Of a stretch of DNA of 64,000 nt, positions 1 to 64,000 are shown one piece after another (the first letter of the stretch is position 1; every line of letters starts with the position of its first letter). Under the pieces are notes generated by a model. The model worked only from the letters and a program-made list of their open reading frames with translations, was not told the DNA's origin and ran no database searches. The translations under genes and the position numbers were made by a program. This DNA comes from Terrimonas pollutisoli (GTDB lineage: Bacteria > Bacteroidota > Bacteroidia > Chitinophagales > Chitinophagaceae), in the NCBI RefSeq assembly GCF_029360765.1, contig NZ_JARKNA010000002.1, positions 493,334-557,333 of the forward strand, in the 5' to 3' direction.

Positions 1-2
1 TG

Positions 3-917
3 AAGTTAAATACAAGGATATGGAAGTTCAATTATCAAAACTTGTTCATGGAGTTGCACAATGCTTATCAGCGGGGTGGCGACAAGTTGCTGGGTAAGAA
101 GTATGCTGTAATGCATCATCTTGATATCAATATTTTGAAATGGTTAAATGTGGGTTTATTTGAAGGCGTCGTTTTTGGCCGTACTAATAAGTTCGATTTC
201 TCTTATTTAAATCCCATCATTTTTTACCGGTCGATCGAACAACAAAACGGGAGCCAGGACAATGCGGTAGTGGGTCTCGATCTTAAAGCCAATATTGCCA
301 AACGTTTCCAGGTATATGGACAGTTATTGCTGGATGAATTTAAACTTTCTGAGGTAAGAGCGAACCGGGGTTGGTGGGGTAACAAGTTCGGAATACAGAT
401 GGGGGCCAAATACATTGACGCCTTCAATATCAAAAATCTTGATCTGCAAATTGAGCATAACAGGATTCGACCATTCACGTATGCTCACAGGGATTCCGTA
501 GCAAATTATACACACTATAATCAGCCTTTAGCACATCCATTGATGGCAAACTTCAAAGAGCTGATAGGTATAGCTCGTTATCAACCTGCACCTAAATGGA
601 TGGTACAAGTGAAAGGTATCATTTACCAGCAGGGAAGAGATACTGGTGCGGTAAGCTATGGAAGTAATATTTTCTTGCCTAATACACCACCTTACAGGGT
701 GGGTGATTATGGATACAATATTGGTTCAGGATGGAAAACGAATGTGGTGTATGGGTCGCTGCTGTTATCCTATGAGTGGAAGCAAAATCTTTTCCTGGAG
801 TTGTTTGGAGCGTATCGCAAACAGGAAACAAAAACAGCTCCGGTTACTTCAGACAATAGTACTACTGTATCGTTTGGCGTAAGATGGAATATGCATCGGA
901 GGGAGTTTGATTTTTAG
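3..917 (+). CDS. C-terminal part of an outer-membrane beta-barrel protein (capsule assembly Wzi / gliding motility RemB-like), truncated by window start
   Basis: Frame open from base 3; alternating beta-strand sequence ending in ...SFGVRWNMHRREFDF; Wzi/RemB-like pattern (LLLDEF, NPIIFYRSIEQQNGSQDN). Confidence 0.6.
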   Translation, partial: KLNTRIWKFNYQNLFMELHNAYQRGGDKLLGKKYAVMHHLDINILKWLNVGLFEGVVFGRTNKFDFSYLNPIIFYRSIEQQNGSQDNAVVGLDLKANIAKRFQVYGQLLLDEFKLSEVRANRGWWGNKFGIQMGAKYIDAFNIKNLDLQIEHNRIRPFTYAHRDSVANYTHYNQPLAHPLMANFKELIGIARYQPAPKWMVQVKGIIYQQGRDTGAVSYGSNIFLPNTPPYRVGDYGYNIGSGWKTNVVYGSLLLSYEWKQNLFLELFGAYRKQETKTAPVTSDNSTTVSFGVRWNMHRREFDF

Positions 918-938
918 CGGCGCGGCCTCACCCTCCTT

Positions 939-961
939 CTCCCTCTCCCAAGGAGAGGGAG
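939..961. repeat. Perfect 10-bp inverted repeat CTCCCTCTCC-CAA-GGAGAGGGAG in convergent intergenic region
   Basis: Read directly in sequence. Confidence 0.8.
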
Positions 962-1081
962 TGGTGCTGTATATCTTTAATCAACTTCATAACTGCCACA
1001 TCAACTTTATATCGCTAACTAGCATTTTCGAAGATTCAAATTAGAATTGACATTCCAAAAAGCGAGGTTTGTGAGTTGACT

Positions 1082-1100
1082 CCTTCCCTTTGGGGGAAGG
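1082..1100. repeat. Inverted repeat CCTTCCC-TTTGG-GGGAAGG, possible terminator or dispersed repeat
   Basis: Read directly in sequence. Confidence 0.7.
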
Positions 1101-1117
1101 CTGGGATGGGGCCGGTC

Positions 1118-1855
1118 TTACCCCTCAATATGCAAACTAAATACGATCATCCTCGACTGTATCTTATCAAATACACTTGAGTATTTTAAATTCGCATCAC
1201 GGCTATGAATATTGTTAAGGCCGTTGCTGATCTTTAACTCGGGTGAAAGAATAAAACTGGGAAAGAAGAAGTTGAAGCCCAGGCCAAGTTCAACGCCGTA
1301 ATCGAATTTTTTAATTTTTACCAGGTCTTCGGCACGTTTTGCACGGGCATTGCTGGCAAGATCTATATCACCTTTGACCCCTGTCATCATATACACCCGG
1401 AAGTTGCCGATCCGGTCGGATTGCAATTTGACCTGTACGGGGAAAGTGACCAATACCGATTCAATAGTTTTATTGATTTCGGTTTGACCGCCTTCAGGAT
1501 GTTTTAACTTATAATAGATGGTGCGCTCTGTAAACATTAACTGGGGATTAAAGCGCAACTGGAAACGATCAGACAGGCGGGCAGTAGCCAGTAAGCCCAA
1601 CGCAAAGCCATTTGAGTTCTTCGGTTCTGCAACATAGACGCTATCATTTTCTAAAAAACGGGAATGGAGCGAGGTTTGAAAGCGGGACATGTTAGACCCT
1701 AATGTGATTCCGAAGTAGTATGGCTTGCTATCATGATCATATTGATAGAGCTCCCGGGTTTGGGCTTGGGCAACCTGTGCAAACAACAATACTCCAGCTA
1801 CGAGACATAGTTTGGTTCTTAACGTTCGGGTTTTCGTCCGGTGTAAATGCAACAT
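1118..1855 (-). CDS. porT: PorT-like outer-membrane beta-barrel protein (type IX secretion/gliding)
   Basis: Signal peptide plus PorT-family pattern; immediately downstream of ubiE, an arrangement common in Bacteroidota. Confidence 0.75.
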   Translation of the reverse strand: MLHLHRTKTRTLRTKLCLVAGVLLFAQVAQAQTRELYQYDHDSKPYYFGITLGSNMSRFQTSLHSRFLENDSVYVAEPKNSNGFALGLLATARLSDRFQLRFNPQLMFTERTIYYKLKHPEGGQTEINKTIESVLVTFPVQVKLQSDRIGNFRVYMMTGVKGDIDLASNARAKRAEDLVKIKKFDYGVELGLGFNFFFPSFILSPELKISNGLNNIHSRDANLKYSSVFDKIQSRMIVFSLHIEG

Positions 1856-2571
1856 ATACCTAAGCTTAGCGGTTTATAACGGGTATCGGAATAACCAGTT
1901 TTATTTAAAATATCAACCAGGTTTTGCCTGTCAGGAAAAGCATTGGCCGACTCACACAAATAATCATATGCTTCCTTGTTTTGCCTGAACAACCGGGCCA
2001 TTTGTGGAGCGATGACACCCATATACAAATTATAGAAACTGCGTATAGGCTGCCTTGGTTTTGAAAATTCCAGGATGACTAATTGTCCACCAGGTTTTAA
2101 AACCCTTAAAATTTCAGCCAATCCTTTTTCCAGATTTTCAAAATTGCGAATGCCAAAAGCCACCATCCCGGCATCAAACGTATTTTCCCCAAAATTTATT
2201 GTTTCGGAATCCCCTACCTGTAATTGGATTTTAGATGCAAGTCCTTCTTTTTCAATTTTCTTTCGCCCAACTTCCAGCATTTGTGGGGATATATCGATGC
2301 CTACAACCTGGGCCGGGTTAAGCATTTTGCAAGCCCGGATTGCCATATCTGCCGTGCCGGTTGCGATATCTAAAATAGTTTGGGGATTATCTTTTTTCAG
2401 CAGACAAATGGCTTTTTTGCGCCAGCCTACATCCGTACGGGCCGAGAGAAAACGGTTCATGAAATCATAACGGCCGGCGATGCGATCAAACATTTCAGCC
2501 ACCTGCTCTTTCTTGGTTTTTCCCGAATCCTTAAATGGTATAATATGGTCGTGTGGTAAGGGGTTAGACAT
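1819..2571 (-). CDS. ubiE: Bifunctional demethylmenaquinone / ubiquinone methyltransferase
   Basis: MFDRIAGRYDFMNRFLSARTDVGWRKK...DIATGTADMAI...GIRNFENLEKGLAEILRVLKPGG; start set at MSNPLPHD rather than ORF-track start. Confidence 0.95.
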   Translation of the reverse strand: MSNPLPHDHIIPFKDSGKTKKEQVAEMFDRIAGRYDFMNRFLSARTDVGWRKKAICLLKKDNPQTILDIATGTADMAIRACKMLNPAQVVGIDISPQMLEVGRKKIEKEGLASKIQLQVGDSETINFGENTFDAGMVAFGIRNFENLEKGLAEILRVLKPGGQLVILEFSKPRQPIRSFYNLYMGVIAPQMARLFRQNKEAYDYLCESANAFPDRQNLVDILNKTGYSDTRYKPLSLGICCIYTGRKPER

Positions 2572-2686
2572 GGGGGGCAAAGGTAAGCTTAGGATTTCTC
2601 TTTTGGCAAGGGATTGGATTTTTAACAATAGTCAGCCGCAATGCCATACCATCTTTATTTCTGTTCATCCACTATCTTGCAGCCTC

Positions 2687-3322
2687 ATGGAAATTAAAGA
2701 TGCCAAATATTTAATCAGCAATGCGGATTTTAAACAGTGCCCGCCACCCGACAGGCCGGAGTATGCTTTTATAGGAAGGAGCAATGTGGGCAAGTCATCC
2801 TTGATAAATATGCTGACCAATAAAAAGACATTGGCCAAAACTTCTTCGGCACCAGGAAAAACGCAACTCATCAATCATTTTGACATTGTATCTAATGATC
2901 GTAAGAAGTGGTACCTGGTAGATCTTCCCGGCTATGGTTATGCAAAAGTGTCACAGAAAAGCCGGCGACGGTGGGAACAGATGATCGAAGGCTATATCCG
3001 TAAACGGGAAAATCTCGTTTGTCTTTTTGTTTTGGTCGATAGCCGTCATGAGCCACAAAACATCGACTATGAGTTTTTAAATGACCTCGGACGCTGGGAA
3101 ATTCCTTTTGTTATCGTATTTACCAAAAGTGATAAGAATAAACCTGGCGCTACCACACGTAATGTCGAAGCATTTTTAGATGGCATGGGAGAATATTGGG
3201 AGGAGCCACCACCATATTTTATCACCTCTGCTGTTAAAAAAGATGGAAGGGACTTATTATTAAATTATATCGAAGGGTTGAATAAGGGATTTGTGATCAC
3301 TGGTAATGAAAATTCGAATTAG
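2687..3322 (+). CDS. engB: Ribosome biogenesis GTP-binding protein YihA/YsxC/EngB
   Basis: PEYAFIGRSNVGKSSLINMLTNKK (G1), DLPGYGYAKVS (G3), FTKSDK (G4); start at MEIKDAKYL. Confidence 0.95.
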   Translation: MEIKDAKYLISNADFKQCPPPDRPEYAFIGRSNVGKSSLINMLTNKKTLAKTSSAPGKTQLINHFDIVSNDRKKWYLVDLPGYGYAKVSQKSRRRWEQMIEGYIRKRENLVCLFVLVDSRHEPQNIDYEFLNDLGRWEIPFVIVFTKSDKNKPGATTRNVEAFLDGMGEYWEEPPPYFITSAVKKDGRDLLLNYIEGLNKGFVITGNENSN

Positions 3323-3369
3323 TTTGTTTTCTATTTTATCTGTTTCTTTGCACCGAACCAGGCACCAAC

Positions 3370-3576
3370 ATGAAGAAAGTATTTAGCGAGCGCAATATTG
3401 TAGTTGTATTATTTATAGCAGCATTTGTGGTTTTTTCTTTTGCACAGGAAGACGCCAAAAAGATCGAAAGAATGCAAGGCGGAGTCGTGGTTGCCAACCC
3501 ATCTATTATTTCTTCTCCCAAGCAAACCGCGGAAGTCAGTACGGTTAATAATGCTGCTTCAGTAGTAGTGAAATAG
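3370..3576 (+). CDS. Small hypothetical exported protein (68 aa)
   Basis: Signal-peptide-like N-terminus MKKVFSERNIVVVLFIAAFVVFSFAQ. Confidence 0.5.
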   Translation: MKKVFSERNIVVVLFIAAFVVFSFAQEDAKKIERMQGGVVVANPSIISSPKQTAEVSTVNNAASVVVK

Positions 3577-3687
3577 AATTTCAGCGAATTCCCAATTAAT
3601 TATTTAAGCAATATTATTGAAAAGTAGGGGAGACGATTCCTTGTGCGGGGCGTGCCCCACATTTTTTTTAAACGGAGGCCGGGAGGT

Positions 3688-4161
3688 TTAGTTCACAACT
3701 TTATTTGCACAGCTGCTGCTGGCAAATGCTTCAGGTTTGGCTTTGAAAGCAAAACCCATTCCGAGGATATAACCCATAGCTTCTTTCAAGGCGTCATTAC
3801 TTTTGAAATGCGGGTTAGTATTGATGTCAGCATGCACTTCCATGTCCACATTGTAAATGGTGAACAGGTTGCAAAGCTCATAAGCAATTTCAATGCTTTT
3901 GGCTACTTCCATCAACATTCTTTCCTTAATTGTGAATTGCTGGCGGGTTTTGTCATTGTGAATGAACATAAATCCGCCATGGCCTTCTCTTAAAAAGACA
4001 ATTACTGTAGCAAATTCCGTTTCTTTCCCTTTTACCTGGGAGTCAGTTCCAATGCAAACTTTTAATTTGTAACCGGCTGCAGTTTCCCGTTTGATAGCAT
4101 TTTCAACTGCGTTGGTAATCGGGAGATCAATCGTGTCGCCATTAAATTTTCTCCATCGCAT
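3688..4161 (-). CDS. YkuK/DUF458-family RNase H-like protein
   Basis: VCIGTDSQVKGKETEFATVIVFLREGHGGFMFIH characteristic of YkuK family. Confidence 0.75.
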   Translation of the reverse strand: MRWRKFNGDTIDLPITNAVENAIKRETAAGYKLKVCIGTDSQVKGKETEFATVIVFLREGHGGFMFIHNDKTRQQFTIKERMLMEVAKSIEIAYELCNLFTIYNVDMEVHADINTNPHFKSNDALKEAMGYILGMGFAFKAKPEAFASSSCANKVVN

Positions 4162-4247
4162 ATAAAAAGAGGTTTTTCTAAGTTATAGAAAAACCATCAA
4201 ATAACAAAGAGTATAATGGTTATGGTTGTGTTAACGGACTTTTTTTA

Positions 4248-4286
4248 ACTGATGATACAGCCATGGTGAGTGGCTATATCATCAGT
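4248..4286. repeat. Strong 16-nt imperfect inverted repeat (ACTGATGATAcAGCCA / TGGCTaTATCATCAGT)
   Basis: Read directly; one mismatch, 7-nt loop. Confidence 0.85.
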
Positions 4287-4745
4287 AATAGTGGACAAGG
4301 AAGGATCAACCTTTCGCTATGTAGCGGGTGGTTTTAATAACAACATGATTCAGGTTGTTGTCATAGGTATTGGTAGCTGCAAAAGGGTTGCGAGTGAATA
4401 CAGCGCAGCACAACATCTTTATTTCTTCACCTAACCTGGATATGCGCCAAAAAAGGGTAATGCGGTTTGCAAAAGAATAGAAACGATGAACCTTTGTGAC
4501 CTGCCAGTAAAGCAGAAAAGATGATATGTAAGCAAGGCAATTGCCTGCAGGTAAAAGGTTGATCATGGGTATTATTAAATAAGTAGAAAATACTGCACAG
4601 GAGTAAGGCCTGTGCTGCTTATCAGAGGGGACGGTCATCAAAGATTTGAAAATTTTCTTTCAGCAGCCAAATATCAGGCGGTACAATCTTATAAATAGAG
4701 TGTTAGTACGTTGAGGCAAATCGTAAATCTTCGGCAATTATTAAA

Positions 4746-5114
4746 TTAGTATTGGCCCGTGCTGAGCATCACCAGTGTGCAGGCTTCGAGTGGTTGAATC
4801 TTGTTTTCTTTGGCGAGCCGGATCAGTTCTTCGTTTTCGGTACCCGGGTTAAAGATGATTCTTTTCGGTTTCAAAGAAACAATATAATCATAGTACTCCT
4901 GCTGATGGATGGGATTCAGGTAAAGAGTGACGGTATCAATATCATTCACTTCCTGTTTTTCCTTTTCAATGATAACATCGCTCACCTTTGTATTCTTTCT
5001 TCCAATAGCCACAACCGGGTGGCCATAACTTCGCAACCGTTGAATGGCTAAATAACTATAACGGGATGGATTATCAGAAGCGCCTAAAACCAGGGTTTTC
5101 TTAAGTTCTTTCAT
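4746..5114 (-). CDS. CoA-binding domain protein (YccU-like)
   Basis: VLGASDNPSRYSYLAIQRLRSYGHPVVAIG...RIIFNPGTENEEL. Confidence 0.85.
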   Translation of the reverse strand: MKELKKTLVLGASDNPSRYSYLAIQRLRSYGHPVVAIGRKNTKVSDVIIEKEKQEVNDIDTVTLYLNPIHQQEYYDYIVSLKPKRIIFNPGTENEELIRLAKENKIQPLEACTLVMLSTGQY

Positions 5115-5206
5115 GGGATAAAGCTATCCAAATATCAAGTCATTGCCAAAGCATTCAACTGCCCCCCGCGACATTTGATTGCTACTTATTCCTGGTCGAA
5201 AACCTA

Positions 5207-5602
5207 TCAGCCTGTGTAAACCAGGCTGAATATTACACTGAGGTAAGTCCATAGAAGTGAAAACAGGATGTGAATTGTTGTTTCAAATGTTTTGCCTTTC
5301 CAAATCTTTGCTGAGTAGCCAAAGAACTGGATAAATAATCTGGCGATCCAAAATATCGCCAATCCGAGACACACACGTCTTCCTAATATTGTTTCAACAA
5401 GCTCACTCGTTGAAGTCAGACAGAGAAGTCCAATTAAAAAGACTACAAATGCTATAAAGAAAGAATGCACATACATCAATTGCCTGTTGATAATACTTAA
5501 GGAGTTGAGTTCCTGTTTCCACTTGAAGTATTTTGGAAAAATGGCGTGAATTAAAGCCAGGATAATTAAAAATATACCGATTATTTTAAGATGTAGTTCC
5601 AT
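5207..5602 (-). CDS. Hypothetical four-TM membrane protein
   Basis: Hydrophobic segments; last gene of minus-strand operon. Confidence 0.6.
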   Translation of the reverse strand: MELHLKIIGIFLIILALIHAIFPKYFKWKQELNSLSIINRQLMYVHSFFIAFVVFLIGLLCLTSTSELVETILGRRVCLGLAIFWIARLFIQFFGYSAKIWKGKTFETTIHILFSLLWTYLSVIFSLVYTG

Positions 5603-5619
5603 TGTATAATAAGAATCGT

Positions 5620-6369
5620 TTACGGGCTACAGTTGAAGATTGACATAAATGCTGTGAACTTGGTTTCCTTGAAAGAGGAAAAGCCTGCACGCTCAAAAGC
5701 TTTTTTCCAGACAGGGCGGGAGAAAAAGTGAGTGAAACCTACCGAGAAAGCCAGGAAATTGGGAAAGTCCCGCAAATGCTCTACCATAATTACAGTTCCA
5801 CCCGGCTTACATAAGCGATGACATTCTTTTAAAAACTGAACTTTTTCCTCATTTGATCTTATCTCATGTACTGCCGACAGCAGAAAGACAATATCGGCAG
5901 TGTTATCTTTTATCGGAATAAAATTCGATACTATTTGTTGCGTATTTGGATATACCAAACTTACTTTACGGGCTCTTTTAATAGCAGGTTCCGTGTGCCG
6001 CCTGGCATTGTAAAAATCAAACACTTTTAAATCAGCATGTGGAAACTTGTTTTTGATAAGAAAGCTCGTTTCGTCAAAGCCGGCATTAATATTCACGACC
6101 AGGTTTACTTTTTCGTCATTCCTGATCAGATTTTTCAGCCAATGCAAACTGTAATAACCGGAAAAGTCATACACATAAGCTGAGACAATCAATGGCATTA
6201 TGAAGCCATATAGAAAAGCTATTATAATGAGCCAAAAAAGAGTAGTGGGCCAATCAATAAAAAAAAGGCTGGTGATCACTGCAGCTAAGGCCACAAAACC
6301 TATGATATAAAAATGGCGGTTGAAGCTTAAAATATTTAAAGCGCCTTGAAATTTTCTTCTCTGTTCCAT
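5620..6369 (-). CDS. Membrane-anchored class I SAM-dependent methyltransferase
   Basis: N-terminal TM segments, VVNINAGFDETSFL...DIVFLLSAVHEI...CKPGGTVIMVEHLRD. Confidence 0.75.
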   Translation of the reverse strand: MEQRRKFQGALNILSFNRHFYIIGFVALAAVITSLFFIDWPTTLFWLIIIAFLYGFIMPLIVSAYVYDFSGYYSLHWLKNLIRNDEKVNLVVNINAGFDETSFLIKNKFPHADLKVFDFYNARRHTEPAIKRARKVSLVYPNTQQIVSNFIPIKDNTADIVFLLSAVHEIRSNEEKVQFLKECHRLCKPGGTVIMVEHLRDFPNFLAFSVGFTHFFSRPVWKKAFERAGFSSFKETKFTAFMSIFNCSP

Positions 6370-7097
6370 TTTTCAGTTTTGCCTTTTTTCCAATAATAGG
6401 GAACGCTTTCAATAATAAAAGCATTAGCCAATTTTATTTCCTTTAGTTCCAGATTGTCTAAAAAAGAAAAGCGATAATCGAGCACTTTCAAAGGTCTTGG
6501 GGTCCAATTTTTCCTGACTCCCTCAATGATGAGGACTTTTTTATGGGCAGGAGAATAGGTAAATGTGAATGGCAGCGGTCCGGCAAATCTTCGTGCTTCT
6601 TTCCAGTTACTAAAGGGCGATTCGTTGGGTAAAGAAGCATTCTCCTGTGAGTCTTCGATCTGTATTTTAAAGTCTGATTTCGTTGAACATATTTCTATTG
6701 TGCTGCTTTGTTTTCCCTGTTGAATGTCGGTTGTTGTATAATTGTAATGAGTAAAAAGATTGCCGAAGAGCTGCATTTTCTTTTTGTCTGTCTCAGATTT
6801 AAGAATATATAATCCTCGCAGCCTTTTACCTGCCTGGTTGGTAAACCTGACAAATACACGATACCCGATAAGAAAAAAATCATTGCCCAGAATTTTTGGA
6901 AACCCCTTAGGTCTTAAGTCCTTTGTCTGCACCATCGCCACAGCAATAAATGCCCACTTTTCATTAAAAATGTCTAACTCCAAACATTCAGGAATGAGAT
7001 GTTGTATTTGCTCTTTGGGAATAGCGAAAGTCAGAACAATTGAACTTTTGAAAAAAGCTTCAACAGCAAAAGGGTGATTTTTCAGGAATGGAAACAT
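6336..7097 (-). CDS. DUF2071 (YqjF-like) family protein
   Basis: Overall pattern of DUF2071; overlaps both neighbours by short stretches (operon). Confidence 0.65.
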   Translation of the reverse strand: MFPFLKNHPFAVEAFFKSSIVLTFAIPKEQIQHLIPECLELDIFNEKWAFIAVAMVQTKDLRPKGFPKILGNDFFLIGYRVFVRFTNQAGKRLRGLYILKSETDKKKMQLFGNLFTHYNYTTTDIQQGKQSSTIEICSTKSDFKIQIEDSQENASLPNESPFSNWKEARRFAGPLPFTFTYSPAHKKVLIIEGVRKNWTPRPLKVLDYRFSFLDNLELKEIKLANAFIIESVPYYWKKGKTEKWNREENFKAL

Positions 7098-7483
7098 GTG
7101 GCCTGTTGAGTTAGTTTTTTATTCGGGTGAAATTCGTTGTAGCAGATCAGTATAATAAAGGCAAAAGCAAAGATTGCATTGGCTCTTCCCCATAATAGTA
7201 AGTCGGGTGCAAGAAAAAATTCTAAAAGGTTCATTGCAGCGATTGCCAAAATTTGTGTCACTGCGCTAAGACGTTTCTGAATGCCGATTAATATCCACAC
7301 AGCCATTCCAATTTCGGTAATGCCGATTAAGATCGTTAGTAGTCGTGCATGCCCACCTAAAATCCTTTCGACAATTTCCTGGTGTCTTGGTACAAGATTT
7401 AATACTTTACAGAAAAGTCCGTTAGCGATCCAAACAGTCGCAATAAAATAGTGCAACCAGTTTGGTGAAAAATGCTTTCGCAT
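7082..7483 (-). CDS. DoxX-like family membrane protein
   Basis: WIANGLFCKVLNLVPRHQEIVERILG...ITEIGMAVWIL. Confidence 0.7.
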   Translation of the reverse strand: MRKHFSPNWLHYFIATVWIANGLFCKVLNLVPRHQEIVERILGGHARLLTILIGITEIGMAVWILIGIQKRLSAVTQILAIAAMNLLEFFLAPDLLLWGRANAIFAFAFIILICYNEFHPNKKLTQQATCFHS

Positions 7484-7489
7484 ATAAAC

Positions 7490-7996
7490 TCATTTAAAGA
7501 GCTTGACCAGGTTGCTCACAAACCAGCTTTCTTCCGCCCTGATCATTGTGTCCAATGTTTTATCGGCTTGCTTGCCCAATTTCTTAATGCCGCTAACCGT
7601 GTCCACAAAGGCTTTGACGTGTTTATCTTTTTTGTCCCCTTCCACTTCTTCCAGTTGATCCAATAATTTCAACATAGGCTCCAACTCTCTCTTTTTTCTT
7701 TCTTTCACGATCATTTTTACCACTTTCCAGATATCCTTTTCCGCAGAAAAATATTCTTTTCTCTCACCCGGCAGGATGACCCGCTCCACTAATCCCCAAC
7801 TGATCAACTCACGGATATTCATGTTGACATTGCCACGGCTGATGTTTAACTCTTCCATCATGTCGTCCTGGGTAAGCGGATCGGGGCTTATTAATAGCAA
7901 TGCATGAATTTGGGCCATGGTACGGTTGATGCCCCAGTTTGTACCAAATGCACCCCAACTGCTGATGAATTGTTGTTTGGCTTCTGTAAGTTTCAT
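7490..7996 (-). CDS. GbsR/MarR-family transcriptional regulator
   Basis: INRTMAQIHALLLISPDPLTQDDMMEELNISRGNVNMNIRELISWGLVERV winged helix. Confidence 0.85.
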   Translation of the reverse strand: MKLTEAKQQFISSWGAFGTNWGINRTMAQIHALLLISPDPLTQDDMMEELNISRGNVNMNIRELISWGLVERVILPGERKEYFSAEKDIWKVVKMIVKERKKRELEPMLKLLDQLEEVEGDKKDKHVKAFVDTVSGIKKLGKQADKTLDTMIRAEESWFVSNLVKLFK

Positions 7997-8023
7997 GAGC
8001 CAAAGCTAGGGTAAATATTTTGA

Positions 8024-8045
8024 ATTTTCAATAATTACTGAAAAT
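8024..8045. promoter_or_regulatory. Perfect inverted repeat ATTTTCA-N8-TGAAAAT, candidate operator of the adjacent GbsR/MarR regulator
   Basis: Located 28 bp upstream of regulator start. Confidence 0.5.
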
Positions 8046-8176
8046 AAAATTTGTAATAGTAAGTGAACTTTACTTTATCACAAACTTTCAACCTAAATAA
8101 CCCCGGATGAAAAAAGCGAAATAGAAAACGGGGCTTATCTTTCCAATAATTTTTCAACTCTTTTGTTTATACGATC

Positions 8177-10654
8177 ATGCATAAAATTTTTTTCCGGAAA
8201 AGCCGCAATGTCGTTTTTTTCTTTTGCTGTGTTCTGGTCAGCAAGAACTCCATAGCGCAGGATGATTATTATTTTACCCGGGGTTTATCGGTTAACGGCG
8301 TTCATCGCTATGGCAGGGAAGCGCTATACCAGGACAAACTGGCCTATAAGCTTTATACGAAAACGTTGGAAACTCCTGGAGAAGGAAAATCATTGGGTGA
8401 GAAAAATGACAAAGGCGAAGAGATCAAATGGCAGCCGGTAAAAGCCGACTCGGCCAATCGCTTCCGTGGTAGAGGATTTGGCGGTGGTGGCGGCTATCTT
8501 TATTTTACTTATACCGCTGAAAAAGCAAAAACAGCTCTACTGAATATAAGCGGTAACAGCGGGGTGTTTTTTAATAGCGAGTTGCATGCAGGTGATCCAT
8601 ACAACTCCGGCTGGCTCTACATTCCTGTGAAATTAAAAAAAGGATTGAATGAGTTGTACGTCCGTTCAGGTGGCATGATGACGGTTAAATTAGTTTTTCC
8701 TACTCAACCTATCCAGGTAAATACCGGTGATCCTACTCTGCCTTTTATTGTTTTAGGTAACGGTAACCAGTCCTTAAAAGCAGCCGTAGTAGTGATCAAC
8801 GCCTCTGCTGCTACACTGAAAAATTATGAAATCAAAAGTTTTATTGCGGGAAGAGAATTAACGACTGCCATCCCCGATATCCCGGCGATGACAACCCGCA
8901 AGGTAATATTTGAATTTAGCAGTGAAGGCATTTCAACAAAAGGTCAGCATGAATGTGTAATCCATCTGCAATACAAAGGCAAAGTTGTGGATGAAAAAAA
9001 GATTATGATCGATGCTGTAGAACCTGGCGACAAATACAGTGAAACTTTCGTGAGTGAAATTGACGGCAGCCTGCAATATTATGCGGTGACACCACAATCA
9101 CCATCCGGACCGCAACAGTCATCGGCCTTGTTTTTATCGGTTCATGGTGCCGGGGTGGAAGCAATAGGACAGGCAAGGGCTTACCGGCAAAAAGACTGGG
9201 GAACATTGGTGGCTGCTACCAATCGCCGGCCCCGGGGATTTAATTGGGAAGATTGGGGTCGCCTGGATGCTTTGGAAGTGCTGAGTATTGCGAAGCAAAA
9301 GTTACAGCCGGATCCCAAACAGGTTTATCTCACCGGTCATTCGATGGGCGGTCATGGCACCTGGTTTTTAGGGGCCACTTACCCGGATAAATGGGCGGCC
9401 ATTGCACCCTGTGCGGGTTATCCGACTTTAAAGGAATATGGCTCTGCCGATGGATTGATCCCCGCCAAAGGCGCTTCTGAAATGGAGCAGTTATTACTAC
9501 GTGCCAGCAATCAAAGTGATGTGCCAAGGCTGGCTTCCAATTATAAATCGCTGGGTGTATATATTTTTCACGGCGACTCTGATCGTACCGTGTCGGTAAA
9601 CTATGCACGACAAATGAGAAAGCTGCTAGCCGATTTTCATTCGGATATGAGTTATTATGAATACCCCGGTGGCGAACATTGGTTTGGTGATCAGAGTGTA
9701 GATTGGAAGCCGATTTTTGATTTTTTCAAATGGCATAGCATTGCGCCTGACAGCACCGTCGATAATATTGATTTTACAACAGCGAGCCCGGGTATTTCAT
9801 CTTCATATCGATGGGTATCTGTTGAACAGCAGGCATATCCTTTACAATACAGCCGTATCCGGTTAAGCAGAAATAAAAGAAATAACAGCATCACAGGCTC
9901 GACAGAAAATATTCGTTTGCTAAAACTAAAGGTGGATCAATTTGGCAGTAATGCGCAAGTAAAAATCTGGCTGGACAGCTTGAATGCAATACCATACACG
10001 ACCAAAACAAAGGATGATAGTATTCTTCTTGTTCGCCAGGATAATCAATGGATGATTACCGGCAAAGCTCCTGCAGAAGAAAAGGGACCGCAACGTTATG
10101 GAACTTTTAAAGAACCATTTAATCACCGGATGGTCTTTGTATATGGAACCAACGGAAATGCCGAAGAAAATAAATGGAATCTTAGCAAGGCAAAATATGA
10201 TGCGGAAACCTGGTATTATCGCGGCAATGGTGCGGTGGACATTATCGCCGATAAAGAGTATTCAGCAAAATATGCTGGCAGAAATGTCATCATCTATGGC
10301 AATGCTACCACCAATAGTGTTTTCAACAAATTGTTGAGCGATTGTCCGCTAAAAATTGAACGCAATAAAGTGACCGTTGGCAATGAGAGCTGGCAGGGAG
10401 ACGATCTTGCTGTGTATTTTACCTGGCCAATGAAAGGATCGGCAATTCATTCAGTAGGGGTGGTTGCCGGCACAGGATTGAAAGGTATGCAGGCTGCCAA
10501 TGCAAACCAGTATTTTGCCGGCGCCAGTGGTTTTCCCGATTTTATGGTCTTTCAGTTGGACATGTTGCAACAGGGATCAAAGGCGATAAAAATGGCTGGC
10601 TTTTTTGATAATCAATGGAAACTTTCCGCTGATAATTTTATTATAAATAAATAA
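8177..10654 (+). CDS. Secreted prolyl oligopeptidase-like / alpha-beta hydrolase
   Basis: Signal peptide; nucleophile motif GHSMGGHGTWFLG; HGDSDRTV...GGEHWFGD for Asp/His. Confidence 0.8.
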   Translation: MHKIFFRKSRNVVFFFCCVLVSKNSIAQDDYYFTRGLSVNGVHRYGREALYQDKLAYKLYTKTLETPGEGKSLGEKNDKGEEIKWQPVKADSANRFRGRGFGGGGGYLYFTYTAEKAKTALLNISGNSGVFFNSELHAGDPYNSGWLYIPVKLKKGLNELYVRSGGMMTVKLVFPTQPIQVNTGDPTLPFIVLGNGNQSLKAAVVVINASAATLKNYEIKSFIAGRELTTAIPDIPAMTTRKVIFEFSSEGISTKGQHECVIHLQYKGKVVDEKKIMIDAVEPGDKYSETFVSEIDGSLQYYAVTPQSPSGPQQSSALFLSVHGAGVEAIGQARAYRQKDWGTLVAATNRRPRGFNWEDWGRLDALEVLSIAKQKLQPDPKQVYLTGHSMGGHGTWFLGATYPDKWAAIAPCAGYPTLKEYGSADGLIPAKGASEMEQLLLRASNQSDVPRLASNYKSLGVYIFHGDSDRTVSVNYARQMRKLLADFHSDMSYYEYPGGEHWFGDQSVDWKPIFDFFKWHSIAPDSTVDNIDFTTASPGISSSYRWVSVEQQAYPLQYSRIRLSRNKRNNSITGSTENIRLLKLKVDQFGSNAQVKIWLDSLNAIPYTTKTKDDSILLVRQDNQWMITGKAPAEEKGPQRYGTFKEPFNHRMVFVYGTNGNAEENKWNLSKAKYDAETWYYRGNGAVDIIADKEYSAKYAGRNVIIYGNATTNSVFNKLLSDCPLKIERNKVTVGNESWQGDDLAVYFTWPMKGSAIHSVGVVAGTGLKGMQAANANQYFAGASGFPDFMVFQLDMLQQGSKAIKMAGFFDNQWKLSADNFIINK

Positions 10655-10774
10655 CAATATTTCGTTCGGAAAGCAGCCAGTTAAAATTGGAGAAATATTA
10701 GTCATAATAAGTACAGCGCTATTGCCCGGCTGCTCTTAGCTTTGAATTTCGGATCAGTTTAAAAAAAAGTAATT

Positions 10775-11710
10775 ATGAATAAAACAATTTGGGAAGGTGT
10801 TTTTCCGGCGATGCTCACGCCATTTACAGCCAATGATACTATTGATTTTGGTTTGTTTGAAAAAAATATCCAGGCACAACTTGAAGCAGGAGTGGAAGGG
10901 CTTATTTTAGGTGGTTCCCTGGGTGAAGGAAGTACCCTGGAACAGGACGAAAAAATTCAGTTGTTGATTTATGCAACGGAAACGGTCAAAAAAGAAGTTC
11001 CTGTTGTATTAACGATTGCAGAACAGGCAACCCGTGCCGCCATTAAACTGGCGCAAGAGGCGGAGAAAAACGGGGCTTCCGGTTTAATGATTCTACCACC
11101 CATGCGTTACAAAGCTGATGACAGGGAAACCGTGGAGTATTTTAAGACCATTGCAGCCAATACGTCGTTGCCGATCATGATCTACAATAACCCGGTTGAC
11201 TATAAAATCGAAGTCACCCTGGATATGTTTGAGGAATTAGCAAAATGTCCCACGATTCAATATGTAAAAGAATCAACAAGGGATGTAACCAATATTACCA
11301 GGATGCGCAATCGTTTCGGTAATCGTTACAAATTGTTCTGCGGTGTCGATACGATTGTAATGGAAGAATTGATGTTGGGAGCCGATGGCATTGTAGGCGG
11401 ATTAGTAGATGCCTTTCCCAAAGAGACCGTAGCTATTTATAAATTGGTAAAAGCAGAGCGTTACAAGGAAGCGTTGGATATTTATCGTTGGTTCCTGCCT
11501 TTGTTGGAATTGGACATTCATCCCAAGCTGGTACAATATATTAAGCTGGCCGCAACGCAAACCGGTCTTTGCAGCGAATATGTAAGAGCTCCAAGATTGG
11601 TGTTGCAGGGAAAAGAAAGAGAAACAGTATTAACAACGATCAACAAAGCCATTGTTTCACGTCCCGCATTGCCTGATTATTTAAAATTACAGGCTGCGGT
11701 AAATGCCTGA
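10775..11710 (+). CDS. Dihydrodipicolinate synthase family protein, probable 1-pyrroline-4-hydroxy-2-carboxylate deaminase by context
   Basis: GGSLGEGSTL, MIYNNPVDYK, QYVKEST (Schiff-base Lys); next to hydroxyproline epimerase. Confidence 0.8.
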   Translation: MNKTIWEGVFPAMLTPFTANDTIDFGLFEKNIQAQLEAGVEGLILGGSLGEGSTLEQDEKIQLLIYATETVKKEVPVVLTIAEQATRAAIKLAQEAEKNGASGLMILPPMRYKADDRETVEYFKTIAANTSLPIMIYNNPVDYKIEVTLDMFEELAKCPTIQYVKESTRDVTNITRMRNRFGNRYKLFCGVDTIVMEELMLGADGIVGGLVDAFPKETVAIYKLVKAERYKEALDIYRWFLPLLELDIHPKLVQYIKLAATQTGLCSEYVRAPRLVLQGKERETVLTTINKAIVSRPALPDYLKLQAAVNA

Positions 11711-11782
11711 ATCTTTTGATTCTCGTATGAAGTACTTGTCTTTTCACTTTTGCCTTTTCACTTTTGAGTTCTGTTTTTAATT

Positions 11783-12784
11783 ATGTCGTCTAAAACTTTT
11801 TTTTGTATTGATGCTCATACCTGTGGTAACCCTGTTCGTGTTGTAGCCGGTGGTGGTCCTTTCCTGGAGGGACAGAGCATGATGGATAAGCGGCTACATT
11901 TTTTAAAGGAATATGACTGGATACGCAAGGGACTGATGTTTGAGCCACGTGGTCATGATATGATGAGCGGAAGCATCTTATATCCACCACATGATGAACA
12001 GAATGATGTTGGCGTCCTGTTCATTGAAACAAGTGGTTGCCTGCCCATGTGCGGACATGGTACTATCGGCACCGTCACCATTGCAATTGAAGAAGGATTG
12101 ATTACCCCTAAAATACCGGGCAAACTGCGTTTGGAAACACCGGCAGGTTTAGTATTGGTCGAGTATCATCAGGAAGGGAAAAAGGTTAAGTCCGTTAAGC
12201 TCACGAATGTAAAATCATTTTTAGCGGCTGAAGGTCTTGAAGTAGAATGTCCTGAACTGGGAACAATAAAGGTGGATGTGGCCTATGGCGGTAATTTTTA
12301 TGCGATTGTTGATCCACAGGAAAATTTTCCGGGACTTGAGAATTATAAAGCCGACCAGTTGATTGCGTGGAGCCGTGTATGCCGCGAACGTTTAAATCAA
12401 ACGTATTCATTCATACATCCGGAGAATGAGCACATCAAAGGATTGAGTCATTTATTATGGACCGGTAAAACTATTTCGCCTGATGCCACCGCCCGTAATG
12501 CCGTGTTTTATGGTGATAAAGCCATTGACCGGTCGCCCTGTGGCACGGGGACATCTGCAAGAATGGCCCAATGGTTTGCTAAAGGAAAATTGAGAAAGGG
12601 TGATAAGTTTGTACACGAAAGTATTATCGGTTCGCAATTTATTGGCCGGATAGAAGAAGAAACGACTGTGGGTGATAAACCGGCCATTGTTCCGTCCATT
12701 GAAGGTTGGGCCATTGTATACGGGTATAACAATATAAAAATTGATGATGACGATCCATATGCGCATGGGTTCCAGGTGATATAA
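11783..12784 (+). CDS. 4-hydroxyproline 2-epimerase (proline racemase family)
   Basis: Both catalytic Cys motifs: LPMCGHGTIG and DRSPCGTGTSARMA. Confidence 0.88.
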   Translation: MSSKTFFCIDAHTCGNPVRVVAGGGPFLEGQSMMDKRLHFLKEYDWIRKGLMFEPRGHDMMSGSILYPPHDEQNDVGVLFIETSGCLPMCGHGTIGTVTIAIEEGLITPKIPGKLRLETPAGLVLVEYHQEGKKVKSVKLTNVKSFLAAEGLEVECPELGTIKVDVAYGGNFYAIVDPQENFPGLENYKADQLIAWSRVCRERLNQTYSFIHPENEHIKGLSHLLWTGKTISPDATARNAVFYGDKAIDRSPCGTGTSARMAQWFAKGKLRKGDKFVHESIIGSQFIGRIEEETTVGDKPAIVPSIEGWAIVYGYNNIKIDDDDPYAHGFQVI

Positions 12785-12793
12785 AACCCCCAA

Positions 12794-12805
12794 CCCCTAA
12801 AGGGG
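12794..12805. repeat. CCCCTAAAGGGG hairpin followed by CTTTAA
   Basis: Read directly, intergenic after epimerase. Confidence 0.6.
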
Positions 12806-12911
12806 CTTTAATGAGACTCCGGAACTTTCAAAACCATAATTGCAAGAAGATTGTTTGATGGTCAGGGAAATGAAAATTTCAACATTAATCGGAAGATATA
12901 AATTATAAGAT

Positions 12912-14162
12912 TTGAAAAATGTTATTGTAATAGGCGGTGGTATCATTGGTTTGAGTGCAGCTTATTATTTACGTCAATCAGGTCACCAGGTAACGGTGAT
13001 TGATAAAGGTGATCTGCTGGATAATTGTTCCTACGGCAATGCCGGTTATGTTTGTCCCAGCCATTTTATTCCGCTGGCCACACCCGGTATTGTATGGCAA
13101 GGATTGAAATGGATGTTCAATTCAAGAAGTCCTTTTTATGTACAACCTGCATTGAACAGTGCGCTGATCAACTGGGGAATAAATTTTGTAAAAAGCGCAA
13201 CGAACAAACATGTTGAAAAATCAGCTGTTCCCTTACGGGATATCGCTATATTCAGTCAACTGGAATATCAATCGTGGATGAACACACCCGGTTTTGATTT
13301 TTCGTACGAGAAAAAAGGATTGCTGGAGGTGTTTCAGACGCGGCCGGTGGGAGAGCATGCCAAACACACGGTAGATAAAGCAAAAGAATTGGGACTGGAT
13401 GTGGCGCTATTAAGTTATGAAGAACTGCAGGCTTTAGAACCGCATACTAAGATCAATGGTCTCGGTGCGATACACTTTAAAGGTGATGCACATTTATATC
13501 CTAATAAACTGATGACCGCTTTGCTGGATCAGTTGAAAAAAATGAACGTGAATTTTGTCAGCCAGGAAGCGGTGACGAAATTTGAAAAGAACGGCACACA
13601 AGTCAAAAAAGTGATCACAGATAAGAAGGCTTATGAGGCAGATGAGTTTGTTATTGCGACAGGGTCATGGAGCCGGGAGATAGCTGCCCTCGCCGATGCA
13701 AAAATTTCCCTAATGCCGGGACGAGGGTATTCTGTCACGCTGGAAAATTCACCTTATTATCTCAATCACCCGGCCGTGCTGATGGAAGGACGGGTAGCCA
13801 TCACACCAATGGATGGTAACAAAATACGCTTCGGCGGTACGATGGAAGTCGTGCCCACCAAAACACCGCCGCGTTACAATAGGGTAGAAGGCATATTAAA
13901 TGCAGTAAAAAGATTTTTACCAGAATTTGATATTGCCATGCCTTCGACTGATAAAATCTGGTATGGATACCGTCCCTGTTCGGCAGATGGATTGCCTTAT
14001 ATTGGTCGCATCAAAAAATATAAAAATGTAGTAGTGGCAACCGGCCATGCCATGATTGGTCTCAGTCTCGGTGCAGGTACCGGCAAGCTGGTAGGTGAAT
14101 TGGTGGATGAAAAGAAAACGAGTTTGGATTTAAGTCCGTTTGAGGTGGAGAGATTTGGATAA
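12912..14162 (+). CDS. FAD-dependent D-amino acid (D-hydroxyproline) dehydrogenase, DadA-like; TTG start
   Basis: VIVIGGGIIGLSAAYYLRQSGHQVTVIDKG (FAD Rossmann); C-terminal PYIGRIKKYKNVVVATGHAMIGLSLGAGTGKLV. Confidence 0.85.
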   Translation: MKNVIVIGGGIIGLSAAYYLRQSGHQVTVIDKGDLLDNCSYGNAGYVCPSHFIPLATPGIVWQGLKWMFNSRSPFYVQPALNSALINWGINFVKSATNKHVEKSAVPLRDIAIFSQLEYQSWMNTPGFDFSYEKKGLLEVFQTRPVGEHAKHTVDKAKELGLDVALLSYEELQALEPHTKINGLGAIHFKGDAHLYPNKLMTALLDQLKKMNVNFVSQEAVTKFEKNGTQVKKVITDKKAYEADEFVIATGSWSREIAALADAKISLMPGRGYSVTLENSPYYLNHPAVLMEGRVAITPMDGNKIRFGGTMEVVPTKTPPRYNRVEGILNAVKRFLPEFDIAMPSTDKIWYGYRPCSADGLPYIGRIKKYKNVVVATGHAMIGLSLGAGTGKLVGELVDEKKTSLDLSPFEVERFG

Positions 14163-14173
14163 AAGAAATTAGT

Positions 14174-14413
14174 ATGAAATATCTTCTTTATGATAGCAAA
14201 TGGATTGAATGGATTTGTAGAATTTTAATTTCTTTAAACCTGGTTATCCCTGGCTTTACTTATTCAAGTCATTTTTATCCGCTGAATGTTTTAATAATTA
14301 CATTAATGGGGTTTTGGCTATACCTTTTCAAGGTCAAAATAATCTCATTGTTATTCCTGTTATTTGCTCTTTATATTAATTATGAACATTGGGGAATGCC
14401 ATACAGCGAATAA
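14174..14413 (+). CDS. Small hypothetical membrane protein
   Basis: 79 aa, largely hydrophobic. Confidence 0.4.
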   Translation: MKYLLYDSKWIEWICRILISLNLVIPGFTYSSHFYPLNVLIITLMGFWLYLFKVKIISLLFLLFALYINYEHWGMPYSE

Positions 14414-14440
14414 CTTGATTTTAGCCCCAATAAATTTTCT

Positions 14441-15793
14441 TTATGAACCTGTTAGTTCATTCCAAATGACATCATACACATCGGTTGCCCTTACCTGCTG
14501 ATCTTTTACTTTATCAGCCACTAATACAGCATGATTTTTTTTATCTGCTTCCAGTCTTCCGTGTGATCCTTTTACCAGTGTTGCATCAAGGGGAATAACG
14601 TCCATCACATAGCGTAAGGCTAACTTTTTTCTTAATAGTTTATAGCCAGCCCTTGCTTTGGATGTCATAAATAATTCAACCGGGTCATAGCCGGGCTTTT
14701 TATGAATGTCTACCACTCTTGCATAATCGGGAGCTTTTGCATCGTCCAGCCAGAAATAATAGGTAAACCAGCTTTGTTTATCGGCAACAGCCACTAAATC
14801 GCCGGACCGTTCATGGTCGATATGATACTGTCGTTGCTCCTCTTTATCCAAAATCAACTGTACCCCGGGTACTTGTTTGATTATTTTTTTTACTTCGTCA
14901 GTCAGCGATTTATCGTTTACATAAATATGTGCCACCTGGTGATCAGCCACAGCAAATGCTTTCGAAGCACCGGCATCTAACAGTTCAAGGCCACGTTCGG
15001 TTCTTATTTGCAGCAAACCATTTTTGCGTAGCTCCCTGTTAAGATGTATTGGACGGCTCACATTCGTAATGCCATACTCCGACAGTAAAATGATCTTTGC
15101 GTTTTTAGTAGTATAATGATTCACCAATTGCTCGACTACTTTATCGATTTCAGCCAGATCTTTTGCAATAGCCGAAATATCCTGACCAAATTTTTGCAAA
15201 CAATAATCCAAATGTGGCAGATAGATCAGCGTTAATGTCGGGTCATATTTTTTATCCGTATAAATCGATGCGTCGGCGATCCATTGGGTGGATGAAATAT
15301 CCGTAGCCGGTCCCCAGAATTTAAATAAAGGAAATTGTCCCAGTTCTTTTTGCAATTCATCTCTTAACTCCGCCGGGTGCGAATAACAATCCGGTATTTT
15401 TCTGCCATCCGCTAAATAATTCGGCCTCGGCGTTACAGAATAATCAGCACCCGAATACATATTATACCACCAAAACATTTTGGAACAGGTAAATGAAGGA
15501 TCGGCCCTTTTTGCCCGTTCCCAAATTTTTTCAGCCAGCACTAATTTGTTGGATTGCTTCCAGAATTTTATTTCACTGTCAGTCTCATCGTACCAGCCAT
15601 TGCCAACTATGCCATGTTCTGCGGGCCATTTACCTGTGACAAAAGTCGATTGTACCGAAGTGGTGACGGCCGGTAGCATCGGTTCGATCGTATTCAACCC
15701 TTTTTCGGTAGTATATTTTTTTAGAAAAGGAGTATGCTCATTGATCAGCGAAGAAGACAATCCTACAATATCGATGACAACGGTTTTGTGCAT
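14441..15793 (-). CDS. eboF: EboF-like alkaline phosphatase superfamily (nucleotide pyrophosphatase/phosphodiesterase) protein
   Basis: VVIDIVGLSSSLI...LPAVTTSVQSTFVTGKWPAEHGIVGNGWYD; cluster context. Confidence 0.8.
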   Translation of the reverse strand: MHKTVVIDIVGLSSSLINEHTPFLKKYTTEKGLNTIEPMLPAVTTSVQSTFVTGKWPAEHGIVGNGWYDETDSEIKFWKQSNKLVLAEKIWERAKRADPSFTCSKMFWWYNMYSGADYSVTPRPNYLADGRKIPDCYSHPAELRDELQKELGQFPLFKFWGPATDISSTQWIADASIYTDKKYDPTLTLIYLPHLDYCLQKFGQDISAIAKDLAEIDKVVEQLVNHYTTKNAKIILLSEYGITNVSRPIHLNRELRKNGLLQIRTERGLELLDAGASKAFAVADHQVAHIYVNDKSLTDEVKKIIKQVPGVQLILDKEEQRQYHIDHERSGDLVAVADKQSWFTYYFWLDDAKAPDYARVVDIHKKPGYDPVELFMTSKARAGYKLLRKKLALRYVMDVIPLDATLVKGSHGRLEADKKNHAVLVADKVKDQQVRATDVYDVIWNELTGS

Positions 15794-15831
15794 GGTGAAA
15801 CGGATGGTTTAAAGTTATAGGTTCATAAATT

Positions 15832-15871
15832 GTTACCAGTTACCTGTTGCTTGTTACTGGTAACCGGTAAC
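15832..15871. repeat. Inverted repeat GTTACCAGTTACC-N14-GGTAACCGGTAAC between eboE and eboF
   Basis: 13-bp arms, one mismatch. Confidence 0.8.
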
Positions 15872-15900
15872 ATGGCGTATGCAATGCAATCAACACGGCG

Positions 15901-17118
15901 CTAGGAAACCTGGAGCTCTAAATTTTCCCGCACCCATTCCAATTCGCGGATGATGGAATCGGTTATAGTCAGCTTTAATGAGTCGGGTAATACTTCCCAG
16001 GTATAAGTTTCAATTTCCAGGTGATTGGTCATTCGTTGCTGCTTATGATAGTTTAATACCGTAACAATATCCTGTTGAGTTGATTGCAACACACCAAAGT
16101 TTTCTACAAAAATCGGTACATGAAAATGCGAACGCCATTCGATGGCGGAAGGGTTGGCTGCATCTTTCAACGCATCGGGCAGATCCCGGTATTTTTTAAA
16201 ACTTCCATCCTGCTGCAACGCAATCACCTGGTGCAGGTAAGTGGATTCATTAAACTGTTTAAACGCATTCATTACTTCGCCTCTTTCGGCAGTCGTTGAT
16301 GAAAGCCTTGCTTTCAATGCAGCACTGATCTGTATCTTACCAATGCGGATATTTTTTTGCTTCAATAAATCAATCACCTGCCGGTGATCCTCGAACCCAA
16401 CCGCAAAATGACAAATATCATAACAGAGTTGAATATGCTCCTTGATTGTAGCTGTTGCTTTTTCAGTGGTCCAGTTAAATCGCTCCGTCAATAACGGCAC
16501 ACCGATTGGCAAAAGATAATTATCATACCATCGAATAAATTCCATCCCGGTTTCGAGCAGGCCATCGGGTTCAGGCTCTATGTCGATGTGAATGGATTCT
16601 CCCGTCTTGGTTTTAATGCTGATGAGTTCCAATACAACTTCAAGCAAACGACTTGTTGTTTCTTTAAAAATATCATCCAGTTGATCAGCATCATGCCAAT
16701 GGCGATACGAAAGCGGTGAGGTAGAGATACCTCCATCGATCCCTTCAGGAAGAAGAACGGATAAAATATTGGCTAAACGAATAGTATAATCAACCCGATC
16801 TTGTGTGGACCAGTCAGGTTCATGAACTTTGTCTTTTACAACGGTATGATGAAAGTTGCCAAACGGAAAACCATTCATGGTAAAAACATAACAGTCATTG
16901 GCTTTCAGCCAATCAAGAAACGCGGAGAGATTGGTTGATTCCTGGAGATCAAGACTGGCTTTATCAGACAAGCGTAATCCGATTCCAAATGATTTTCCCC
17001 CACTGCATTTTTCTATGATCAGCGGGATATGTTTTTGCAACTCCAAAAAATGTTGTTCCCAGGTTTCGCCGGGGTGAATATTGCTGCAATAAGTCAGATG
17101 TCCGTAGTTGCTGTCCAT
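15901..17118 (-). CDS. eboE: EboE-like metabolite traffic protein / TIM-barrel sugar phosphate isomerase-like
   Basis: LTYCSNIHPGETWEQHF...; overlaps eboD by 25 bp. Confidence 0.85.
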   Translation of the reverse strand: MDSNYGHLTYCSNIHPGETWEQHFLELQKHIPLIIEKCSGGKSFGIGLRLSDKASLDLQESTNLSAFLDWLKANDCYVFTMNGFPFGNFHHTVVKDKVHEPDWSTQDRVDYTIRLANILSVLLPEGIDGGISTSPLSYRHWHDADQLDDIFKETTSRLLEVVLELISIKTKTGESIHIDIEPEPDGLLETGMEFIRWYDNYLLPIGVPLLTERFNWTTEKATATIKEHIQLCYDICHFAVGFEDHRQVIDLLKQKNIRIGKIQISAALKARLSSTTAERGEVMNAFKQFNESTYLHQVIALQQDGSFKKYRDLPDALKDAANPSAIEWRSHFHVPIFVENFGVLQSTQQDIVTVLNYHKQQRMTNHLEIETYTWEVLPDSLKLTITDSIIRELEWVRENLELQVS

Positions 17119-18272
17119 GCCATCCTGTTTTTATTGATCCATTCACTTGATTTTTTTAAAAGCTCCGTATTCAACTCATGTACTTCTTCACCTTCGCCAA
17201 TCGATTTTAAAAGCATAATCGTAAGCTGGCCGCCGAGATGTTCTCTGAATTCATTTAGCCCTGCAATCAATGGACTATTTTCATTTTCAATTTGCATCTG
17301 CGGATGTGTCAACTCGAATCCGAGTTTGCTGATCAGCCCGGTTATTCTTACACAATCCTGTTCTGTTATTTTTCCTGATACAAATGAATACACAGTATCC
17401 AATACGATACCCATTGCGACAGCCTCGCCGTGCAACACGGAAAAATTCGTCAACTGTTCCAGTTTGTGAGCACTCCAGTGACCAAAATCTAATGGCCGGG
17501 ATGAACCCATTTCGAAAGGGTCGCTGCCAGCAATATGTTGCAGGTGCAATTGAGCACATCGCTTGATCAGCCATTTCATGGCGCCCATATCCCGGTTGGC
17601 CAAATTATCCGCTTGCTCTTCCAGCCATTCAAAAAAAGCGGCGTCTTTTATCAGGGCCACTTTAATAGCTTCGGAAATACCACTTCGCCAATTGCGTTCA
17701 TCCAGGGAGGTCAGAAAATGAGCATCATTAAAAACTGCAGCGGGTGGAGCGAAAGTGCCAAGGAAATTTTTTTTGCCAAAAAAGTTGATCCCGTTTTTTA
17801 CGCCGATACCCGAATCGTTTTGCGACAACACAGTTGTTGGAATACGGACATGACGTATACCCCGGTGAGCAACAGCAGCCGCATATCCTGCAATGTCCAA
17901 TAAAGAGCCGCCGCCAATGGCAATAATATAAGAATGCCGGTCGATGCCGTATTGATTGACGGCCGCAATGATCTGATCAAAGGCTTGCTCATTATTTTTG
18001 GATTGCTCGCCGCCCGGAACGAGTATCATATTTTCTATAAGTGACAAAGACGGCAAACCGGAGAGATAAGTTTTTACTTGTGATGGCAAATCAGGATGGT
18101 GATCCACTACGCACTGGTCGAGAACAAATAATAATTTTTTTGTATTGCGTGTTGCGTGTGATAATAAATAATCACGAAGCACCGGGTTATTAGTATCGAA
18201 TAGATGTTCGGTGAAGAAAACTTTGTAGTCAAAACTTACCTGGAATGATTGCTGCAAAAAATCCATATTCAT
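17094..18272 (-). CDS. eboD: EboD-like 3-dehydroquinate synthase family protein
   Basis: GGEQSKN, AIGGGSLLDIAGYAAAVAHRGIRHVRIPTTVLSQNDSGIGVKNGIN, LDFGHWSAHKLEQ, HGEAVAMGI. Confidence 0.9.
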   Translation of the reverse strand: MNMDFLQQSFQVSFDYKVFFTEHLFDTNNPVLRDYLLSHATRNTKKLLFVLDQCVVDHHPDLPSQVKTYLSGLPSLSLIENMILVPGGEQSKNNEQAFDQIIAAVNQYGIDRHSYIIAIGGGSLLDIAGYAAAVAHRGIRHVRIPTTVLSQNDSGIGVKNGINFFGKKNFLGTFAPPAAVFNDAHFLTSLDERNWRSGISEAIKVALIKDAAFFEWLEEQADNLANRDMGAMKWLIKRCAQLHLQHIAGSDPFEMGSSRPLDFGHWSAHKLEQLTNFSVLHGEAVAMGIVLDTVYSFVSGKITEQDCVRITGLISKLGFELTHPQMQIENENSPLIAGLNEFREHLGGQLTIMLLKSIGEGEEVHELNTELLKKSSEWINKNRMAWTATTDI

Positions 18273-18504
18273 CGGGCGAACTTGTATAAGAATCGGTTTA
18301 AAAATACTGTGAACCTATAAAAAAACAGATGAGATGGCAAGGCAAAAGCGAAATTAAGCATTAGCCGGTTAAAACGGGTCGTGGGAGCCTATTCGAGTTG
18401 TCGCTATATCAAGCAGATAAGAATAAACCACAGAGAACAACGAGACGCCAGGGCCGAAGGTGAACGGGGCAATCATCCTTGTGTATCGCTTGTCTTTGTG
18501 GCTC

Positions 18505-18530
18505 GTGGTTAAGTTTTTTTTGAAACACAA
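18505..18530 (+). repeat. 26-bp repeat copy 1 (GTGGTTAAGTTTTTTTTGAAACACAA)
   Basis: 2 mismatches to copy at 18653-18678. Confidence 0.85.
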
Positions 18531-18652
18531 AGTCACGGAGACACAGGGACGCAGGAAAATAAAAGAAAAATCTCCCTGACTCTGTGTCCTGGTGCCTCAG
18601 TGATTCAATGATTCTATCGTACTATATTTCCTGATATGCTTTGCATTACTTA

Positions 18653-18678
18653 GCGGTTAAGTTTTTTTTGAAGCACAA
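18653..18678 (+). repeat. 26-bp repeat copy 2 (GCGGTTAAGTTTTTTTTGAAGCACAA)
   Basis: 2 mismatches to copy at 18505-18530. Confidence 0.85.
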
Positions 18679-18691
18679 GGGCTTCAAAAGA

Positions 18692-19591
18692 TCAGGTAAC
18701 AGCAAATATCTTCGCGAATAATATAGAAAGAGGCAGCAGGCACAGGATGACGAGTGCCCAGCCAACGGCTCCGAAAGCAGCCGCCCAGGACGCATTCATG
18801 AGGATCACAGCGATTACACCGGCTTTTACCGATTTGCGGATATTTTGGGCTACAGGGTTTTGAATGGCTTTAGCCAATGGGAGACCTATCATGCCAGCAA
18901 AAAAAAGGATAAAGCCCGCCGCATACAGTAATTGATTTTTTTCAACTGCAAACCAGCCAATAGCAGACAGGATAATCAAATAAAAAAATGCAGCCAGGTA
19001 CAATGTTATCCTTTTGCCGCCATAGACTTCGTCGCGGCTGATCATCGTAATGGCGCCAATGTAAATAACAGGGAAAATGCCCAGCCACCAATATTGCATC
19101 ACCGCTGTGGACAATACACTCATGCCTAATAATAAATTAAAACCTCTGCATAGTCCCATGTTGACAGGGCCAAAAAAAGAATGATGTTTGCCCCATTTAT
19201 CATAAACGGTTGCCAGTATTGCTATGACAGACGCCAATAAAAAAGATAAAGAAAAGATTTGCGGATGAACGAATGCTGCAGCAATCAATGCCATAACATA
19301 TAAACCGATGGCAAGTATCGTGGCATTACTTTTTTGAATAAGTCCGCTGGGTATGGGTCGTTCAGGTCTTTCCACCCGGTCAATGTCCGCATCAAACACG
19401 TCATTAAACACCACACCCCCGCCATACAGACCTACAGTGCAAATGATCAATAAGAAGACAGGAGACAAGGAAGGAATTGACCCCTCTGTACTGGCAAACC
19501 CGGCAATTACTACTCCGGCCAAAATATCAGCAACAGCAGTCACAATATTAGCAGGGCGCATTAAACGTAGATAGCCTGTTAGTTTCCGCAC
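18692..19591 (-). CDS. eboC: EboC-like UbiA-family prenyltransferase
   Basis: MRPANIVTAVADILAGVVIAG, NDVFDADIDRVERPERPIPSG, YDKWGKHH. Confidence 0.9.
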   Translation of the reverse strand: MRKLTGYLRLMRPANIVTAVADILAGVVIAGFASTEGSIPSLSPVFLLIICTVGLYGGGVVFNDVFDADIDRVERPERPIPSGLIQKSNATILAIGLYVMALIAAAFVHPQIFSLSFLLASVIAILATVYDKWGKHHSFFGPVNMGLCRGFNLLLGMSVLSTAVMQYWWLGIFPVIYIGAITMISRDEVYGGKRITLYLAAFFYLIILSAIGWFAVEKNQLLYAAGFILFFAGMIGLPLAKAIQNPVAQNIRKSVKAGVIAVILMNASWAAAFGAVGWALVILCLLPLSILFAKIFAVT

Positions 19592-19600
19592 TTGCTGGAT

Positions 19601-20587
19601 TTATCGGATAATGATTGAGTCTTTATCAATGCGGGGTTGCTGTCCTCCACGGAGAATGGTGTTGCCCTCGAATTTTTGGCTTTGGTCTACTCCCTGCAAA
19701 CCACCAACAAAGTCGGCCTCATTGATCTGCCCGCTTTGTGCAAAGGCGGTGATAGCATTTTGATAGGTTACCATTTTGATGTCTTCATCACTGATTCCTT
19801 TTTCCTTCATCAACACAGCTGTTTTGGGTACTGCCAGCGGATCACTGATGCCCCAGTCGGCCGCCGAGTTGATCATGATCCTTTCAGTACCATATTGCTT
19901 AACGATCTCCACCATTCTTTCATTCCCCATTTTGGTAAAAGGATAAATGGTGAATGCCGCCCAGAAGCCGCGGTCCAGCACTTCTTTGACGGTTTCTTCA
20001 TTGTTATGATCTACGATCACCATATAGGGATCAAGTCCATGTTCAATAGCGATGTCCATGCTGCGGGTAGTGCCTCTTTTTTTATCGCGGTGCGGCGTGT
20101 GAATTTGTACGGGCAGGCTGGCTTCTTTCGCCAGGTCCAATTGCAGGCGATAATATTTTTCTTCGGCGGCTGTCTGATCATCAAAGCCAATTTCGCCAAC
20201 GCCAACAACGCCTTCTTTATAGATAAATGCCGGCAATATTTCCATCACCTGCTCAGCCAATGCTTCATTATTGGCCTCCCGTGAGTTGAGGCCAATGGTG
20301 CAATAATGTTTAATACCATATTGTGAAGATCGGAAACGTTCCCACCCAACCAGGCTGCTGTAGTAATCCCTGAAAGTCGAAACACCTGTTCGGGGTTGCC
20401 CCAGCCAAAAGGCGGGTTCAATCAATGCTACTACACCTGCATCGGCCATGGCCTGGTAGTCATCCGTAGTACGGGAAGTCATGTGAACATGAGGATCAAA
20501 AAATTTCATGCCCTTTATTTTATCCAGCATCAGTGGCAAATGACTCCCTGGCTGAAGATCTTTTTCGGTGATATTATTGCAACACAT
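19601..20587 (-). CDS. eboB: EboB-like TatD-family metal-dependent hydrolase
   Basis: MKFFDPHVHMTSRTTDDYQAMADAGVVALIEPAFWLG, GVVGVGEIGFDDQT, PVQIHTPHRDKKRGT. Confidence 0.9.
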   Translation of the reverse strand: MCCNNITEKDLQPGSHLPLMLDKIKGMKFFDPHVHMTSRTTDDYQAMADAGVVALIEPAFWLGQPRTGVSTFRDYYSSLVGWERFRSSQYGIKHYCTIGLNSREANNEALAEQVMEILPAFIYKEGVVGVGEIGFDDQTAAEEKYYRLQLDLAKEASLPVQIHTPHRDKKRGTTRSMDIAIEHGLDPYMVIVDHNNEETVKEVLDRGFWAAFTIYPFTKMGNERMVEIVKQYGTERIMINSAADWGISDPLAVPKTAVLMKEKGISDEDIKMVTYQNAITAFAQSGQINEADFVGGLQGVDQSQKFEGNTILRGGQQPRIDKDSIIIR

Positions 20588-20622
20588 ATGCTGTCGGTTT
20601 GAAGGTAAAAGGATAAAGGTTT

Positions 20623-21507
20623 TTAACTGGGTTGTAAGGTCAATTTATCGGCAAGCTTGTCCCAGCTTACCTGCCCACTGGCAATTTTTAGTTTTAAATC
20701 GGCATGTTGATCCAATAATTCTTTAGCCGGGGCATAGTTACTATTATGACAGGCTAATGCGGCCGCTTCCTGTTCCAACGGCTCATTCGATTGAAAGGCT
20801 CGTTGCATACCAGGGAATTTTTTTTCATCGATAAAAGGACCCACACATCTCCAAAGTTGAGGATTCACCGCTCTACCCGCTGCACGGCGTTCGCTGGCAT
20901 AATCGGATAGCATCGAAGCCAGTTCAGGATTGGCCCGCTGATCAAGTCCGATTATTTGATGAATTGGTTTTTCAGTAAAAAAAGCTTTCATCACCAATTG
21001 ATTCCAGGCGGCTTCACTTAATTGCTCTGAAGGATAGGGGTTATTGCAAATGATCGCTTCCAATACGGAACCGATATTGCTCCTGATGCCTTCGGCGCAA
21101 CGATTTTTCCAACTTTCGGGATAATGAAGAACGGGTAAGGATGAATACAACGCTACCAACTCATTCATTTCGGCGGCTAAAAAAAGATTTTCGATCGTGT
21201 CAATGTAAGTCTCTTTATTAGTGGGGTCAAGATGAAGCAAAAGCCAAACACGGCATAGCCTGTCGATTGTCCAATGATTGATAGAAAAATGGGGCCGGGC
21301 GGAATGAAGTTCTTGTTCTTGCTGCTCAGTAAAATGTGTCAACTGGTGGCCCGTTTTGCGGGGCATGGCGACAAAGGCGGTTATTTTTTGCCGGGCAGGT
21401 GTTTCTGAAATTGCTTTCTCCAGCCAGCTCCACGCATCGGGTGCTACATTTTCACGGATAATAGCCGCCAGGATGTTTTTAACTTTTTCAGGGTGATGGT
21501 GATCCAT
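20623..21507 (-). CDS. eboA: EboA domain-containing protein
   Basis: ADRLCRVWLLL...AAEMNELVALYSSLPVLHYPESWKNRCAEGIRSNIGSVLEAIICNNPYPSE pattern typical of EboA; first gene of the cluster. Confidence 0.85.
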   Translation of the reverse strand: MDHHHPEKVKNILAAIIRENVAPDAWSWLEKAISETPARQKITAFVAMPRKTGHQLTHFTEQQEQELHSARPHFSINHWTIDRLCRVWLLLHLDPTNKETYIDTIENLFLAAEMNELVALYSSLPVLHYPESWKNRCAEGIRSNIGSVLEAIICNNPYPSEQLSEAAWNQLVMKAFFTEKPIHQIIGLDQRANPELASMLSDYASERRAAGRAVNPQLWRCVGPFIDEKKFPGMQRAFQSNEPLEQEAAALACHNSNYAPAKELLDQHADLKLKIASGQVSWDKLADKLTLQPS

Positions 21508-21717
21508 TATAGGTTATATTTCGTCACCTCTAATCAAAATGGATTAAGGGGCAAATTGCCTGGACGAAATTAGTCGCTAATCTGCGGATTGGCAAATCAC
21601 CCCAATATGATGTTGCTTAACGTTGCGCCTGATATTGCTGCAAAAATGGATTTGTTATTATTGCTCAATTAAATAAAAGATAATATAAACGCTGCTGGTT
21701 CTTAAAAGGTAGAGAGC

Positions 21718-23013
21718 TTATTTTTTTAACCCAACCTTATGTCCACTGACAGCGAAATAAAGGATGTATAAATAGCAAGGCAATACAGTGACAAAATAGG
21801 AGAGTTGAAAGTCAAGGTGAAGATTGTCTTTCAAAAAGGCGTAGATCAACGGCCAAATGGCTCCGCCGGCGATACCCATGATCATGATGGCTGAACCAGT
21901 TTTAGTGAACTTTCCCAGGTGACTTATGCCAAGCGGGAAAATGGCGGGCCACATCAGGGAATTTGCCAATCCCAGCAAGGCGATAAACGTAACAGAAGCA
22001 TAGCCACTGGTAAAATAAGCTGCAATGGTAAAAATGATACCCAGTATGGCACATATTCTCAGTGCTTTTTGCTGCGAAATATATTTTGGGATGGTAATGA
22101 TGCCGGCAACATAGCCGATCAGCATACCGGATAGCGTTAATGCTGTAAAAAATTTAGCGATATCCGGGCTTATGCCTAATGCCTTGCCATATACTCCAAT
22201 AATATCACCAGCCATCACTTCTGCCGCTACATACACGAATATGCAAAAGGCACCCAGGAACAAATGAGGAAACTGGAAAATACTTTTATGATGAATAATT
22301 TCCCCGCTTGTTTCATCCTTTACGTCTTCTTCTACTTGTACTTCGGGTAGATGACTGAATTTTATCACCAATGCAAATAAGCAGAATATAATGGCAAGGG
22401 AAATATAAGGTGTGTTTACACGGCCCAACACTTCCTGCAACAATTGTTCTTTTTCAATACCCGTTGTCGCTTCAATTTGTTTCTCGATAGCCGTTGCATT
22501 CTTCAGGAACAAAGTACCCATTATTACAGGAACAATAATACCCGCCGTCTTATTACAAATTCCGGCAATGCTGATACGTTTGGCTGCGCTTTCAATAGGT
22601 CCAATGATTGTCAAATAAGGATTAGATGCTGTTTGCAACAGGGCCAAGGCGGAACCTTGAATAAATATTCCGGTTAGAAATAAAGGAAATGAGTTCGTTT
22701 TTGCAGCTGGAACGAAGAGCAATGAACCCAGGCCTAAAACCAATAGCCCTGTTACGAGTCCATTCTTAAATCCTATCTTTTTTAATATCCACGACGAAGG
22801 CAATGCTAAAAAGAAATAAGCCATGTAAGAAGAAAAAGTAACAAAGAAGGCCTGGAAGTCAGATAACCCGAAAGACAGCTTAAAAAAAGGAATTAATGTT
22901 CCATTGGCCCATGTAACAAACCCAAAGATGAAGAACAATGCACAAATGAAGAACATCGGCATCACGTAACTTTCTTTTTTAGGCAGGGCGAGGGTAGCTG
23001 TTTGTTGCTGCAT
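21718..23013 (-). CDS. Sugar MFS transporter (FucP/GGP-like)
   Basis: FFIFGFVTWANGTLIPFFKLSFGLSDFQAFFVTFSSYMAYFFLALPSSWILKKIGFKNG; start at MQQQTATLALPKK. Confidence 0.88.
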   Translation of the reverse strand: MQQQTATLALPKKESYVMPMFFICALFFIFGFVTWANGTLIPFFKLSFGLSDFQAFFVTFSSYMAYFFLALPSSWILKKIGFKNGLVTGLLVLGLGSLLFVPAAKTNSFPLFLTGIFIQGSALALLQTASNPYLTIIGPIESAAKRISIAGICNKTAGIIVPVIMGTLFLKNATAIEKQIEATTGIEKEQLLQEVLGRVNTPYISLAIIFCLFALVIKFSHLPEVQVEEDVKDETSGEIIHHKSIFQFPHLFLGAFCIFVYVAAEVMAGDIIGVYGKALGISPDIAKFFTALTLSGMLIGYVAGIITIPKYISQQKALRICAILGIIFTIAAYFTSGYASVTFIALLGLANSLMWPAIFPLGISHLGKFTKTGSAIMIMGIAGGAIWPLIYAFLKDNLHLDFQLSYFVTVLPCYLYILYFAVSGHKVGLKK

Positions 23014-23068
23014 GCAGGTATTGATTTTAAAGTCCTCAAAATAGTGAAATTGATTTATAACGCAGCGG

Positions 23069-23084
23069 TCAACCGTTTGCATGA
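23069..23084. promoter_or_regulatory. Putative LacI-family operator TCAACCGTTTGCATGA in divergent MFS/FGE promoter region
   Basis: Shares 14-mer CAACCGTTTGCATG with 35542-35555 upstream of sulfatase. Confidence 0.6.
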
Positions 23085-23132
23085 GTTTTTCAATAATCAA
23101 TTAATAAATTCGGAGAGGATTAACTTTACCGG

Positions 23133-24257
23133 ATGCTATTGAACAGAATTAGTCGTTTGGCAGGGATGGGTGCGGTGTTAGTCTTTTTTTCCTGTAATAA
23201 CCAGGCAGCCCCCGAACAGGAAACTGTAAAAGAAGATTCAGCTATTTCCTGTATGAAAACACCGGCAAGGTTTGCTGTGGATAGCCTTGCTGCCATTCGG
23301 CCCAGCGGTGATACATCGACCGCAGGGATGAAATATATACCAGGTGGATCATTTATGATGGGAGGCGATAACGAACAGGCCAGTTCAGATGAGTATCCAA
23401 AACATACTGTGCAGGTGCGACCTTTCTGGATGGATGAAACAGAAGTGACCAATGCGCAGTTTCAAAAATTCGTAGAGGCGACTGGCTACGTTACTACTGC
23501 TGAACAAAAACCTGACTGGGAGGAATTAAAAAAAACAGTACCACCCGGCACTCCCAAACCACCTGATAGTGTCTTAGTGGCTGCTTCGTTGGTGTTCAGG
23601 CAAACAGACCGTGAAGTGAATCTTCATGACTATAATCAATGGTGGAGTTGGGTAGCAGGTGCTAACTGGAAACATCCACAGGGGCCGGGTAGTTCGATAA
23701 AAGGAAAGGAAAATTACCCCGTGGTCCAGGTGAGCTGGTATGATGCTATGGCTTATTGTAAATGGGCCGGTAAAAGATTGCCGACAGAAGCCGAATGGGA
23801 GTTTGCAGCCAGGGGTGGTTTAGTCAATAATATTTATCCCTGGGGAAACGAACCTGTAAATACAGGAAAACCAAAAGCCAATAGCTGGGAAGGAAAATTT
23901 CCTTATTTGAATGAAATGAAAGATGGATACATGACTGCGGCGCCTGTCAAATCATTTGCAGCAAATGGCTATCAATTATACGATATCGCCGGCAATGTAT
24001 GGGAATGGTGCAGTGACTGGTACGATGCTGCGTATTATTTAAGTTCCGGTAAAGCAACAGCTGTTAATCCACCGGGTCCCGATAAAAGTAACGATCCGGA
24101 AGATCTTTATACACCCAAGAAAAGTTTACGCGGCGGCAGCTTTTTATGTAACGACAGTTACTGCAGCGGATACCGCGTGGCACGTCGTATGAAAAGCAGT
24201 CCTGATACAGGATTGGAGCATACGGGATTTCGTTGTGTGAAAGATGTAAAAAACTGA
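23133..24257 (+). CDS. Formylglycine-generating enzyme (SUMF1/FGE-sulfatase domain), lipoprotein
   Basis: Lipobox-like FFSC; GGSFMMGGDNEQASSDEYPKHTVQVRPFWMDETEVTNAQF; C-x4-C motif RGGSFLCNDSYCSGYRVARR. Confidence 0.88.
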   Translation: MLLNRISRLAGMGAVLVFFSCNNQAAPEQETVKEDSAISCMKTPARFAVDSLAAIRPSGDTSTAGMKYIPGGSFMMGGDNEQASSDEYPKHTVQVRPFWMDETEVTNAQFQKFVEATGYVTTAEQKPDWEELKKTVPPGTPKPPDSVLVAASLVFRQTDREVNLHDYNQWWSWVAGANWKHPQGPGSSIKGKENYPVVQVSWYDAMAYCKWAGKRLPTEAEWEFAARGGLVNNIYPWGNEPVNTGKPKANSWEGKFPYLNEMKDGYMTAAPVKSFAANGYQLYDIAGNVWEWCSDWYDAAYYLSSGKATAVNPPGPDKSNDPEDLYTPKKSLRGGSFLCNDSYCSGYRVARRMKSSPDTGLEHTGFRCVKDVKN

Positions 24258-24304
24258 CCGCCGGGGGTATTGATTTTTAGGTAAATTGTAAATAATGTGT
24301 TGTA

Positions 24305-25336
24305 ATGGATAAACTACCTACCATCAAAGAAATTGCGAAGAAGCTGAATGTCTCCGTGTCTACTGTTTCCAGGGCATTAAGCAATCATCCCCGTATTGGC
24401 TTATCTACCCGGGAACGGGTACAACAGTTGGCCAAGGAAATGAATTATGAGCCTAATGCCCAGGCTATTTTTTTTAAACAAAAGAAAACACATGTCATTG
24501 GCGTGATCGTTCCTTTTATCCGTGAAGATTTTTTTTCGGAAGCCATTAGTGGTATTGAAGCAGCAGCCATGGAACATGAATACACCATACTGTTTGGTCA
24601 AAGCTTTGATGATCCCGAAAGAGAAAAAAAGGTGGTTGATGCCATGAAAAAGCAACGGGTGGATGGGTTGATCATTTCCTTATCCAAGCAAACCAATAAA
24701 TATGATCACCTGCAGGCATTGGATAAATATGATATTCCCGTTGTCTATTTTGACCGGGTACCCACATTTGAAAATGCGCATAAAGTGTATTGCAACTTAT
24801 ACAAAGGGACGGTGGAAATGGTGAACTGGTTATTCAATAAAGGGTATCGTCGCATTGCTTTTATCAATGGGCCTGATAAGTTACAGGCAAGTAAAGAGCG
24901 GCTAAATGGATACATTGAAGGCGTGTCTAAACAGAAGTTGAAAGTGGATATGCAATTGGTAGAAAAGACCGATCTGTCGAAAGAAAGTACTCATGCTGCT
25001 ATGAAAAAATTATTGGCCTTAAAAAACCCTCCCAATGCAATCATCACTTTCAATGATTATGTGCATATGGATGCGGTGCAGTATGCCCAGAAAAATGATA
25101 TCCGGGTGAACAAGGACATCGTTTTTGTGAGCTATGCCAATCTACCGATAACCAATTATACGGCCTTTCCACCCATAGCATCGATAGAGCAATACCCGTA
25201 TGGACAAGGTGAAAAAGCAATGAATCTTTTGATCAATATCCTTAGCAACAAAACTGCAGACAAGGAAGGAGAAAAAACATTTTTTAAAGAAGAAATGGAT
25301 GTAACATTGGTGTTACACACTGTTACGTCAGCATGA
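24305..25336 (+). CDS. LacI-family transcriptional regulator
   Basis: TIKEIAKKLNVSVSTVSRALSNHPRIGLSTRERVQQLAKEMNYEPN HTH. Confidence 0.95.
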   Translation: MDKLPTIKEIAKKLNVSVSTVSRALSNHPRIGLSTRERVQQLAKEMNYEPNAQAIFFKQKKTHVIGVIVPFIREDFFSEAISGIEAAAMEHEYTILFGQSFDDPEREKKVVDAMKKQRVDGLIISLSKQTNKYDHLQALDKYDIPVVYFDRVPTFENAHKVYCNLYKGTVEMVNWLFNKGYRRIAFINGPDKLQASKERLNGYIEGVSKQKLKVDMQLVEKTDLSKESTHAAMKKLLALKNPPNAIITFNDYVHMDAVQYAQKNDIRVNKDIVFVSYANLPITNYTAFPPIASIEQYPYGQGEKAMNLLINILSNKTADKEGEKTFFKEEMDVTLVLHTVTSA

Positions 25337-25375
25337 ATGGTCAAATCTGAATCGTTAACTAATTCAATTGAATAA

Positions 25376-26218
25376 ATGAAAAAATTACTAACTCTCCTGT
25401 TTCTTGTTATTGCTGTAGGTGTTATGGCGCAGAAAAAAAATAAATATGGTAAATGGATAAAACTTTTCAATGGAAAAGATCTGAAAGACTGGACGGTAAA
25501 GATCAAGGATCACCCGGTAAATGATAATTTCGGAAATACCTTCCGGGTGGAAAATGCTGTGATCAAAGTAAGTTATGATCAGTATGGCGGTCAGTTCAAA
25601 GAGCAGTTTGGTCATATGTTTTATAAAAAGAAATTTTCAGCTTACCTGCTGGAGGTTGAATACCGGTTTACCGGCAACCAAATCGCCGACGGACCCGGCT
25701 GGGCATTTCGCAATAGTGGACTGATGCTGCAGGGGCAATCACCCGAAACCATGGCGGTTGACCAGGATTTTCCTATCTCCCTGGAAGCACAATTGCTGGG
25801 CGGTAATGGTAAAGACGAACGTACCACTAATAACCTTTGCACTCCCGGTACCAATGTGTTCATGAATGGCAAACTATTTACACCACATTGCGTGAACTCC
25901 AAATCAAAAACATTTCATGGTGATCAATGGGTGAGGGCACAAGTGTTGGTATTGGGTGATTCAATCGTGAAGCATATCGTCGAAACGGATACCGTACTGG
26001 TGTATGAGAAGCCGCAATATGATGAAAGAGACAAATGGGTAAAGCAAGCCGGGCTTAAAGGTGGTGAATTAATTAAAGAAGGAACCATCTCGCTACAAAG
26101 CGAAAGTCATCCTGTAGAGTTTCGTAAAGTGCAATTGTTTGACCTCTCAAAATATATGAATAAACCAGCTACATTAAACAAGGTATTGGCTACGCTTAGT
26201 AAAAGAACTCTTCAATAG
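25376..26218 (+). CDS. DUF1080 (3-keto-disaccharide hydrolase) domain protein, secreted
   Basis: Signal peptide; WIKLFNGKDLKDWTVKIKDHP, GPGWAFRNSGLMLQGQ. Confidence 0.9.
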   Translation: MKKLLTLLFLVIAVGVMAQKKNKYGKWIKLFNGKDLKDWTVKIKDHPVNDNFGNTFRVENAVIKVSYDQYGGQFKEQFGHMFYKKKFSAYLLEVEYRFTGNQIADGPGWAFRNSGLMLQGQSPETMAVDQDFPISLEAQLLGGNGKDERTTNNLCTPGTNVFMNGKLFTPHCVNSKSKTFHGDQWVRAQVLVLGDSIVKHIVETDTVLVYEKPQYDERDKWVKQAGLKGGELIKEGTISLQSESHPVEFRKVQLFDLSKYMNKPATLNKVLATLSKRTLQ

Positions 26219-26256
26219 TCTTTTTTCTCTTCCCGATTTCCAGGTACAAAGATTGC

Positions 26257-26289
26257 GCAAACGGTTGTACATGCGGTTCAACCGTTTGC
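26257..26289. promoter_or_regulatory. Perfect 11-bp inverted repeat GCAAACGGTTG-N11-CAACCGTTTGC, putative double LacI-type operator upstream of ECF sigma
   Basis: Read directly; same core as 23069 and 35541 sites. Confidence 0.7.
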
Positions 26290-26389
26290 ACTGTTTGCGG
26301 ATACAGATAGCAGCTGTTTACAGGTTTGAAAAAAACATATTTTTAAAAAAGCGGAGCTGTTCTGCTTGAGTAATCTGCTGCTATTATAA

Positions 26390-26971
26390 ATGAGAAATGC
26401 CTGTATCAATACGGACACAGAGTTGTTGCTGCAATTGCAACAGCACGATGAACAAGCGCTGGCTATCCTGATGCGGGCACATTATCGTTCTTTGTATAAC
26501 TATGCCAGTCGTTTTATCCAGGACGAAGCGGTTATCAAAGACGCCATACAGGAAGTTTTTATCAGCCTTTGGCAACGTCGTGAATCCGCCTCCTCTATTT
26601 TATCATTGCCGTTTTATTTATTGGGTGCTGTGAAAAATAAAGTGCTGAAAACGTTGCAGCGGGATAACAGGAGAAGTGAAGCTCTTGTAGCGGATGTGCA
26701 ATATGAATTTGCATCAGAATTCCCGGTGGAAAAAAATATCATTGACAAACAATTGGCGGAAGAAAATGCACAACGTTTAAAGTCAGTGGTCTCCAACCTT
26801 TCGGCCCGCCAAAGAGAAATCATCTATCTTAAATTTTACCAGCAATTAGATCACGGCCAGATTGCAGCGTTGATGAACATCAGCCAGCAATCTGTTTATA
26901 ACCTGCTGCATGAAACCATCCAGAAACTAAAAAAGTGCTGGCAATCCGAGTTGTTGATGACGGTATCTTAA
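26390..26971 (+). CDS. ECF RNA polymerase sigma-70 factor (PUL-associated)
   Basis: LMRAHYRSLYNYASRFIQDEAVIKDAIQEVFISLWQRR; SARQREIIYLKFYQQLDHGQIAALMNISQQSVYNLLHE. Confidence 0.93.
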   Translation: MRNACINTDTELLLQLQQHDEQALAILMRAHYRSLYNYASRFIQDEAVIKDAIQEVFISLWQRRESASSILSLPFYLLGAVKNKVLKTLQRDNRRSEALVADVQYEFASEFPVEKNIIDKQLAEENAQRLKSVVSNLSARQREIIYLKFYQQLDHGQIAALMNISQQSVYNLLHETIQKLKKCWQSELLMTVS

Positions 26972-27023
26972 AATATTTCTTTCCCTGTTTTGTAATCTTT
27001 CTTTTCAGTGCATGATGTTTTTG

Positions 27024-27037
27024 TCAAACGTTTGCAC
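27024..27037. promoter_or_regulatory. Putative LacI-type operator TCAAACGTTTGCAC upstream of fecR
   Basis: Palindromic CAAACGTTTG core. Confidence 0.5.
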
Positions 27038-27113
27038 AATATTTTATAAAAACTTAATAAAGACCAGTAGTTTTTTTTGAAACCGGGTACTTATAAATGA
27101 GTAACTGACCGGA

Positions 27114-28208
27114 ATGAAAAATTATAAGCTTTACACAGTATCGGATTTTGTTCTTGACGAAGATTTTATTCAATGGGTATATACCGGCAGGAATGATCAG
27201 TCCTGGAATGCGTGGCTTATGCAAAACCCTGATAAAGCACTGACAGTAGCCGAAGCGAAACAAATAGTGCAATCATTAAAGTTAACGCCGGCATCCGTTT
27301 CAGAAAACGAGCTGGATGAAGAGGTTCATAAACTTTTAAACAATATTCACGCCGGGCAGGCTGTGGTGCGACCTATCAAGTCTTCAAAAAAATGGTGGTG
27401 GTTGGCAGCAGCAGTTGTTATCCTGGCAGGACTCGGCATTTGGAGTAGCAGCCTTATCAATAAAAAATCGGCGGCTGAAAAATTCAGCTATACGGAAGTA
27501 ATTCCCAGGCTTCAACTTATCGAACAGGTAAACACTTCGGCCAAATCGATCCACATTTTGTTACCCGACAGCAGCACGGTTGAACTGTCACCTCAAAGCA
27601 GGTTGAGCTATTCCAATGATTTTAAGGATTCCGCAAACAGGGATGTGTACCTATTGGGCGAAGCTTTTTTTAGTGTGACCAAAGATGCCAACAAACCTTT
27701 CCGTGTTTTTGCCAACGGGATTGTTACAAAAGTATTAGGCACCAGTTTTACCGTACGGTCATTTGAAAAAGAACAAGCCATAAAGGTCACTGTGAGAACG
27801 GGGAAAGTAAGAGTATATCCGCAAACGGAAGAGTCCGAAAAGACAGGGGGCAATGCCGTATACCCTGACGATATCTTACTCACACCCAACCAGGAGGCCA
27901 TCTTCGAAAAAGAGCAAAAGAAATTTCAAAAGAAAATATTGGAAAAGCCGGTGATTATTGATCCGGGTATTTCACTTCATTCCATGATCTATGAAGAAAC
28001 ACCTGTGATGAAGGTGTTAGAGGAGTTTAAAAAAGCCTATGGTATCAGCATCGTTTACGATGAAGATTCTTTAAGGACCTGCACTATTACCGCCGACCTC
28101 ACCGATGAGTCATTGTATTCAAGACTCGACCTGATCTGTAAAGCCATTGATGCCAACTATGAAATCATCAATTCTGAAGTTTTTATCCGGGCCAAAGGCT
28201 GCCGGTAA
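27114..28208 (+). CDS. FecR-family anti-sigma factor
   Basis: LLPDSSTVELSPQSRLSYSNDFKDSANRDVYLLGEAFFSVTKDANKPFRVFANGIVTKVLGTSFTV. Confidence 0.93.
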   Translation: MKNYKLYTVSDFVLDEDFIQWVYTGRNDQSWNAWLMQNPDKALTVAEAKQIVQSLKLTPASVSENELDEEVHKLLNNIHAGQAVVRPIKSSKKWWWLAAAVVILAGLGIWSSSLINKKSAAEKFSYTEVIPRLQLIEQVNTSAKSIHILLPDSSTVELSPQSRLSYSNDFKDSANRDVYLLGEAFFSVTKDANKPFRVFANGIVTKVLGTSFTVRSFEKEQAIKVTVRTGKVRVYPQTEESEKTGGNAVYPDDILLTPNQEAIFEKEQKKFQKKILEKPVIIDPGISLHSMIYEETPVMKVLEEFKKAYGISIVYDEDSLRTCTITADLTDESLYSRLDLICKAIDANYEIINSEVFIRAKGCR

Positions 28209-28286
28209 ATGACGAAACCAATTATTAACTCAAATAAAACTGCCATGAGAAATAGTAAAGAAAATAACAGTACCTGAAAAAGAAAA

Positions 28287-28313
28287 ACCGGCACTGCTGC
28301 GAACAGTACCGGT
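28287..28313 (+). other. Hairpin ACCGGCACTG-N7-CAGTACCGGT between fecR and susC
   Basis: 10-bp arms with one mismatch. Confidence 0.6.
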
Positions 28314-28402
28314 CTTTAAAGTCAGCCCCTGCTGCGAGTAGTAAACGAGCCGGAGGCCTTTCTTGTTCAACAATATTGTCAAACAAAAAACCTGATAAAG
28401 TT

Positions 28403-31400
28403 ATGCAAAAAAAACACCGCCTTCAGCGGTTCATCTGCACGTGTATGAGGATTGGGTTACTACCACTTGTATTGATTGCCGGCTTTGCCGGAATCTCTTA
28501 TGCCAACCCCGCGGGAGGGCAGGAAATACTTGAAAGAAGGATCACTCTTTCCGCCGACCAGGTAGAGGTCAAATCTATACTGGAACAAATAAGCCGTAAA
28601 GCGGATGTGAAATTTGTGTACAGTGCTCAAAAGATACCCGCACGCCAAATAGCATCCTGTTCGGCTGAGGATGAAAAATTGGGGGCGATTTTAAACCGCT
28701 TGCTCCTTCCTTTTAATGTAGTGTACGAAGTGAAGGGCAATAAGATCGTATTAAGAACGAAGCAGGAGGAGATAAAGGAAATAAGTAGTAATGGACTGGC
28801 TGTTGCAAATGAAACTCCTGTAAGTCAACGACCCATAACTGGTAAAATAACCGACGAAAATGGTCAGCCGCTTTCGGGGGTAAGTATAAAAATAAAAGGA
28901 GCCAGTGCCGGCACTTCTACAAATTCAGATGGCGAATTTTCATTGGACATTCCTGAAAATGCAACCCTTGTAGTTTCTTATGTGGGATATGAAACAAAAG
29001 AAGTAAAAGCCCAAAAACTCGAAACTATTGCTGTTAGGCTTTTGCCTGCGGCCAGCAATAAGTTGAATGAGGTAGTGGTGGTGGGCTATCAAAGACAATC
29101 ATTAAAAAAGACAACCAGTTCTGTACAGATTGTTTCCGGTAAGGCGATCGAAAACCTTCCTGCGCCGAGCTTTGATCAGCTTCTTCAGGGAAAAGTTTCA
29201 GGGATAAACATTCAAAATTTTACAGGTGAGCCTGGCGTAAGGAACACATTTACTATTCGGGGCAACTCCACCATTGCTACCGATCTTAATGCGGATGGGC
29301 TTGATGAAGCCAGAACGATGAGCACGCCTTTATATGTAATTGATGGCATCCCTGTATCAGTTACCGACCTGGAAGGAATCGGGTCAACAGGAAATAACTT
29401 CCTAGCTGGTATTAATGTAAATGATATAGAAAGCCTCACCGTACAAAAAGATGCTGCTGCTACTGCTGTATGGGGATCCCGGGGTGCCAATGGTGTTGTG
29501 GTAATTAAAACTAAAAGAGGACGTTCCAAAACTCCTGAAGTAAGAGCATCATATTATAGAGGACTTACCGAAAAGCCCAAATTATTGCCCACTACTATTG
29601 GTGCGGAAGAGCGTCGTCAGAAAATGGACCTGATAAATGAGTATTCTACTTATGCGCAAATGGGAAGCCTTCCTCAAATATTGACTGATAGCCTAAATCC
29701 TGCTTTTAATAATGCTACTGACTGGCAGGATCTTTTTTATCAATCAGGCAAAATCGATAATATCGATTTGAATGTTTCATCAGGAACCGAAACAGTAAAC
29801 TACAGGCTGGGGGCTAACTACTATGACGAGAGCGGCATTGTTAGGAATACAGGGTTCAAAAGATTTTCATTGCGTGGCAATTTTGATTTTAAAATAAATT
29901 CAAAACTGAATGTCAATCTGAACGTATCTGCTTCAAGACTGGATAGAAAAAGAGGATTGGGCCGTGGCAGAAATGAGATTTTACCCATCAATGTGGGCCA
30001 GATGCCCGCATCATTCTATGCGATAAGCGATGATGATAAATCATTTTATCATGGTCAGTTTGATAAATTAAAGGATAAAAACCAATCAGACCTGATCTCA
30101 CTTTCCGTCCAAACCAATTATAGAATATTACCTGCATTGGATTATAGTTTCCAGGGTTCTTATTCAAAAACAAATGACAAGCGGGAACGTTTCCAGCCAT
30201 CAACCCTTGATGCAGGTGGTGTATCCTTTGCAGAAAACAGAAATGGGAATTTTGAAAGTTATTACCTGGCCAATGTGCTTAGCTATGCAAAATCATTGGG
30301 CGACAACGTGCATAATTTTGGCCTTGTCGGCACTCAAAGCTTCCAGCTTGATCAGCGTTCGGGTGGTATTGTCGGTGGTTATAATATTCCGGATGATAAT
30401 ATCCAGGTAGTTTCCGGTGTGCCACAGCAGGATTTGTTTGGAAGATCTTATATACAAAAATCCGGGTTGTTCTCTTTTGTGGGCCAGTTTTCCTATGATT
30501 ATAAGCAGAAATATATTTTGAACTTATCCATGCGGGGAGATGCTTCTTCAAGGTTTGGTGCGAATACCAAATGGGGGTATTTCCCTTCAGTATCCCTAGC
30601 CTATGTGGTTTCCGATGAAAAATTCATGGATAAGATCGGTTGGATAAATCTATTTAAATTAAGAGGTAGTTATGGATTGACAGGAACTATGCCTGACAAC
30701 TTTTATGCACCTTTTAATGTGTGGGACCTGGCTCAGGGTACTTATAATGGAATAGTAAGAGCTACTCCATCTTTTGATAACCCTTTGACCCAGCCTGATC
30801 TTACCTGGAATAAATCAGACCAGCTAAACGTCGGAGCAGATCTGAATATGTTTGATAATCGTATCAATCTTTCTGTTGATCTTTATCGCAGGTATAACTC
30901 AAATCCTATACTCTCCTTTCCTTTTCCATTCTTCACAGGATACACGCAAGCTACTTATAATGCGCCGGTTAAGATCTTGAATGAAGGGGTTGATATACAA
31001 TTGCAAACAAGAAATCTTGCCAAAAGCAGTCCTTTACAATGGACCACTAATTTTAACATCGGTTATAATAAAAACAGGATAGCTGCGCTGCCCAACGGCA
31101 ACCGTTCATTTTACAGGGATTCCTGGGGTTATAACCAATCTTTGGTGTATTCCGTAGGTGCTCCTATTTATGGCTGGGCGCAAATGTTGTACACCGGCGT
31201 ATATAACAGGTTAAGCGATGTCCCTGTTAATCCCTATACAGGGCAGCGCCTCAGTTATTTCAAAAAGAATTATCCTGTAAGCGCTGGTTATCCAATGTGG
31301 ACCGATGTGAATAATGATTGGGATGTCTGGAGTGATGAAGACCGTGGTGAACAGTATGGCGACCTGGTACCAACAGGAGATCCTAATCCTAAATTTACAG

Positions 31401-31942
31401 GGGGCATCTATAATGAGTTTACCTATGGTAATTTCTCTTTGGGTGTACAATGTATTTTCACCTTGGGACGTGATATCATTAATACATTTGATGCAAACCA
31501 GTTTGCTGGTGTTTGGAATTTCAGTGATAACGGTACGTTGCAGGATGTGGCAAGATTCCGTCTTCCTGATCTTTCAGAAAGAGATTACTGGACGCCTGGT
31601 AAAGCAGACCCTGCAAAAAATCCTGGTTATGCTGCCAACTTTCCCAGCTTAAGCCCCTTTGGTCCTAACTATTACCAGTTTCTTCCTTTCTCTACCATGT
31701 GGAATGAGAATGGAAATTATTTCAAAATCCGCAACATAAGTTTGGGTTACCAGGTGCCGGAAAAAATATTAAGCAGGGTGGGTATTAAAAGAGCAAGATT
31801 ATACAGCATCATAGATAATATATATGTTTTTCAAAAAGCCAATGTACCGGACGCAGAATTAGTAAGTCCACAGGGAGAGTATCGCGGTGGTTCTTATCCG
31901 CTGCCACGCAAATACACATTAGGACTGGAAGTCACTTTTTAA
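28403..31942 (+). CDS. SusC/RagA-family TonB-dependent transporter with STN signalling domain
   Basis: ITGKITDENGQPLSGVSIKIKGAS, LNEVVVVGYQRQ, ATAVWGSRGANGVVVIKTKRG; STN-like N-terminal region. Confidence 0.95.
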   Translation: MQKKHRLQRFICTCMRIGLLPLVLIAGFAGISYANPAGGQEILERRITLSADQVEVKSILEQISRKADVKFVYSAQKIPARQIASCSAEDEKLGAILNRLLLPFNVVYEVKGNKIVLRTKQEEIKEISSNGLAVANETPVSQRPITGKITDENGQPLSGVSIKIKGASAGTSTNSDGEFSLDIPENATLVVSYVGYETKEVKAQKLETIAVRLLPAASNKLNEVVVVGYQRQSLKKTTSSVQIVSGKAIENLPAPSFDQLLQGKVSGINIQNFTGEPGVRNTFTIRGNSTIATDLNADGLDEARTMSTPLYVIDGIPVSVTDLEGIGSTGNNFLAGINVNDIESLTVQKDAAATAVWGSRGANGVVVIKTKRGRSKTPEVRASYYRGLTEKPKLLPTTIGAEERRQKMDLINEYSTYAQMGSLPQILTDSLNPAFNNATDWQDLFYQSGKIDNIDLNVSSGTETVNYRLGANYYDESGIVRNTGFKRFSLRGNFDFKINSKLNVNLNVSASRLDRKRGLGRGRNEILPINVGQMPASFYAISDDDKSFYHGQFDKLKDKNQSDLISLSVQTNYRILPALDYSFQGSYSKTNDKRERFQPSTLDAGGVSFAENRNGNFESYYLANVLSYAKSLGDNVHNFGLVGTQSFQLDQRSGGIVGGYNIPDDNIQVVSGVPQQDLFGRSYIQKSGLFSFVGQFSYDYKQKYILNLSMRGDASSRFGANTKWGYFPSVSLAYVVSDEKFMDKIGWINLFKLRGSYGLTGTMPDNFYAPFNVWDLAQGTYNGIVRATPSFDNPLTQPDLTWNKSDQLNVGADLNMFDNRINLSVDLYRRYNSNPILSFPFPFFTGYTQATYNAPVKILNEGVDIQLQTRNLAKSSPLQWTTNFNIGYNKNRIAALPNGNRSFYRDSWGYNQSLVYSVGAPIYGWAQMLYTGVYNRLSDVPVNPYTGQRLSYFKKNYPVSAGYPMWTDVNNDWDVWSDEDRGEQYGDLVPTGDPNPKFTGGIYNEFTYGNFSLGVQCIFTLGRDIINTFDANQFAGVWNFSDNGTLQDVARFRLPDLSERDYWTPGKADPAKNPGYAANFPSLSPFGPNYYQFLPFSTMWNENGNYFKIRNISLGYQVPEKILSRVGIKRARLYSIIDNIYVFQKANVPDAELVSPQGEYRGGSYPLPRKYTLGLEVTF

Positions 31943-31966
31943 AAACATCATTCTAATTAATAAGCT

Positions 31967-33436
31967 ATGAACTATACTAAAATATCAAAACTTGCAGTCT
32001 GCACTTTGCTTGTTATAGCAACAGGTTTTAGCTCCTGCAAAAAATACATTAACCTGTCGCCGGAAGATGCTACCTATGACCAGGTGTTTTGGCAGACCGG
32101 CGCCAATGTAGAAAAAGCTGTTTCGGGAGCCTATGGCCTGTTAAGAGATGCGCTCAAAGATTCCCGCAGCCATTTTATTTTTGGCGACTTTACGACCGAT
32201 GAGTTTGTAAGAGGGAGTGATTATTGGAACTATGCTGATCTGTCCTTTGATGGTAGAAATCATTTCAGCTATGCACCTTATCTTGAAGGCTCCGTTTGGG
32301 ACTGGACCCGCTTTTACGGCTTGATTAATCAATGCCATTTGATTGTAGAGAATACACCAAAAATAGCTGATGCAAAATTTGGGGGTGGCAAAGAAGCCAA
32401 AAATCAATTATTAGGAGAAGGGCATTTTTTGAGGGCTTATGCTTATTTCTATATGACAAGGGTATGGGGCGATCCGGTGTTGACCAAAGAATCGTTGAAA
32501 GACCCGCTAAATATTCAACCTCAAGCCCGGTCGACGGAAACAGAAGTGCTTGATTATTGTATTGAAGACCTTTTAAAAGCTGCCGATCTGATGGGCCTTA
32601 ATCATGAAAGGATTAGAGCCGATAAAGGTGCTGCCTGGGCTCTGCTGGCTCATGTATATGCCTGGAAACATGATTATGCCAATGCAAAGAAGTATTGCGA
32701 TAAAGTGATTACCGAAGGTGGTTATTCGCTAGAGCCAATTGATAATTATGGAGACATTTGGAAAGGTAGCAGCAATGAAAGCATTTTTGAATTGTTCATG
32801 CAATATGACCAGGTAAGTAATGAAGCAAGTTCCGGGTTTTTTAATGCTTTCTTATACGAACCTATTGTTAAGAAAGGCATCAACACCGCCTGGGCTGTAA
32901 ACAATGATTACTCAAATCCTTTATTTGGCACAGGGCAGGATGATCGTCCTGGTAAAATATTTACCGCAGGACAGGGAACCAACAAGCTGATGCTTATTAA
33001 GTACGCAAACATCAACTACTATGATCCCAACAGGCCTAATACTTATGTGGTAGACAATAATCTTGTTTTATTACGTCTGGCAGATATTCATCTGCTGAAA
33101 GCAGAAGCAAGTGTGAAATTGAATGATGAAAGCACAGCGAGAGATGAAGTTAATATTATTCGCCAGAGAGCAAATGCCAGCCTGCTTCTCCCCGCAGATG
33201 TTTGCAATATGGATACGGTTTTAAATGAGAGAAGAAAAGAGTTATATGGAGAAGGTTGTATTTTCTATGATAACATCAGGATGATACTGACGAACCCTGA
33301 CTACGCCAATCAATTGCCCGATCCTTATAGCGCTGAAAGGGTAGCGAAAAAGGGTTATTACTGGCCGTTGAGTATGAGAAGCCTGCTTCCACAAGACCAA
33401 TTGCTTACTCAAAACGAATGGTGGAAAAATCATTAA
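31967..33436 (+). CDS. SusD/RagB-family outer-membrane lipoprotein
   Basis: SCKKYINLSPEDATYDQVFWQT; FLRAYAYFYMTRVWGDPVL; RRKELYGEG. Confidence 0.95.
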   Translation: MNYTKISKLAVCTLLVIATGFSSCKKYINLSPEDATYDQVFWQTGANVEKAVSGAYGLLRDALKDSRSHFIFGDFTTDEFVRGSDYWNYADLSFDGRNHFSYAPYLEGSVWDWTRFYGLINQCHLIVENTPKIADAKFGGGKEAKNQLLGEGHFLRAYAYFYMTRVWGDPVLTKESLKDPLNIQPQARSTETEVLDYCIEDLLKAADLMGLNHERIRADKGAAWALLAHVYAWKHDYANAKKYCDKVITEGGYSLEPIDNYGDIWKGSSNESIFELFMQYDQVSNEASSGFFNAFLYEPIVKKGINTAWAVNNDYSNPLFGTGQDDRPGKIFTAGQGTNKLMLIKYANINYYDPNRPNTYVVDNNLVLLRLADIHLLKAEASVKLNDESTARDEVNIIRQRANASLLLPADVCNMDTVLNERRKELYGEGCIFYDNIRMILTNPDYANQLPDPYSAERVAKKGYYWPLSMRSLLPQDQLLTQNEWWKNH

Positions 33437-33453
33437 TCTCAAAGAAACTCATA

Positions 33454-33553
33454 ATGAAATGCGTCATGAAATTTTCCGGGTAAATCATTCCCAATCACTG
33501 ATAAAAATTTTGTGGCAAATTCCATCTGATCAAAAATTTAAAAAAATATACAG
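33454..33553 (+). other. Leader element copy A (degenerate) of a three-copy structured motif
   Basis: ATGAAATGCGTCATGAAATTTT...AAAATTTTGTGGCAAATTCCATCTGATC-A-rich; aligns with 33554 and 46275 copies. Confidence 0.7.
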
Positions 33554-33641
33554 ATGAAATGAGCCATGATAATGCTTATCACCAACCGGGATGATTATTT
33601 GGCGAATTCCATTTGGCCAAAAAACAATAAAAAATAAACAA
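33554..33641 (+). other. Leader element copy B directly before fasciclin-protein start
   Basis: ATGAAATGAGCC...TTTGGCGAATTCCATTTGGCC-A-rich-ATG. Confidence 0.8.
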
Positions 33642-34349
33642 ATGAAAAAGATATTATCAGGTCTTATGGCTGTCATGATGGTTGCCTTGGTTCTGTTTTC
33701 CTGTAAAAAAAGGGACGACTATTTAACTGGCGGCAGCAGGCATAGTGCAAAATTTAACGTTACTACCTACGACTTTCTGAAAGGGCAGGCCAGTGGCCTC
33801 TTTGATACTTTACTTTTGTTGGTAGATAAAACCGGGTTAAAAGATAAACTTAATCAGCAAGGAGTGAGTTTTTTTGCTCCCACTGACTATGCAATCAATA
33901 ACTACCTGAACCAAAGGGCTCTCCAGGAGCAAAACATTGATCCGAAAAGAAAATGGACATTGGATTCAATGATCAAATATGAATTGCCAAAATTCACAGA
34001 TTCATTAGATACCTATATTGTAGGTCAAACATTGGATTATAATAATCTCACCAATAATGGAGCTATTTATCCCACAAAAAAGGCCGGGACAGAAGCCGTT
34101 GTATCATATGAAGAGATCACACCTGATAATTCCGAGTATATTAGGTTGGGAGGAAATCCAAATGTATCCAGCAACCCCCGGCTTATTTACTACACTTTTT
34201 TAAAAGGGCCTTTAACCCCACCCGTTATTGCATCTGAAATAACTCCTGCCGGGGGCACCAGGGTAAGAGTACAAACATCAGGTATTCAAACTAACACAGG
34301 GATGGTTCATGTTTTGATTAATCAGCATATCCTGTTCTTCAGACAATAA
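33642..34349 (+). CDS. Fasciclin-domain lipoprotein
   Basis: MKKILSGLMAVMMVALVLFSCKK; FDTLLLLVDKTGLKDKLNQQGVSFFAPTDYAINNYL. Confidence 0.8.
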   Translation: MKKILSGLMAVMMVALVLFSCKKRDDYLTGGSRHSAKFNVTTYDFLKGQASGLFDTLLLLVDKTGLKDKLNQQGVSFFAPTDYAINNYLNQRALQEQNIDPKRKWTLDSMIKYELPKFTDSLDTYIVGQTLDYNNLTNNGAIYPTKKAGTEAVVSYEEITPDNSEYIRLGGNPNVSSNPRLIYYTFLKGPLTPPVIASEITPAGGTRVRVQTSGIQTNTGMVHVLINQHILFFRQ

Positions 34350-34370
34350 TCAAACTATAAATTAACAGAA

Positions 34371-35384
34371 ATGAAACGCATATATCTCATAAGAACATTG
34401 CTGGCAGTTGCCTGTGTACTATCGCTGGGCGCCTGCAAAAAACTTCCGGATGGCTTTCTAAGCCCCATAATCCGCTATGAGGAAGATCCGATATTGATTG
34501 CCAAGGGAAGGGTTTATGTTAGCTCGGCCTTAAACTTCGATGGCTCCAGCAAACCTGCAAAAATTAAGCTATTGCATGTTTATAATAAAACTACCGGCCA
34601 GAATGTAGATGACCTGTTTTTTAAAAAAGATACAATCAAGGTATGGACGGCTTTATATGATCCTAAGACAGATACCACACTGGAAAAGATAGCGGCCAAG
34701 CAAACCGACGCGGTTGTGCCTCCTATTATTATAAACGAAAGCAGCGGACAATTGGAGGCAAATTTTCAGACTTTATATATTCCATCCGGAGATTACTCAT
34801 TTGACCTGGAGATATCAAATGGCGCAGGCAGTAAAGTGTATGAAAAGATAGGGAACTTTACCTTGTTAGATAAAAGACCTTTTGAAGCTCATCCTGAGAT
34901 AGGAACGCCTTATATACGTATGATAAAAGTAGGTAATGAAGGCCTCGGCGCTAACCTTACAAAACCTGAAGAAGTAGAAGTAGATATTCAACGTACTGGC
35001 GATGCTCCCAATAAAGTGATCGTAAAAATGGTAGACAAAAATGGTATACCATTTAGCCCACAAGGAGGAGAAATAGAAAGAAGGCCCAATACAGGCAATA
35101 ACCCTACCCCGCCTTTTTTGCAGACCCTTCAGGATTATTCACTGAAATCTGAATTATTCAGCGACAGAATGGAGTTTACATATGGAACGATCCCTTTTCC
35201 ATTGGCCTCCCTGGGAAATGGTTACAATATCTACTACAGGATACCCACCCAATTTTTTTCTCATGATAACCAGGCCTCTTATCCTGATGGGCAATGGAGC
35301 GCTAATCCAAGATTTGTTTTCAGAGCATATGTACCCGGCACTTATGTTATTACATTTAAGGCAAAAGTTTTGACACATAAATAA
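34371..35384 (+). CDS. DUF5007-like PUL-associated lipoprotein
   Basis: Lipobox SLGACKK; GFLSPIIRYEEDPILIAKGRVYVSSALNFDGSSKP. Confidence 0.6.
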   Translation: MKRIYLIRTLLAVACVLSLGACKKLPDGFLSPIIRYEEDPILIAKGRVYVSSALNFDGSSKPAKIKLLHVYNKTTGQNVDDLFFKKDTIKVWTALYDPKTDTTLEKIAAKQTDAVVPPIIINESSGQLEANFQTLYIPSGDYSFDLEISNGAGSKVYEKIGNFTLLDKRPFEAHPEIGTPYIRMIKVGNEGLGANLTKPEEVEVDIQRTGDAPNKVIVKMVDKNGIPFSPQGGEIERRPNTGNNPTPPFLQTLQDYSLKSELFSDRMEFTYGTIPFPLASLGNGYNIYYRIPTQFFSHDNQASYPDGQWSANPRFVFRAYVPGTYVITFKAKVLTHK

Positions 35385-35443
35385 CCTGCCCTTTATAATC
35401 TTTCTCTAAGCAGTCGTTTTGCATTAGCAGGCAAAACCAAAAG

Positions 35444-35469
35444 AACCGGCTACGGCCGGTTTCTTTTAT
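35444..35469 (+). terminator. Rho-independent terminator AACCGGC-TACG-GCCGGTT-TCTTTT
   Basis: 7-bp stem plus T-rich tail after lipoprotein gene. Confidence 0.8.
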
Positions 35470-35540
35470 TGTAGCAATTATATTGATAAATTATTTATGG
35501 AATGGGTTCCCGCTAGTCACTCATTGCTGGTGATTTTTGG

Positions 35541-35556
35541 GCAACCGTTTGCATGT
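35541..35556. promoter_or_regulatory. Putative LacI-type operator GCAACCGTTTGCATGT upstream of sulfatase
   Basis: 14-mer identical to site at 23070-23083. Confidence 0.6.
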
Positions 35557-35625
35557 TGCAACAGCGAATTATTGTTTTAATTTCATCACCAATACGAAAA
35601 AAATTAATTGGGTTTCGGTATCTAC

Positions 35626-37176
35626 ATGAAGAAAACAAGCGCATATCCTTTCCTTTTGCAGGTAATATTGATTGCAGCATTTGTACTATATGCAGTGTTG
35701 GCTTTTGCGCAATCTTCTTCCGGCAAGCGTCCCAACATAATTTATATCTATGCGGATGACCTCGGTTATGGCGACCTGGGATGCTATGGCCAGCAAAAAA
35801 TAAAGACACCGAACCTGGATCGCATGGCCAAAGAGGGAATGCGGTTTACACAGCACTATGCCGGTGCTCCTGTTTGTGCACCTTCGAGAGCAATATTGAT
35901 GACAGGTAAGCATGCAGGACATTCTTACATCCGGGGCAATTATGAATTAGGAGGCTTTGAAGATAGTACCGAAGGAGGTCAAATGCCATTGCCGGAAGGG
36001 ACATTTACCATTCCAAAAATGCTGAAGAATGCCGGGTACTCTACCGGCATGGCCGGCAAATGGGGATTAGGCGTAACAGGTACCACGGGCGGTCCTTTAT
36101 TACATGGGTTTGATTATTACTATGGGTTGCTGGATCAAAAACAGGCGCATAATTTTTATCCAACACATTTGTGGGAAAATGATAAATGGGATTCTTTGAA
36201 TAACCACCTCATCAATGTTCATAAAAGATTGGATTCATCAAAGGTGACGGACGCCGACTTTGAATATTACAAAGGGAAGGATTATGCAATTACTAAAATG
36301 ACGGAAAAGGCTTTGGCCTTTATCGATCGTAACCTGCCTGACCGGCAGGCAGGCAAACAAAAACCTTTCTTCTTGTATTTGCCTTACACACTTCCGCATC
36401 TGTCGCTGCAGGCGCCGGATGAGTATGTAAAAAAATATATCGGCCAATTTGATGAAAAGCCGTACTACGGTCAGCTGGGTTATGCAGCTACCAAATATCC
36501 TTTATCTACCTATGCTGCTATGATCACTTACCTCGACGACCAGGTAGGTATCATTATGGAGAAAATTAAAAAGCTGGGACTGGACAATAATACGATCATC
36601 CTTTTCAGCAGTGACAATGGAGCTACGTTTACTGGCGGTGTCGATACCAAATTTTTCAATAGTGTAGCTGGTTTACGGGGATTAAAAATGGATGTGTATG
36701 AAGGTGGGATCCGTGAACCATTTATTGCTAGGTGGCCGGGCAAAATAAAAGCAGGAACCATTTCTAACCATGTCTCTGCCCAATATGATCTGCTGGCAAC
36801 ATTGGCAGACCTTACCGGTCAAACATTACCTGTTAAAACCGATGGCATTTCGTTTCTACCGGAATTGTTCGGAAAAACCAGCCGACAAAAAAAACATGAC
36901 TATCTCTATTTTGAATATCCTGAAAAAGGTGGACAGGTGGCCATAAGGATGGGAGACTGGAAGGGCGTAAGGACTAATGTCAGAAAAGATCGCAATGCTC
37001 CCTGGCAGATTTTTAACCTCGTTACGGACAGGAACGAAACCACAGATATTGCTGCCCGGCACCCGGAGATAGTAGAAAAATTTAATACTATTCAAGAAAA
37101 AGAACATCAACATTCTCACATTAAAGAATGGGAGTTTATTGATCCCAAATTCAGTGTAAAAAGTATCAACGAATAA
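35626..37176 (+). CDS. Type I arylsulfatase (S1 family), secreted
   Basis: YADDLGYGDLGCYGQQKIKTPNLDRMAKEG; active-site VCAPSRAILMTGKHAG (C-x-P-S-R). Confidence 0.93.
   Translation: MKKTSAYPFLLQVILIAAFVLYAVLAFAQSSSGKRPNIIYIYADDLGYGDLGCYGQQKIKTPNLDRMAKEGMRFTQHYAGAPVCAPSRAILMTGKHAGHSYIRGNYELGGFEDSTEGGQMPLPEGTFTIPKMLKNAGYSTGMAGKWGLGVTGTTGGPLLHGFDYYYGLLDQKQAHNFYPTHLWENDKWDSLNNHLINVHKRLDSSKVTDADFEYYKGKDYAITKMTEKALAFIDRNLPDRQAGKQKPFFLYLPYTLPHLSLQAPDEYVKKYIGQFDEKPYYGQLGYAATKYPLSTYAAMITYLDDQVGIIMEKIKKLGLDNNTIILFSSDNGATFTGGVDTKFFNSVAGLRGLKMDVYEGGIREPFIARWPGKIKAGTISNHVSAQYDLLATLADLTGQTLPVKTDGISFLPELFGKTSRQKKHDYLYFEYPEKGGQVAIRMGDWKGVRTNVRKDRNAPWQIFNLVTDRNETTDIAARHPEIVEKFNTIQEKEHQHSHIKEWEFIDPKFSVKSINE
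36333..36353. repeat. Palindromic repeat CCTGCCTG-ACCGG-CAGGCAGG inside sulfatase CDS
   Basis: Encodes LPDRQAG in frame. Confidence 0.8.
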
Positions 37177-37209
37177 TAATTGAGTCAAAATAATTTAACC
37201 GCTATTTAA

Positions 37210-38568
37210 ATGAACAGGAAAGATTTTGTGAAGAATATAGGTCTGGCTGGTGCTTCGATGGCGATTTTGCCAACCGGCAGCTTGTTCGCTCAGGGTGTTG
37301 CTGATCCAAAAGTAAAGCTGGCAATGATCGGTGTGGGGCTACGTGGACAAAATCACCTGGACCTCGTGTTAAGAAGAGATGATGTGGACCTGGTAGCGAT
37401 TTGTGATATTGATGACCGCATGCTCAAATCATCCAAAGAGATGATCAGCAAGAGCGGCAAAAAAATGCCGCAGGTATTTGCCGGCGATGTGAATGCATGG
37501 AAAAAAATGCTGGAGATAAAGGGGTTGGATGCAGTTATTATCGCAACACCCTGGGAGTGGCACAAGCCTATGATCATTGGCGCATTGGAAGCAGGGATAA
37601 AATATGTAGGTACCGAAGTTATACTGGGTATTACGCTGCAGGATCATTGGGATGTAGTAAAAGCTGCTGAAAAGTATAATGCACATGTGATGATGTTGGA
37701 AAATGTGTGTTACCGCAGAGATGTGATGGCGGTATTAAATATGGTAAGACAAGGTTTGTTTGGTGAACTGATCCATTTACAAGGCGGTTACCAGCATGAC
37801 CTGCGTGAAGTGAAGTTTAATGATGGTGTAAATCCCTATGGTCATGGCGTGGAGTTTGGTGAAAAAGCATTTTCTGAAGCCAGGTGGAGAACGGAACATT
37901 CGGTACACCGCAATGGTGATCTTTATCCGACACACGGCATTGGTCCCGTGGCGCACTATGTCAACATCAACCGGGGTAACCGTTTTCTCACTTTGAATTC
38001 TTTTTCATCCAAGGCAAGAGGTTTGCACAATTATATCGTCAAAAAGGGCGGGGCTAATCATCCCAATGCTAAAGTGAATTTTAAACTTGGCGATGTAGTG
38101 ACCACTCACATCGGTTGCGCTAACGGAGAAACTATTTTGTTGCAACATGATACAAATCTCCCACGGCCGTATTCGATTGGCTTTCGTGTACAGGGTACTG
38201 AGGGATTATGGATGGATGTCAACAAAGGAATTTATATTGAAGATAAATCGGCGAAGGCGCACCAATGGGACGACGCAAAACAATGGTTGGACAAATATGA
38301 TCATCCGCTGTGGGCAAAATACAGTAAGGATGCGCAGGGTGCCGGCCATGGTGGTATGGATTTTTTTGTGATCCATTCCTTTATTGAGTCGGCCAAACGA
38401 AAACTTCCAACGCAAATGGACGTTTATGATGCTGCTGCCTGGAGCGCTATCACGCCATTAAGCGAGCAATCCATCGAACTGGGAAATGAGACAGTGGAGT
38501 TCCCCGATTTTACCGGTGGTCAATGGATGTACCGGAAACCGGTATTTGCTTTGAATGACGATTATTAA
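37210..38568 (+). CDS. Gfo/Idh/MocA-family protein, probable GH109 alpha-N-acetylgalactosaminidase, secreted
   Basis: LAMIGVGLRGQNHLDLVLRRDDVDLVAICDI; GGYQHDLREVKFNDG; RWRTEHSVHRNGDLYPTHGIGPVAHYVNINRGNRF typical of GH109. Confidence 0.85.
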   Translation: MNRKDFVKNIGLAGASMAILPTGSLFAQGVADPKVKLAMIGVGLRGQNHLDLVLRRDDVDLVAICDIDDRMLKSSKEMISKSGKKMPQVFAGDVNAWKKMLEIKGLDAVIIATPWEWHKPMIIGALEAGIKYVGTEVILGITLQDHWDVVKAAEKYNAHVMMLENVCYRRDVMAVLNMVRQGLFGELIHLQGGYQHDLREVKFNDGVNPYGHGVEFGEKAFSEARWRTEHSVHRNGDLYPTHGIGPVAHYVNINRGNRFLTLNSFSSKARGLHNYIVKKGGANHPNAKVNFKLGDVVTTHIGCANGETILLQHDTNLPRPYSIGFRVQGTEGLWMDVNKGIYIEDKSAKAHQWDDAKQWLDKYDHPLWAKYSKDAQGAGHGGMDFFVIHSFIESAKRKLPTQMDVYDAAAWSAITPLSEQSIELGNETVEFPDFTGGQWMYRKPVFALNDDY

Positions 38569-38628
38569 TGTGCCTGGTGAATGATTAAAAACCTTATTCT
38601 AAAGAAATAAATTTTTAACGGTGGTATC

Positions 38629-39681
38629 ATGTTGAACACAATTTTACCTGCTTACGGACTTCCACAGGACTCACTAAAAGTGGAGGCTTTCGGTAGTGGG
38701 CTTATCAATCATACCTGGAAGATAACAGCACCGGGTAAAGCATATATCCTGCAGCGGGTGAACCATACAATATTTAAAGAACCGGCTGATATCGCCAATA
38801 ACATCAGCCTGATCGCTGATCATTTAAAAAAATATCATCCCCACTATTACTTTATTGCGCCACTTGCGTCCGTTAATGGGGAAGAAATGATTTATCAACG
38901 GGGTGAGGGATTTTTCCGGATGTTTCCTTTTGTTACAGGCTCACATTCCAAGGATGTGGTAGAGACCACTGCGCAGGCCTATGAAGCCGCTACACAATTT
39001 GGCCGGTTTACCCGTTTATTGAACGGTGTTGATATTAATAAATTGAAGATCACTATACCCTGTTTTCATGATCTCACATTGCGCTACCAACAGTTTTTGC
39101 AGGCACTGGAAAACGGAAACAGGCAACGAATAGCTGACTCCGCGGATTTGATTAAATCACTGACACAACACGCAGATATTGTGACGGAATATGGCAACAT
39201 AAAATCAAACCCTGAGTTTAAACTGCGTGTTACACATCATGATACCAAGATCAGTAATGTACTGTTCAACGCTGAAGGCAAGGGTATTTGTGTTATCGAT
39301 CTTGACACCGTAATGCCCGGTTATTTTATCAGCGACGTGGGCGATATGATGCGGACTTATCTTTCACCCGTGAGTGAAGAAGAAATAGATTTTGAAAGAA
39401 TTGCTGTGCGGGATGATTTTTACAAGGCGATCGTACGGGGATATTATAGTGAGATGAAGAATGAACTGACAGCAACAGAAAAGAAATATTTTTTCTATGC
39501 CGGCACATTTATGATCTATATGCAGGCCCTGCGTTTTATTACCGACTACCTCAATGATGATAAATATTATGGCGCCAAATATCCCCGGCACAACTATGTA
39601 AGAGCAAAAAATCAATTGGTATTACTGGAACGTCTGCTGGTGAAGAGAGATCAGCTAGAAAAAATAATCCTTGACGTTTAA
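38629..39681 (+). CDS. APH-family sugar kinase, NahK/LnpB-like N-acetylhexosamine 1-kinase
   Basis: VTHHDTKISNVLFNAEGKGICVIDLDTVMPGYFISDVGDMMR (Brenner-like and DxD motifs as in NahK). Confidence 0.75.
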   Translation: MLNTILPAYGLPQDSLKVEAFGSGLINHTWKITAPGKAYILQRVNHTIFKEPADIANNISLIADHLKKYHPHYYFIAPLASVNGEEMIYQRGEGFFRMFPFVTGSHSKDVVETTAQAYEAATQFGRFTRLLNGVDINKLKITIPCFHDLTLRYQQFLQALENGNRQRIADSADLIKSLTQHADIVTEYGNIKSNPEFKLRVTHHDTKISNVLFNAEGKGICVIDLDTVMPGYFISDVGDMMRTYLSPVSEEEIDFERIAVRDDFYKAIVRGYYSEMKNELTATEKKYFFYAGTFMIYMQALRFITDYLNDDKYYGAKYPRHNYVRAKNQLVLLERLLVKRDQLEKIILDV

Positions 39682-39764
39682 AGTTTGGGTTCCAGTTTTC
39701 AAACGGATCGTTATTCAAATAACGTGAGTTTGGATGTTTTTTGATGAGAATGAAAGTTCTGATT

Positions 39765-39778
39765 GTTCCGTTAGGAAC
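39765..39778. repeat. GTTCC-GTTA-GGAAC hairpin, likely member of a dispersed Bacteroidota intergenic repeat
   Basis: Palindrome read directly; flanked by non-coding sequence. Confidence 0.5.
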
Positions 39779-40047
39779 CATTGGCGGGTAGATATTAAAA
39801 AATGTTTGCACCAGGCGTCCACCGCGGCGGATGGTTGAGGAGACCCAAAACTCATGTTCAAATAGCCTGGCAAAATAATTCTCAAGTTGTTGAATAGAGA
39901 TGCAGCCCGCCTGGCCGGAGACCCTCCGCTACAAGATGGTCTCAGTATTTATTTACAGTTTGTTCAGCGGCATTTAAAGCAGCAATGCTTAAATAAGTAT
40001 TTTTAAAGCTTTATCACCGGCAATTAGCTGGAAAAAGTTTCAAATAA

Positions 40048-40953
40048 ATGTTCAATACAGGTAATGCAAAATTCAATTGGTTCATAGCGGGATTATTATT
40101 TGCAGCATTATGGGCATCAGCATCGGCCGCAACTAAAATAGGATTGACCGTCGCACAACCGCTGGTGATCGCAGAAATAAGATTTGCATTGGCGTCAGCC
40201 ATCATGTTGGTCATTACTCATTTGTTAATGCGTCAACGGCTTCCGGCAGGGAAAGAATGGAAGCAATTAGCCATTTATGGGTTATTAAACATTACCATTT
40301 ACCTGGGTTGCTATGTTGTGGCAATGAAAACTGTTTCGGCAGGCATCGGGTCACTTTCAACAGCCACCAACCCCGTATTCATCAGTTTTATGTCTGTCTT
40401 TTTTTTAAAAAAGAAATTAACGGCTCCACTAATAACCGCATTGCTCATTTGTTCAGCTGGCGTAGTATGTGCTGCCTGGCCGCTGTTCAAAGATGCCTAT
40501 GTAACACCGGGCGGCTTATTGATTTTGTTTTTTAGCATGTTGTCTTACTCGGTTGCAGCCATTTATTTTTCATCGAAAGATTGGGGTGGCCTGCATTTAT
40601 TTACGATTAATGGATGGCAAACCTTTCTTGGTGGTCTTTTTTTACTCCCGGTGACCTTGTTTTGTTTTAAAAAAGGTAGCAATCATTTTGATATCACCTT
40701 TTGGAAATGTGTTTTCTGGCTGGCCATACCTGTGTCCATCTTCGCCGTACAAATTTGGTTATGGCTTTTGAAAACAAATGCCGTGAGAGCGGGATTGTGG
40801 TTATTTCTTTGTCCCTTATTTGGTTTCATGTACGCGGCGTGGTTGTTGCATGAGCCGATCAGTGTCTACACGTTCATTGGGGTTGCGTTGGTGATTGTAG
40901 GATTGTTGATATCAAGACGAAATATTCAGAAAGATGAAGTAGTTTTTGATTAG
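40048..40953 (+). CDS. EamA/DMT-family permease
   Basis: Ten hydrophobic segments; ALWASASAATKIGLTVAQPLVIAEIRFALAS. Confidence 0.88.
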   Translation: MFNTGNAKFNWFIAGLLFAALWASASAATKIGLTVAQPLVIAEIRFALASAIMLVITHLLMRQRLPAGKEWKQLAIYGLLNITIYLGCYVVAMKTVSAGIGSLSTATNPVFISFMSVFFLKKKLTAPLITALLICSAGVVCAAWPLFKDAYVTPGGLLILFFSMLSYSVAAIYFSSKDWGGLHLFTINGWQTFLGGLFLLPVTLFCFKKGSNHFDITFWKCVFWLAIPVSIFAVQIWLWLLKTNAVRAGLWLFLCPLFGFMYAAWLLHEPISVYTFIGVALVIVGLLISRRNIQKDEVVFD

Positions 40954-41131
40954 TGTTGTCTTGTTATTGCTTTACGCATGTTCGTAATTGCGATTGGCAA
41001 AATGATAATGAGTCGAACTAATTCAATTTTCTCACAGTGTGCCTATATTTAAACTTCTTGTTTTTGCTTTAAGGGTTTATGATTAAATTGCAAGTTGACC
41101 TGATTATTGTGATACTAACCACTGCTTGCAT

Positions 41132-41719
41132 ATGGACGCTGCTGTAAATATCCCGCATCCCGTACAATACTGGTACGAGTCCTTCCGGTCTCATTTTATG
41201 GCCATGGGACTGAGGTTAGGCTATCGCAAGGAAGAAGTAAGCGATGTCATCAGCCAGCTTTTCCTTGACCTGCTTGAAAAGAATATTGATCCTCATACTA
41301 TAGATAATCCACAGGCTTATTTATCCACTGCTTTCCGTAGAAAATTAATTGATCATTACAGGAGCTCCTCAAAAAAAAGTTTTGTTGATACCAGTATCAT
41401 CCCGGAAAACTACGCTGAACCTTCCGTACAGCAAGTCCTTGAGCAGGTACAGGCAAATACAGAATTGATCAGCCGAATAAGGAAGGCTTACAAAAAGCTC
41501 CCCGACCGTTGCCAGAAAGTGATTTATTTAAAATTTTACCAGGGGCTTACTACAGAGCAAATAGCTGAACAAACCGGCCTCAGTAAAAGAACTATTTATA
41601 ACAATCTTTTTGAAGGCGTTAAATTGCTGAGGGTTGATTTAAATCAACAGTTTCCCGGCGTTCAGTTTGCTGCACTGCTCACATACCTGCCTTTACTGGG
41701 TACTTCTATTATTTTTTAA
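41132..41719 (+). CDS. ECF RNA polymerase sigma-70 factor (second PUL)
   Basis: KLPDRCQKVIYLKFYQGLTTEQIAEQTGLSKRTIYNNLFEGVKLLR. Confidence 0.9.
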   Translation: MDAAVNIPHPVQYWYESFRSHFMAMGLRLGYRKEEVSDVISQLFLDLLEKNIDPHTIDNPQAYLSTAFRRKLIDHYRSSSKKSFVDTSIIPENYAEPSVQQVLEQVQANTELISRIRKAYKKLPDRCQKVIYLKFYQGLTTEQIAEQTGLSKRTIYNNLFEGVKLLRVDLNQQFPGVQFAALLTYLPLLGTSIIF

Positions 41720-41782
41720 AATTTCTCTAAAAAGGTTGGTAAATCTTACGGGCAATTCCGTCTATCTTGAAAAGGGCTTGCC

Positions 41783-42871
41783 ATGTCAGAAGATTTACCA
41801 ATAGAAGAACTCATCATTGATGACTCATTTGCCAATTACTGTTTTCAAAGTAATGAAAAGGATATTTTGTTTTGGCAGGAGTACATCAGAACACACCCTT
41901 CTGAAAAGGAAAGAATAGCAGAAGCTATGCAGGTCGTGCTGGGGCTGCGCACCATGCTCCAACAGGAAAAGAATAATGAAACGCAGGCATCAGCATTAAA
42001 AGCAATTCCACGGACAACTAATAAACCGGTCATTCAAAAAATAATCCGCTATGCTGCGGCTGTTGCTGCAGTCTTTATTCTTGTATTTGGAATAAAGAGC
42101 TGGCGGGGCCAAAACAGTCTAACGCACAATACAAAGGATATTACAGCTACCACCATCGCTGATAATGAGTTAGTATTTACTACAGCGAAAGGCGAGAAAA
42201 AAACTTTCCTGCTTCCGGATAGTACAAATATTTCCCTGGGATTCAATTCTACACTGCGCATGAAGGAAGGTTTTGGAAAGGATAACAGGGATGTCTATTT
42301 AAGCGGTGAAGCCTTGTTTGATGTCACGCATAATAAAGAACTCCCTTTTGTTGTGCATAGCAATAAGTATGATGTAAAAGTATTGGGCACTGTATTTAAT
42401 GTAAAAGCATACCCCGAAGATAAGCTAAGCGAAACTTCATTGATCAGGGGAAAAGTAGAGATAAGCCTGGCGAACAATTCAAAAAAAATAATACTGAAAC
42501 CTAACCAGAAAGCCGTCATTAGCAACAAAGGCGAGGACCTGGTTTTGGAAAGCAAAAAACAGGTGGTTGAGCCGGCCGGTGAAAAAATTATCATACTTCC
42601 TCTTTCTTATAACAGTACCGATAGCGTAGTGGTTGAAACAGCCTGGGCTCAAAACCGCATTGAGATTGTCAATGAAAATTTTGACGAAATAAAAAACAAA
42701 TTGGAAAGGTGGTATAACGTTAAAATCATTTTCGCCGACGAAGAAGTAAGCCGGTACACTTTCACAGCCACTTTTTCCGGTGAAACGATCGGGCAGGTAT
42801 TAAAGGCTTTGCAATACTCTTATCATTTTACGTATAAAATAGAAGGGAAAATCATAACTATTTCTAAATAA
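41783..42871 (+). CDS. FecR-family anti-sigma factor (second PUL)
   Basis: FLLPDSTNISLGFNSTLRMKEGFGKDNRDVYLSGEALFDVTHNKELPFVVHSNKYDVKVLGTVFNV. Confidence 0.93.
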   Translation: MSEDLPIEELIIDDSFANYCFQSNEKDILFWQEYIRTHPSEKERIAEAMQVVLGLRTMLQQEKNNETQASALKAIPRTTNKPVIQKIIRYAAAVAAVFILVFGIKSWRGQNSLTHNTKDITATTIADNELVFTTAKGEKKTFLLPDSTNISLGFNSTLRMKEGFGKDNRDVYLSGEALFDVTHNKELPFVVHSNKYDVKVLGTVFNVKAYPEDKLSETSLIRGKVEISLANNSKKIILKPNQKAVISNKGEDLVLESKKQVVEPAGEKIIILPLSYNSTDSVVVETAWAQNRIEIVNENFDEIKNKLERWYNVKIIFADEEVSRYTFTATFSGETIGQVLKALQYSYHFTYKIEGKIITISK

Positions 42872-42874
42872 AAA

Positions 42875-42903
42875 AGGAGAAATGGATTGCAGCCATTCCT
42901 CCT
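42875..42903 (+). other. Hairpin AGGAGAAATGG-N7-CCATTCCTCCT between fecR and susC
   Basis: 11-bp arms with one mismatch. Confidence 0.65.
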
Positions 42904-42980
42904 GCGTTACAAAAAGGAACAGGTATTTGAAGTAAACCTGTAACCTCATTTCATAACAATTAAAAAACCAAAACGAAGGT

Positions 42981-45900
42981 ATGAAAAAGAAGGCTTGCTT
43001 TATTAGCCCACCCTTACAGAAGGGCTGGCTCAAAACACTGCTGCTCATGAAACTCTCAGCTTTATTGATCCTGGCGACTGCGTTACAGGTTTCGGCCAAA
43101 ACTTTTTCGCAGGACAAACTGGATGTTGATTTTAAAAAAACAAAACTGGCCGCCGCTTTAAAGGAAGTAGAGAAGAAAACCGATTACCGGTTTGCCTTTA
43201 GTAATCTCGTATTGTCCGATAATATGAAGGTTACACTAAAAGCGAAGGACATTACGGTAGAAAATCTTTTAAACCGTTTGCTGGACAATACAGGTTTGTC
43301 GTACAGTTTAATGGACAATAACCTTGTTGTTATTACAAAAACTGACAGGATAGTTTATGCTGATATCACAGTAAGGGGCAAGGTGACAGACAACAGTGGA
43401 GGGCCGCTGGCCAATGTAAGTGTTACCGCTGGCGATAAAAGCGGTACTACCACCAATGAACAAGGCGAATATGTGATTACAGTAGATGAAAATGCAACGC
43501 TAAGTTTTAGTTATGTGGGCTATACATCGCAGCAGGTGCAGGTAAGCAAGCGAAACGTTATCAATATTGAATTGGCACAGCTTTCAAGCAATCTGACAGA
43601 TGTGGTTGTAGTTGGTTATGGTACACAAAAACGAAGTGATCTTACCGGTTCAATCGCAACACTTTCCTCCAAAGCCTATAAAGATCAACCTGTGTTAAAT
43701 GTTTCATCTGCTTTACAAGGCAGAGTGGCCGGGGTGTCTGTTACCAATAATTCCGGTGCACCGGGTGGAGCAGTTAAAATCCGCATACGTGGTGCCAATT
43801 CTGTAAACGCCAGCAACGATCCGCTTTATGTCGTTGATGGTATCGCTTTGAGCAGCATAGGACTGGCAGATATCAACGTGAATGATATTGAATCGATGGA
43901 GGTTTTGAAAGATGCTTCAGCCACGGCCGTATACGGATCAAGAGGAGCTAATGGCGTTATTCTTATTACCACCAGGAGTGGCAGATCAGGCGACCCTAAA
44001 ATTGAGTATCATGGTTTCATGAGCTTTAACAGGCCTATGAAAAAATATGATTTGATGGATGCGGTAACGTATGCCAAAGTCGCCAATGTTACAGCAGGAG
44101 TTAATGTTTTTCCGGATCCCAATTCATTTGCAGGTAAAAGCACTGACTGGCAAGGTTTAATATTTAATAACTCCCTTACGCATAGCCACCAGCTTTCTTT
44201 AGCAGGCGGAACAGAAAATACGAAATATTATGTGTCCGGATTCTATGTTGATCAGGAAGGATTATTGATCAACAGTAATCAGAAAAAATTTGGTCTCCGT
44301 TCAAACGTGGATATAAAATTGAGTAAACGGATAAATTTTGGCGTCCACATCTATGCAGGTCGCCTTAATTCCCACAATAACACTGACATTGGTTACAAGG
44401 GCAACCCTGTTATGGGTGCTGTTACCTGGGCGCCAACAGAGCCTGCGTATGATGCACCTGGACAATATAATCGGTTTGGAATATCCCCTATATGGGCAAA
44501 CCCTTTTTTGGCTATTAGCGAAAGAAATGAAAATAATTTCTCCAACGTTGGAATTTTCAACGGAAAATTAAAATATACAATCACTGACTGGTTAACATTG
44601 AATGTTAATGCAGGATTGGATATGTTTATTTCCAAAAGTGCTTTTTTGAATAATGAATGGATCAGCCCCGGCAATAATGCATCAGGACAAAGCTCAGCTG
44701 AAAGCTACACATTTCAAAACAGCAATAACCTTACTTTCCATAAAACATTCGGCCAACATGATCTTACAGCCACGGCCGTAATGGAAGCCACTTCCAATAG
44801 GTACTCCAGTTTTAATGCTTCAGGTTCCGGATTGGCCTCTTTATCTAATGGATATAACAACCTCGGTTTAAATGCCTCCCAGGCTATTTCGTCGGGTTAT
44901 TCCAACTGGTCGTTATTATCTTATATGGGGCGAATTGCTTACAGCTATAATGACAAATACCTTTTAACCGCAACCGTAAGGCGTGATGGATCTTCCAAAT
45001 TCCATGCAAATAACCGCTGGAGCAATTTTCCTTCATTTAGTGCAGGATGGAAACTATCTAATGAAAAACTCATCGAAGACTTACACATTTTTTCAAATCT
45101 TAAACTGAGAGCCGGATGGGGTATCACCGGTAATCAGGCGATTGGACCATATAGTACACTTGGTTTATTGACGAGCACGACTTTTTCCTATGGTACTCCA
45201 ACATTGTACCAGGCCTATACACTGGGTAATCCCGCTACTCCTGATGTAAAATGGGAGACTTCAAAGCAAATGAATATTGGTCTGGATGCAGGGATATTGA
45301 ATGGCAGGCTTAATATCAGTGCTGATTATTACAATAAGAACACCCGTGATCTGCTCCTTTTTACAAGGATAGCCAATTACGACGGCGGTGGCTCGTATCT
45401 GAAAAATATCGGAAAGGTAAACAACAAGGGTTTCGAATTAATGATAGAAGGAACCCCTCTGAAAGGCAAGAGTTTAACATGGTCTGCAGGTTTTAATATA
45501 TCAACCAATCAAAACAAAGTGGTGAGCCTTGGAGCAGATTCAATGCCTGCGAGACCATATATAGGCGGGGGACTTATAACAAACAATATACAGGTAGTAA
45601 GAACAGGACAGCCACTTGGCGCATTTTACCTGATTCCGTGGGAAGGTGTTTACCAGGCTGATAAAGGAGATTATAAGGCAGGAGACGGCAGATACACGGA
45701 TGTAAGTGGAAACAGCTCAATTGGATTTGAGGACAGGGTGATTTCGGGAACTGCAACTCCTAAATTTCAATGGGGTTTTAATAATAGCCTGACATATAAA
45801 AATTTTGACTTGAACGTTTTTGTGCAGGGTGCTCACGGCCATAAAATATTTAATGCCACGTACGCAGCTACCGCAGTGCCTACCAGTGATGTGAAATTTA

Positions 45901-46253
45901 TAAACCTGGCAGAAGCCGCAAACTATTGGACTCCGTCAAATACAACATCCACCTGGGCAAACCCCGGCAGTAAAAATAAAAGTTGGGTTGAGTCCACACA
46001 ATTTTTACAAGACGGCAGTTATGTACGGTTGAAAAACGTAAGCTTATCATATACGATCGGCAAAAATCTGCTCAGACTGGCATCTGCAAAAATCTATATC
46101 AGTGCCCAAAACGTAGCAACTATAACCGATTACAAAGGATTTGACCCGGAAGCCACTTCAACATCGGCAAGCAGTGATGCTGATGCAGGTATTGATGTAG
46201 GTGCTTATCCTTCTCCTAAAACAATTACTATTGGCTTGCAATTAAAATTTTAA
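42981..46253 (+). CDS. SusC/RagA-family TonB-dependent transporter with STN domain (second PUL)
   Basis: VRGKVTDNSGGPLANVSVTAGDKSGTTTNEQGEY; LTDVVVVGYGTQKRSDLTGSIA. Confidence 0.95.
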   Translation: MKKKACFISPPLQKGWLKTLLLMKLSALLILATALQVSAKTFSQDKLDVDFKKTKLAAALKEVEKKTDYRFAFSNLVLSDNMKVTLKAKDITVENLLNRLLDNTGLSYSLMDNNLVVITKTDRIVYADITVRGKVTDNSGGPLANVSVTAGDKSGTTTNEQGEYVITVDENATLSFSYVGYTSQQVQVSKRNVINIELAQLSSNLTDVVVVGYGTQKRSDLTGSIATLSSKAYKDQPVLNVSSALQGRVAGVSVTNNSGAPGGAVKIRIRGANSVNASNDPLYVVDGIALSSIGLADINVNDIESMEVLKDASATAVYGSRGANGVILITTRSGRSGDPKIEYHGFMSFNRPMKKYDLMDAVTYAKVANVTAGVNVFPDPNSFAGKSTDWQGLIFNNSLTHSHQLSLAGGTENTKYYVSGFYVDQEGLLINSNQKKFGLRSNVDIKLSKRINFGVHIYAGRLNSHNNTDIGYKGNPVMGAVTWAPTEPAYDAPGQYNRFGISPIWANPFLAISERNENNFSNVGIFNGKLKYTITDWLTLNVNAGLDMFISKSAFLNNEWISPGNNASGQSSAESYTFQNSNNLTFHKTFGQHDLTATAVMEATSNRYSSFNASGSGLASLSNGYNNLGLNASQAISSGYSNWSLLSYMGRIAYSYNDKYLLTATVRRDGSSKFHANNRWSNFPSFSAGWKLSNEKLIEDLHIFSNLKLRAGWGITGNQAIGPYSTLGLLTSTTFSYGTPTLYQAYTLGNPATPDVKWETSKQMNIGLDAGILNGRLNISADYYNKNTRDLLLFTRIANYDGGGSYLKNIGKVNNKGFELMIEGTPLKGKSLTWSAGFNISTNQNKVVSLGADSMPARPYIGGGLITNNIQVVRTGQPLGAFYLIPWEGVYQADKGDYKAGDGRYTDVSGNSSIGFEDRVISGTATPKFQWGFNNSLTYKNFDLNVFVQGAHGHKIFNATYAATAVPTSDVKFINLAEAANYWTPSNTTSTWANPGSKNKSWVESTQFLQDGSYVRLKNVSLSYTIGKNLLRLASAKIYISAQNVATITDYKGFDPEATSTSASSDADAGIDVGAYPSPKTITIGLQLKF

Positions 46254-46274
46254 TTGGCTTAAAAAAATATTGAT

Positions 46275-46370
46275 ATGAAATGAGCCGTAAAATTTTCATT
46301 TTAATCACACAGGGGAATGAAAATTTTTATGGCGAATTCCATTTGGCCCCAAAAAATAAAAAATATACAA
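46275..46370 (+). other. Leader element copy C directly before susD2 start
   Basis: ATGAAATGAGCCGTAAAATTTTCATT...AATGAAAATTTTTATGGCGAATTCCATTTGGCCCC-A-rich-ATG. Confidence 0.8.
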
Positions 46371-47867
46371 ATGAAAAGAACGAATAAATATTATTTGGGT
46401 TGGCTGACACTGGCAATATTTGCCATGTCGTGCAGCAAAAGCTTCCTGGAGGAAACACCGAAAGGAAGTATAACACCTGTAAGCTTTTATAAGACATCCA
46501 GGGATCTCGAAATGGCGTCAGCGGCACTGGCCCTGCAGTTTAACGGGGCTTTTAATCAGCTGGGAGGTGCATTTTATGGGGCTGATGACATTACCTCAAA
46601 AAGAGCAGGAAATAAAATAGAGTTTTCTGACTTTGATATTTTTAATGCTAACTCATCCAATGGCAGGATGAATAACTGGTGGAATTATTTTTATGCAACC
46701 ATCAAATCTGCGAATGCACTTATTCAAAATTATACGAACGCAACAGAGGCAACAGAAGAGCAAAGAAATAATGCTGCCGGACAGGCTTATTTTATGCGTG
46801 CCATTAGCTATTTCTATTTAACAAGAACCTGGGGTGAAGTGCCCATGCCTACAGAACCCACTGTTGATGATAACAGGCCCAATGCTAAGGTTGAAGATCT
46901 ATACAATCTGATCGTGGCCGATTTACAAAAGGCGGAAACCATGCTGCCGGATCATTGGGATGGAGTGAGGAGACAAAATGGTGTTGATGTTCTGCCAACA
47001 AAAGGTTCTGCAAAGGCGCTGCTAGCCAATGTCTACCTGACGATGGCAGGTTGGCCACTTAAACAAACGGATAAGTATGCAATAGCGGCGGCAAAAGCAA
47101 AAGAAGTGATCGATGGCAAAGCAACCTGGGGGTATAACCTGGTGACGAATTATGCTGATATATGGAAGATTGGAAACAAATATAATAATGAGGCAGTTTT
47201 TGCCTGTTACTTTAACAATGATGTGCCTGCATGGAACTGGGAAAATGGGAATATGATGGCGCCTAATCCTTTTGCTCCGGATTATGAAGAAGGAGGATGG
47301 GATGATGGGTTCGGGGAAATTTCATTCTATAATAAATTTCCTGCCGGACCAAGAAAAGACGCCACCTATCAAAAGGATTATTATGTAAAGAATGATCCCA
47401 ATAATGTAGTCACCTGGCAGGGAACATTACAAAAACATCCTTACTTTCTTAAATACCGCGATGACCATAGCTACGACTGGTCAATACATAAGGCCAATGA
47501 CTGGTGGAGCAGTGCAACCACATTCATTCTCCGTTATTCAGAAGTATTGCTGACGTATGCGGAAGCAAAAGCTATGTCGTCTACTCCTGATGCCAGCGCC
47601 TATGATGCTATAAACCAGGTAAGACAAAGAGCCGGAATACTCCCCTTGTTACCCGGATTATCTCAAACAGCTTTTAGAGATTCCGTAATAGCAGAAAGGG
47701 GATGGGAATTTGCAGCCGAATGCGGGATAAGGTGGTTTGACCTGATAAGAACAGAAACAGTGCAAAAGGCCAATTCAGTAAGAGATGCATCAGAAGTGAG
47801 CCTGGCAAATCAACCCAGCGATGCAAATCATACATATTATTGGGCGCCCATTCCGGCCATTAAATAA
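46371..47867 (+). CDS. SusD/RagB-family outer-membrane lipoprotein (second PUL)
   Basis: FAMSCSKSFLEETPKGSITPVSFYKT; AYFMRAISYFYLTRTWGEVP; ERGWEFAAECGIRWFDLIR. Confidence 0.95.
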   Translation: MKRTNKYYLGWLTLAIFAMSCSKSFLEETPKGSITPVSFYKTSRDLEMASAALALQFNGAFNQLGGAFYGADDITSKRAGNKIEFSDFDIFNANSSNGRMNNWWNYFYATIKSANALIQNYTNATEATEEQRNNAAGQAYFMRAISYFYLTRTWGEVPMPTEPTVDDNRPNAKVEDLYNLIVADLQKAETMLPDHWDGVRRQNGVDVLPTKGSAKALLANVYLTMAGWPLKQTDKYAIAAAKAKEVIDGKATWGYNLVTNYADIWKIGNKYNNEAVFACYFNNDVPAWNWENGNMMAPNPFAPDYEEGGWDDGFGEISFYNKFPAGPRKDATYQKDYYVKNDPNNVVTWQGTLQKHPYFLKYRDDHSYDWSIHKANDWWSSATTFILRYSEVLLTYAEAKAMSSTPDASAYDAINQVRQRAGILPLLPGLSQTAFRDSVIAERGWEFAAECGIRWFDLIRTETVQKANSVRDASEVSLANQPSDANHTYYWAPIPAIK

Positions 47868-48112
47868 ATGGAAAGTTACAGTTGAACTAGTGGGGGCTAA
47901 TTTGTACCCGGTGTTTGTTAGATGTGGGCGGCGAAAAGTGATACACGTCTATCACTCACTAATCGGTTCCAACTATAAAACGAAATAGGAAGACAAGTAT
48001 GATTTTTGGCCTATTCCTCAAACGGAAATAGATCGTAGCGCACCGGTACTTGTTCAAAATCCGAAGTATTAAAAAAAGTTTCTCTTATAAGCAGTTAGTA
48101 TGCAGACAATCG

Positions 48113-48141
48113 TGCCCCTATTTCAATAGGGGCAATTTTTT
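48113..48141 (+). terminator. Rho-independent terminator TGCCCCTATT-TC-AATAGGGGCA-ATTTTTT
   Basis: Perfect long stem with T tract. Confidence 0.85.
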
Positions 48142-48256
48142 AATTAAGAAGTCTTTTTCTACAATCTTTTTTACTGTGCATATTCGTTTCATCAGCTTTA
48201 GCAAGGAATGCATGCTACTTCATTCAGAACAGATTAATTTTAAAAATGTGAATAAA

Positions 48257-49921
48257 ATGACAAGCAAAAATCGATCTATCATGAAAATTATAAAACTATC
48301 GATTGTCTCAGTTTTACTTCAGCATTCGATGATGGCCCAGAACAGCTATCCTGTACCAGTGCGGCCAGACAAGAATGAAACAATTGCTGCTGGTAAGTTT
48401 CAACCAACATGGGAATCGTTGAAGCAATATGAAACGCCGGAGTGGTTTCGCAATGCCAAATTTGGCATATGGGCACATTGGGGACCTCAATGCCAGCCGG
48501 GACAGGGGGATTGGTATGGCCGCTTTATGTATCGGCAGGGCAGCAGGCAGTATAAATGGCATGCAGAACATTATGGGCATCCATCCAAAGCCGGATTTAA
48601 AGAAGTGTTCAATAGTTGGAAAGCTGAAAAATGGGATCCTGAAAAACTGGTTGCATTATATAAGAGAGCAGGGGCACAATATTTTTTTGCAATGGCCAAC
48701 CATCATGATAATGTAGATATGTGGAATAGTAAATATCAGCAATGGAATACAGTAAAGGTCGGGCCCAAAAAAGATATTCTCGCCGGCTGGGCTAAAGCGG
48801 CAAAAAATAATCATCTTCCTTTTGGATTAAGTGTGCATGCGGCACATGCCTGGTCCTGGTTTGAAACTTCACAACAGTCCGACACGAGTGGAGAACATAT
48901 CGGGATTCCTTATGACGGCAAGCTTACTGCAACTGATGGAAAGGGAACATGGTGGGAAGGTATGGACCCACAGGATCTTTATGCCCAAAACCATCCATTG
49001 AGTGAAGGAAGTAAAAATATTGACAACATCCATAGTCAGTGGAATTGGAGTAACGGCGCTGCAATGCCTTCACAGGAGTATTGCGAAAAATTCTACAATC
49101 GTACAATAGATATGATCAACCAATTTCATCCCGATCTGCTATACTTTGATGATACAGGCCTTCCACTGTATCCCGTAAGTGATGCAGGGTTGAGAATTGC
49201 TGCTCACTTCTACAATAGTAATATGACTAAAAATAAAGGAAGGTTAAACGCCGTTTTGTTTGGTAAAATTCTTACTGAAGACCAAAAGGATTGTTTGGTA
49301 TGGGATGTAGAACGCGGTGCTCCCGATAAAATTCAAACCTTGCCATGGCAGACCTGCTCATGTATCGGCGAATGGCATTATAACAACGCTGTTTATGAAA
49401 ATAACCGGTATCGATCTGCAAAGGATGTGATACACTCATTGGTGGATATAGTAAGTAAAAATGGAAATCTTTTGTTGAATATTCCCGTTAAAGGTGATGG
49501 TAGCATTGATGAAAAAGAAATAGACGTTTTGGAAGGAATAGCTGCATGGATGGACATCAATAAGGAGAGCATCTTTAATACCCGTCCATGGAAAGTATTT
49601 GGTGAAGGACCTGCCGCAGACGCTGTCAACCCTATCAATGCACAGGGTTTTAATGAAGGAAAAATAAAGTTTACATCGAAAGACATACGATTCAATAAAA
49701 AAGGGAAAATATTGTATATGACCCTTATGGGAATTCCCGCTGACGATATTGTCATAAAGAACCTGGGCGCTTCGAATGCGCAAAACAAAATAGCAAAGAT
49801 TGAATTGCTTGGCAGCAAAGAGAAAGTAAATTGGAAGCAGACCGCTGAATTTCTAAAAATCACTAAACCCGCAACTATTCCTAATGAAATTGCAATAGTT
49901 TATAAAGTGTACCAGCAGTAA
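48257..49921 (+). CDS. GH29-like alpha-L-fucosidase, secreted
   Basis: TPEWFRNAKFGIWAHWGPQCQPGQGDWYGRFMY; FHPDLLYFDDTGLPLYP nucleophile region; start placed after terminator. Confidence 0.9.
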   Translation: MTSKNRSIMKIIKLSIVSVLLQHSMMAQNSYPVPVRPDKNETIAAGKFQPTWESLKQYETPEWFRNAKFGIWAHWGPQCQPGQGDWYGRFMYRQGSRQYKWHAEHYGHPSKAGFKEVFNSWKAEKWDPEKLVALYKRAGAQYFFAMANHHDNVDMWNSKYQQWNTVKVGPKKDILAGWAKAAKNNHLPFGLSVHAAHAWSWFETSQQSDTSGEHIGIPYDGKLTATDGKGTWWEGMDPQDLYAQNHPLSEGSKNIDNIHSQWNWSNGAAMPSQEYCEKFYNRTIDMINQFHPDLLYFDDTGLPLYPVSDAGLRIAAHFYNSNMTKNKGRLNAVLFGKILTEDQKDCLVWDVERGAPDKIQTLPWQTCSCIGEWHYNNAVYENNRYRSAKDVIHSLVDIVSKNGNLLLNIPVKGDGSIDEKEIDVLEGIAAWMDINKESIFNTRPWKVFGEGPAADAVNPINAQGFNEGKIKFTSKDIRFNKKGKILYMTLMGIPADDIVIKNLGASNAQNKIAKIELLGSKEKVNWKQTAEFLKITKPATIPNEIAIVYKVYQQ

Positions 49922-49937
49922 ACTTTATAAGAATCTG

Positions 49938-50156
49938 TCAATAAAAACTCAGCTTTGTCAAAGCCGATCCTTTATGCGCAGTTATGTGATCAGTTTTATC
50001 ACTTTTTATTTCATATTGCGGATCGTCTTTTGTGGCATGATGGGTATAACCTTTATAGTTGAAATCTTTGATATGAACTTTTATAATAGTGCCCGATACA
50101 TGACCGGCTTCAGAATTCCAGGTGACATGATCACCTTTTTTAAATTTATGCGTCAT
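49938..50156 (-). CDS. DUF2945/HVA1 TUDOR-like small protein
   Basis: FKKGDHVTWNSEAGHVSGTIIKVH...YEIKSDKTDHITAHKGSALTKL. Confidence 0.8.
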   Translation of the reverse strand: MTHKFKKGDHVTWNSEAGHVSGTIIKVHIKDFNYKGYTHHATKDDPQYEIKSDKTDHITAHKGSALTKLSFY

Positions 50157-50256
50157 ACACTTGTTATAAATTGCATTCCTTTGCCAGGCAATAAAAAAAA
50201 TCAAAAGGCAGGCCATTCTGCAGCAGTAAATTAGATTTTAAAATAGCAGACTTAAT

Positions 50257-52764
50257 ATGAAAGCATTAAAAAAATTTGTTGAAATAAAATGTACGGGCAT
50301 TACTATTCTGGTTATTTTTTTGGCTAACCCCTCCACAATTTGTGCGCAATCTTCTTTAAAGCTTTGGTACAACAAACCGGCCACCCAATGGGTAGAGGCT
50401 TTGCCAGTTGGTAATGGCCATATTGGAGGAATGGTGTTTGGCGGGATAGAAGAAGAGCTGATACAACTTAATGAAAGCACCCTTTATAGCGGAGGGCCTG
50501 TAAAAAGAGGTATTAATCCCGAAGCGCATGAATACCTGCCGCAAATAAGAGAGGCATTGTTAAAAGATGAAGACTATACAAAGGCTAACCTCCTTACCAA
50601 AAAAATGCAGGGTTTATATACGGAGTCCTATATGCCCCTTGGAGATATCATTATCAAGCAAAACTTTCACGGGGCGGCGCCTACTGCTTACTACCGGGAT
50701 CTGAACTTGCAGCAGGCCATTGCCACAACACGGTTTACTATAAATGGGATAGAGTATAAACGGGAAATATTTACTTCCTCACCTGGTAATATTATGCTGA
50801 TACGTATTACGGCCAACCGTAAAAACGCTTTGAATTTTGACGTCTCTGCCAAAAGCCAGTTGCGTTATCAGCTCGTTGGCAATGGCAGCAATGAATTGCT
50901 GGTAAGTGGTAAAGCACCGGCCCATGTGGATCCCAGTTATTATAACCCAAAGGACAGGGAGCATGTGGTGTATGAAGACACAAGTGGGTGCAATGGTATG
51001 CGGTTTCAATACCGCATTAAAGCTATTTCAAATGATGGAAAGGTTACAGCAGATACGTCGGGTATGTATGTACGCAATGCAACAGAAGTGCTATTATTTG
51101 TAGCTGCCGCTACCAGTTTTAATGGCTTTGACAAATGCCCTGATAGCGAAGGAAAAAATGAAAAAGCTAATGCTGCCGCTATTATCAATAATGCTGTTAA
51201 GAAATCATATGCTGCTTTATTGAGGTCGCATTTGGCAGATTATCAAAAATATTTTAACCGGGTTTCATTTACTTTGAAAGATACATCCGAAGCTAACAGA
51301 AACAATAACCTCCCCTCGGATGGACGTTTACAAGCATATTCCAACGGAGCATATGACCCGGGTTTAGAAACATTATACTTTCAGTTTGGTCGTTATTTGC
51401 TAATCGCCTCTTCAAGGCCGGGTGGCCCGCCGGCCAATTTGCAGGGAATCTGGAATAAAGAATTAAGAGCCCCGTGGAGCTCCAATTATACCATCAACAT
51501 CAATACGCAAATGAATTATTGGCCGGCAGAGACCACCAATCTTTCTGAAATGCATCTGCCGCTGCTGAACTGGATTAAAAATTTATCTGCAACAGGCACT
51601 AATACGGCGAAGGAATTTTATAATGCCCGGGGATGGGTGGCACATCATAATTCAGAAATATGGTGCACTTCCAATCCTGTGGGAGATATTGGCGCAGGTG
51701 ATCCGGTATGGGCCAACTGGTACATGGGAGCCAACTGGCTTTGCCAGCATTTGTGGGAGCATTATGCTTTTACCGGGGATAAAAACTTTCTTGCTACAAA
51801 AGCCTATCCCCTTATGAAGCAAGCCGCACTCTTTACCCTGGACTGGTTGGTGGAAGATAAAAACGGGTATCTTGTTACAGCCCCCTCCACTTCGCCCGAA
51901 AACAAATTCAAAGATAAAAATGGAGAAGCTCAGAGTGTGTCTGTCGCTACTACGATGGATATGTCCATCATCTGGGATCTGTTTACCAACCTGATTGAAG
52001 CATCTGAAGTATTGGGCATTGATGCTGCATTCAAAAAAACGCTGATTGAAAAAAGAAATAAACTTTATCCCCTACAAATTGGCAGTAAAGGACAGTTGCA
52101 GGAATGGTATAAAGATTTTGAAGAAACCGAACCATTACACAGACATGTATCGCATTTGTTTGGCCTGCATCCCGGCAGGCAGCTATCCATTAAGCAAACG
52201 CCTGACTTTTTCAATGCTGCCAAAAAAACATTGGAGCTAAGAGGTGATGAAGGTACAGGCTGGAGTAAAGGGTGGAAAATAAACTGGTGGGCCAGGTTGC
52301 TGGATGGCGATCACGCCTATCGTTTAATAAGAGAGTTGTTACGCATAACAGGTGATGGCAATACGAATTACTCACGTGGTGGCGGCACCTATCCTAACTT
52401 TTTCGATGCACATCCTCCGTTCCAGATTGATGGAAACTTTGCTGGTATAGCAGGAATGGCTGAATTGCTTTTACAAAGCCATTTGAATGAAATTCATTTA
52501 TTGCCTGCGCTGCCCTCGGTCTGGAAAGAGGGAATAGTAAAAGGATTAAAAGCAAGAGGAGCTTTTGAAGTTAACATACAATGGAAAGATCACCAGTTCA
52601 CCAGTGCTGCTATAACCTCTCTCAATGGTGGTAAATGTGTGATTAGGACGGCGGTGCCGGTTATGGTCAAAGGCATTGGTGTAAAGTCTGCAAAGAATGG
52701 TAATGAATACCTGTTATCATTCAACACTGTAAAAGGGAGGGTATATCAATTGACGGCCATGTAA
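50257..52764 (+). CDS. GH95-like alpha-1,2-L-fucosidase, secreted
   Basis: LWYNKPATQWVEALPVGNGHIGGMVFGGIEEELIQLNESTLYSGGP; NLQGIWNKELRAPWSSNYTININTQMNYWPAE; HRHVSHLFGLHPGRQLS. Confidence 0.95.
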   Translation: MKALKKFVEIKCTGITILVIFLANPSTICAQSSLKLWYNKPATQWVEALPVGNGHIGGMVFGGIEEELIQLNESTLYSGGPVKRGINPEAHEYLPQIREALLKDEDYTKANLLTKKMQGLYTESYMPLGDIIIKQNFHGAAPTAYYRDLNLQQAIATTRFTINGIEYKREIFTSSPGNIMLIRITANRKNALNFDVSAKSQLRYQLVGNGSNELLVSGKAPAHVDPSYYNPKDREHVVYEDTSGCNGMRFQYRIKAISNDGKVTADTSGMYVRNATEVLLFVAAATSFNGFDKCPDSEGKNEKANAAAIINNAVKKSYAALLRSHLADYQKYFNRVSFTLKDTSEANRNNNLPSDGRLQAYSNGAYDPGLETLYFQFGRYLLIASSRPGGPPANLQGIWNKELRAPWSSNYTININTQMNYWPAETTNLSEMHLPLLNWIKNLSATGTNTAKEFYNARGWVAHHNSEIWCTSNPVGDIGAGDPVWANWYMGANWLCQHLWEHYAFTGDKNFLATKAYPLMKQAALFTLDWLVEDKNGYLVTAPSTSPENKFKDKNGEAQSVSVATTMDMSIIWDLFTNLIEASEVLGIDAAFKKTLIEKRNKLYPLQIGSKGQLQEWYKDFEETEPLHRHVSHLFGLHPGRQLSIKQTPDFFNAAKKTLELRGDEGTGWSKGWKINWWARLLDGDHAYRLIRELLRITGDGNTNYSRGGGTYPNFFDAHPPFQIDGNFAGIAGMAELLLQSHLNEIHLLPALPSVWKEGIVKGLKARGAFEVNIQWKDHQFTSAAITSLNGGKCVIRTAVPVMVKGIGVKSAKNGNEYLLSFNTVKGRVYQLTAM

Positions 52765-52899
52765 ATTGGCATGGTATTAAAAATCATTTTTCGTGTAAGG
52801 GCCGGATTAGTTACAGAGCCATCACATTATCTGTATAGTAGTGCTGCTGACCATGAAACAGGAAAGGGAATGATGGAGATAGATTTTTTATTTTAACAG

Positions 52900-53012
52900 A
52901 TGCTAACAGCATTTTAAGATTCAGGTAATCGCCACAGGCGATATAGTAATGCTGCGAAATCCTTCGGTTTCGCCTAGGACAAGTTTCGCAGAGCTATGCA
53001 TAATGTCATAGC
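52900..53012. other. Cluster of four short hairpins in the GH95 3' intergenic region
   Basis: 52900-52912, 52928-52942, 52954-52973, 52993-53012 inverted repeats. Confidence 0.55.
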
Positions 53013-53090
53013 ACTGGTTACATAACAGCATCAAAAAATGATCTCAATGACGTTCCAATCTGTTCTAATTTTGTAAACAATAACTGTAAA

Positions 53091-53255
53091 ATGGGAGTCT
53101 GGTCGCAAATAGCAGAATACTTATACTTAAAAAAGAAAGATCCAAACCGGCCCAAAAGTAAGTGGATCGGTTATATGCATGGTATCAATCGCATCAGCCT
53201 GATGATCTTTATTCTTTGCCTGATCATTTTGGCCATTAAGTTGTTGAGAAAATAA
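53091..53255 (+). CDS. Small single-TM protein (54 aa), DUF6728-like; not in supplied ORF track
   Basis: MGVWSQIAEYLYLKKKDPNRPKSKWIGYMHGINRISLMIFILCLIILAIKLLRK. Confidence 0.7.
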   Translation: MGVWSQIAEYLYLKKKDPNRPKSKWIGYMHGINRISLMIFILCLIILAIKLLRK

Positions 53256-53273
53256 GTCAGGGCTTTTGGCTCG

Positions 53274-53570
53274 TCAGGCGTTTTGTCGCAGCACATTCAC
53301 CAGCGTATTTTTATCAATCATGCCTGAGTGGCGCCAAACAATATTTCCCTTTTTAAAAATAATAAAGGTAGGCACGGCTTGCACCTGGTAAGCCTGGGCC
53401 GCCTCTACACTTTTGTCAATGTCTACTTTTATAACTCTCGCTTGTCCTTGCGTGGTTCGGGCTACTTCCTGTATTACCGGGCTCATGGCCTTGCAAGGTC
53501 CGCACCAATCCGCATAAAAGTCAACAAGCACCGGTTTTTCCGCATTGATTAATTCTTTGAACGATTCCAT
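53274..53570 (-). CDS. trxA: Thioredoxin
   Basis: VLVDFYADWCGPCKAMSPVIQEVA active site WCGPC. Confidence 0.95.
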   Translation of the reverse strand: MESFKELINAEKPVLVDFYADWCGPCKAMSPVIQEVARTTQGQARVIKVDIDKSVEAAQAYQVQAVPTFIIFKKGNIVWRHSGMIDKNTLVNVLRQNA

Positions 53571-53824
53571 ACGCTTTATTTTAAATGATACAGCAGGTTT
53601 CAGAAGGCTTGTGCAGGATTAATGCCAAAATTCCGATTCATTCTTCCAATTCATGCCCGGATTTCAACTGTTCATCAAGGAAAAATGGCCATTGGCTAAG
53701 TCTGTGTTTTTTGTAGGGCCATTTGATGCCTTTCTTTGTGTGGTAATCGGAACTAATTAACCTTAAATCTTTGTCCTGAAAATTCTTCTCTTATAGCAGC
53801 AGTTTTAGTTTTCTCAATTGAACG

Positions 53825-53854
53825 GCCCCGGATTCTTCCAGGGCTTCTTTTTTT
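53825..53854 (+). terminator. Terminator-like hairpin GCCCcGGA-TTCT-TCCaGGGC-TTCTTTTTTT
   Basis: Read directly; orientation plus strand. Confidence 0.6.
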
Positions 53855-53861
53855 AGCTGGT

Positions 53862-53913
53862 ATCAGGACTGATTTAGAAAGCTCACAATGGATTGCGCTG
53901 CCTTTGAAGAAGC
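53862..53913. repeat. 52-bp direct repeat, displaced copy of lpxB 3' end
   Basis: Identical to 54352-54403. Confidence 0.95.
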
Positions 53914-53938
53914 GTGGCCCACGCTGGTGTGCAGCAAG

Positions 53939-54340
53939 TTATTCAATGAGTCTTGTTGCATGTACGTCAATGTTATGTTCCTTCAAGAAGGTTTCAACTT
54001 CTGCCATCAAAAGATTCCAGTTCTTTTCCTTATCGCTATATTCTTTTATTGACTTAGCTTGGCCGATAGGTAAAACATTGAATTCCTTATCCGATCTACA
54101 AATTTCCAAAAAGTTATTCCTGTCATGGGAGAGTTGATTTATTTTACTTTGAATTATATCGCTGTCTGTTGTAGATAAAGGGATTTGATTTGTCCATTCA
54201 AAGTATTTGCCTGTTTTAAGACCCAAATTAAAAAACAGTTTTTCTTTCTTATCGTAAAAGTATTTTCTCTCAGGATTTTTATTAAACCCGATTGCTGAAG
54301 TCAGCCAACCAAGAATTCTATCTAATTGATACGTTTCCAT
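53939..54340 (-). CDS. Hypothetical protein (133 aa) between the two lpxB-tail copies
   Basis: Open frame METYQLDRILGWLTSAIGFNKNPERKYFYDKKEKLFF...; no family recognised. Confidence 0.65.
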   Translation of the reverse strand: METYQLDRILGWLTSAIGFNKNPERKYFYDKKEKLFFNLGLKTGKYFEWTNQIPLSTTDSDIIQSKINQLSHDRNNFLEICRSDKEFNVLPIGQAKSIKEYSDKEKNWNLLMAEVETFLKEHNIDVHATRLIE

Positions 54341-54351
54341 TTATTGCATAC

Positions 54352-54403
54352 ATCAGGACTGATTTAGAAAGCTCACAATGGATTGCGCTGCCTTTGAAGA
54401 AGC
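54352..54403. repeat. 52-bp direct repeat, current 3' end of lpxB
   Basis: Identical to 53862-53913. Confidence 0.95.
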
Positions 54404-55465
54404 ATGACCTCCCTGGCTCAGCAACTGCTTTAATGTTGCATAATCCTGTCGCAATTGCTCTTTTCGCTCCTCATCGGTCAGTAGCTCTGTCAGTTCCTTT
54501 TGTAAATTTTCAACTGTCAGGTTCTCTTGTATCAACTCCTTTACCACCAGTTTATCCATGATCAGATTTACCAGAGAAATGTATTTAACCTTTATCACCC
54601 GCCTGGCTATTTGGTAAGAAATAGGAGATCCTTTATAACATACCACCTCGGGTACACCGAATAAAGCCGTTTCAAGGGTGGCCGTACCCGAGGTGACAAG
54701 GGCGGCTTTTGATTGCATTAATAAATTATAGGTCTGGTTGGATACATAAGAAACGTTGGCAAATGGTTTGAGCAGGTCATCATAAAAATTTTCTTCTACC
54801 CCCGGAGCTTTGGCAACGATAAATTGATAGTTGGGGAATGATTTACTCACTTCCAGCATGACCGGTAATTTTTTCAAAATTTCCTGTTTGCGGCTACCGG
54901 GCAGCAAGGCTATAATCTCCTTTTCCGATAACCTTTCACTTTTCACTTTTGACTTCTCACCTTCGATCACTTCCACCAATGGGTGCCCGACATACTCTAC
55001 TTCCCAATTCCATTTGCTTTTAAAATAGTCTTTTTCAAAAGGGAGAATAACCAGCATTTTATCAATGCATTCTTTCATCATCTTCACCCTGCCTTCCTTC
55101 CAGGCCCATACCTGGGGACTGATATAATAAATGATCCTGAGGCCCTGTTCCCTGGCCCAGCGGGCAATGCGCAAATTAAAACCGGGGTAGTCAATGAGGA
55201 TAAGTGTATCAGGTTTGTATGCAAGGATATCATCTTTACAAAAAGCCAGGTTGCGAAAAATAGTTCGCAGGTTCATCAGCACTTCGGTAAAGCCCATGAA
55301 GGCAAGATCACGATAATGTTTTACCAATTCCCCGCCGGCTTCCTGCATTTTATCGCCACCCCAGCAACGGATATTGGCCGCGGGGTCCAGCTTCGTGAGT
55401 TCTTTGATAAGATTACTGCCATGCAGATCACCCGATGCTTCGCCTGCGATAATGTAGTACTTCAT
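54353..55465 (-). CDS. lpxB: Lipid-A-disaccharide synthase
   Basis: KYYIIAGEASGDLHGSNLIKEL; IALLPGSRKQEI; VTSGTATLETALFGVPEVVCYK. Confidence 0.96.
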   Translation of the reverse strand: MKYYIIAGEASGDLHGSNLIKELTKLDPAANIRCWGGDKMQEAGGELVKHYRDLAFMGFTEVLMNLRTIFRNLAFCKDDILAYKPDTLILIDYPGFNLRIARWAREQGLRIIYYISPQVWAWKEGRVKMMKECIDKMLVILPFEKDYFKSKWNWEVEYVGHPLVEVIEGEKSKVKSERLSEKEIIALLPGSRKQEILKKLPVMLEVSKSFPNYQFIVAKAPGVEENFYDDLLKPFANVSYVSNQTYNLLMQSKAALVTSGTATLETALFGVPEVVCYKGSPISYQIARRVIKVKYISLVNLIMDKLVVKELIQENLTVENLQKELTELLTDEERKEQLRQDYATLKQLLSQGGHASSKAAQSIVSFLNQS

Positions 55466-55542
55466 CCCTGGAGGGAAATTTAAAAAATGACCAAATCGAT
55501 AGTTAAAGATAGGAAGATGTTACTGCCGGATCGATGACATCA

Positions 55543-55842
55543 TCACAGGTTGAATAATTTCAACACCAGGATAGCGATACCGTACACAAGCGTGATGATA
55601 AAAATTCCCCTGGCCGTGCTATCTCTATGTGTATTGACATAAATGGTAAACAACACAACATTTGCTAATAGCGATAACGAGCCGATAGAAGTGATCAGTT
55701 TATTATTGTGAAAAAATTCATCAATAAAATCTCCAAAGGAAGTAGCTGAAAATTTTATAAAATAGATCACAATTAATCCAAGCAAAGGGCCAATCAATCC
55801 GAGAACTAAACCGAGCTTCAGGTTGTCTTTTTTAAAAATCAT
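55543..55842 (-). CDS. Hypothetical membrane protein (99 aa)
   Basis: Three hydrophobic segments, between lpxB and surE. Confidence 0.6.
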   Translation of the reverse strand: MIFKKDNLKLGLVLGLIGPLLGLIVIYFIKFSATSFGDFIDEFFHNNKLITSIGSLSLLANVVLFTIYVNTHRDSTARGIFIITLVYGIAILVLKLFNL

Positions 55843-56672
55843 TTCCAGAGTTTTTCCAATTGGGATTTTAATTCGTAGTGAGTCATATCAAACTGCACGG
55901 GAACAAGGCTTACATAGTTATTGGCCAGGGCCCATACATCCGTATCTTTTCCTTTGTCAAAATTTACAAACTCACCGGTCAGCCAATAATACATGCGGCC
56001 GTGCGGGTCTTGTCTTTCAATAAAATCTTCCTCGTATTTCGCATAAGCCTGGCGGCAGATCTTTATGCCTTTTAGCAACTCCTCAGGTATAGAGGGGAAG
56101 TTGACATTTAAAACCGTATGCTTGTTCAGTTTTGTCTCCAGCATTTTTTCCACTACTATTCTTGCATATTTACGGGCGCCGGTAAAATCAGCTTCAATAT
56201 TGTAATCAAGCAGGGAAAAACCAGCGGAAGGGATGCTTTCAATAGCAGCTTCTACAGCAGCGGACATCGTTCCGGAATATATCACGTTGATGCTATGATT
56301 AGCGCCATGATTAATACCGCTCAGGCACAAGTCAGGTTTACGATGAAGTACTTTGTCAACCGCCAGCTTAACACAATCAACCGGTGTGCCGGTGCAGGAC
56401 CATGCTTCGATATCGCCAAAGGTGTTTACTTTATGCAATCGCAGTGGTTGACCAATTGTTATCGCATGCCCCATTCCTGACTGAGGCTTGTCAGGTGCTA
56501 CAACCACAATTTTGCCCAGGTCCTTCACCGCTTCCACCAGGTTCATTATACCGGGAGCACTTACTCCGTCATCATTGGTAATAAGAATAACTGGTTTTTC
56601 CTTAGCAACGGCAAGACGTTTGGGCGATAAGGCTTTCGATTTTTTATTGGATGATTTTTTTTTGGTTGCCAT
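55839..56672 (-). CDS. surE: 5'/3'-nucleotidase SurE
   Basis: VILITNDDGVSAPGIMNLVEAVKDLGKIVVVAPDKPQSGMGHAIT; CLSGINHGANHSINVIYSGTMSAAVEA. Confidence 0.95.
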   Translation of the reverse strand: MATKKKSSNKKSKALSPKRLAVAKEKPVILITNDDGVSAPGIMNLVEAVKDLGKIVVVAPDKPQSGMGHAITIGQPLRLHKVNTFGDIEAWSCTGTPVDCVKLAVDKVLHRKPDLCLSGINHGANHSINVIYSGTMSAAVEAAIESIPSAGFSLLDYNIEADFTGARKYARIVVEKMLETKLNKHTVLNVNFPSIPEELLKGIKICRQAYAKYEEDFIERQDPHGRMYYWLTGEFVNFDKGKDTDVWALANNYVSLVPVQFDMTHYELKSQLEKLWK

Positions 56673-56741
56673 ATGCGCAGCAAAAATGTTTGTTTTTTTC
56701 GGCATGTCCAAACAGCAAATTGAAAAAAGGATTTTGACAAT

Positions 56742-56778
56742 CTAAATAAATTAGTATTTTGCAACTAAATAAATTAGT
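56742..56778. promoter_or_regulatory. Two direct copies of CTAAATAAATTAGT (CTAA-N5-TTAG), candidate autoregulatory operators
   Basis: 56742-56755 and 56765-56778, just upstream of XRE/S24 start. Confidence 0.6.
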
Positions 56779-56783
56779 GCATC

Positions 56784-57533
56784 ATGGCATTAGCTAACCA
56801 GAATTTGAAGTACCTGCGCAAACTTCGTGGCTGGACCCAGGAAGAATTTGCCAATAAACTTAGAATTAAACGATCATTATTGGGAGCCTATGAAGAAGAA
56901 AGGGCAGAACCCCGTATTGATGTGTTGGAAGTAGTGTGTGATATCTTTAAACTGACGCTTGACGAAATTCTGCGAAAGGACCTCAGCGATAATAAAAGCA
57001 ACTACCTGGCGAAAAGGCGGGCCATGAAGTTAGCGACAGGCAGGCCCGATATACCCTTTGTTCCCGTTAAAGCAGCAGCTGGCTACCTCGCTGGCTATGC
57101 AGATCCGGAATTTGTGGATGAACTAAATACATTCACCCTGCCAATGTTGTCTGGTGGAAACTATCGGGCTTTTGAAATCATCGGCGATTCCATGTTGCCG
57201 ACACCGAGCGGTTCAGTGATTGTAGGTGAAAAGGTTGACAAATTAGATGAGTTAAAAAATGACAGTGCCTGTATCGTTGTCTCAAGGCATGAGGGCATCG
57301 TATATAAAAGAATTCAAAAAAATGGGCGTTCCAAAGAAAAAGTGACCCTCGTTAGCGATAATCCAGTCTATCATCCATATACGGTCAAAACAGAAGATAT
57401 CCTCGAAATGTGGCAGGCACAGATGGTAATATCGAAAGCTAATCAGCAGCAGCGCTGGGATATGGGACAATTGGCCAATATTGTAAGCGATTTGCAGGAG
57501 CAGGTCATTTCCCTAAAGAAAAAGGTGAATTAA
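56784..57533 (+). CDS. XRE-family HTH regulator with LexA/S24-like C-terminal domain
   Basis: LRKLRGWTQEEFANKLRIKRSLLGAYEEERAEP HTH; FEIIGDSMLPTPSGSVIVGEKV...ACIVVSRHEGIVYKRI S24-like. Confidence 0.88.
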   Translation: MALANQNLKYLRKLRGWTQEEFANKLRIKRSLLGAYEEERAEPRIDVLEVVCDIFKLTLDEILRKDLSDNKSNYLAKRRAMKLATGRPDIPFVPVKAAAGYLAGYADPEFVDELNTFTLPMLSGGNYRAFEIIGDSMLPTPSGSVIVGEKVDKLDELKNDSACIVVSRHEGIVYKRIQKNGRSKEKVTLVSDNPVYHPYTVKTEDILEMWQAQMVISKANQQQRWDMGQLANIVSDLQEQVISLKKKVN

Positions 57534-57629
57534 GGTTGGTTTGTGTGTTTTCACCCATTTTTTGCGTTTTTTTTCGGGGAAGCTTTTAGTCATCAGGCCG
57601 GTCGGTTATATTTGTTGGCAACTGAACGT

Positions 57630-60077
57630 ATGCTGCTGCAAAGATCGATCTGTTTGACCCTATTGTTAATGGTTAGTGTTTTTTCTTACTCACAAGAAAA
57701 GACATTATCCGCCATTAAAACTGCCGCTAGTCCAAAGATTGATGGCAACTTAGATGATTTGGCCTGGAAAGAAGCTCCCATTGCTAACGGCTTTGTACAA
57801 AATTTTCCTGATTACGGATTCCCTGCCACCCAAAAAACAGAGGTCAGGGTGGTGTATGACAATACCGCAATTTATATCGGGGCACATCTTTATGACAATC
57901 CTTCCCTGATCCGTAAACAAATAACCGCCCGTGATGAGGAGCAGTTTAAAGATCTGGATTATTTCGCTGTTTTTTTTGATACGTACAATGATGATCAGAA
58001 CGGCTTTGAATTCTTAGTGAGCTCATCCAACGTTCAGTCCGATGCAAGAATATCGCCTGGTCTTCCTCTTGAATATGGTGAGTATGGTGATAAAACCTGG
58101 GATGCGGTTTGGGACAGCAAAGTTGCTATAAAGGCAGATGGTTGGGTGGTAGAAATGAAGATCCCCTATATTTCTTTACGCTTCGCCAATACGAATGTAC
58201 AGGACTGGGGCTTGCAGTTCGGAAGGTCGGTTCGGCGGAATAATGAAAAAACATTTTGGAACGCTGTTGATCCAAATGTAAATGGATTTGTGAACCAGTT
58301 TGGGGTGCTGAAAAACCTGGTAGATATCAAACCCCCGTTGCGCCTGAGTTTCTCACCTTATTTATCCACTGGTGTTCGCAGCACTCCTGAGACAAACGGA
58401 TACAGGACAGAATGGCTGCGTAGCGGAGGCATGGATGTTAAGTACGGCATCAATGAAAGCTTCACGTTAGATGCGACACTGATCCCGGATTTCGGCCAGG
58501 TGATTTCTGATAACGTGGTCAATAATCTTACACCTTATGAGGTGAAGTTTGAAGAATACCGTCCCTTTTTTACCGAAGGAACAGATATATTCAATAAATC
58601 AGGATTGTTTTATTCAAGACGGATAGGGGCTACGCCATCAGGTTATTATGATGTCGAGCAGTTAGCAAAAGGTGATCCTGATATCGAGATCATAAAAAAT
58701 CCGGGTCGTTCCCAGTTGTATAATGCCGTAAAGTTTTCGGGAAGAACGCCTTCGAAACTGGGCATCGGATTCTTAAATGCCATCCAGGCTCCCATGTATG
58801 CGACCCTGCGTAGTAAAAGCAATGGTGAAAAGGAAAAAATACAAACAGAAGCCCTTACTAATTATAATATCCTGGTACTTGACCAGGCATTAAAAGGAAG
58901 GTCATACGTCACCTTTACCAACACCAACGTGATGCGCAGTGGCGCAAACAAGGATGCAAATGTTACCGGACTCGACTTTAGTTTATACGATAAGAAAAAT
59001 ATTTTCAATATTCAGGGTTATGGTCATTATAGTAAAATTTTCGATCACGAATCTTACGACGGATATAATACTTCTTTGCGATTAGGAAAGGTGAGTGGTA
59101 AGGTCCAGTTTTATGCACAAAATACAATCCGTTCTCTTCAATATGACCCTACGGACCTTGGTTACCTTCAGACAGCGAATCAACATATCAACGCGGCCAC
59201 TTTTAGCTACAAACAGTTAACACCAACTAATAAATTTTTGAGCTATCAATATAGCATCATTGCAGATTACCAGCGACTGTATAAGCCCGACAAGTTTTCT
59301 TCATTACAGTTGCAGGCACGGGGTTTTTGGTATCTCAAAAATTTCTGGGATGTATCGCTTATTGCTACATACCTCCCGGATCAGCATGACTATTTTGTGA
59401 TAGGATCGCCGTTTGATACCTATGCACGCCGGCCGCAAATAGGATCGTTATCACTGATTGGAAGCACAGATAGCCGCAAACGTTTATTTGTAAACTATAA
59501 TTTCCTGATAGCCGACTTTTTCAAAAACCCGGAGAAAGAATATTATGTCCTGGAAGGTGGTGTTCGTTACCGCTTTAGTAATAAGCTTTCATTAGAATTG
59601 TCACACCGCTATGAAACAGAAACAGACTATATAATTGATGCGGGCCGGGATAATTTGAACAGGGCAAGAGTTGCTTTCGTTGATTTCAAAGATGTGACCT
59701 CGATTCTCTCGGGCATTTACAATTTTACACCTCGTATCAATTTAACCCTAAGGGCACGGCATTACTGGAGCAAGGTAGATATTAAAAGAATTGCCAGGCT
59801 GGATGCAAAAGGTTACCCGGTGGCAGCTTCCGACCTAAGTGCACATGACAATATAAATTTCATTAACACAGACGCATTTTTAACCTGGGATTTTCGTTAC
59901 GGCAGCCGGTTGATTCTTGGATTTAAAAACTGGCTTGGTGAAAATGAATACGTAGATGGCGCCCGGTATAAAAGGTATATATCTAATCTCGGTCAAACCT
60001 TTGGTTTAAAACACGGCAATGAAGCAACGCTGCGGTTTGTATACTTTTTGGATTATAACCAGCTTCGGAAAAAATAG
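57630..60077 (+). CDS. DUF5916 / CBM9-like domain outer-membrane protein
   Basis: KIDGNLDDLAWKEAPIANGFVQNFPDYGFPATQKTEVRVVYDNTAIYIGAHLYD; C-terminal beta-barrel. Confidence 0.85.
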   Translation: MLLQRSICLTLLLMVSVFSYSQEKTLSAIKTAASPKIDGNLDDLAWKEAPIANGFVQNFPDYGFPATQKTEVRVVYDNTAIYIGAHLYDNPSLIRKQITARDEEQFKDLDYFAVFFDTYNDDQNGFEFLVSSSNVQSDARISPGLPLEYGEYGDKTWDAVWDSKVAIKADGWVVEMKIPYISLRFANTNVQDWGLQFGRSVRRNNEKTFWNAVDPNVNGFVNQFGVLKNLVDIKPPLRLSFSPYLSTGVRSTPETNGYRTEWLRSGGMDVKYGINESFTLDATLIPDFGQVISDNVVNNLTPYEVKFEEYRPFFTEGTDIFNKSGLFYSRRIGATPSGYYDVEQLAKGDPDIEIIKNPGRSQLYNAVKFSGRTPSKLGIGFLNAIQAPMYATLRSKSNGEKEKIQTEALTNYNILVLDQALKGRSYVTFTNTNVMRSGANKDANVTGLDFSLYDKKNIFNIQGYGHYSKIFDHESYDGYNTSLRLGKVSGKVQFYAQNTIRSLQYDPTDLGYLQTANQHINAATFSYKQLTPTNKFLSYQYSIIADYQRLYKPDKFSSLQLQARGFWYLKNFWDVSLIATYLPDQHDYFVIGSPFDTYARRPQIGSLSLIGSTDSRKRLFVNYNFLIADFFKNPEKEYYVLEGGVRYRFSNKLSLELSHRYETETDYIIDAGRDNLNRARVAFVDFKDVTSILSGIYNFTPRINLTLRARHYWSKVDIKRIARLDAKGYPVAASDLSAHDNINFINTDAFLTWDFRYGSRLILGFKNWLGENEYVDGARYKRYISNLGQTFGLKHGNEATLRFVYFLDYNQLRKK

Positions 60078-60085
60078 CAGAAAGT

Positions 60086-60754
60086 TTATTTTTCCGGCAT
60101 CGGCACAAGGTCTTTTTCGACAATTGCAAATACTTTTTCTCCTTTTTGGGGCGCTACCCGGTAGGTTCCGGTAAACTTGCTGAAAGCAGGCAAAATGCTA
60201 TATTTTTCGCCAAAATAAAAACAGGGAAAACGCAACGATTGTTTTCCTCGTCCATTTAGTGTAATACCGGGATGTACATGTCCTGAGAAAACGTATTTGC
60301 CTGCTTGCAGCTTTAGTCTTGGTTTCACTATATCATGTACAAATAAAAAATTATTGACAGAATAGGGCTCATTATGCACAACAATATCAGCTTCTTCGTA
60401 CCAGCGGTTGTCGAGGATGTCATGATTGCCTTTTGCCAGGTGCACTTCCATGGACGAAAAATCTTTTCGCCATTTCCTGAACAGGTCCATTTCCCTGTTG
60501 GCTATGCTATGCGTGAGATCGCCTACGATGATCAGCCGTTCTGCTTTAAAAAAAAGTATTTGCGCCAGCAGCCGGTGTAGATCGTCTTTGTAAACTCCTG
60601 CGGGCACGCCAATGCCGGCTTTACGAAAATGTCCCGTTTTGCCTACGTGGAGATCAGCGATAATCAGCGTTCTTTCATCCTCCCAAAATAAAGTTCGTTC
60701 GCTGCTAAGAATTAAATGATCATCGCCAATAATATGTGATAACAAACTGGCCAT
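60086..60754 (-). CDS. pdeM: Ligase-associated DNA damage response endonuclease PdeM (calcineurin-like)
   Basis: ERTLIIADLHVGKTGHFRKAGIGVP; VGDLTHS; KGNHD; SGHVHPG. Confidence 0.9.
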   Translation of the reverse strand: MASLLSHIIGDDHLILSSERTLFWEDERTLIIADLHVGKTGHFRKAGIGVPAGVYKDDLHRLLAQILFFKAERLIIVGDLTHSIANREMDLFRKWRKDFSSMEVHLAKGNHDILDNRWYEEADIVVHNEPYSVNNFLFVHDIVKPRLKLQAGKYVFSGHVHPGITLNGRGKQSLRFPCFYFGEKYSILPAFSKFTGTYRVAPQKGEKVFAIVEKDLVPMPEK

Positions 60755-60843
60755 AAGGTTTGCAAATCTAAGAAGCTGTTTAAATTTTTTAGAATCAAAC
60801 TTGCCTGTCGGCAGGGAGGCGCAGATATGGTAAGATAATGATG

Positions 60844-60861
60844 ATCCGATAGCTATCGGAT
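60844..60861. repeat. Perfect 18-bp palindrome ATCCGATAGCTATCGGAT
   Basis: Read directly, intergenic pdeM/helicase. Confidence 0.85.
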
Positions 60862-61015
60862 TTCGCTGATTTTATCTTAATAAATCATAATAATCAGTGT
60901 TATCAGCGTTCTACTTTTACATTTCCGGAGTCTCAAAAGAGATAAGAACGACAACACAGCATTATACAGATAAAATTCTGACCATTGACTAATCCGTCAA
61001 CTGCCAACTATCAAC

Positions 61016-63592
61016 TCAACTCTCCAACTGCGCCTGCATTCTTCTAACCCGGTCTTCCAGCTTTTCAGAAGAAAGATCTTCCCGCATACTATCGACTTTG
61101 ATAGGAAAGCAAAACGGTGTCAGTCGTTCAGGAAAAGTGACAACGATGTTTGATGCTTGAATCCGCTGCAACATATCCCTTAACCTTACTTCTTCCATTT
61201 GCTGGTCAAACACCTCCTGGTAAGCCTGGCGTAAGAGCAAATTGCCCGGTTCATATTCACTAAAAACATTAAACAGGAGAGATGCCGATGCCTGCAGGTG
61301 TCTCGCCTTTATTTTTTCACCTGGTAGTCCCTGGAAAATCAATCCGCCAATAACGGCTATATCGCGGAATTTTCGCCGGGCCATCTCTGTAGCATTCACA
61401 CTGCGTTGGATATCGGCAAGCAAGTTGTCCGGTGAAAAAAGTTCGTACACATTTGAATCGTCAACAGGTATCGGCTGGTCACTCAACAATTCAAATCCGT
61501 AGTCATTCATGGCAAACGAAAACGTAATAGGAGTGATGCGGCTGATGCGCCAGGCTAATATGGCTGCCATTGCTTCATGAACCAGCCTTCCTTCAAACGG
61601 GTACACAAAAAGATGAAATCCATCCTTAGTCTCTATGTGTTCGATCAATAGTTCATTGGCGTTGGGTACATGCGATAGTTTTTCCTGCAGTTCAAACAAA
61701 GGCTGCAATACTTTCAGCTCCACTACTTTTTCACTTTTGACTGCTGACTTTTGACTTCCTGCCTCTGTCAACTGCTCCCTCAATTTCTTTCCCAGGTTCG
61801 CACTCAGCGGCATACGTCCGCCTTGCCAGCTGGGTACAATGGATTTTTTAGCATTGCTTTTTCTCACGATCGCCGTCATATCCTTTATCATCGCAAACTC
61901 GAGATTTCTTCCTGCAAGAGTAAAGACATCTCCTGGTTGCAGGCGTGAGATAAACCATTCTTCGATAACGCCAATAAATCCGCCGCTTAAAAATTTTACT
62001 TTCATCATCGCTTCACTGACAATGGTGCCAATATGCAGGCGATGTCGCATCGCTATTTTCCGGCTGGTGATTTTATAAAGGTCGTTTTGTATCTCTATCT
62101 TCCTGAATTCGTCATATTGCTGTAATGCATTTCCCCCGGCCGTGATAAAATGAAGCAGCTGCTCCCATTCTGTGCGTTGAATTTCCTTATAACAATGTGT
62201 TGCTATTATTTCGGCAAAAATTGTATCAGGATCAAAACCATCTGAGATCGCTAACGTATTCAGGTATTGGATCAGGACATCAAAACACAATAACATCGGC
62301 TGACGGCTCTCGATCAGGTCCTCACTGATAGCACGTTTCAATGCGGCCGCTTCTACAAGTTCCAATGAATGAGTTGGCAGGAAATAGATTTTGCTGATTG
62401 CATCCGGGCTGTGCCCGCTTCGTCCGGCACGTTGTAAAAAACGGGCTACTCCTTTCGGTGAACCTACCTGTATCACCGTTTCTACCGGGCGAAAGTCAAC
62501 CCCCAGGTCAAGGCTTGCCGTACAGACTACAGCCTTCAGATTACCGCTGTGCAAATTTTCTTCTACCCATTGCCGCAGTTCCATTTCAATAGATCCATGA
62601 TGCAAGGCAATAGAACCGGCAAGGTCAGGACAAGCGTCTAAAATTTTTTGATACCAGGTTTCACTCATACCTCTTGTATTTATGAAAATGAGTGTCGTTT
62701 TGCTTTGCTCAATGATGGGAATTACTTTATGCACCAGCTTAATGCCTAAATGACCTGCCCATGGGTATTTTTCAATTTCATCGGGGATGATCGACTCTAT
62801 TTCGATTCTTTTTTTTATTGCCGCACGAATGATGATTCCCTGTTTTTTTAAAGGAAACAATAATACTTCTTTGGCTTCTTCCAGGTTTCCGATGGTGGCG
62901 CTGATTCCCCAAATCGACAATTGGCAATTTGCAATTTGCAATTGACTGCCGCCAGTTGTCAATTGCTTATTGTCCGTTGCATATTGCAAATTGTCCGTTG
63001 CAAATTGCTCATTGCAAATTGCTCCCTGACTATTCACAATTCTCGATACGGCCAGCTCTACCTGTACGCCCCTTTTACTTCCCAGTAGTTCGTGCCATTC
63101 ATCAACGGCAATAATTTTTAATGAGCGAAAAACTTCAGGATAACCTTGTTGCGCCAGCAACAGGTGAAGGCTTTCCGGTGTAATGATCAACACCTCCGGC
63201 ATCTGTCGTTTTTGCTTTTGTCTTTCACTGGTATCTGTGTCGCCATTTCTGATGCCGACTTTCCAACTCATGCCCAATTCGTCAATTACTTCTTCCATGG
63301 CACGGCCGATATCTTTGGCTAATGCCCGTAAAGGAGTAATCCAGAGAAGCTGAAGATTATTTTTTGCTCTCGTTTTATAATCGGCAGGATGCCGATTGAT
63401 AAAATCAATAACGGAGCCAAGGAAAACAGAATAAGTTTTACCACAACCCGTGGGCGCATTTACCAAACCACTTTCACCGTTGATGATTTGCTGCCAGGCT
63501 TGTTGCTGAAATAAAAAGGGTTGACGATTTTTTTGCCCTAACCAATCACTGATGATCTTATATCCAATCGACTGTTCGAGTTTAATTTCCAT
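61016..63592 (-). CDS. Ligase-associated DNA damage response DEXH-box helicase (Lhr-like)
   Basis: NAPTGCGKTYSVFLG (motif I), VDEWHELLGSKRG (II), WGISATIGNLEE (III), RFLQRAGRSGHSP (VI). Confidence 0.93.
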   Translation of the reverse strand: MEIKLEQSIGYKIISDWLGQKNRQPFLFQQQAWQQIINGESGLVNAPTGCGKTYSVFLGSVIDFINRHPADYKTRAKNNLQLLWITPLRALAKDIGRAMEEVIDELGMSWKVGIRNGDTDTSERQKQKRQMPEVLIITPESLHLLLAQQGYPEVFRSLKIIAVDEWHELLGSKRGVQVELAVSRIVNSQGAICNEQFATDNLQYATDNKQLTTGGSQLQIANCQLSIWGISATIGNLEEAKEVLLFPLKKQGIIIRAAIKKRIEIESIIPDEIEKYPWAGHLGIKLVHKVIPIIEQSKTTLIFINTRGMSETWYQKILDACPDLAGSIALHHGSIEMELRQWVEENLHSGNLKAVVCTASLDLGVDFRPVETVIQVGSPKGVARFLQRAGRSGHSPDAISKIYFLPTHSLELVEAAALKRAISEDLIESRQPMLLCFDVLIQYLNTLAISDGFDPDTIFAEIIATHCYKEIQRTEWEQLLHFITAGGNALQQYDEFRKIEIQNDLYKITSRKIAMRHRLHIGTIVSEAMMKVKFLSGGFIGVIEEWFISRLQPGDVFTLAGRNLEFAMIKDMTAIVRKSNAKKSIVPSWQGGRMPLSANLGKKLREQLTEAGSQKSAVKSEKVVELKVLQPLFELQEKLSHVPNANELLIEHIETKDGFHLFVYPFEGRLVHEAMAAILAWRISRITPITFSFAMNDYGFELLSDQPIPVDDSNVYELFSPDNLLADIQRSVNATEMARRKFRDIAVIGGLIFQGLPGEKIKARHLQASASLLFNVFSEYEPGNLLLRQAYQEVFDQQMEEVRLRDMLQRIQASNIVVTFPERLTPFCFPIKVDSMREDLSSEKLEDRVRRMQAQLES

Positions 63593-63728
63593 ACACGGCC
63601 GGCATTTTTTTCAGTCATCCACTTATCTGATGGAATTTTTTTAGGAGGCAAAGATAATTTTTTAACTGTTGCGGCTGGGTTTGTTGTTTTCATGACCCGA
63701 CGTATTAATACCGTGAAAAAACTACCGG

Positions 63729-63764
63729 TTACACCGTTAAAAAACGGTCTAAAAAACCGTGTAA
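63729..63764. promoter_or_regulatory. Nested inverted repeats TTACAC-ACCGTT-AAAA-AACGGT-...GTGTAA upstream of response regulator
   Basis: Read directly in divergent promoter region. Confidence 0.5.
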
Positions 63765-63960
63765 ATAATTCGTGTAAGTAAGGGATAATATGCAAATTCG
63801 GTAAACGGATTCTCAATCCACAATTTTTAATGATGCGCCTTGTTTCCGCACTAGTTTGATAGAAGTAGCCAGAAGCTTTGATAACCACGCCCTTGAACTT
63901 TTATCAACATGATGCGCTGTCCAATATCACCGTTCTTTTTTTAATCAAAAAATTGCTGCC

Positions 63961-64000
63961 ATGCCCATACGTCTCTTCCTGGTAGATGATCACAAACTGC
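63961..64000 (+). CDS. Start of a response regulator (receiver domain), truncated by window end
   Basis: MPIRLFLVDDHKL, typical NarL/LuxR-type receiver N-terminus. Confidence 0.7.
   Translation, partial: MPIRLFLVDDHKL

Follow-up and report, generated by a model that had tools for sequence, protein, structure and literature searches.

The two tandem units that precede a fasciclin-domain lipoprotein gene in Terrimonas pollutisoli belong to a family of dispersed, non-coding, hairpin-forming DNA elements of ~75-140 bp, and this family probably represents a miniature mobile element that inserts right after the ATGAAA with which a gene starts. In the window, as we call the whole stretch of 64,000 nucleotides that was analysed, both units were present where the initial annotation had placed them (33454-33553 and 33554-33641, with the fasciclin start ATG at 33642), as were the boxes it had described, which read ATGAAATG[C/A]G[T/C]CATGA on the 5' side and TGGC[A/G]AATTCCAT[C/T]TG on the 3' side. 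Each box has a third site in the window (46275 and 46330) upstream of a SusD-like gene. Copies A and B sit between a SusD gene (31967-33436) and the fasciclin gene, copy A starting 17 nt downstream of the SusD stop, and the ATGAAA at 33554-33559 is at once the right end of copy A and the left end of copy B (Table 1).

Table 1. Copies of the element in the window, their guides and pairing partners, and the genes that begin at their right ends.
Feature	Position	Strand	Remarks
Copy A	33454..33559	+	Left ATGAAA to right ATGAAA; covariance-model match 85.2 bits, E 2.8e-11
Guide of copy A, CATCTG	33523..33528	+	Complementary to CAGATG at 33551-33556
CAGATG	33551..33556	+	Copy A right end, including first ATG of copy B; guide partner
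Copy B	33554..33647	+	Ends in the starting ATGAAA of the fasciclin gene; 104.5 bits, E 8e-15
Guide of copy B, CATTTG	33610..33615	+	Complementary to CAAATG at 33639-33644
CAAATG	33639..33644	+	Copy B right end; holds the fasciclin start codon
Fasciclin-domain lipoprotein gene	33642..34349	+	Downstream of copies A and B; Pfam PF02469, E 9e-5
Third copy	46275..46376	+	Between SusC (42981-46253) and SusD; guide CATTTG 46340-46345, partner CAAATG 46368-46373
SusD gene	46371..47867	+	Begins at the right ATGAAA of the third copy; Pfam PF14322 and PF07980

Every unit is bounded by ATGAAA at both sides, the motif being found at the right end of virtually all copies and at the left end of nearly all. 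The order of parts is ATGAAA, a foot, a variable hairpin, a second foot, TTCCAT-NNN (the guide), an A-rich leader and N'N'N'-ATGAAA, which is the start of the downstream gene; the constant parts are ATGAAA, the two feet, TTCCATNNNGG, ~20-25 A-rich bases and N'N'N'ATGAAA, and the hairpin is highly variable in length and sequence. The feet form classes that are mostly still paired (TGAGCC/GGCGAA, CGCCC/GGGCG, CGTCC/GGTAAG, CCGGGC/GCGGGG and CCGAGC/GCGAGG). The constancy of the feet in our alignment A3 is by selection, copies from other genomes having been found partly via exact patterns, in which N and N'N'N' were kept free. The left end (ATGAAATGAGCC) and the right end (A-rich bases plus N'N'N'ATGAAA) are related directly and not as inverted repeats. 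The Met-Lys-stop mini-ORF reported by the initial annotation does open copy B (ATG-AAA-TGA), but copy A opens MKCVMKFSG-stop, so that the mini-ORF is not common to the two, and it is not retained in other copy classes either.

Two further kinds of sequence were noticed inside some copies. Short G+C-rich palindromes (CCTGTCTGCCGACAGG, TCCCGATAGCTATCGGGA and TCCGCCGCGGCGGA) lie within copies L075, L078, L111, L121, L110, L126, L130, L139, L219 and L223-L226, where they often take the place of part of the hairpin or guide and seem to be another small repeat inserting into the element. A block of ~45 bp (ACAAAGTTCGATGAGGCCAAAATAAAATAACAAATGAACTCATCA) stands between hairpin and guide in L129, L132, L133, L142 and L217 and has the appearance of a right half from a related unit whose end motif differs.

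The initial annotation had argued for a conserved structure from hairpin arms that differ in sequence and yet pair. Folded singly, the window copies did no better than shuffles (z -0.05 and -1.4), and the argument therefore needed more copies. Across 41 non-redundant copies, the mean MFE z was -2.4 and the arms of each copy paired at -10.3 kcal/mol, compared with -7.1 +/- 0.34 for arms exchanged between copies; beyond the foot the values were -3.1 for own and -1.3 for swapped arms, and covariation of the arms was thus borne out in this set.

A further covariation connects the 3' box with the gene start. TTCCATNTG, the sequence of this box, is the complement of the CANATG in which the downstream start codon lies; N covaries, four pair types being seen at this position. 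CATNNN and N'N'N'ATG were fully paired, G.U counted, in 59 of 72 own copies and in 44 of 48 from other genomes, and none of 2000 permutations paired equally well; other covarying guide/start pairs were CATTCG/CGAATG, CATCCG/CGGATG and CATCAG/CTGGTG, the last with a GTG start. The left ATGAAA is a further partner of TTCCAT; all classes have a single A.C mismatch here, which corresponds to a G.T wobble on the other strand. Read from the sequence, the minus strand has ATGGAA ahead of the hairpin, and this would pair with TTTCAT at either end, one of the pairs being G.T. The match of the guide extension to the bases before the left ATGAAA was not above permutation, for which reason the left-side NNN was rejected as a recognised target, and hairpin folding energy gave no clear preference for either strand (p = 0.12).

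A search of the whole genome with GAATTCCATTTG, one mismatch allowed, returned 88 sites, the reversed control 18, and full units were recognised when the sites were inspected. A covariance model, as proposed by the initial annotation but built here from 14 copies, gave 88 matches at E<=0.1 across the genome (6.3 Mb), and these represent ~85 distinct copies. There are pairs of copies that are 98-99% alike and have unrelated flanks, and the spread is therefore recent. Other genomes of the family (Chitinophagaceae) carry 0-17 copies each, as lower bounds given the limited number of candidates scored per genome, and several orders of Bacteroidota have copies at low number, with exact matches in Chitinophagaceae, Prolixibacteraceae, Draconibacterium, Aquimarina, Chryseobacterium, Kordia and Moheibacter. 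No copies were found in the viral contigs searched, and phages, plasmids and E. coli yielded no genuine match. That no described motif was known for the units agrees with Rfam, where no family matched at gathering thresholds or at E<=1; in the openly accessible literature we did not find start-codon inserts in Bacteroidota described, which is no proof of novelty.

Comparison of filled and empty sites directly supports insertion at this target. The icd gene carries the element in genome G393 and lacks it in eight congeners with the same leader. At a susD gene, G393 has the element (...AATTACTGAAAT-ATGAAA-TGAGCC) and G281 an empty site (...AATTACTGCAAT-ATGAAA-AACAGA), where the native leader is almost identical to that of G393 up to ATGAAA. 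In a separate case susD is filled in G096 and empty in G176, and the element at the aspartokinase gene of the own genome is absent from 29 other genomes of the family. One of the protein queries used was extrapolated beyond residue 45; it only located orthologues, which were then read from their loci. From these sites it follows that the left leader and its ATGAAA are native, and that the element supplied the hairpin together with the right leader and the second ATGAAA. As to retention at the same gene, three congeners have the element at rfbA and two lineages have it at bL25, but it is not retained at icd, susD or aspartokinase. The members of tandem pairs (copies A and B of the window; L110; L134) have one ATGAAA in common, as would be expected from an element inserting at another's start motif. 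At a TPR gene, several species of the genus in which icd was compared retain only the right half (GGCTAAAAAACAATAAATATTTTCAG before ATGAAA), which may be read as a decayed element whose leader would still be in use. Loci L228-L236 at this gene present a full element, a hairpin-less element (ATGAATCGACCATCTGACTTAAAAACAAATAATATTTTCAGATGAAA) and the leader only, that is, all decay stages at one start.

We propose that the element lands directly after a starting ATGAAA on the top strand, equivalently beside TTTCAT on the other, and that the inserted DNA would comprise foot-hairpin-foot-TTCCATNNN-A-rich leader-N'N'N'ATGAAA. Its last six bases would recreate ATGAAA, so the gene would keep its start codon, now behind the leader of the element, and the native start in front would be turned into a short upstream ORF. 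TTCCAT (ATGGAA on the other strand) could pair with ATGAAA/TTTCAT at either end, and the NNN extension would pair only with the N'N'N' of the element itself. Movement would most likely take place in trans.

Leaving tandem pairs aside, the right end coincides with an ORF start in ~72 of the 83 own copies, whereas 29% (30/105) are gene starts among the ATGAAA sites that are either non-coding or at a start in 319 kb of this genome, an expectation that rests on crude gene calling (p ~3e-28). An earlier count in the window alone had given about one half (13 against 14), and 72/83 is still far above this; these whole-genome gene statistics are estimates from stretches of genome. The preference for gene starts is stronger than the six-base target predicts and in this respect counts against the insertion model. 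Many copies lie 10-50 nt past the stop of an upstream gene, and the genes behind them are unrelated (SusD, fasciclin, lipoproteins, aspartokinase, rfbF, rfbA, icd, bL25, dehydrogenases and others). The initial annotation had suggested control of surface glycan-binding lipoproteins, and a unit does stand before a susD gene as well; however, genes of all kinds are preceded by copies, only 9 of 60 PF07980 SusD genes are, a share above the genome average but not a rule, and the element is absent at the same genes in congeners. The element is not a dedicated regulator of polysaccharide loci. A mobile repeat scattered regardless of gene context had been named as the finding that would speak against such control: the element is mobile and indifferent to gene function, but it is confined to gene starts. 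One minus-strand copy (L061, 1501-1595) precedes a 28-codon ORF (MKKLKAFLMENQQAASQPKNSKFSCGKI), possibly a small peptide gene.

With the guide in place, predicted openness of the start codon was 0.30, compared with 0.49 when the guide was scrambled and 0.47 at ordinary starts, which makes a modest lowering of translation by start masking plausible. These same values would suit a cis-acting translational switch, in which TTCCATNNN pairs either with the upstream ATGAAA, leaving the start free, or with the downstream start, masking it, ribosomes on the mini-ORF tip the balance and the unit spreads as useful regulation. By sequence the two pairings exclude each other, the guide covaries with the bases on the start side, gene starts are favoured, the susD share exceeds the genome average, and the bL25 leader keeps the element in two lineages with a compensatory change at N. 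We nevertheless consider this explanation unlikely, as the downstream genes have no common function, the element is missing at the same gene in congeners, its inner region changes between congeners at a rate equal to or above that of flank and gene, decayed copies are reduced to the leader, and the mini-ORF varies between classes. Known riboswitch and attenuator leaders are likewise structured and have two exclusive pairings, one of them over the start codon, but they differ from the element in that it has no common gene function, is gained and lost between congeners and belongs to no Rfam family.

Simple insertion after ATGAAA does not explain the similarity of 7-13 bp before ATGAAA on both sides at a few sites (icd of G393, L159, L095 and Pinibacter rfbA), and this counts against the model we prefer. 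Such extra similarity at the first three of these sites, together with the A-rich right part, would agree with a SINE-like retroposition, in which a reverse transcriptase, of group II intron type or another, copies an RNA of the unit into the start site and leaves target duplications that vary in length; we retain this as a rival on account of the 13 bp that icd of G393 repeats beyond ATGAAA. It seems quite improbable all the same: flank similarity was not above permutation in the own genome and only slightly above elsewhere, ATGAAA is the sole repeat at susD of G393, where native and right leaders differ right up to the motif, and the right leader and N'N'N' track the element subfamily. Target duplication was rejected as a general feature on the same permutation result in the own genome. 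Programmed bypassing, as in yeast mitochondria and T4 gene 60, with a start at the first ATG and a ribosome hop from AAA to AAA, draws on the identical ATGAAA on either side of a hairpin insert and on the TGA that directly follows the first AAA in the most frequent class, but is scarcely credible, since the second ATG, preceded by an A-rich leader of Bacteroidota type, is a start codon in its own right, so that no bypass is needed, and no stop follows AAA in other foot classes. The byps of yeast mitochondria are mobile short hairpin inserts flanked by repeated codons and harmless to the gene product; the element resembles them in being a short hairpin insert between repeated codons that leaves the product unharmed, and differs in that its downstream copy has its own start codon, with no ribosome hop required, and in residing in bacterial chromosomes.

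As to how insertion after ATGAAA might proceed, the guide-plus-hairpin layout, the fixed target, the lack of terminal inverted repeats and the lack, at most sites, of duplication beyond the motif tentatively suggest single-strand chemistry of the IS200/IS605 type (HuH Y1 transposase). In these elements, a guide located 5' of the foot of a hairpin pairs with the target and with the other end (PMC6006769). IS200/IS605 elements and their non-autonomous derivatives share with the element the lack of terminal inverted repeats and a single orientation beside a fixed short target, and on its minus strand the element too has a guide 5' of the hairpin foot that would be able to pair with the target and the other end. 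It differs in that a single hairpin serves both ends, in guide pairing over 6 + 3 bases that always includes a G.T (A.C if read on the top strand), in a six-base target at gene starts and in that no linked transposase gene was found; membership in IS200/IS605 is not claimed. REPs and REPINs of TnpA_REP (RAYT) are also small, non-coding, dispersed hairpin repeats of bacterial genomes, but the element lacks their GT[AG]G foot, its foot context being ATGAAATGA/GAATTCCAT or ATGAAAC../TTCCAT, is found at start codons and not in extragenic DNA at large, and has no copies flanking the Y1 genes of the own genome. MITEs of DDE transposons are equally short, dispersed and non-autonomous; unlike them, the element lacks terminal inverted repeats, no inverted pair having been found across copies A and B, and duplicates no target sequence besides ATGAAA.

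A search of the own genome did not find a gene mobilising the element, and no longer autonomous copies emerged from left-half orphans, right-half orphans or full matches. The genome has 12 Y1 genes, none with ends of the element; the element model gave no significant match near them (best 21.9 bits, E 0.07), and these Y1/RAYT transposases were rejected as carriers, having other palindromes at their ends. The RAYT-like Y1 genes (L206, L207, L208, L209, L210 and L211) have flanking palindromes of their own, for example GCGGTTGGTGAAAAACACCAACC, unlike the element, and the IS200-like ones (L200-L203 and L205), some of which are broken, are flanked by palindromes of the GGCTCCGTAGGAGCC or TCCCGTAGGGAC type.

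Most mobile elements break their target gene, whereas insertion after ATGAAA would take over the start codon, leave the protein unchanged and replace the leader that governs translation. In Bacteroidota, start sites are mostly chosen without the usual ribosome-binding site, and the element, which numbers ~85 copies in a single genome and has relatives in several orders, may be a natural agent of 5'-leader turnover in this phylum. It predicts a mobilising enzyme still to be found, and its covarying guide/start pairs are ready compensatory mutants for tests of mobility and translation; it is also a warning that leader motifs before susD genes need not regulate polysaccharide loci. More speculatively, and we regard this as rather doubtful, the element could stand for a phylum-wide mobile class that targets the translation start itself, its guide pairing with the start region and its insertion rewriting the leader, so that dozens of unrelated genes would be handed one structured, start-masking leader and a mobile maker of regulons would result. 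At bL25 (L150, L154 and L177) the element stands behind a homologous upstream region in two lineages, with the N pair changed from G/C to T/A, and to judge from the sequence this copy is the best candidate for an element adopted for host use.
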